Shown piece after piece: positions 1-21,569 of a stretch of 21,569 nt of DNA. The stretch spans positions 1 to 21,569 of the IMG/VR virus record IMGVR_UViG_3300030107_005372, one strand, 5' to 3'. The notes beneath the pieces were generated by a model. The model was not told the DNA's origin. It did no database searches and saw nothing but the letters and a program-made list of their open reading frames with translations. The position numbers were made by a program, and so were the translations under genes. This DNA comes from a virus. The first letter of the stretch is position 1. Each line of letters starts with the position of its first letter.

Positions 1-32
1 CTATTTACAAGCGAAGCCACACAAGTGGTAGA

Positions 33-59
33 AAGGCACTCCCCGTGCCTTATTTTTTT
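33..59 (+). terminator. Rho-independent terminator-like hairpin
   Basis: A 7-bp perfect stem (AAGGCAC at 33-39 with GTGCCTT at 45-51) closes a 5-nt loop and is followed by A and seven T residues at 53-59. This is a classic intrinsic terminator. It probably ends a transcript entering from the left. The Shine-Dalgarno of the next gene starts only a few bases after the T-run, so the hairpin could also act as a 5' leader element. Confidence 0.75.
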
Positions 60-77
60 GTAAAGAGGTGAATTTTA

Positions 78-329
78 ATGAAAGCTGCTATTATTGTTAT
101 CGCTGGTATTATGGCAACAGCGGGTCCCGTGTTTGCAGAAGAGCCGGAAGAAATCAAATATAAAATAAGGTATGAGACGCCGACAGATATGGAGCATCAA
201 GTATTGAAAGAGTTTAAACTTTATAGTGAAGAAGGAGCTAAAGTTTACAAAAACAATTATTTCAACAATCCAAAAATGATTATCAAAAAAGAAGAAGAAT
301 TAAAAGACTCATACAGAAAAACAAAGTGA
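78..329 (+). CDS. small exported protein with signal peptide, unknown function
   Basis: 83 residues. The N-terminus is a typical Sec signal peptide: K2, a hydrophobic core at residues 3-16, and a likely signal peptidase I site after V18-F19-A20, followed at once by an acidic run (EEPEE). The mature part is about 63 residues, very rich in Lys and Glu, with several Tyr and no cysteine, so it should be soluble and periplasmic or secreted. An AGAGGTG Shine-Dalgarno lies about 8 nt before the ATG. It directly follows a terminator-like hairpin and is followed after 5 nt by the next gene. I do not recognise the family. Exported small proteins in phages can act at the host envelope, for example in lysis or superinfection exclusion, but nothing in the sequence shows that here. 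Confidence 0.7.
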   Translation: MKAAIIVIAGIMATAGPVFAEEPEEIKYKIRYETPTDMEHQVLKEFKLYSEEGAKVYKNNYFNNPKMIIKKEEELKDSYRKTK

Positions 330-334
330 TTTAA

Positions 335-1258
335 ATGCGCTTTAAGACGCCCCAAGTATTATCAACTACAGTGGTGGTAGGTAACACACTGCCAGCACTT
401 TTGTACAGCTACCTTAACGATATACCAATTATAATTAATAAGCCCCCTAGCTACAATTCGTATGATTTTTTGCCCAACAAAATTAGCTTGAATTCGCTAA
501 GGCTTGAAGAGCAGTCTTTTACCTTTAAAAAAAGCAACGGCTTTCATGTCGTCGGGACTCCAAAAAAATATATTCAGGATATGATTCTTTTTAATCTATC
601 AATGTGTGGGTTAGTATGTAATACGTTCGTGCCAACATCTGTAAGAATAAAAGATGAAAATACTTTAACTGTGTTTTCGATGTCTAGGAGATACGAATTT
701 GCATATGAAAAAATTCACCTATTTGATTGCGAGAATGTTTCTGGCGTGGATCTAAAAAAGGAAAATATAATATACGAAGTATATGATAAGATGGATATAA
801 AACACTCTAATGGGAACGACGTGCAGTACATACAAAGCGGCGACAATTTTGTTAATGAAATATACATCCATCCCAGTGAAAGAAACGGGGCTAAAAAAGA
901 TGACAAGGATTTGGTGTGCAAATCAATTTTAACAAAAGAGCAATTAAACTCTTTTGATTATTCTGATACAATAGCGAGGATTAAGGTAACATCCTTGATG
1001 AGAGACAATGGTTTCTGTGGACCAAAGGCTGGTGTTGCGAAAAAAACAATTATTAAGCAAAACAGAAGACCCCTTTCTGTAGTGACTAGGGAGAGGGAAG
1101 TATATGAAAAATATAATATAAAGTGTCTAGAACTTAATGACAATATAGTTATTAATAATAGCACCGAGCAAGAAATAATTGGTTTATATAAAAACAATCA
1201 CAGCTCGCCAAGAAAGAAAAATAATATACTTAAGATGACGGAGGTGCTAATATCTTGA
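335..1258 (+). CDS. hypothetical protein, possible Rossmann-like N-terminus
   Basis: 307 residues, no recognised family. The N-terminus has a hydrophobic strand followed by GNTLPALLYSYLNDIPIII, which recalls the beta-alpha-beta start of dinucleotide-binding proteins, but the glycine motif is degenerate, so this is only a hint. The rest is mixed alpha/beta, with a basic Asn/Lys-rich C-terminus and a GFCGPKAG segment near residues 228-235. There are no clear membrane segments. The gene is AT-rich compared with the polymerase region downstream. It begins 5 nt after the previous stop with no strong Shine-Dalgarno, which suggests translational coupling. Its stop codon overlaps the TTG start candidate of the next gene as TTGA. 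The reading frame is long and uninterrupted, so the gene itself is secure while its role is unknown. Confidence 0.75.
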   Translation: MRFKTPQVLSTTVVVGNTLPALLYSYLNDIPIIINKPPSYNSYDFLPNKISLNSLRLEEQSFTFKKSNGFHVVGTPKKYIQDMILFNLSMCGLVCNTFVPTSVRIKDENTLTVFSMSRRYEFAYEKIHLFDCENVSGVDLKKENIIYEVYDKMDIKHSNGNDVQYIQSGDNFVNEIYIHPSERNGAKKDDKDLVCKSILTKEQLNSFDYSDTIARIKVTSLMRDNGFCGPKAGVAKKTIIKQNRRPLSVVTREREVYEKYNIKCLELNDNIVINNSTEQEIIGLYKNNHSSPRKKNNILKMTEVLIS

Positions 1259-1680
1259 GTTCAAGGAGAACCAAAACTATGTCTAGTGCAGGAGCAATCG
1301 GCTCAGGAGGCGGAGGTGGAGCAGGAGCAGCGCCAGTTTCCAGCCAGAGAGTTACACCATCCGAAGGTGCGGCACCAACAAACAACAACAACGATCAGGG
1401 CGTTGAAATGGGTGGCACACCAGACGGTGGTCAAGGCGGTCAGTCCATCAACATCAACATTACGAATGAAGTCAGTTCTTTTCAGAATATGAGTTCAGAG
1501 CAGAGCCTTCAGATTGGAGGCGGCGGATCCGAAATGGGTCAGATGGGCGAATCTAACCAGATGGATATGGAAAAGATGATGAAGCTGATTATGATGATGA
1601 TTATGATGAAGATGATTGAAAAGTTAATGGAGAATATGGGCGGCGGCGCAGAAGGCGGCGCATCAATGATGGGCGGTTAA
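1255..1680 (+). CDS. Gly/Met-rich low-complexity protein
   Basis: 141 residues from TTG 1255, or 133 from ATG 1279. Both starts have good ribosome sites at 8-nt spacing: GGAGGTG at 1240-1246 for the TTG and AAGGAGAA at 1263-1270 for the ATG. I give the longer form because the TTG overlaps the upstream stop as TTGA, like the coupled pairs elsewhere here, but the ATG form is equally possible. The chain has a Gly/Ala-rich N-terminal part, an Asn/Gln/Gly linker, a short ININITNEV stretch that may form a strand, and a C-terminal helix made largely of Met, Lys, Ile and Leu, ending in a Gly-rich tail. The composition suggests a flexible or self-assembling protein, perhaps structural. I do not recognise a family. 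Confidence 0.75.
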   Translation: MSSRRTKTMSSAGAIGSGGGGGAGAAPVSSQRVTPSEGAAPTNNNNDQGVEMGGTPDGGQGGQSININITNEVSSFQNMSSEQSLQIGGGGSEMGQMGESNQMDMEKMMKLIMMMIMMKMIEKLMENMGGGAEGGASMMGG

Positions 1681-1682
1681 AT

Positions 1683-2549
1683 ATGGACCTTAGCAGGTTA
1701 GTGGGGAATACCCCTTTGATTAAGCTTGGTGATAGATTGTATGCGAAGTTTGAAACATACAATCCAAGTGGAAGTATTAAGGATAGGATAGGATATTATA
1801 TTCTTAAGAAAGCCGAGGAAAGGGGTGACCTAAAGCCGGGGGACACTATTGTAGAAGCGACTAGTGGTAACACCGGCATCGCTGTTTCTATGTTTGGAGC
1901 CAACAAAGGGTACCCAGTTATCATTGTGATGCCCTCAAATATGAGCGAAGAGCGTAAGCAGATGATGCGTATGTTCGGAGCAGAAGTTATAGAAACAGAC
2001 CCCGGTGACTTTGACGGCTCAATCGGTCTCAGGGATAAAATCTGTAAAGACCCCGGCTATTTCAACTTCAACCAGTTTCACAACCCAGACAACATCGCTT
2101 GCCATTACGAAACCACAGGCGTTGAGATACTTGATCAAACAAAAGGCTTACCAGTTGCTGCGTTTCTAGACGGCACAGGAACAGGTGGAACTCTGATGGG
2201 AGTTGCCGCAAGGCTAAAGGAAAGATATCCCAACATTAAAACCTTAGCCATAGAGCCAGCAGAATCTCCTGTGATGAGTGGAGGCGAACAAGGGCTACAC
2301 GGTATTCAGGGAATCGGAGATGGCTCAAAGTTTTTAGTTGACTTGGACAAGGTAGATGAGGTATTGTTAGTAAAGACTGATGATGCTATCGAGAGGATGA
2401 AGCAGCTTCACCAAAGAGGATTACTCGTGGGTATAAGTTCGGGAGCAAATGTGTTAGCATCAGAAAGATGGATCGAGAAGAACGATCCAGATGGAATAGT
2501 TGTAACAATACTTTGTGATAGAGGCGAACGATACCTTTCATGCATATAG
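1683..2549 (+). CDS. cysK: cysteine synthase (O-acetylserine sulfhydrylase-like, PLP enzyme)
   Basis: 288 residues, fold type II PLP-dependent enzyme of the cysteine synthase/cystathionine beta-synthase family. Such enzymes replace the acetyl group of O-acetylserine with sulfide to make cysteine. Visible motifs: NTPLIKL at 9-15, the PLP lysine K33 in PSGSIKDR, substrate loop TSGNTG at 60-65, QFHNPDN at 131-137, phosphate-binding GTGTGGT at 164-170, GISSGAN near 256-262 carrying the pyridine-contact serine, and the family ending DRGERYLS. All key elements are present, so it should be active. It is slightly shorter than the usual 300-320 residues and has no regulatory CBS domain. It starts 2 nt after the preceding stop and overlaps the next gene by 10 nt. 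In a phage it would be an auxiliary metabolic gene. The alternative is a related activity on a different beta-substituted serine. Confidence 0.92.
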   Translation: MDLSRLVGNTPLIKLGDRLYAKFETYNPSGSIKDRIGYYILKKAEERGDLKPGDTIVEATSGNTGIAVSMFGANKGYPVIIVMPSNMSEERKQMMRMFGAEVIETDPGDFDGSIGLRDKICKDPGYFNFNQFHNPDNIACHYETTGVEILDQTKGLPVAAFLDGTGTGGTLMGVAARLKERYPNIKTLAIEPAESPVMSGGEQGLHGIQGIGDGSKFLVDLDKVDEVLLVKTDDAIERMKQLHQRGLLVGISSGANVLASERWIEKNDPDGIVVTILCDRGERYLSCI

Positions 2550-3418
2550 GACATTTAGCCGGAATTATACCAGTTGCAGGTCAGCCACTTGATTTCAAGT
2601 TTCCTTGGCACGATTGCTTGCAGCCAATTGGCGTTGATTATTTAGCTATCGAAAGGGCGGTTCTAGAGTGCGCTTTTGCGGGCTGCGACACAATATGGAT
2701 AGTCGCAAATGACGATATACAGCCGTTGATAAAGTCGCGCCTCGGAGACTATGTGCAGGACCCCGTATATATTTTCAGGAAGTATAATCCCGGTAATATC
2801 AAAGAGAATCACAAACCAATATCAATTTATTATACGCCAATTCACCCCAAAGATAGAGACAAGAGAGACTGTCTCGGTTGGAGTGTTTTGTATGGTGCGA
2901 AAATGTCATACATTGTGTCCTCTAGGATGAGCAAGTGGTTAGTGCCAACAAAATACTATGTTTCATTTCCATACGGAGTCTATGACCCATCGGTGCTGCG
3001 TGACCACAGAAAGCAAATAGCTTCAAGTAAATGCTTTTATCTGGAGTGTGGCGGAAAAACTATTAAAGACGGAGAATATCTTGGTTTCACTTTTGGAGAG
3101 AACGAATATAAGCAGTACAGGGATCATCTTAAAAAATCCTCGACAGGGGCATATAAGCCAGTTCCACAGGGAGAGTACCCATCGGAGAAGCTCCCACTAG
3201 AAGAAAGATACTCCGCCAGATTTTTTTCTCTTGACAAAGTGTTTGGGATAGGAGATACTAGTGGAGCAAATATAGTTTGTATTGATGACTATCACAATAT
3301 TGATAGTTGGGAAGGGCTAAGAGATTACTTGGGTTCAGACCATAGAATATACAGGCATAATACTTTATTGACAGGAAAGACTTTTAATAGGATAGGAGAG
3401 GATATTGAAGAAGAGTAG
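2540..3418 (+). CDS. nucleotidyltransferase-like (GT-A fold) protein
   Basis: 292 residues. The first 60 residues resemble sugar-nucleotide pyrophosphorylases: a hydrophobic strand then AGIIPVAGQ (compare the PAAG motif), a conserved Pro-Ile before the first helix, and ERAVLECAFAGCDTIWIVAN, the usual helix-strand that follows. The signature Gly-rich loop and the Lys of true pyrophosphorylases are not intact, so catalysis is uncertain. The middle contains PIHPKDRDKRDCLGWSVLYG, which looks strongly conserved and may form the active site. The C-terminal half is not recognisable. The gene overlaps cysK by 10 nt and the polymerase gene by 14 nt, so the three are almost certainly co-translated. I believe similar proteins occur in other marine phages, but this is recollection, not a search. 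Confidence 0.55.
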   Translation: MHIGHLAGIIPVAGQPLDFKFPWHDCLQPIGVDYLAIERAVLECAFAGCDTIWIVANDDIQPLIKSRLGDYVQDPVYIFRKYNPGNIKENHKPISIYYTPIHPKDRDKRDCLGWSVLYGAKMSYIVSSRMSKWLVPTKYYVSFPYGVYDPSVLRDHRKQIASSKCFYLECGGKTIKDGEYLGFTFGENEYKQYRDHLKKSSTGAYKPVPQGEYPSEKLPLEERYSARFFSLDKVFGIGDTSGANIVCIDDYHNIDSWEGLRDYLGSDHRIYRHNTLLTGKTFNRIGEDIEEE

Positions 3419-6400
3419 CATTCCATTCGTAGGATTACACGCACACTCAGTAGCAGGTTCGCCTTTTGACGCATTAGGGTACCCGCAGGATCATATGGAT
3501 TATGCCTATGAAAATGGTTGCGAGGCTTTGGCTTTGACGGATCACGGCAACATGAATGGTATGGCATACCAAGTCCTACACGCTAAGAAGATGAAAGCAG
3601 AGGGCAAAAACTTCAAGCCCATCTTTGGTGTGGAGGCTTACTTTATCCCCAGTCTTGAGGCTTGGAACCAAGAGAGAGACAAGGCTAAGGAAGACAAGAA
3701 GAGAGCCAGCGAACTCAAGGACAGCACAACTATGTCTGTTGAGAATGAAGCAGAGACTAAAAGGTCCAAGAGCATTCTAAACCAACGCTCGCATCTTATT
3801 CTTCTGGCTCAGAACCAGACAGGATTAAATAATATCTTTGCTATGATCTCCAAGTCCAACTCAGACGAATACTTTTTTCGGTATCCACGAGTAGACTACG
3901 AAGTCCTAAAGGAACATAGCGAGGGCGTAATCGCTGCCTCTGCTTGTATGGGCGGGGTATACGCAGCCAACTTCTGGAAGTTCTGGGACAACGAGAACGA
4001 ATGCATCACCGACCAAGAAGGTTGCGAGGATGCGTTTAGGGATACAACCAAGAGAATGGTTGACATCTTTGGTGACCGCTGGTACGGCGAGCTACAATGG
4101 CACACTGATAAGAAGCAACATATGATTAACAATCTGGTAATCAAGATGCACAAGGAGTTCGGCATCAAGCTAATCTCTACAGCAGACAGTCACTATCCAA
4201 CACCAGACACTTGGAAGGATAGGGAACTCTACAAGCGACTAGGGTTTCTAGGGAAGGGCAAACCATCTTGGTTGTCCGATGAACTACCAGAGAGTGTAGC
4301 AGAGGTTGGCTACGAACTCTACCCGAAGAACGGCGACCAGATGTGGGAGAGTTACAAACACTACACAGAACTCAACGGAGTAGAGTATGATGATGATCTT
4401 GTTATGGATTCAATTACTGAGACGCACAACATAGCATTTAACCTCATCGAAGATTTTATGCCGGATAACGAGGTAAGACTTCCTTCTTTCGTTGTTCCCG
4501 ATGGATACACGGCTGATGCCGCACTAGAGACAACTAGCCTAGAAAGTCTCAATAAACTTGGGCTCTTAACTAATCCTGAGTACAAGGCGAGACTAGAAGA
4601 AGAACTCTCTGTGATTTCTGACCGAGGGTTTAGTAAATACTTTCTTACAATGAAAGCCATCGCAGACACAGCAACGGAAAACCAACTGGCTGGTCCGGGT
4701 CGCGGCTCTGCTGCTGGTTCCCTTGTGGCATATGCGCTAGGCATTACACAGGTTGACCCAATCAAGTACGGTCTTCAGTTCGCTCGTTTCCTTCGTAAAG
4801 ATGCGACAGACTATCCCGATATTGACTATGATGTATCCAGCCCTATGGAACTCAAAGAGATTATGCAAGACAAGTGGGGGACTACCACCGTGGTTCCAAT
4901 CTCCAACTTTAATACTTTGCAACTAAAGTCTCTTGTTAAGGATATCTCCAAGCTGTATGATATTCCATTTGCGGAGGCGAATTCGGTTACATCTCGTATG
5001 GTAAGTGAGGCTACACCCAAGGCTAAAGCCAAGCACGGTATCAAGTCTGGCGTATACATACCCACCTTTGAAGAATTGATGGAGTTCTCTGACAGCCTAC
5101 AAAACTACTTGCAAAAATATCCACACATCAAAGATCATATTAAAGTCATCTATGGGCAGGTTCGCAGCACTAGCCGACATGCTGGCGGGGTGGTGGTCGG
5201 TGAAGACCTAGACAAGCATATGCCCCTGATTAGAAGCGGAGGTGTAATTCAGACACCGTGGTCGGAAGGGCAGAATGTCCGCCACCTAGAGCCACTAGGC
5301 TTTATTAAGTTTGATGTGTTGGGGCTAGCCTCGTTGCGTATGATTGAGACAGCTATCCGCCACATACTGAAGCGCCACCATAATAACCCAGAGCCAACCT
5401 TCAAGGATGTGCGAGACTACTACGACGAGTATCTCCACCCAGACAAGATTGACCTGAAAGATTCTAAGGTTTATAAAAACATCTTTCATAAAGGCAAGTG
5501 GGCTGGTATCTTCCAGTTCACAGAGAGTGGAGCACAGAACTTCTGCAAGAAGGCGAAGCCCAAAAACATTATTGATATCTCGGCTATCACCAGCATCTAT
5601 CGTCCGGGTCCCCTTGGTGCCAATGTAGATAGGAAGTATGTAAAGTCAAAGGAGAATCCCCGAGACATCAACTACATCAACAAACAGGTTAAAAATGTAA
5701 CTAAGGAGACCTATGGCTTCCTTATTTTCCAAGAGCAGATTGCTTCCTTAGCACACGAGCTTGGAGAAAACATTAGTCTTGACGAGGGCAATCTGCTCCG
5801 TAAGTTGCTGACAAAGAAAGGAACTGGTAAGGGAGCGCAAGAGAAAGAGAAAATTCGTAAAAAGTTTGTGAAGGGTTGCGTCAACAAGAGGATGACCGAG
5901 AGCGAGGCGAATACCCTCTGGGATAATTTTGAATATTTCTCGGGCTACGGCTTCAATAAGTCACACGCAGTATCTTACTCCATCCTTTCGTTCCAGTGCG
6001 CTTGGTTATTAAATTATTATCCAGCAGAGTGGATGGCTGCCTTTCTCGACAAGGAACCTGATAGCAGAAAAGAGAGAGCTATCGGCGTTGCCAAGTCCAT
6101 GGGCTTTAAAATTGAACCACTAAATGTCAATACTTCCGGAAAAGTGTGGGAAATTAGCGACGACGGCAAAACACTCATTCAACCATTAACATCCATCAAG
6201 GGGCTGGGCAGTTCAGCTATGGATCAAATCTTAATGCACAGACCATTTGATACTGTTGAGGAGTTTTTGTTTCATAAAGATGTCGTGTATTCTAAACTTA
6301 ACAAAAAAGCCCTCGACGTTCTTTGTCAGGCAGGCGCTTTAAAAACCTTGCAAGATAACAGATTCACAGGAGATAAGCATTTTTGGACTTGCGTTGCTGT

Positions 6401-6839
6401 TGACAGACCAAGGAAAGAAATTAATCTGTTGGAGAATATAAAAAAATACGCTCCGGAAGGAGAGTTTACTGTCGAAGAGAAAATAGAATCTCTCACGGCA
6501 TTAACGGGTGTTTTCCCAATTAGGATGATAGTAAACGAAGAAACGCAAAGCAATTTAATGGAATCAGGTATTCCTCCCATATCTGAATTCGATCCCGATC
6601 TTAAGGTCACTTGGTTTATTCCAAGAAAAGTAAATGTTAGAAAGACTAAAAATGATAAAACATATTACGTTCTTGAAGTTGTAGATTCTAATAATGCCAT
6701 AACCCAGATAAGATGCTGGGGGGCAAATCCCGACAAGGACCATATTCAAAAGAATCGAACTTATATAGCCAAGTTGGACTATAACGATCAGTGGGGATTC
6801 TCCACTCGCTCTATTTACCACAACTTCAGAGTGCTATGA
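3405..6839 (+). CDS. dnaE: DNA polymerase III alpha subunit (C-family replicative polymerase)
   Basis: 1144 residues, close to the 1160 of E. coli DnaE. It is the replicative DNA polymerase. The N-terminal PHP domain keeps its metal ligands: H12-A-H14, D46-H47 and D261-S-H263, so PHP proofreading is possible. A charged insert lies around residues 83-130. The polymerase core has GPGRGSAAGSLVAY from residue 430, the acidic cluster D472-I-D474-Y-D476, and the third catalytic Asp D637 in IKFDVLGL. Further markers are YRPGPLG, IFQEQI and GYGFNKSHAVSY. A helix-hairpin-helix (SIKGLGSSA) and a C-terminal OB-like region follow. The start is TTG, supported by AGGAG at 3394-3398; the first ATG downstream would remove the PHP ligands. 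It overlaps both neighbours. No clamp, clamp loader or exonuclease epsilon gene is in the window. Confidence 0.96.
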   Translation: MKKSSIPFVGLHAHSVAGSPFDALGYPQDHMDYAYENGCEALALTDHGNMNGMAYQVLHAKKMKAEGKNFKPIFGVEAYFIPSLEAWNQERDKAKEDKKRASELKDSTTMSVENEAETKRSKSILNQRSHLILLAQNQTGLNNIFAMISKSNSDEYFFRYPRVDYEVLKEHSEGVIAASACMGGVYAANFWKFWDNENECITDQEGCEDAFRDTTKRMVDIFGDRWYGELQWHTDKKQHMINNLVIKMHKEFGIKLISTADSHYPTPDTWKDRELYKRLGFLGKGKPSWLSDELPESVAEVGYELYPKNGDQMWESYKHYTELNGVEYDDDLVMDSITETHNIAFNLIEDFMPDNEVRLPSFVVPDGYTADAALETTSLESLNKLGLLTNPEYKARLEEELSVISDRGFSKYFLTMKAIADTATENQLAGPGRGSAAGSLVAYALGITQVDPIKYGLQFARFLRKDATDYPDIDYDVSSPMELKEIMQDKWGTTTVVPISNFNTLQLKSLVKDISKLYDIPFAEANSVTSRMVSEATPKAKAKHGIKSGVYIPTFEELMEFSDSLQNYLQKYPHIKDHIKVIYGQVRSTSRHAGGVVVGEDLDKHMPLIRSGGVIQTPWSEGQNVRHLEPLGFIKFDVLGLASLRMIETAIRHILKRHHNNPEPTFKDVRDYYDEYLHPDKIDLKDSKVYKNIFHKGKWAGIFQFTESGAQNFCKKAKPKNIIDISAITSIYRPGPLGANVDRKYVKSKENPRDINYINKQVKNVTKETYGFLIFQEQIASLAHELGENISLDEGNLLRKLLTKKGTGKGAQEKEKIRKKFVKGCVNKRMTESEANTLWDNFEYFSGYGFNKSHAVSYSILSFQCAWLLNYYPAEWMAAFLDKEPDSRKERAIGVAKSMGFKIEPLNVNTSGKVWEISDDGKTLIQPLTSIKGLGSSAMDQILMHRPFDTVEEFLFHKDVVYSKLNKKALDVLCQAGALKTLQDNRFTGDKHFWTCVAVDRPRKEINLLENIKKYAPEGEFTVEEKIESLTALTGVFPIRMIVNEETQSNLMESGIPPISEFDPDLKVTWFIPRKVNVRKTKNDKTYYVLEVVDSNNAITQIRCWGANPDKDHIQKNRTYIAKLDYNDQWGFSTRSIYHNFRVL

Positions 6840-7750
6840 ATCCACAAGACAGATTTAAAGACTACCAAGGCGACAAGTGCTGGCAAGCCTACATCTCTGA
6901 AGTCAATCGGGATGAGGACTTGCTGGCTGCTGGTCTAACAGAAGAAGAGGCATCAATGTTGCGAATTGATGACTTTGTGTTTGAGTATGTTGATAAGGAG
7001 AATAAACAACTATGTAAAGAAGTGAAAGAGTTTATTATGCGGCACGAGTGGCTTGCTAAACTCCCTAACCGACCAACACACAGATTTACAGCGAGGCTAA
7101 AAAAGAATGGAACCTTGGCAGGCACTATCATTATGGCAACCCCAAATGCGTTTTCTAACCTTTTGGGCAAAGAAAACAAAGACAAAGAAAAACTAATCTC
7201 TCGTGGTGCTTGTATCTCTTGGGGTCCAAAGAACTTAGGCTCTTGGCTGATTATGTCCTCAGTCCGTTGGATGGCTGAGAACACAGACTTCCGATACTTC
7301 ACAGCCTACTCTGACCCAGAGGCTAAGGAGTTGGGAACAATCTACCAAGCCTGTAACTTTACCTACCTTGGGCAGACAAGCGGCACAGACAAACAATACC
7401 TCGACCCAGACCACCCAGAGAAGGGCTGGTTTAGTGGGCGAGAGTTTAGAAAGAAATCTAAATACTACCGCTATGCTGAAGCCATCGGCATAGACAAACA
7501 AACTTGGCGAGGCTGGATGAAGAAGTATTCTCCAGACTGGACCCTTGTTCCGCCAGACATCAAAGTGAAAATCAAAGCAGAAGAGAAGAGATACAGAGAC
7601 AGTTGCAAGTCTAGACCTGTGCCAGCAAAGCATAAGTATGTCTGCATCTTGGGTGCTTCTCCGGGCGAGACTAAGTATTATAAGAGACTATTTAAAAAGT
7701 TGAACCCGAAGAAAGTCAACTTACCATATCCAAGGGAGCGAGGCAAATGA
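6836..7750 (+). CDS. Mom-like GNAT-fold DNA modification protein
   Basis: 304 residues from ATG 6836, which overlaps the polymerase stop as ATGA; an upstream in-frame GTG at 6791 is less likely. The core resembles the phage Mu Mom family: a strand giving TARLKKNGTLAGTIIM, then ISWGPKNLGSWLIMSSVRWMA, then SDPEAKELGTIYQACNF at about 159-175, matching the Mom signature of an aspartate, a Gly-Thr-Ile-Tyr-Gln-Ala run and a following strand. The C-terminus (KHKYVCILG ... LPYPR) also fits these proteins. Mu Mom converts adenine in DNA to N6-methylcarbamoyl-adenine, protecting it from restriction. Whether this homologue makes the same base is unknown. No Com-like zinc regulator is adjacent. Position directly after the polymerase supports a role on phage DNA. 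A general GNAT acetyltransferase is the alternative. Confidence 0.65.
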   Translation: MNPQDRFKDYQGDKCWQAYISEVNRDEDLLAAGLTEEEASMLRIDDFVFEYVDKENKQLCKEVKEFIMRHEWLAKLPNRPTHRFTARLKKNGTLAGTIIMATPNAFSNLLGKENKDKEKLISRGACISWGPKNLGSWLIMSSVRWMAENTDFRYFTAYSDPEAKELGTIYQACNFTYLGQTSGTDKQYLDPDHPEKGWFSGREFRKKSKYYRYAEAIGIDKQTWRGWMKKYSPDWTLVPPDIKVKIKAEEKRYRDSCKSRPVPAKHKYVCILGASPGETKYYKRLFKKLNPKKVNLPYPRERGK

Positions 7751-8385
7751 GAAAGTACGAAGACGAGGCATTGGAATTTATACATAGACTTAGGCAGGTG
7801 TGCCAAGACAAAGGCTACGCCTTCTTTGAGAAGGGCGACTACAATCTAAACATTATCGGCATCCGCAACCAATCAGGCAAAGCAGATAAATTTGATGATT
7901 GGCTTTGTTTGGTATACAAGATTGGTGGCAAGTGGGTTGTGGATACATACCCAGCCACAACAGAGCCCGGAACCAGCATACTAAAGAAGCCCATCGTCAA
8001 AGGAGGGACAGCAATTTTAACCCCCGGTCAGTATCGTGGTGCCTACAAGATCGGAACTCACGGAGGCAAGCGAAGATACACAGCACTCTGTCAGCGGCTC
8101 GGTAAGGTAAAGATCTGGCGAGACGACAACAGGGATAGAACACCAGACTATGAGGGTGAAGTCCACGAGGGTATGTATGGAATCAACATTCATCGTCAGT
8201 GGGGACCAGATGATAGAGAGTATACTGGCGGCGTATCAGCAGGTTGTCAGGTGTTTCGAAGCAGCAAAGACTTCTATGAGTTTATGGAGATTTGTCATGT
8301 CGCTGCCGAGATGTATAGCAATAGCTTTACCTATACGCTAATAAACAATAGTGATATTGAAAAAACACTTGACATATGTGTTTAG
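7747..8385 (+). CDS. YkuD-like / cell-wall-active enzyme candidate (H...SAGC motif)
   Basis: 212 residues. It overlaps the Mom-like gene as ATGA and has AAGGGAG 7 nt before its start. The informative region is GINIHRQW (H149) followed about 18 residues later by GGVSAGCQVF (C167). A histidine followed by Ser-x-Gly-Cys is the catalytic layout of L,D-transpeptidases (YkuD fold), and phage proteins with NIH...SAGCQV are known, often left unnamed. A basic Gly-rich stretch (GTHGGKRRY) precedes it. There is no signal peptide, so if it acts on peptidoglycan it would need a holin or another route. A role in lysis or host wall modification is inference. The gene's last codons contain the -35 box of a strong promoter for the next block. 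Confidence 0.55.
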   Translation: MRKYEDEALEFIHRLRQVCQDKGYAFFEKGDYNLNIIGIRNQSGKADKFDDWLCLVYKIGGKWVVDTYPATTEPGTSILKKPIVKGGTAILTPGQYRGAYKIGTHGGKRRYTALCQRLGKVKIWRDDNRDRTPDYEGEVHEGMYGINIHRQWGPDDREYTGGVSAGCQVFRSSKDFYEFMEICHVAAEMYSNSFTYTLINNSDIEKTLDICV

Positions 8386-8397
8386 TTAATCTATAAT
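8369..8397 (+). promoter_or_regulatory. consensus sigma70 promoter
   Basis: TTGACA at 8369-8374 and TATAAT at 8392-8397, exactly 17 bp apart: a perfect consensus match. The -35 box lies inside the end of the preceding gene. Transcription would start near 8404, giving a leader of about 20 nt to the GTG start at 8427. Confidence 0.9.
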
Positions 8398-8426
8398 CTA
8401 TCCACACCTTTTGCCAAGGAGACAGT

Positions 8427-8951
8427 GTGAACATATTTGCTATTGAAGGCGACTTGAAGACGGGCAAGATTGACTGGATCGCATCTGGTAAATCACAAGA
8501 CAACTACCGTGTTGTCAAGATGATACTAGAGTCCTGCCAAATCCTATCAACAGTATTGAACGAGCAAGGTGTTGATGCCCCCTACCGCTCATTCAACCCC
8601 AAGCACCCCTCCTGCCTGTGGGCTGCTGAATCCGCACAGAACTTCCGTGATCTAGTAACACACTGTGCTTCTATGATTGACGAGTATGAAGAACGCTTTG
8701 GCAAGACACACAAGTGTAAGGCTGTGCTAAAGAAGATTGTACAACTCTTTGACGCCTCCCGCTTCCCCCAAGAAGAATCAACGCCACTAAAGCAAGCAAT
8801 CCCCGAGGATATGAAGCACGACAACCCAGTCATCGCTTACCGCAAGTTCTATGCTAGCAAGCCACGAGTGCGCTATCCAAAAGACAAGATACCTTACTGG
8901 TTCCCCGTACTACGAGGCACCCAAAAATTTGATATTGTGGAGAGTAAATAA
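8427..8951 (+). CDS. conserved phage protein, unknown function (RVVKMILES family)
   Basis: 174 residues, GTG start with AAGGAGA at 8416-8422, first gene after a consensus promoter. The layout MNIF...(Y/H)RVVKMILESCQILST at the N-terminus, a conserved HPSCLWAAES segment at 60-69, an EYEERFGKTHK motif near 86-96 and a PEDMKHDNPVIAYRKFY segment match a family I know as widespread in tailed phages and usually annotated as hypothetical. The conserved Lys, His, Trp and Glu residues suggest an enzyme or nucleic-acid-binding role, but I cannot name one. It is translationally coupled to dUTPase (TAATG overlap), which fits an early, nucleotide-related block. Confidence 0.75.
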   Translation: MNIFAIEGDLKTGKIDWIASGKSQDNYRVVKMILESCQILSTVLNEQGVDAPYRSFNPKHPSCLWAAESAQNFRDLVTHCASMIDEYEERFGKTHKCKAVLKKIVQLFDASRFPQEESTPLKQAIPEDMKHDNPVIAYRKFYASKPRVRYPKDKIPYWFPVLRGTQKFDIVESK

Positions 8952-9421
8952 TGAATCTAAAGTTTTATAAACTAAGAACAAACGCTAAACTACCCGTGCG
9001 AGCACACAGGACAGACGCAGGCATGGACCTATTCTATTGCCCCAACGGCAACCGAGGGGTATGTACCGAAGAGAATGGTGAGTATTGGATTCCAGCAAGA
9101 GGAAGCAGCCTCATTTCTACTGGGCTAAAGACAGAGATTCCAGAGGGGTATATGTTGGAGGTTAAGAATAAGTCAGGCATTGCATCTAAGCGACAACTAG
9201 TTGTGGGTGCTTGTGTTGTTGACCCCGGCTATGACGGAGAGATCTATGTCAACCTACACAACATCGGCGTAGAGACACAGATTATTAAGCCGGGAGACAA
9301 GATTGCTCAGGCTGTCCTCGTACCAGTAGTTCACTGCGGCATCGAGGAAGCGACTGGAGATAATCTTAATAAAGGCTCTACTCGTGGTGAAGGTGGCTTT
9401 GGGTCTACAGGTGATCGCTAA
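8951..9421 (+). CDS. dut: dUTPase (dUTP pyrophosphatase)
   Basis: 156 residues, typical length for the trimeric dUTPase. It hydrolyses dUTP to dUMP and pyrophosphate, keeping uracil out of DNA and feeding dTMP synthesis. All five motifs are visible: I, AHRTDAGMDL at 18-27; II, NKSGIAS at 73-79; III, VVDPGYDGEI at 89-98 with the catalytic-water Asp; IV, GDKIAQAVLVP at 115-125; V, RGEGGFGSTG at 145-154. A short insert (PNGNRGVCTEENGEYW) separates motif I from the next strand. The start overlaps the previous stop by 1 nt (TAATG) and its own stop overlaps the next start in the same way. Activity is expected to be intact. Confidence 0.96.
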   Translation: MNLKFYKLRTNAKLPVRAHRTDAGMDLFYCPNGNRGVCTEENGEYWIPARGSSLISTGLKTEIPEGYMLEVKNKSGIASKRQLVVGACVVDPGYDGEIYVNLHNIGVETQIIKPGDKIAQAVLVPVVHCGIEEATGDNLNKGSTRGEGGFGSTGDR

Positions 9422-9708
9422 TGGGCAAACTATCCAAGAAGTTAGGCAGAAAAAAGCAACTTGACGCAAAGAAGGAAGCAGAGGACAAACTCGTTCGCCA
9501 AGCAGGTATGTTTGGTTTACGACCGGATGCCTGCTCAATTTGCTCAAAACCATTTGACAAGAATAGTAGAGAGATGGCAATGACTTGGCGAGTAATCGTC
9601 AGCGAAGAAAAGAAAAAGGTAACCCTAATCTGCCCCGAATGTCAAGAAAAGATTGACGAGGGTATGAAAAAAGTATTTGGAGGCAACGATGACGAAGCAG
9701 GAGTTTAA
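9421..9708 (+). CDS. small zinc-ribbon protein
   Basis: 95 residues. A basic, Lys-rich helix (residues 1-25) is followed by two Cys pairs, C38-x2-C41 and C71-x2-C74, about 30 residues apart, which should bind one zinc as a ribbon. The C-terminus is acidic. The basic N-terminus plus zinc ribbon suggests nucleic-acid or protein binding, but no family is recognised. It is coupled to dut by a 1-nt overlap and overlaps the next gene by 20 nt. Mu Com, the translational activator of mom, is also a small zinc protein. This one is about 1.7 kb from the Mom-like gene and shows no further likeness, so I do not equate them. Confidence 0.75.
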   Translation: MGKLSKKLGRKKQLDAKKEAEDKLVRQAGMFGLRPDACSICSKPFDKNSREMAMTWRVIVSEEKKKVTLICPECQEKIDEGMKKVFGGNDDEAGV

Positions 9709-10060
9709 GCAGTTCTGCATTGACAACAACCTACGCTATAAGAAAGATGGCTGCGGCGACCCAATCAGTCCAAGTAGAAAAGGGCTGAAGACAGACCAGA
9801 TCTACTGGACTGGCGAAGAGGAACTTGGCATTTATGCTGAGAGAGAAACACAGAAGAAGTTTACTTTCTTAAAGCAAAAGCTAGTAAGAGAATATGGTCT
9901 TCGCCTTAACCAAGAAGGCGACACTGACGCGACATTTATTGCTACGAAAGAGCAGGCACTCAAGGTTGCGTCCTTTCTTGGCTGTGCAAAGAACGCTGTG
10001 TCACAAGAAACAAGAGACAAAATGAGTCGTTTGCTGAAAGAGAGGTTACACAATGGTTAA
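9689..10060 (+). CDS. hypothetical protein
   Basis: 123 residues from ATG 9689, chosen over an in-frame TTG at 9677 because TGGAGG at 9678-9683 sits 5 nt before the ATG. It overlaps the zinc-ribbon gene by 20 nt and the next gene by 8 nt, which indicates a co-translated block. The protein is charged and mostly helical, with DGCGDPISPSRKG in the N-terminal part and a C-terminal helix containing SQETRDKMSRLLKERL. No catalytic motif or membrane segment is visible and I do not recognise the family. Confidence 0.7.
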   Translation: MTKQEFKQFCIDNNLRYKKDGCGDPISPSRKGLKTDQIYWTGEEELGIYAERETQKKFTFLKQKLVREYGLRLNQEGDTDATFIATKEQALKVASFLGCAKNAVSQETRDKMSRLLKERLHNG

Positions 10061-11117
10061 TCATCCAAACCCGCATTCGGCGCAACAGTTCTTATCTAGG
10101 TGTCCACTCTATTGTAGTTTTGATGATGTATTGTTAGTGCCGCGATATTCTGAGATTGAAAGCAGGAGTACACTATCTACCAAAAATGTTTTGGGCAGCG
10201 AGATTACTTTGGGACTACCAGTTATTTCCAGTCCGATGGATACTGTGACAGAAGTTGAGATGGCTTCTGCTATGGATTCTCACGGGGGTCTTGGCATCAT
10301 CCACAGATATAGTTCTATTGAAGGTCAAGCGAGGCTAGTTGAATCAGCCAAGCAAAAGGGACTGCACAATATTGGTGCAGCCATCGGGGTCACTGGCGAT
10401 TATTTAGAGAGAGCATCGGAACTTGTGCGAGCGGGGGCAAATGTTCTTTGTGTTGATGTGGCACATGGGCATCACTCTATGATGCGCGACGCCTTAAAGC
10501 ACCTAAAGGAGGAGTATGGAGGAGGCATTCACATTATGGCAGGAAATGTCGCTACGGGACAAGGCGGACTTGATCTTGCTCTTTGGGGGGCTGACAGTAT
10601 CCGCGTTGGCATTGGCGGTGGCTCAATTTGTTCCACGAGATTAGTGTCTGGTCACGGAACCCCAACTTTGCAATCTATTATTGATTGTGTTAGTGCGGGT
10701 TGCCCCGTGCCAATCATCGCTGATGGCGGCATAAAGACGAGCGGTGACATTGTTAAGGCATTGGCTGCTGGTGCTGACTTTGTTATGCTTGGATCAATGC
10801 TAGCTGGAACCGATCAGACGCCCGGACAAGTATTTGACAACGGCAACAAAAGATATAAAGTTTATCGTGGTATGGCGTCAAGCGAAGCCCAAGTAAACTG
10901 GAGAGGCAAGACCTCCACGCCAGAGGGCATCTCTACAACTATCCCATACAAGGGAGATGTCAACAACATATTGGCTGATCTCAAAGGTGGCATACAAAGC
11001 GGTATGTCTTATTCGGGAGCCAAGACAATCCAAGAACTACAAGCCAAAGCGCAATTCATTCAGCAGACATCGGCGGGAAGAGGTGAGAGTCACACCCACA
11101 TATTAATGAGGCAATAA
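10053..11117 (+). CDS. guaB: IMP dehydrogenase / GMP reductase family enzyme lacking CBS domains
   Basis: 354 residues, a TIM-barrel enzyme of purine nucleotide metabolism. IMPDH oxidises IMP to XMP, the committed step to GMP; GMP reductase runs GMP to IMP. Seen: FDDVLLVPRYS at 23-33, PMDTVTE at 61-67, the NAD region around DVAHGH at 135-140, the catalytic loop GIGGGSICSTR at 187-196 with Cys193, IIADGGIKTSGD at 221-232, GSMLAGT at 247-253, YRGMAS at 271-276 and EGISTTIPYKGDV at 291-303. The CBS pair that normally interrupts the barrel after GIIHRYSSIEGQ is absent, so the length resembles GMP reductase. N-terminal and phosphate-site motifs look more like IMPDH, while the end (GGIQSGMSYSGA) is shared with both. 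I favour IMPDH, but direction is not settled. No ATP/GTP allostery through CBS domains would be expected. Confidence 0.88.
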   Translation: MVNHPNPHSAQQFLSRCPLYCSFDDVLLVPRYSEIESRSTLSTKNVLGSEITLGLPVISSPMDTVTEVEMASAMDSHGGLGIIHRYSSIEGQARLVESAKQKGLHNIGAAIGVTGDYLERASELVRAGANVLCVDVAHGHHSMMRDALKHLKEEYGGGIHIMAGNVATGQGGLDLALWGADSIRVGIGGGSICSTRLVSGHGTPTLQSIIDCVSAGCPVPIIADGGIKTSGDIVKALAAGADFVMLGSMLAGTDQTPGQVFDNGNKRYKVYRGMASSEAQVNWRGKTSTPEGISTTIPYKGDVNNILADLKGGIQSGMSYSGAKTIQELQAKAQFIQQTSAGRGESHTHILMRQ

Positions 11118-11461
11118 TGGGGCAAAATAATGATATAAGTTTTGAAGAAAAATACAAAAAGATTTGCTTTACTTGTTCCGAAAAGACACACGCTGATTTG
11201 AAAATAAGGCTCATTTATGACGGATTGTCACAGGGAGCGCTGTTCAGGTTACTTATCCATGGATATGTTCAGGGAGAGGAAAATATAATGAGTTTTGTAG
11301 ATAATTTTAGAGAGAAATATAAAATTCAAAGGAAAGCACATATTAAAAAATCAAAAAATCTTTTAACTAAGGGTAGGCAAGCAGCAGATAACTTTGCTCT
11401 AGATCCTGCCGAGTTGGAAAACATATTTGATCTAATAGCACAGGAGCACCCAGATTTATGA
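11117..11461 (+). CDS. hypothetical protein, possible ribbon-helix-helix DNA-binding domain
   Basis: 114 residues, starting on the last base of the guaB stop (TAATG). Residues 17-51 (ICFTCSEKTHADLKIRL then IYDGLSQGALFRLLIHGYV) fit a strand, helix, turn, helix pattern like the ribbon-helix-helix repressors, where the strand binds DNA. A long basic Lys-rich helix follows (residues 65-90) and the end is acidic. It overlaps the next gene, also a putative DNA-binding protein, by 4 nt. The domain call is from pattern only. The gene itself is well supported by coupling and coding character. Confidence 0.6.
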   Translation: MGQNNDISFEEKYKKICFTCSEKTHADLKIRLIYDGLSQGALFRLLIHGYVQGEENIMSFVDNFREKYKIQRKAHIKKSKNLLTKGRQAADNFALDPAELENIFDLIAQEHPDL

Positions 11462-11715
11462 GAGAATGTTGTGAGAAATGTTTGGAGTGCGATGTTTCGT
11501 GCCCAATAGAGAATTCTGATTGTAGGCACTGGATTAATTATGAGGATGATTCAAATTGTACCCTGATAGCTGTTGATAATAGACAAGGTAGCCCGATGAC
11601 TCTTAGAGAAGTTTCCTCTAGGGTTGGCGTATCTTTTGTAAGAATCAAACAAATTGAAACAGCGGCGGTAAAGAAGATGCGTATCATTAATAAGAAAAAC
11701 AAATGTTTTGACTAA
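11458..11715 (+). CDS. Cys-rich protein with sigma-70 region 4-like helix-turn-helix
   Basis: 85 residues, ATGA-coupled to the gene before. The N-terminal half has seven cysteines (4, 5, 8, 11, 15, 22, 34) in CxxC-like spacing followed by CRHWINYEDDSNCTLIAV, suggesting a zinc or Fe-S centre. Residues 46-75, PMTLREVSSRVGVSF then VRIKQIETAAVKKMR, match sigma70 region 4, the part that contacts the -35 element; compare the usual LTLEEVG...RIRQIE..AL.KLR. No region 2 or 3 is present, so it cannot be a complete sigma factor. It may be a transcription regulator or an anti-/co-sigma protein. It is the last gene of the block read from the 8369 promoter. Confidence 0.75.
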   Translation: MRECCEKCLECDVSCPIENSDCRHWINYEDDSNCTLIAVDNRQGSPMTLREVSSRVGVSFVRIKQIETAAVKKMRIINKKNKCFD

Positions 11716-11724
11716 ATAAAAAAT

Positions 11725-11760
11725 GTAGTGCTTTTATGATATTAGCACACTATTTATAAG
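11725..11760 (+). repeat. weak inverted repeat in the intergenic leader
   Basis: In the 77-bp gap before the acidic-protein gene, GTGCT at 11728-11732 pairs with AGCAC at 11744-11748, with an 11-nt loop; alternatively TAGTG at 11726-11730 pairs with CACTA at 11748-11752. A second AGTGCT copy lies at 11759-11764. The gap is very AT-rich and includes TATGAT (11735-11740) and TATAAG (11755-11760) as -10-like boxes, but no good -35 is correctly spaced. It may be a regulatory site or a weak terminator. Confidence 0.3.
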
Positions 11761-11792
11761 TGCTATTCGTATTTTACAAGGAGATATATAAA

Positions 11793-12362
11793 ATGAGCAA
11801 GAAAAACCTTTTAAACGAATCTACAATTCGTAAATTTATGAAGTTGGCCTCTATTGAGCCTTTGGCTAGTGATTTCATTAGCAAAATTCAAGAGAGCGAC
11901 GAAGAAGAAGTGCGTGAATCCGAGGAGGACATCGAAGAAGCCAAGCACGACGAAGATGAAATGCGTGAAGGTACTGACGAGGAGATTGGAGAGTCTTTTG
12001 AGGAAACTGTAGATGAGATGAGACCATCTTACGACAGGGACGACGACGAAGACTTGGAAATGGATCTAGAAGAGCCAGCCGCAGAAGCAGGTGGAATGGT
12101 ATCCGTTGACCAGTTGATGTCTGCGCTTGAAAAAGCACTCGAAGATGTACTCGGACAAGAAGTTGAGGTTTCCCAAGACGATGAGATGGAAGAACCAGAA
12201 GCTCTAGAGGATCCATTGGGAGCAGGTGACGACTTAGAAGCTCCAGAAGAAGAGGAACTTGAAGAGTCAGAAGAGACAGAATTGGAAGAAACTAAGACCG
12301 AAGAAGACATTGCAGAAGCGGTGTTCAGAAAAGTTTTAGAAAGATTGTCTAAAGAAAAATAA
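11793..12362 (+). CDS. strongly acidic protein, possible prohead core/scaffold or internal protein
   Basis: 189 residues from ATG 11793, supported by AAGGAGAT at 11778-11785; an upstream in-frame TTG at 11760 is unlikely. The N-terminal 34 residues are a non-acidic amphipathic segment (LLNESTIRKFMKLASIEPLA). After that the chain is dominated by Glu and Asp: 72 of 189 residues, about 38 percent, with Pro/Gly breaks and a moderately hydrophobic helix around 102-120. The last 25 residues return to a mixed helix. No cysteine or tryptophan is present. Acidic helical proteins with a distinct N-terminal tag are known as phage prohead core or internal proteins; DNA mimicry is another explanation. Its transcript probably ends at the hairpin at 12402-12429. 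Confidence 0.75.
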   Translation: MSKKNLLNESTIRKFMKLASIEPLASDFISKIQESDEEEVRESEEDIEEAKHDEDEMREGTDEEIGESFEETVDEMRPSYDRDDDEDLEMDLEEPAAEAGGMVSVDQLMSALEKALEDVLGQEVEVSQDDEMEEPEALEDPLGAGDDLEAPEEEELEESEETELEETKTEEDIAEAVFRKVLERLSKEK

Positions 12363-12370
12363 TTTAAAGC

Positions 12371-12399
12371 TTGAATTTTTATATATCTTTTGATATAAT
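12371..12399 (+). promoter_or_regulatory. sigma70-type promoter overlapping a terminator
   Basis: TTGAAT at 12371-12376 and a perfect TATAAT at 12394-12399 with 17-bp spacing. The expected start site, near 12405-12407, falls inside the left arm of the terminator hairpin that follows. New transcripts would therefore lack most of that arm and escape termination, while transcripts from upstream would be stopped. It would drive the block starting at 12439. Confidence 0.75.
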
Positions 12400-12401
12400 A
12401 G

Positions 12402-12429
12402 GGGCAGCCTAATGGTTGCCCTTTTTTTT
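12402..12429 (+). terminator. Rho-independent terminator
   Basis: GGGCAGCC at 12402-12409 pairs with GGTTGCCC at 12414-12421 (8 bp, one G-U pair) around a TAAT loop, followed by eight T at 12422-12429. It should end the transcript of the acidic-protein gene. GGAG, the ribosome site of the next gene, starts on the base after the T-run. Confidence 0.85.
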
Positions 12430-12438
12430 GGAGTTAAT

Positions 12439-12816
12439 ATGAATATTTGGATAGCCGCAACTTTATTTTTTGGAGGCGCTTTATGCCATGCTTTTATGTC
12501 TAGACTGATAAGAACGTATCAGTGTTTAAAATTTACTGTTGAGTTAACCAATCAGCTTGTAACCTTGGTATCTCTGGTGTCGTATGACCTGTCAGTCGCA
12601 CTAAAAAAGAAGTACGACTCACTTGAGGAATCAGGCATGTCGCCAGAACAAATTAGCATTGAGAAAAAAACAGATAAACATATTATTAAATCTTGGAAGA
12701 TTGTTTTCGCCCAAAAAACATTTGCCTCTTATCCAAAAGTATTTAGAAGTTTGTTAACTAATTTTGACTGGGATGGTGCTTTAAAGCCATTGGATGATAT
12801 TTATGAAGAAGAGTAA
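12439..12816 (+). CDS. membrane-anchored protein of unknown function
   Basis: 125 residues from ATG 12439, chosen because GGAG at 12430-12433 sits 5 nt upstream; an in-frame ATG at 12412 lies inside the terminator hairpin and is unlikely. Residues 2-20 (NIWIAATLFFGGALCHAFM) form a hydrophobic segment followed by R22 and R25, as in an N-terminal membrane anchor rather than a cleaved signal. The remainder is helical and charged, with SYDLSVALKKKYDSLEE and an acidic end (DDIYEEE), so it would sit in the cytoplasm. No family is recognised. It is first in the block with the ClpP-like protease, 21 nt upstream of it. Confidence 0.7.
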   Translation: MNIWIAATLFFGGALCHAFMSRLIRTYQCLKFTVELTNQLVTLVSLVSYDLSVALKKKYDSLEESGMSPEQISIEKKTDKHIIKSWKIVFAQKTFASYPKVFRSLLTNFDWDGALKPLDDIYEEE

Positions 12817-12837
12817 AACATCATTAAGGTTGGAATT

Positions 12838-13527
12838 ATGAAAAAAATAAAAAGGTTACACACATCATCTCGCTTAGAAAGTGAGGCAGAAAACGATGAG
12901 AAAAAGACAGAGGAAGAGATTGAAAAAGAATTATCTGATGCTCTAGGGGACCTATTCCAAGTCAGTGCACCCCAAGAGTCTACATTAAGAATCGCTGAAT
13001 TATATGGAATTATTGATGAGGAAATGGCTAGCAATATTGTTGCATCAATGCTAATCCTCAGAGATAGCGGAAGAGAAGCCGCCCCGGAAGATGACAAGGG
13101 TGCGGAAACTTATAAGCCTTTTGAGCTTTTCATTTCTACCCCCGGAGGAACAGCAGTTGATATGTTTGCCATCTATGATACCATGCGTATGGTAAAGGAA
13201 GATTGCGAAATTCACACAATAGGAATGGGAAAGGTAATGTCAGCAGGTGTCTTGCTCTTAGCAGCAGGCACCAAGGGCAAGCGCAAGATTGGTGCCAACT
13301 GTAGAGTAATGATACACAGCGTGATAGGTGGACATCACGGCTCTATTGAAAATCTAGAGAATGAAATGGAAGAAGTCAGATGGGTGCAACAGCAGCACAA
13401 CAAGGCTCTTTGTGAAGAGACAGACCTAACACCAAGGATGTTAAAAAAACTATTGTCTCGCAATGTGAATGTATATCTCACAGCACAAGAGGCAGTTGAG
13501 TATGGCATTGCCGATATTATTGTTTGA
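12838..13527 (+). CDS. clpP: ClpP-like serine protease
   Basis: 229 residues. After a charged 45-residue extension the ClpP fold follows: LFISTPGGTAVDMFAIYDTM at 97-116, the nucleophile region GMGKVMSAGVLLLAAGTKGKR at 129-149 with Ser135, RVMIHSVIGG at 156-165 with His160, and TAQEAVEYGIAD at 215-226. Aligned by hand with E. coli ClpP, the triad Asp (D171) falls on Ser207 in LLSRNVNVYL, so Ser-His are present but the usual Asp is not seen. ClpP normally degrades unfolded proteins with a Clp ATPase; no such ATPase is in the window. In phages, ClpP-fold proteases also act as capsid-maturation proteases. The N-terminal charged segment lacks the normal ClpP start, so it may not dock to a Clp ATPase. 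Confidence 0.88.
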   Translation: MKKIKRLHTSSRLESEAENDEKKTEEEIEKELSDALGDLFQVSAPQESTLRIAELYGIIDEEMASNIVASMLILRDSGREAAPEDDKGAETYKPFELFISTPGGTAVDMFAIYDTMRMVKEDCEIHTIGMGKVMSAGVLLLAAGTKGKRKIGANCRVMIHSVIGGHHGSIENLENEMEEVRWVQQQHNKALCEETDLTPRMLKKLLSRNVNVYLTAQEAVEYGIADIIV

Positions 13528-13536
13528 GGATAAAGA

Positions 13537-13980
13537 ATGAAAGAACTACTAACAGAGTGGCGAAACTTTATCAACGAAGAAAAAGAAACGATAATGTTTC
13601 CAGCAAGGTTTCTGAAATCTCATATGGGAGAATACAGAACCGAGCCAAAGTGGAGAAACTTTCTAAAACTCGGAGACGAAGAAAAAAGAGAATGGGCTGA
13701 AACTGTTGATACAAAAAGCAATCCAGTAGAAGTCACAGTTTTTATGGACGGTGTTTTTGGTTTTGGCGATGGACACCATAGGGTGATGGCTGGGAAAGTT
13801 TTAGGCATAGACATTCCTATTGTCATTACTCATAACCACATAAAAAATAAAGCCCAACCCGGAACTTGGGAGGCTTGGTGGAAAGAGGTAAGCAAAGGAA
13901 ACAGCCCAGCCCAACTCAATCCAGAGGGTTATAACCTAAGAAGCCCAGAGCAAGTCAAGGAGTTAGAGGATAAAGTATGA
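13537..13980 (+). CDS. ParB/sulfiredoxin-like DGHHR-motif protein
   Basis: 147 residues. The motif GFGDGHHRVMAGKVLG at 75-90 matches the core of the ParB/Srx superfamily (GxxR or DGxHR followed by a helix and a Gly-Ile/Val strand), which binds nucleotides or phosphate and includes CTPases, nucleases and the DGQHR proteins of phosphorothioation systems. The next strand IDIPIVITHN fits too. The first 16 residues, MKELLTEWRNFINEEK, are a distinct amphipathic segment that resembles N-terminal tags of T4-type capsid-targeted proteins. The C-terminus is Pro/Trp-rich, with GTWEAWWKEV. It starts 9 nt after clpP and overlaps the next gene as ATGA. No partner ParA is visible, so partitioning is unlikely. 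Confidence 0.65.
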   Translation: MKELLTEWRNFINEEKETIMFPARFLKSHMGEYRTEPKWRNFLKLGDEEKREWAETVDTKSNPVEVTVFMDGVFGFGDGHHRVMAGKVLGIDIPIVITHNHIKNKAQPGTWEAWWKEVSKGNSPAQLNPEGYNLRSPEQVKELEDKV

Positions 13981-15563
13981 AAGAACTAGACCAACTTGTA
14001 GAAAACTTCTTCCAGCCTAAGCAAGATACACTTGGGCTAGACCAACTCGTTGAGATGGTTGAGCGGGTGATGAATGAAAGAAAAGAAGAATTGGGCGAGA
14101 TAGCCAAAAAGATTATAGTCATCTTCAGAGCAGAGAAAGATGAAGACGGTAATGTCGGCTCCTTTCCTGTTGCGCCCGATGCTACACTGAAGGGAAAGGT
14201 TACTTCGGGAAAAATTGTCATAGATAACACTGGCAGCCGGGGGATGAGAGCCAGCCTATTAAATAACAAATTAGGCTCTGACGACGACTTTGATGTTGAA
14301 ATTGTCAAGGTAGGAGACGGAACTACGGCAAAAGTGAGTTACCAAGGGGGTCAATCATTTTATTTAGTTCTGAGGAAGGGTACTGTTAAGGACAGCATCG
14401 CAAATATTGGAAACTTCGCCGAAGGCGTAACAGCATATGCCTTGGCAGAAAGAGTCATACAATACAAATCGGGGTATGACCAAACTAAAACAGGTGATCT
14501 TGGATATCCACAGACAGTACCAGAAGATATTTCTATTGACGACATTAAAAAACTCTCTAATGAAATGGAGTGGGACGCAGTAGAAAAAAAGGGAGACAAG
14601 AGAACTATAAAGAAAAAGAGATTTGAACTTGATGACGGAGATTTCCTTGAGCTAACTATTGGATTAGATAATGTTACTTGGAAAGACTTGGACGATATTA
14701 ATAAATGGACCATCGCACAAAGCACTGTCGCCTCTGCTGTGAAATTTGCAAACAGCAAATTTACCACCGGCTTTATAGACTCAAGTATGGACGGTATTGA
14801 CCGCAGGAAAAAGAAAGACGGCGATGTAATATATGTGACCGCAGACGGAGTTAGCGACCAAGAAGGCACCACAGCAGACTTAAATATTCAAATGAAAACC
14901 GCTGATGGAAACTACATCAGAAACTTGAAGACAGGTAAGATATCTCTTAAAACCAAAAACACAAAGCAGTTGGGTCAGGCAGGCAAGAAAAAGGAAGATA
15001 GTGTAAAGAAGTTTGTAAAATTCTTCAGTGACCTCTACGACTACCATCTGACTCCCCAAGAGTTGAACGACTTCAAAACTCTTCCCAGAGAAGACCTTTT
15101 CGGGCAGACGGGATATTTTAGCACTCTGTTTGATAGTGTCATAAATAGAGTAGAAAACAAGAGCACACCAAAGAAAGAGTCGTTCATAAGAAGATTGTCT
15201 CGCTTCGTTGTAGACACCGCTGGGGGACCTGACATTACATTGATTAAGTTATTGGACGATGACTATGTTGTATACGACTTGGCTAAAGAAATTGTTGAGG
15301 ACTTTGATATCAAACTTGAGAAGGTCATGACGAAAAGCGGTATCCCATATCTGTACACTTACATAGTTGGTAGACAGGGTACCGAATTGGCAGGAGAAAA
15401 ACTACAGCTTGTAGTTATGCGACCAAGAAGAGACGCCGATGGATTCCGATTCTATGTAGAGCAAGGCGACGACTACAATGCTTTCTATAAGTACGAGAGA
15501 GATCAGGTTAAAAAAGAAAAAGAAGAAGCCGAACAAAAACCCTTGACAAACCCACCACAATAG
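13977..15563 (+). CDS. large protein with PD-(D/E)XK-like nuclease signature
   Basis: 528 residues, ATGA-coupled to the DGHHR gene. The segment D301-L-N-I-Q-M, a short loop, then ISLKTK (S323 to K327) followed by NTKQLGQAG looks like a PD-(D/E)XK nuclease core, where Asp and the (D/E/S)xK pair bind metal; phage proteins with SLK...KQ.GQ are known, and I read this as the same type. The usual acidic residue before the Lys is replaced by Ser-Leu, so activity is open. The N-terminus repeats LDQLVE (residues 4-9 and 21-26), with an ENFFQPKQD tag. The 60-150 region is beta-rich with a TLKGKVTSGKIVIDNTGSRG stretch. The C-terminus is charged and Pro-ended. Alternative: a virion protein without enzymatic activity. 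The groEL -35 box lies in its last codons. Confidence 0.6.
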   Translation: MKELDQLVENFFQPKQDTLGLDQLVEMVERVMNERKEELGEIAKKIIVIFRAEKDEDGNVGSFPVAPDATLKGKVTSGKIVIDNTGSRGMRASLLNNKLGSDDDFDVEIVKVGDGTTAKVSYQGGQSFYLVLRKGTVKDSIANIGNFAEGVTAYALAERVIQYKSGYDQTKTGDLGYPQTVPEDISIDDIKKLSNEMEWDAVEKKGDKRTIKKKRFELDDGDFLELTIGLDNVTWKDLDDINKWTIAQSTVASAVKFANSKFTTGFIDSSMDGIDRRKKKDGDVIYVTADGVSDQEGTTADLNIQMKTADGNYIRNLKTGKISLKTKNTKQLGQAGKKKEDSVKKFVKFFSDLYDYHLTPQELNDFKTLPREDLFGQTGYFSTLFDSVINRVENKSTPKKESFIRRLSRFVVDTAGGPDITLIKLLDDDYVVYDLAKEIVEDFDIKLEKVMTKSGIPYLYTYIVGRQGTELAGEKLQLVVMRPRRDADGFRFYVEQGDDYNAFYKYERDQVKKEKEEAEQKPLTNPPQ

Positions 15564-15571
15564 ACTATACT
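15543..15571 (+). promoter_or_regulatory. consensus sigma70 promoter for groEL
   Basis: TTGACA at 15543-15548 and TATACT at 15566-15571 with 17-bp spacing. The -35 box lies within the end of the preceding gene. A short leader with GAGGT precedes the groEL ATG. The bases after the -10 (TATCCACC) resemble those after the 8392 box. Confidence 0.9.
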
Positions 15572-15599
15572 ATATCCACCAGACCACAACGAGGTAAAA

Positions 15600-17180
15600 A
15601 TGTCTAAACAATATGAATCAGGTCAGACCCTTCAGCAGAAGATTGCCAAGGGTATTGATGTCTTGGCTGATAATGTAGCAGCCACAATGGGACCACGAGG
15701 ACGCAATGTCATCCTACACCAAGAAGGTTCCAACCCAATCATCACAAAGGACGGAGTAACAGTCGCCAAGTTTGTTGACTTGGAAGACCCCTTTGAGAAT
15801 GTCGGCGTCCAAATCCTCAAGCAAGTAGCCGACCAGACTAACAATGATGCAGGGGATGGGACTACCACTTCTACGGTTTTGGCTAGGGACATATACAATA
15901 AGGCACAAAAATATATTGCATCTGGTGTTTCTCCCACGGAACTCAAGAGGGGAATGGACAAAGCCGTTAGGGAAGTTGTAGAGATTCTTAAAGAAAAATC
16001 AAAACCAGTTAAATCCAAGGAAGACATCAAACACGTCGCAACAATTAGCGCCAACGGAGATACTGTAATTGGTGACTTGGTTGCTACCGCGATTGACCAA
16101 GCAGGAAAAGATGGGGCTATCACTGTAGAAGAGGCTCGCTCTGTAGATACTAGCCTAGACATTGTAGAGGGTTTCCGCTTTGATTCTGGCTATATAAGTC
16201 CTCAATTTATTAACAATGAGAGGCGTCACGCTGTCGAGTATGAGAACCCATACATCTTGGTGACTGATGCAAAGATTGAAACAGTCGAAGAGATGCTGCC
16301 TGTTTTGGAATTGGTAGCGAGGGAGGGCAAGCCATTTGTACTCGTTGCTGAGAACATTGAAGGTCAGGCTTTGGCTGCTTTGATTATGAACGCGGTTCGA
16401 GGAACAATGAAAGTGGCAGCCGTAAAAGCTCCTCGCTACGGAGAAGAGAGGAGAGAGATACTTAAAGACCTTGCAATTTCTGTGGGCGCTACCTTCGTTA
16501 CAACGGAGCTTGGTCATGAATTTGGCAACGTAAAGTTGACTGATTTTGGCACAGCCAAAAAGATTAGCATCACAAAAAACATCACAACGATTGTAGATGG
16601 GCAGGGGGACAATGAGCAGGTGCAGGAGAGGATTGAAACTCTGAAAGAGACAATTAGAGAAACAGAAAGCCTTCCAGAGTGTGAAAAATATCAAGAAAGA
16701 ATTACGCGCCTAGCCAGTGGTATCGCCATCATTCGCGTCGGGGCACCTACCGAGATTGAGATGATCGAAAAAAAACATAGGCTTGAAGATGCACTGGAGG
16801 CTGTTCGATCAGCAAGGGAAGAGGGGTTGGTGTCTGGAGGTGGTGTCGCGCTTTTGAGGGCGACAAGAGATTTGAAAGTCGAATGTGACAACGAAGAGCA
16901 GGAGTGCGGTGTGAAGGTCATTAAGGGCGTGATGACATCCCCGGTCAGACAAATGCTGCTAAATGCTGGACAATCGCCCGATGTCATAATTAACGAGATC
17001 ATAAATTTTGAGGACGAGGACATAGGCTACGATGTGTATACCGGAAATTATGTCAATATGTATGAGGCAGGTATTGTAGATCCAGTAAAAGTGACTGCTT
17101 CGGCTTTAAAAAACGCCACTAGCGTTGTCTCGACTTTGATTACGACAAATCATTGTATAATTCAGACTACAAAGAACTAA
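15600..17180 (+). CDS. groEL: chaperonin GroEL (Hsp60)
   Basis: 526 residues. GroEL forms double seven-fold rings that fold proteins using ATP. The ATP site is complete: ATMGPRGRNV at 28-37, KDGVTVAK at 50-57, DAGDGTTTS at 83-91 with D86, SGGGVAL at 412-418, the catalytic Asp D397 in LEDALEA, and D494 in GIVDPVKV. Apical and intermediate domains are also conserved, including GFRFDSGYISPQF near 191-203. The C-terminus stops at TTNHCIIQTTKN without the GGM repeats that line the host cavity. No groES is adjacent or elsewhere in the window, so it would have to use host GroES or work without it, as described for some phage chaperonins. Its promoter is its own. Overall divergence from bacterial GroEL suggests a long-established viral form, not recent capture. 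Confidence 0.97.
   Translation: MSKQYESGQTLQQKIAKGIDVLADNVAATMGPRGRNVILHQEGSNPIITKDGVTVAKFVDLEDPFENVGVQILKQVADQTNNDAGDGTTTSTVLARDIYNKAQKYIASGVSPTELKRGMDKAVREVVEILKEKSKPVKSKEDIKHVATISANGDTVIGDLVATAIDQAGKDGAITVEEARSVDTSLDIVEGFRFDSGYISPQFINNERRHAVEYENPYILVTDAKIETVEEMLPVLELVAREGKPFVLVAENIEGQALAALIMNAVRGTMKVAAVKAPRYGEERREILKDLAISVGATFVTTELGHEFGNVKLTDFGTAKKISITKNITTIVDGQGDNEQVQERIETLKETIRETESLPECEKYQERITRLASGIAIIRVGAPTEIEMIEKKHRLEDALEAVRSAREEGLVSGGGVALLRATRDLKVECDNEEQECGVKVIKGVMTSPVRQMLLNAGQSPDVIINEIINFEDEDIGYDVYTGNYVNMYEAGIVDPVKVTASALKNATSVVSTLITTNHCIIQTTKN
17135..17161 (+). promoter_or_regulatory. possible weak promoter inside the groEL end
   Basis: TATAAT at 17156-17161 is a perfect -10 box, but the best -35 candidate, TTTGAT at 17135-17140, is only 15 bp away. 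It could add transcription of the genes from 17204 onward. The sequence is coding for groEL, so chance is a real alternative. Confidence 0.3.
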
Positions 17181-17203
17181 TTAATATTCTAGAGGTTTAA
17201 TAT

Positions 17204-17617
17204 ATGAAAGTTACAATTACCAAAACGACAGACATTTCTGCTTTAGCAAATGAGGTAAGGGGAATGTTACATCAAGCCAAGAGTAATTTGGCTTACAGGT
17301 TACCAGATAAAATCAATGAGATCATTCGGTCATCCCTTTCGCAAAATGGGGAAGAATTCTTTTCAAACATTGAGTTGTTGAGTTCTTTTAGGCAGGATCT
17401 TGCCGATTTTGACAACACTTTGCAGGAAATACAAAACATACTGATTGGATATAAGAACGCTGTCGATCCAGCTAAACAAGCCCAGCGCCAGAAAGAGGCG
17501 GAAAAGGAAGAAGAAGGCGAGCCGGATTTGGAGTGGGTGCAGCGAGAACAAGCAGAATACGAAAAACTAATGGCACAGATTGATGGTGCGGATGAGGTGG
17601 AAGATGAAGAAGGGTGA
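17204..17617 (+). CDS. hypothetical coiled-coil protein with acidic tail
   Basis: 137 residues, starting 23 nt after groEL with AGAGGT upstream. The sequence is predicted by eye to be almost wholly helical: residues 10-90 have heptad-like hydrophobic spacing (ALANEVRGMLHQAK, IELLSSFRQDLADF, TLQEIQNILIGY), followed by a charged hinge (KQAQRQKEAEKEEEGEP) and a very acidic end. It lacks cysteine. No family is recognised. The position just after groEL does not by itself suggest a chaperone role, as the neighbours are unrelated small proteins. Its last 14 nt overlap the next gene. Confidence 0.7.
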   Translation: MKVTITKTTDISALANEVRGMLHQAKSNLAYRLPDKINEIIRSSLSQNGEEFFSNIELLSSFRQDLADFDNTLQEIQNILIGYKNAVDPAKQAQRQKEAEKEEEGEPDLEWVQREQAEYEKLMAQIDGADEVEDEEG

Positions 17618-17825
17618 TCTTGCTTGGCTCCCATCAGCCACGTCTCTGTTGCAGTTCGCAGAGGAAGACAACCCAGAGTCGGGTGTATCTTGTTTCTGCA
17701 ATCCCAAGGTTCCAACTCACGTTCTTGTTTTGGGCGAGATAACCGATGTGTATTACAAGATAGAATACCGAGGGGGTAAGTGGGCTGTGCCAAAACACTA
17801 CCTTTATAGTTTGGTGAATAAATGA
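17604..17825 (+). CDS. small SH3/KOW-like mini-barrel protein
   Basis: 73 residues from ATG 17604, preferred over upstream in-frame starts because GAGGTGG at 17594-17600 lies just before it and because homologous-looking proteins begin close to the GDL motif. Pattern: KKGDLAWLP, a Cys-containing loop (SCFCNP), VLVLGEI, YYKIEYRGGKW, then VPKHYLYSL. This is the order of strands in small SH3-like or KOW barrels, and three more proteins of this style sit at 20056, 20360 and 20636. Function is unknown; such barrels usually bind proteins or nucleic acids. It overlaps the gene before by 14 nt and the one after as ATGA. Confidence 0.65.
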   Translation: MKKGDLAWLPSATSLLQFAEEDNPESGVSCFCNPKVPTHVLVLGEITDVYYKIEYRGGKWAVPKHYLYSLVNK

Positions 17826-18193
17826 GCGACAAGGAAGATAAAAGGTTATATGTTGTACAACATAGCGCCCTTGAAAAACATAAAATAAATTCGCAATCAA
17901 AAGGTGAGATGCTGATTGAATTGCTGAAAGATTTTTTAGAAAAAGAATTGGATGATTACAATAGAGGAGCTATAAACATAATTTGTGAGTATATCGCGAC
18001 CATAAAAAAGACATCTGATTATGCTGATAGTATAATATCTGAGTGCGAGCCATATAAGGATGCTGCTAAAAAAATTGATGGATATAAAATTACGAAAGAA
18101 GAGTATGTAATTTTAGATGGGCTTATGTTGGTTAGTTCTCTGTGTGAGGGAAACTTATACAATGATTACAATATATCACTAATTCCAAGCTAG
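17822..18193 (+). CDS. hypothetical helical protein
   Basis: 123 residues, ATGA-coupled to the mini-barrel gene. It is helical and charged, with GEMLIELLKDFLEKELDDYN at 28-47, a second helix IICEYIATIKKTSDYADSII, and a YKITKEEYVILDGLML segment towards the end. It contains three Cys with no metal-binding spacing. No domain is recognised. The gene is AT-rich like the other late small genes. Confidence 0.65.
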   Translation: MSDKEDKRLYVVQHSALEKHKINSQSKGEMLIELLKDFLEKELDDYNRGAINIICEYIATIKKTSDYADSIISECEPYKDAAKKIDGYKITKEEYVILDGLMLVSSLCEGNLYNDYNISLIPS

Positions 18194-18202
18194 GACAAAG
18201 AT

Positions 18203-18601
18203 ATGGATAATAATGCTGAAGAAAAACAACTAGAGGAGCAAGAGGTAAAGGTTGACCTTAAGCCAAAAAAGCCTGCAAAACTAGCGCCCCAAGGTATTAG
18301 AACCTTTACTGTATGCCGTTTAAATGACGAAAGCGGCGTGTCCGGCACGGGTATAGTCATCGAAGGGATTGTGCTAGCAACAGGACAGTGCGTCGTTCAC
18401 TGGCTATATCCAGCCCCCCGTGGCTCTATTGCTATGTTTGATAGCATCACCGATTTTGCGACGGTGCATATCAAGCCCCATCCCGGTAATGAGACTATCA
18501 TTACTTATGAGGATGGCGAACAGGTTCACTACAAAGATGATGGCTCTATTCTAACAAAGCCAGCACCAGAAGAAGAAGAGGAGACAAATGAGAACAGTTG
18601 A
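18203..18601 (+). CDS. conserved protein of the SGVSGTG family, unknown function
   Basis: 132 residues. A charged, flexible N-terminus (residues 1-30) precedes a compact domain: FTVCRLNDESGVSGTGIV at 35-52, then a VEGI/LATGQ strand, VVHWLYPAPRGSIAMFDS and a HIKPHPGNET region. This VSGTG...V.W..P....S...F order is a pattern I know from short phage and bacterial proteins that carry no assigned function. The end is acidic. It is not GroES, although it is downstream of groEL and of similar length: it lacks the mobile loop and the GroES core motifs. It starts 9 nt after the previous stop and overlaps the cupin gene by 14 nt. Confidence 0.65.
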   Translation: MDNNAEEKQLEEQEVKVDLKPKKPAKLAPQGIRTFTVCRLNDESGVSGTGIVIEGIVLATGQCVVHWLYPAPRGSIAMFDSITDFATVHIKPHPGNETIITYEDGEQVHYKDDGSILTKPAPEEEEETNENS

Positions 18602-18932
18602 AAAGCCTTGGGGCAAAGAAGAGATTTGGGGAGAGACAGATAAATATTTAGGAAAGTTTCTCTACATCAATGCGGGAGAAATGTTATCTAGACAATACCA
18701 CGAGGTAAAAGAAGAAACCATCTGTGTCCTCGAAGGTAGACTAGCCCTTGAGATTGGAATGCCAGAGCAGTTAGGATTCCGAAGAGAATATCTGACCCCC
18801 GGACAAACCTTTCATGTAAAGCCCGGAACCATCCATAGGTTCTGCGCCACCACTACGGATGTAAAGTTAGCCGAGGTCAGCACACCAGAAATCGATGACG
18901 TTGTAAGGCTTGAAGATAAATATTCAAGATAG
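18588..18932 (+). CDS. cupin (mannose-6-phosphate isomerase type II-like)
   Basis: 114 residues, a single cupin barrel. It has the opening EKPWGKEEIW found in the cupin domain of type II phosphomannose isomerases, the metal motif QYHEVKEETICVLEGRL at about 36-52 (His, Glu as ligands), then PGQTFHVKPGTIHRF at about 71-85 with the last His ligand, and a STPEIDDVVRLEDKY ending characteristic of this group. The enzyme class interconverts mannose-6-phosphate and fructose-6-phosphate or acts on other sugar phosphates; the true substrate cannot be told from sequence. There is no nucleotidyltransferase domain fused to it. AGAGGAG lies 4 nt before the start. It is the last gene before the hsp20 promoter. 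Confidence 0.85.
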   Translation: MRTVEKPWGKEEIWGETDKYLGKFLYINAGEMLSRQYHEVKEETICVLEGRLALEIGMPEQLGFRREYLTPGQTFHVKPGTIHRFCATTTDVKLAEVSTPEIDDVVRLEDKYSR

Positions 18933-18936
18933 GCCC

Positions 18937-18964
18937 TTGACAAGTAAAAAAGTATGTATATATT
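18937..18964 (+). promoter_or_regulatory. sigma70-type promoter for hsp20
   Basis: TTGACA at 18937-18942 and TATATT at 18959-18964 with 16-bp spacing. The -35 box begins 5 nt after the cupin stop codon. The hsp20 leader would be about 45 nt, ending in AAAGGAGA at 19003-19010. No heat-shock (sigma32) consensus was seen. Confidence 0.75.
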
Positions 18965-19017
18965 GTATCTGTAGTTAATGGCGGATAAAAACTGCCCACA
19001 ACAAAGGAGATAATACA

Positions 19018-19428
19018 ATGACAATTTCACTTTCAACTTACAGAACACCAACTACAACTACATTTGATAGTCTTTTTGACTCCCTCTTTGATCCATTCTT
19101 TGAGAGCGTGACAATCCCTAGAAAAAGAACAACCACCACGGTCAACACCAAAGTGACAACCGAGGATGATAAACATATTATTTCTGTTGCTGCTCCGGGT
19201 TTGGACAAAGAGGATTTTAATATTACAATCACAGAGGGAACTCTGACTGTCCAAACAAATAAGGCAGACACAGAGTTTGGAGCCTCTGCTTTCACAAAGA
19301 CGTGGACTCTGCCCGAGGGTACCACCACCGACAAGATTTCAGCCGAGTATAAGCAGGGAATTTTGAGAGTAATGGTAGAAAAGCCAGAGGTCACAACACC
19401 AGAAACCGTAACGATTAAAGTTACTTAG
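19018..19428 (+). CDS. hsp20: small heat shock protein Hsp20 (alpha-crystallin domain)
   Basis: 136 residues. sHsps bind unfolding proteins and hold them for refolding. A short N-terminal arm (about 45 residues with FDSLFDSLFDPFF) is followed by the alpha-crystallin domain: VTTEDDKHIISVAAPGLDKE at 46-65, NITITEGTLTVQTNK, FTKTWTLPEG at 91-100 and the signature EYKQGILRVMVEKPE at 109-123. The tail TVTIKVT contains the I-x-V oligomerisation motif. Phage sHsps are known, especially in cyanophages. The gene has its own promoter and a hairpin terminator-like element, so it is a single-gene unit. AAAGGAGA sits 7 nt before the ATG. Confidence 0.95.
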   Translation: MTISLSTYRTPTTTTFDSLFDSLFDPFFESVTIPRKRTTTTVNTKVTTEDDKHIISVAAPGLDKEDFNITITEGTLTVQTNKADTEFGASAFTKTWTLPEGTTTDKISAEYKQGILRVMVEKPEVTTPETVTIKVT

Positions 19429-19462
19429 TTTGACCCCTTCATTTGACATAGTAAAACCCTTT

Positions 19463-19494
19463 GGAAACGGCGCTTCTTTAGCGTCGTTTCCTTT
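19463..19494 (+). terminator. hairpin after hsp20, probable terminator
   Basis: GGAAACGGCGC at 19463-19473 pairs with GCGTCGTTTCC at 19481-19491, an 11-bp stem with one G-U pair and a 7-nt loop. It is a strong hairpin but only TTT follows before A, so U-tract quality is poor. It should at least attenuate hsp20 transcription and separates it from the next promoter. Downstream, TATAAT at 19509-19514 is a possible extra -10 box without a convincing -35. Confidence 0.6.
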
Positions 19495-19519
19495 ATGTAA
19501 AAGATACTTATAATAGATC

Positions 19520-19548
19520 TTGACAATGGCTATCGGTTTTGTTACAGT
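19520..19548 (+). promoter_or_regulatory. sigma70-type promoter for the small-gene cluster
   Basis: TTGACA at 19520-19525 and TACAGT at 19543-19548 with 17-bp spacing. The -35 box is exact, the -10 has four of six matches. Transcription starting near 19555 would give a leader of about 30 nt containing AAGGAGGG. Confidence 0.75.
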
Positions 19549-19584
19549 ACCAAACATAGCCATCACGGAAGGAGGGAACATGCA

Positions 19585-19746
19585 GTGGCTAAGAAAGTTA
19601 ACAGCAATAAGTTAATAAATCATAGACCAAAGAAGACACGCCAAGGAAGCAGCAAGTTTACAAAGCGTGGCAATAAGGGCGGCGGCACAAACGGAACTCG
19701 CCCATCGAAAACATATAAAAAAAAGTACCGAGGACAAGGGAGATAA
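19585..19746 (+). CDS. 53-residue highly basic protein
   Basis: GTG start at 19585 with a strong AAGGAGGG at 19569-19576, spacing 8. The protein is MAKKVNSNKLINHRPKKTRQ and on to a Gly-rich middle (GNKGGGTNG) and the end YKKKYRGQGR: about a third Lys and Arg, with no Asp or Glu. The KKYRGQGR ending is something I recall from short conserved proteins of marine myoviruses. The size and charge suggest DNA, RNA or ribosome binding. A competing ATG at 19580 gives an 11-codon frame only. It is short enough to be missed by automatic calling. It is followed after 4 nt by the next gene. Confidence 0.75.
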   Translation: MAKKVNSNKLINHRPKKTRQGSSKFTKRGNKGGGTNGTRPSKTYKKKYRGQGR

Positions 19747-19750
19747 TAAT

Positions 19751-20029
19751 TTGAACAACATAGAGCACAAGTCAGAACTTGAATATGATATTTGGCAACC
19801 CAGCGAGATAAAAGGGCGCAGTGATTTGAATGTGACAATCCGCCTTTCGCCATTGACAGAAAGAGCGCAGTCCAGAGTGGAGCAATATGGAGATGTCATG
19901 AAACTGATGCACATTTCTCACTCTGGACCATTCGAATGCAATGAGGAGCAGATTTTGGTTATGTCACTCAATGAAAAGTGGCAAGGGTGGTTTCGCAATG
20001 GTACTGATGTTGATTTTGAATTAACCTAA
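19751..20029 (+). CDS. hypothetical protein
   Basis: 92 residues from TTG 19751, with AAGGGAGA at 19736-19743 at 7-nt spacing. The same frame is open further upstream to 19667, but that part overlaps the well-supported basic-protein gene on another frame, so the shorter form is preferred. The protein has ELEYDIWQPSEIKGRSD at the N-terminus, NVTIRLSPLTERAQSRVEQY, and an EQILVMSLNEKWQGWFRNGT end. It looks like a small alpha/beta fold. No family is recognised. Confidence 0.6.
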   Translation: MNNIEHKSELEYDIWQPSEIKGRSDLNVTIRLSPLTERAQSRVEQYGDVMKLMHISHSGPFECNEEQILVMSLNEKWQGWFRNGTDVDFELT

Positions 20030-20055
20030 ACAAAGGCTGATGACTACTTATATGG

Positions 20056-20307
20056 ATGAACATCTACGAAAATATAGGTCGCATACGAATCGGCGACTTG
20101 GTGGCGTTAAAGGGCGCGGGTGGCACTGAAACGGGTCCAGTTGGTATTGTTTTGTCGGAAATAGAAGTCACAACTTTTCCGGTTAGCGGTAAAAAGAGAA
20201 CTTCGCTTGAGTATCAATGTTGTATGGTTGGTAAAAGCGGCAAGATGATAACAATGACATTTTCAGAGCGGGACCTCGTGGTACTCAGCGGCGTGTGGGT
20301 GGATTAA
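20056..20307 (+). CDS. small SH3/KOW-like mini-barrel protein
   Basis: 83 residues. The order IRIGDLVALKGAGGTETG, VGIVLSEIEV, LEYQCCMVG, then KMITMTFSERDLVVL matches the GDL(V) ... GIV ... Y.. ... (S/E)EDL scheme seen in this window's other mini-barrels. The middle loop is longer than in its relatives. A neighbouring ATG at 20052 opens a different, unlikely frame. Ribosome-site evidence is weak (AAAGG about 20 nt upstream), so expression may rely on readthrough from the gene before. Function unknown. Confidence 0.6.
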   Translation: MNIYENIGRIRIGDLVALKGAGGTETGPVGIVLSEIEVTTFPVSGKKRTSLEYQCCMVGKSGKMITMTFSERDLVVLSGVWVD

Positions 20308-20312
20308 TTAGA

Positions 20313-20341
20313 GCAATCGCAGGCAATCGCCGCGATTTTTT
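20313..20341 (+). repeat. GCAATCGC direct repeat with hairpin and T-run
   Basis: GCAATCGC occurs at 20313-20320 and 20323-20330. AATCGC of the first copy can pair with GCGATT at 20332-20337 across an 11-nt loop, followed by a T-run to 20341. It may be a weak terminator or an operator-like site. The gap to the next start codon is AT-rich with no clear Shine-Dalgarno. Confidence 0.35.
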
Positions 20342-20359
20342 CGCCAGAATTTTTTTCAT

Positions 20360-20623
20360 ATGAAGACATTAACAGACGAATTACTAGGCATAAAGCAGGA
20401 TAAGTTTTCGGTAGGGGACTTAGTTAAAACAGTTGCAGGTACAGATGCTTATGGCATGCCGTGGTTTGGTATTGTCACAACTGTCACGATACTAAAAAAT
20501 GACAAAGGCGAAACTCGCAACCTATATACTATTGATTGGGTTGACAAGGAAGCCACTCAGGTGCTTTGGTATGATTGGTACGATGAAGACTTAACTTTAG
20601 TACAACCCGGCGCAGACTGCTAA
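20360..20623 (+). CDS. small SH3/KOW-like mini-barrel protein
   Basis: 87 residues. After an N-terminal helix (LTDELLGIKQDK), KFSVGDLVKTVAG, WFGIVTTVTIL, RNLYTIDWVDK and WYDWYDEDLTLV follow the mini-barrel strand order closely; the GIV and Y.IDW positions align with the proteins at 17604, 20056 and 20636. It is rich in Trp, Asp and Tyr in its last third. No Shine-Dalgarno is evident before the ATG, which follows a T-rich stretch. Function unknown. Confidence 0.65.
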   Translation: MKTLTDELLGIKQDKFSVGDLVKTVAGTDAYGMPWFGIVTTVTILKNDKGETRNLYTIDWVDKEATQVLWYDWYDEDLTLVQPGADC

Positions 20624-20635
20624 GGAACTAAATGG

Positions 20636-20944
20636 TTGGAAGGAAGCAAATACAAACTAGGGCAACTTGTTGCCTGCTACTATAAAACTATACCACCCAC
20701 CCCGCAGTGGAACCCATTCATCGAAGGACGTCCCAGCATTATCACAAAAGTCAAAATGTCTACAGGTACTCAGGAAACAAAATATTACTACGAAATAGCT
20801 GTCGTTACTTGGGAAGGAACTATGGAAAACCGATTAGTAAGTGAAGAGAATATTATTATGTATCAGGACTTGGGTACACTAGATTCAGAGATAGAAGATT
20901 TGCTAATGGACTACTACAAAAAAAATCCCCTCGCAACAGATTAG
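20636..20944 (+). CDS. small SH3/KOW-like mini-barrel protein
   Basis: 102 residues, TTG start with AAGGA at 20622-20626; an ATG at 20632 is in another frame that closes after 17 codons. KYKLGQLVACYYK, RPSIITKVKM, KYYYEIAVVTWEG and RLVSEENIIMY give the mini-barrel pattern. A C-terminal helix (DSEIEDLLMDYYKKN) is added. It is the most divergent of the four. The -35 box of the next promoter begins 3 nt after its stop. Function unknown. Confidence 0.6.
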   Translation: MEGSKYKLGQLVACYYKTIPPTPQWNPFIEGRPSIITKVKMSTGTQETKYYYEIAVVTWEGTMENRLVSEENIIMYQDLGTLDSEIEDLLMDYYKKNPLATD

Positions 20945-20946
20945 CC

Positions 20947-20975
20947 TTGACATTCCTTTTATATTATAGTATACT
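20947..20975 (+). promoter_or_regulatory. consensus sigma70 promoter
   Basis: TTGACA at 20947-20952 and TATACT at 20970-20975 with 17-bp spacing. It lies between the mini-barrel gene and the exported-protein gene, whose ribosome site is AGGAG at 20990-20994. Confidence 0.9.
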
Positions 20976-21001
20976 AGTTACCACCAAACTAGGAGTATAC
21001 A

Positions 21002-21569
21002 ATGAGAAAACTTGAAATCATCCTCGGCATTGTGCTGTCGCTTCTGACTTTCTACGCATATGCCCAACAAGGGATGCCACCCGAACCTATCACATCCCAA
21101 ATAAGTGAAACCGAAACTTCGTTTATCGGTGCTCGCATCCTGCAACAAGGTACTGAAGTGATAGGGGGGGATGCCTACACAGGCATTTACGAGGATTACG
21201 ATACACAAACCTACGGCTTTTGGCAGGGCGATACCCTGTTCTTCGGTGCGGAGAACGAGCTAACTGGCAATACCGTCGATGGTGTCGCTGAGTTCTATTG
21301 GTTTGAGTCCTCCATACCCAAGTCTGCCGACTTCTATGTGATGGTGCTGAAAGTTAAATCCTCGCCTAATATCATTGATGATTGGCAATTAGCTCAAGAG
21401 GACAACTGGTTGGGGGAATTCCTTTATGACATTCTACCTGCACAATATGTTGATGTAAGTATGAAAAATACCGGCGAAGCTGGCGCTATCCGATGGGACT
21501 GGTCTGTCCCATTCCAAAATTATAAGTGGGAGCCTGTCAAAACAATTAATATTAAACAGTCTTACTCGG
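21002..21569 (+). CDS. exported protein with signal peptide, partial at window end
   Basis: The frame is open from ATG 21002 to the window end: 189 codons with no stop, so the true end is outside. Residues 1-21 are a signal peptide: R2-K3, a hydrophobic core ILGIVLSLLTF, and an AYA cleavage site before Q22. The mature part is rich in Tyr, Trp, Asp and Gly, with stretches such as DTQTYGFWQGDTLFFG and EFYWFESSIPKSADFYVMV, typical of beta-sheet proteins, and no cysteine. It has its own consensus promoter and AGGAG 7 nt before the start. No family is recognised. It may act in the periplasm or on the cell surface, or be secreted. Being read alone from a strong promoter suggests that it is made in quantity. 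Confidence 0.8.
   Translation, partial: MRKLEIILGIVLSLLTFYAYAQQGMPPEPITSQISETETSFIGARILQQGTEVIGGDAYTGIYEDYDTQTYGFWQGDTLFFGAENELTGNTVDGVAEFYWFESSIPKSADFYVMVLKVKSSPNIIDDWQLAQEDNWLGEFLYDILPAQYVDVSMKNTGEAGAIRWDWSVPFQNYKWEPVKTINIKQSYS

Follow-up and report, generated by a model that had tools for sequence, protein, structure and literature searches.

The stretch of DNA studied here raises the question of whether phage proteins with dissimilar bodies are marked for loading into the head by a short N-terminal tag, as in the internal proteins of T4. It lies at positions 11793-15563 of a 21.6-kb fragment (IMG/VR record IMGVR_UViG_3300030107_005372, positions 1-21,569, the whole of which is referred to as the window) and encodes, all on the + strand, an acidic protein of 189 aa (11793..12362), a ClpP-like protease (12838..13527; PF00574, E 3e-34), the 147-aa DGHHR protein (13537..13980) and a 528-aa protein (13977-15563). 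A first-pass annotation had proposed that the acidic, DGHHR and 528-aa proteins all begin with T4-like tags ending in (L/I)-x-E and that the ClpP-like protein is the protease of the module, in which the acidic protein would be a scaffold and the DGHHR and 528-aa proteins a ParB-like and a nuclease-like cargo for injection.

Results

The three proteins and all of the quoted motifs were located exactly where that annotation had placed them: IQE at residues 32-34 of the acidic protein, INE at 12-14 of the DGHHR protein, and LVE at 7-9 and again at 24-26 of the 528-aa protein. The acidic protein has an additional LNE at 7-9, missing from the annotation, and the DGHHR protein an additional LTE at 5-7. 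Among 1300 genes from related phages, 39% have an [LI]xE somewhere in residues 1-34, and finding it in three of three proteins (p ∼0.06) is therefore weak evidence when the motif is taken alone. What goes beyond chance, as judged from sequence comparison, is the recurrence of the whole leader rather than the (L/I)-x-E motif.

The first 14 residues of the DGHHR protein (MKELLTEWRNFINE; 13537..13578, + strand), with a predicted cut after Glu14, are one instance of a class A leader that recurs on ∼40 N-termini, with the consensus MK-x-(L/I)-(L/M/I)-(E/T)-x-W-R-x-(F/Y)-(L/I/V)-x-E. A position-specific scoring matrix of this leader (threshold at least 12 bits) gave 43 N-terminal versus 5 internal matches in the 1300 genes (0.3 expected), an N-terminal enrichment of about 100-fold. 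The 41 tagged proteins fall into 31 unrelated body families, and many unrelated bodies share the leader within one phage genome; ParB-fold, ADP-ribosyltransferase (ART)-like, NUDIX, NTP kinase, protein-kinase-like, nucleotidyltransferase and M23 peptidase bodies are represented. The leader is a reusable module. When proteins were selected on the first eight residues of the tag only, the [LIVM]xE continuation was present in 31 of 41 N-termini, as compared to 2 of 20 internal matches and a background of 5.8%. An aromatic residue stands three residues past the Trp in 36 of 40 tagged proteins and [LIVM] follows it in 37 of 40; roughly one class A leader in four lacks the in-register (L/I/V)xE. Tags resemble each other more within lineages than between them (6.49/9 versus 4.96/9, with 0 of 5000 shuffles as high), a comparison of related tags in which the lineages were grouped by hand. 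It is chiefly the protein sequence that is conserved, because codons at identical leader residues agree in 52% of cases versus 40% expected from codon usage. A class B leader pattern was supported in the first set only and had no match in a replication set of 73 independent loci.

Mutagenesis of IPIII, one protein of T4, has shown that residues 4 and 7 are needed for targeting and residues 8 and 10 for processing (PMC9026906). In a purely sequence-based alignment, the register W8-x-x-F11-I12-x-E14 of the DGHHR leader matches Y4-x-x-F7-I8-x-E10 of IPIII, and its last residues, FINE14, supply the (L/I)-x-E motif of gp21. The core pattern derived from IPIII, [FYW]xx[FY][ILV]xE, was N-terminal in 35 genes of the related-phage set versus 2.06 expected, a result replicated in the 73 loci, fetched by another gene (15 versus 0.41 expected). 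Run on pieces of T4 itself, the pattern recovers ipII, ipIII and 61.1.

The DGHHR body (13579..13980, + strand) yielded a structure model with a pLDDT of 82, for which Foldseek matched ParB, Noc and sulfiredoxin (best E 1.4e-4) over a range starting at residues 15-18; VIA Z was up to 6.4 over 72-79 residues, the matches listed being mostly ParB/sulfiredoxin. By its modelled fold the body belongs to the ParB/sulfiredoxin superfamily, in agreement with the ParB-like assignment made in the first-pass annotation. This range begins directly behind the tag, which counts in favor of a capsid-targeting propeptide, and the ART-PolyVal match in a tagged protein of relative L110 similarly starts at residue 17. 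A DGHHR-like region is also found within a protein of >1100 aa in L099 and L100, and searches for the DGHHR protein in isolated phages and for its family in cellular genomes returned no match. Comparison of the window with another locus, L033, by blastn and base by base revealed a single similar stretch, the DGHHR body (13564..13984, + strand; 421 bp, 95%), with the break in identity inside the tag. This one case shows bodies being swapped between phages, with the break inside the leader.

The 528-aa protein begins with a segment of ∼34 residues (MKELDQLVENFFQPKQDTLGLDQLVEMVERVMNE; 13977..14078, + strand), designated class C, that recurs on bodies without detectable similarity in L003, L006, L008 and L110, and these bodies diverge right past VMxE, which is VMNE34 in the window. 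Recurrence and point of divergence suggest a leader that is common to dissimilar bodies and ends in a Glu site, with a predicted cut after Glu34. The two LVE motifs (7-9 and 24-26) are disfavored as main sites because the divergence begins only past VMNE34. The class C leader lacks the IPIII core and is missing from the N-terminal matches of the core pattern. For the 528-aa protein there was no Pfam family, including any nuclease domain, above the cut-off and no match in isolated phages, and its structure model (pLDDT 35) was unusable. Its body (14079..15563, + strand) occupies a hypervariable slot ahead of groEL, the occupants of which differ between relatives. Together with the DGHHR gene it makes up a variable island between clpP and groEL (13537..15563, + strand) that holds one to four genes in relatives of the window's clade, nearly all of them tagged, with a fusion in L118; GroEL (15600..17180, + strand), conserved in position, forms the right border.

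The acidic protein has 461 relatives in IMG/VR. Its N- and C-terminal regions are conserved, including an IRKFMKLA helix at the N-terminus and a C-terminal helix that flank an acidic middle. Its IQE34 was rejected as the conserved site, since [IL]xE is kept there in the window's clade and not in the wider family, which keeps LLNE9; a site of the LLNE type is retained in essentially all of the 60 homologs listed. The IRKFMKLA leader was found on acidic homologs only, with no instance on unrelated bodies. Of the three T4-type leaders originally proposed, that of the DGHHR protein is upheld and probably that of the 528-aa protein as well, and that of the acidic protein is a candidate. The more plausible processing sites would be FINE14 (DGHHR), VMNE34 (528-aa) and LLNE9 (acidic). 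The acidic protein is a possible candidate for a prohead-core or internal protein. It resembles T4 gp67, an acidic prohead core protein, in its short helical N-terminus, its L-x-E-type sites and its acidic low-complexity tail; however, no homology was shown, and its gene lies beside clpP and outside the head module.

The first-pass annotation had advised searching for a T4-type prohead protease and for further tagged proteins, and both were found in relatives. Of 16 records, 5 carried an S77 (gp21-type) protease, a direct match to the T4 gp21 family PF03420, and 7 carried gp23; the protease is grouped with portal-like and scaffold-like genes and gp23. Because the 21.6-kb window contains no head genes, its own S77 protease is inferred from relatives, which include G005, with window-like synteny, and G012, in which the DGHHR body recurs at 94% identity. 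The gp23 N-termini share an invariant ELLRE[AS] close to the T4 site. In some relatives, tagged genes lie directly upstream of terminase-, portal-, protease- and scaffold-like genes.

Discussion

Uncultured, mostly marine T4-like phages appear to tag many unrelated proteins with a short, cleavable head-loading leader. For the window, we consider it likely that the DGHHR and 528-aa proteins are cargo that carries, at the N-terminus, capsid-targeting propeptides like those of the T4 internal proteins. The leader helix would bind the prohead core, a gp21-type S77 protease like that of the relatives would cut past Glu14 or Glu34 during head maturation, candidate sites of the (L/I)-x-E type being present, and the freed body would stay behind in the head alongside the DNA, to be delivered into the next host.

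A short, amphipathic, modular N-terminal leader could also serve localization or docking and have nothing to do with the head, whether by binding membranes as an amphipathic helix, by directing proteins to a replication compartment or by docking to a host partner. The final Glu would then be just a part of the helix, and the cargo enzymes could also work when made inside the cell. We regard this as unlikely, however, given that the leaders, in their register aromatic-xx-aromatic-(I/L/V)-x-E, agree with the targeting and processing residues of IPIII, that folded domains begin right behind the Glu and that tagged genes adjoin the head module in some relatives. It is hardly credible that the leaders resemble each other by chance or shared descent, as paralogs or through a short common motif: although [LI]xE by itself is common, the N-terminal enrichment was replicated in independent loci, and the leader, conserved mainly as protein, precedes 31 body families with different folds.

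Processing of the tagged neighbors by ClpP instead of a gp21-type protease, the role originally assigned to it, is very unlikely. In the window's clade the clpP gene does border the cargo island, and throughout the wider family it has the acidic gene as its partner; among PHROGs it matches head maturation proteases. However, it sits with the acidic gene and GroEL and not in the head module, tag clusters of other relatives lie far from it, and a dedicated S77 protease is encoded alongside head genes. Its window-type homologs retain the Ser and His, but an Asn is aligned at the catalytic Asp in comparison with E. coli ClpP. ClpP was accordingly rejected as the tag protease on synteny, active site and the existence of the S77 enzyme.

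Beyond capsid-targeting propeptides on these two proteins, we lean slightly toward a broader proposal for the mostly marine T4-like group. Several interchangeable leader classes (ENWR, KITK and LDQLVE) would serve as sockets for effector enzymes that are packaged in the head and rapidly exchanged, with islands such as the clpP-groEL interval dedicated to them, and recombination inside the leader would swap the cargo while the recipient's leader variant is kept.

As in T4 IPI, IPII and IPIII, a short N-terminal leader with an aromatic-xx-aromatic-I-x-E core and an (L/I)-x-E processing motif stands on unrelated bodies, and a T4-type protease and capsid occur within the same lineage. Unlike those of T4, the leaders here usually run to 14 residues and have a KLLLEN-type segment added ahead of the Trp, and there is more cargo per genome, more enzymes and two further leader classes, in uncultured distant relatives known from contigs alone. 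The tagged ART-PolyVal-like protein of L110 recalls T4 Alt, a packaged ADP-ribosyltransferase, but it is small, single-domain and a putative cargo known from sequence. The cargo repertoire (ART, kinases, Pol-beta nucleotidyltransferases, ParB, peptidases) also recalls the early-phase effectors and polyvalent proteins of Iyer et al. 2017 (PMC5512222), a paper in which the term "capsid target" does not occur; here, mostly one domain is found per tagged protein, rather than many in one giant protein. The prohead proteases and ejection proteins of phiKZ-like giant phages likewise involve cleavage after Glu and propeptides on packaged proteins (PMC9026906, PMC7411985), whereas the protease here matches T4 gp21 directly.

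No paper on these leaders was found in a search of the open-access literature. A search of isolated phages with the consensus tag, a query too short for such a search, gave one weak match, and no clear tags were seen in 90 kb of Microcystis phage Mel-JY01, a cultured relative with a fairly similar gp21. The tagged cargo genes of uncultured phages are nearly all unannotated.

If our reading is true, the leader would be a readable label for injected proteins, so that the host-takeover and counter-defense proteins delivered by uncultured phages could be listed from sequence alone. It would also provide candidate capsid-loading tags for phages beyond the T-even group and a concrete example of cargo exchange at the tag boundary.

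Results

The first 14 residues of the DGHHR protein (window 13537-13980, plus strand, 147 aa), designated the class A leader, recur at the N-termini of unrelated proteins far beyond chance. The relatives were retrieved by searching viral contigs, the queries being the DGHHR protein, the acidic protein, ClpP and the 528-aa protein; they ranged from close (85-94%) to distant, and in the close ones other genes, starting MKELLTEWRKFVNE, MKEILTEWRKFVNE or MKELLTEWRRFLNE and differing in their bodies, lie directly 3' of clpP. The motif [LI]xE alone is weak evidence: among 1300 genes in related records, 39% contain it within the first 34 residues. A class A PSSM built from ten seeds and scanned over 1300 predicted genes from about 20 records gave, at ≥12 bits, 43 N-terminal and 5 internal matches, where 0.3 N-terminal matches would be expected from the internal rate; the other proteins with the same tag that the first-pass annotation proposed to look for are thus present in relatives. 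As this PSSM had been refined on its own matches, a second test was made without circularity: when genes were picked on nothing but leader residues 1-8, [LIVM]xE followed in 31 of 41 (one of the 41, in record L035, proved to be a hydrophobic signal-like sequence matched falsely), as compared to 2 of 20 internal matches and a background of 5.8%. The 41 tagged proteins fall into 31 body families. With the false match dropped, an aromatic residue stands at Trp+3 in 36 of 40 leaders, [LIVM] at +4 in 37, and Glu at +6 in 28. A second leader class, MKITKSKLKQIIKEE, is carried by series of small proteins in three relative records (L085:8433-9955, L061:17262-19075, and L057:10017-11700), with 25 N-terminal versus 7 internal matches at 14 bits.

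In T4 IPIII, ten residues are reported to be enough for targeting, in which residues 4 and 7 play a part, as residues 8 and 10 do in processing, and gp21 is reported to cleave after L/I-x-E (PMC9026906, a review of T4 work). T4 IPII and IPIII both begin MKTYQEFIAE, and when aligned on Glu, W8-x-x-F11-I12-x-E14 of the DGHHR protein falls on Y4-x-x-F7-I8-x-E10 of T4. The T4-based pattern [FYW]xx[FY][ILV]xE, its residue classes broadened to similar residues, returned ipII, ipIII, and 61.1 from T4 pieces. It matched 35 N-termini in the 1300-gene set (2.06 expected) and 15 among 1039 additional genes (0.41 expected) in 73 loci that had been retrieved with the acidic protein as query, although a few matches are probably false and some of the 73 loci are near-duplicates of one another. 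Leaders missed by the first pattern were also picked up, e.g., MKNIWKKWEKFLTE ahead of a guanylate-kinase domain.

The sole stretch common to the window and relative record L033 is window 13564-13984 (95% identical). The leader codons upstream differ (MKELLTEWRN vs. MKRLLENWNK), identity is complete from about leader codon 11 (TTTATCAACGAAGAA) across the following ~30 codons, the 5' flanks are unrelated, and the likeness stops where the next gene starts. The simplest reading of these sequences is that the DGHHR body was transferred by a crossover within the leader. Leaders are more alike within lineages than between them, as would be expected from either a shared recognition partner or local recombination.

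In its predicted structure (pLDDT 82) the DGHHR body resembles ParB, Noc, KorB, and sulfiredoxin, bearing out the ParB-like fold proposed earlier, and the aligned part begins mostly at residues 15-18, directly behind Glu14. Tagged bodies elsewhere include M23 peptidases, a nucleotidyltransferase protein, NUDIX proteins and guanylate kinases (two lineages each), and, with matches that fall short of the Pfam curated cut-offs, a protein-kinase-like protein and an ART-PolyVal match starting at residue 17. A protein of >1100 aa with a DGHHR-like region (L099/L100:1955-5281, 150/297-kb contig) is possibly a polyvalent protein.

The 528-aa protein (window 13977-15563, plus strand) occupies a slot adjoining the 5' side of groEL (15600-17180, plus strand) whose occupant varies through the family. 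Its first 34 residues (the class C leader) recur in records L003, L006, and L008 on bodies without clear similarity and in L005 on bodies partly related to it, the proteins diverging from after VMxE. At L118:10347-11930 and L005:5109-7436 the leader is found mid-frame after another domain, like two cargo genes fused; in L118 the preceding domain looks like an acetyltransferase and shares a single open frame with the leader, an arrangement that suggests a fused precursor. The class C leader of the 528-aa protein did not fit the T4 core pattern, and for this reason the capsid-targeting reading is less secure for this protein.

The T4-type prohead protease that the first-pass annotation suggested seeking (S77, PF03420, the T4 gp21 family) is present in relatives: of 16 records, 5 encode it and 7 encode gp23. 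Contig G012 carries the DGHHR protein (94% identity), next to it a second tagged gene, and then terminase-like, portal-like, S77 protease, and scaffold-like genes; G005 combines the synteny of the window (IMPDH, acidic protein, ClpP) with S77 and gp23. The gp23 homologues have an invariant ELLRE[AS] near the position of FLTEA in T4 gp23; in T4, cleavage takes place at FLTE in gp23 and at LLRE in gp24. L066:15140-15376 and L036:11008-11238 encode a small basic protein that resembles ribosomal protein bS21, its gene separating the scaffold-like gene from the head genes that follow; the counterpart in Microcystis phage Mel-JY01 carries the annotation RpsU.

The family of the acidic protein (window 11793-12362, plus strand, 189 aa), whose gene constantly adjoins clpP, numbers at least 461 in IMG/VR. 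Its proteins have an acidic middle between two conserved parts, the N-terminal LLNE-(S/A/G)-xx-(I/V)-R-(R/K)-FMKLA and a helix at the C-terminus. The leader of the acidic protein was sought on other bodies in relatives and not found, and thus does not count as a modular tag. From this architecture, we guess that the protein is part of the prohead core or an internal protein, in the manner of T4 gp67.

Upstream of the region under study, the window, a 21.6-kb piece of a virus record, presumably encodes a protein like cysteine synthase, the alpha subunit of a bacterial-type DNA polymerase III, a dUTPase, and an IMP dehydrogenase; downstream of that region lie what we read as GroEL and then a small heat-shock protein. 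A low-complexity, Gly/Met-rich protein lies at 1255-1680.

Discussion

The three proteins and their motifs lie exactly where the first-pass annotation placed them, so that what it observed is confirmed; at its core, its interpretation also held up in tests that could have gone against it. The role it gave to ClpP (window 12838-13527, plus strand), as protease of the tag module, was not borne out. Although this is a genuine Clp-fold protein, the homologues of the window's clade (the window and L004-L010) retain Ser and His with Asn aligned to the catalytic Asp, and the tag clusters of distant relatives are not near clpP; we therefore reject it as the tag protease. Directly 3' of clpP, distant relatives have proteins absent there in the window's clade: L012:10609-11505 (Amidase_2 plus peptidoglycan-binding) and the look-alike L014:4849-5748 and L015:6955-7857.

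The cargo domain set is the toolbox reported for early-injected proteins of phages and mobile elements (PMC5512222). The leader system appears to work like the T4 capsid-targeting sequence and is a candidate for full membership of that class. The kind of mechanism would be shared, whereas the system here belongs to a new lineage, has larger and more enzymatic cargo and several leader classes, and leaves an exchange event visible.
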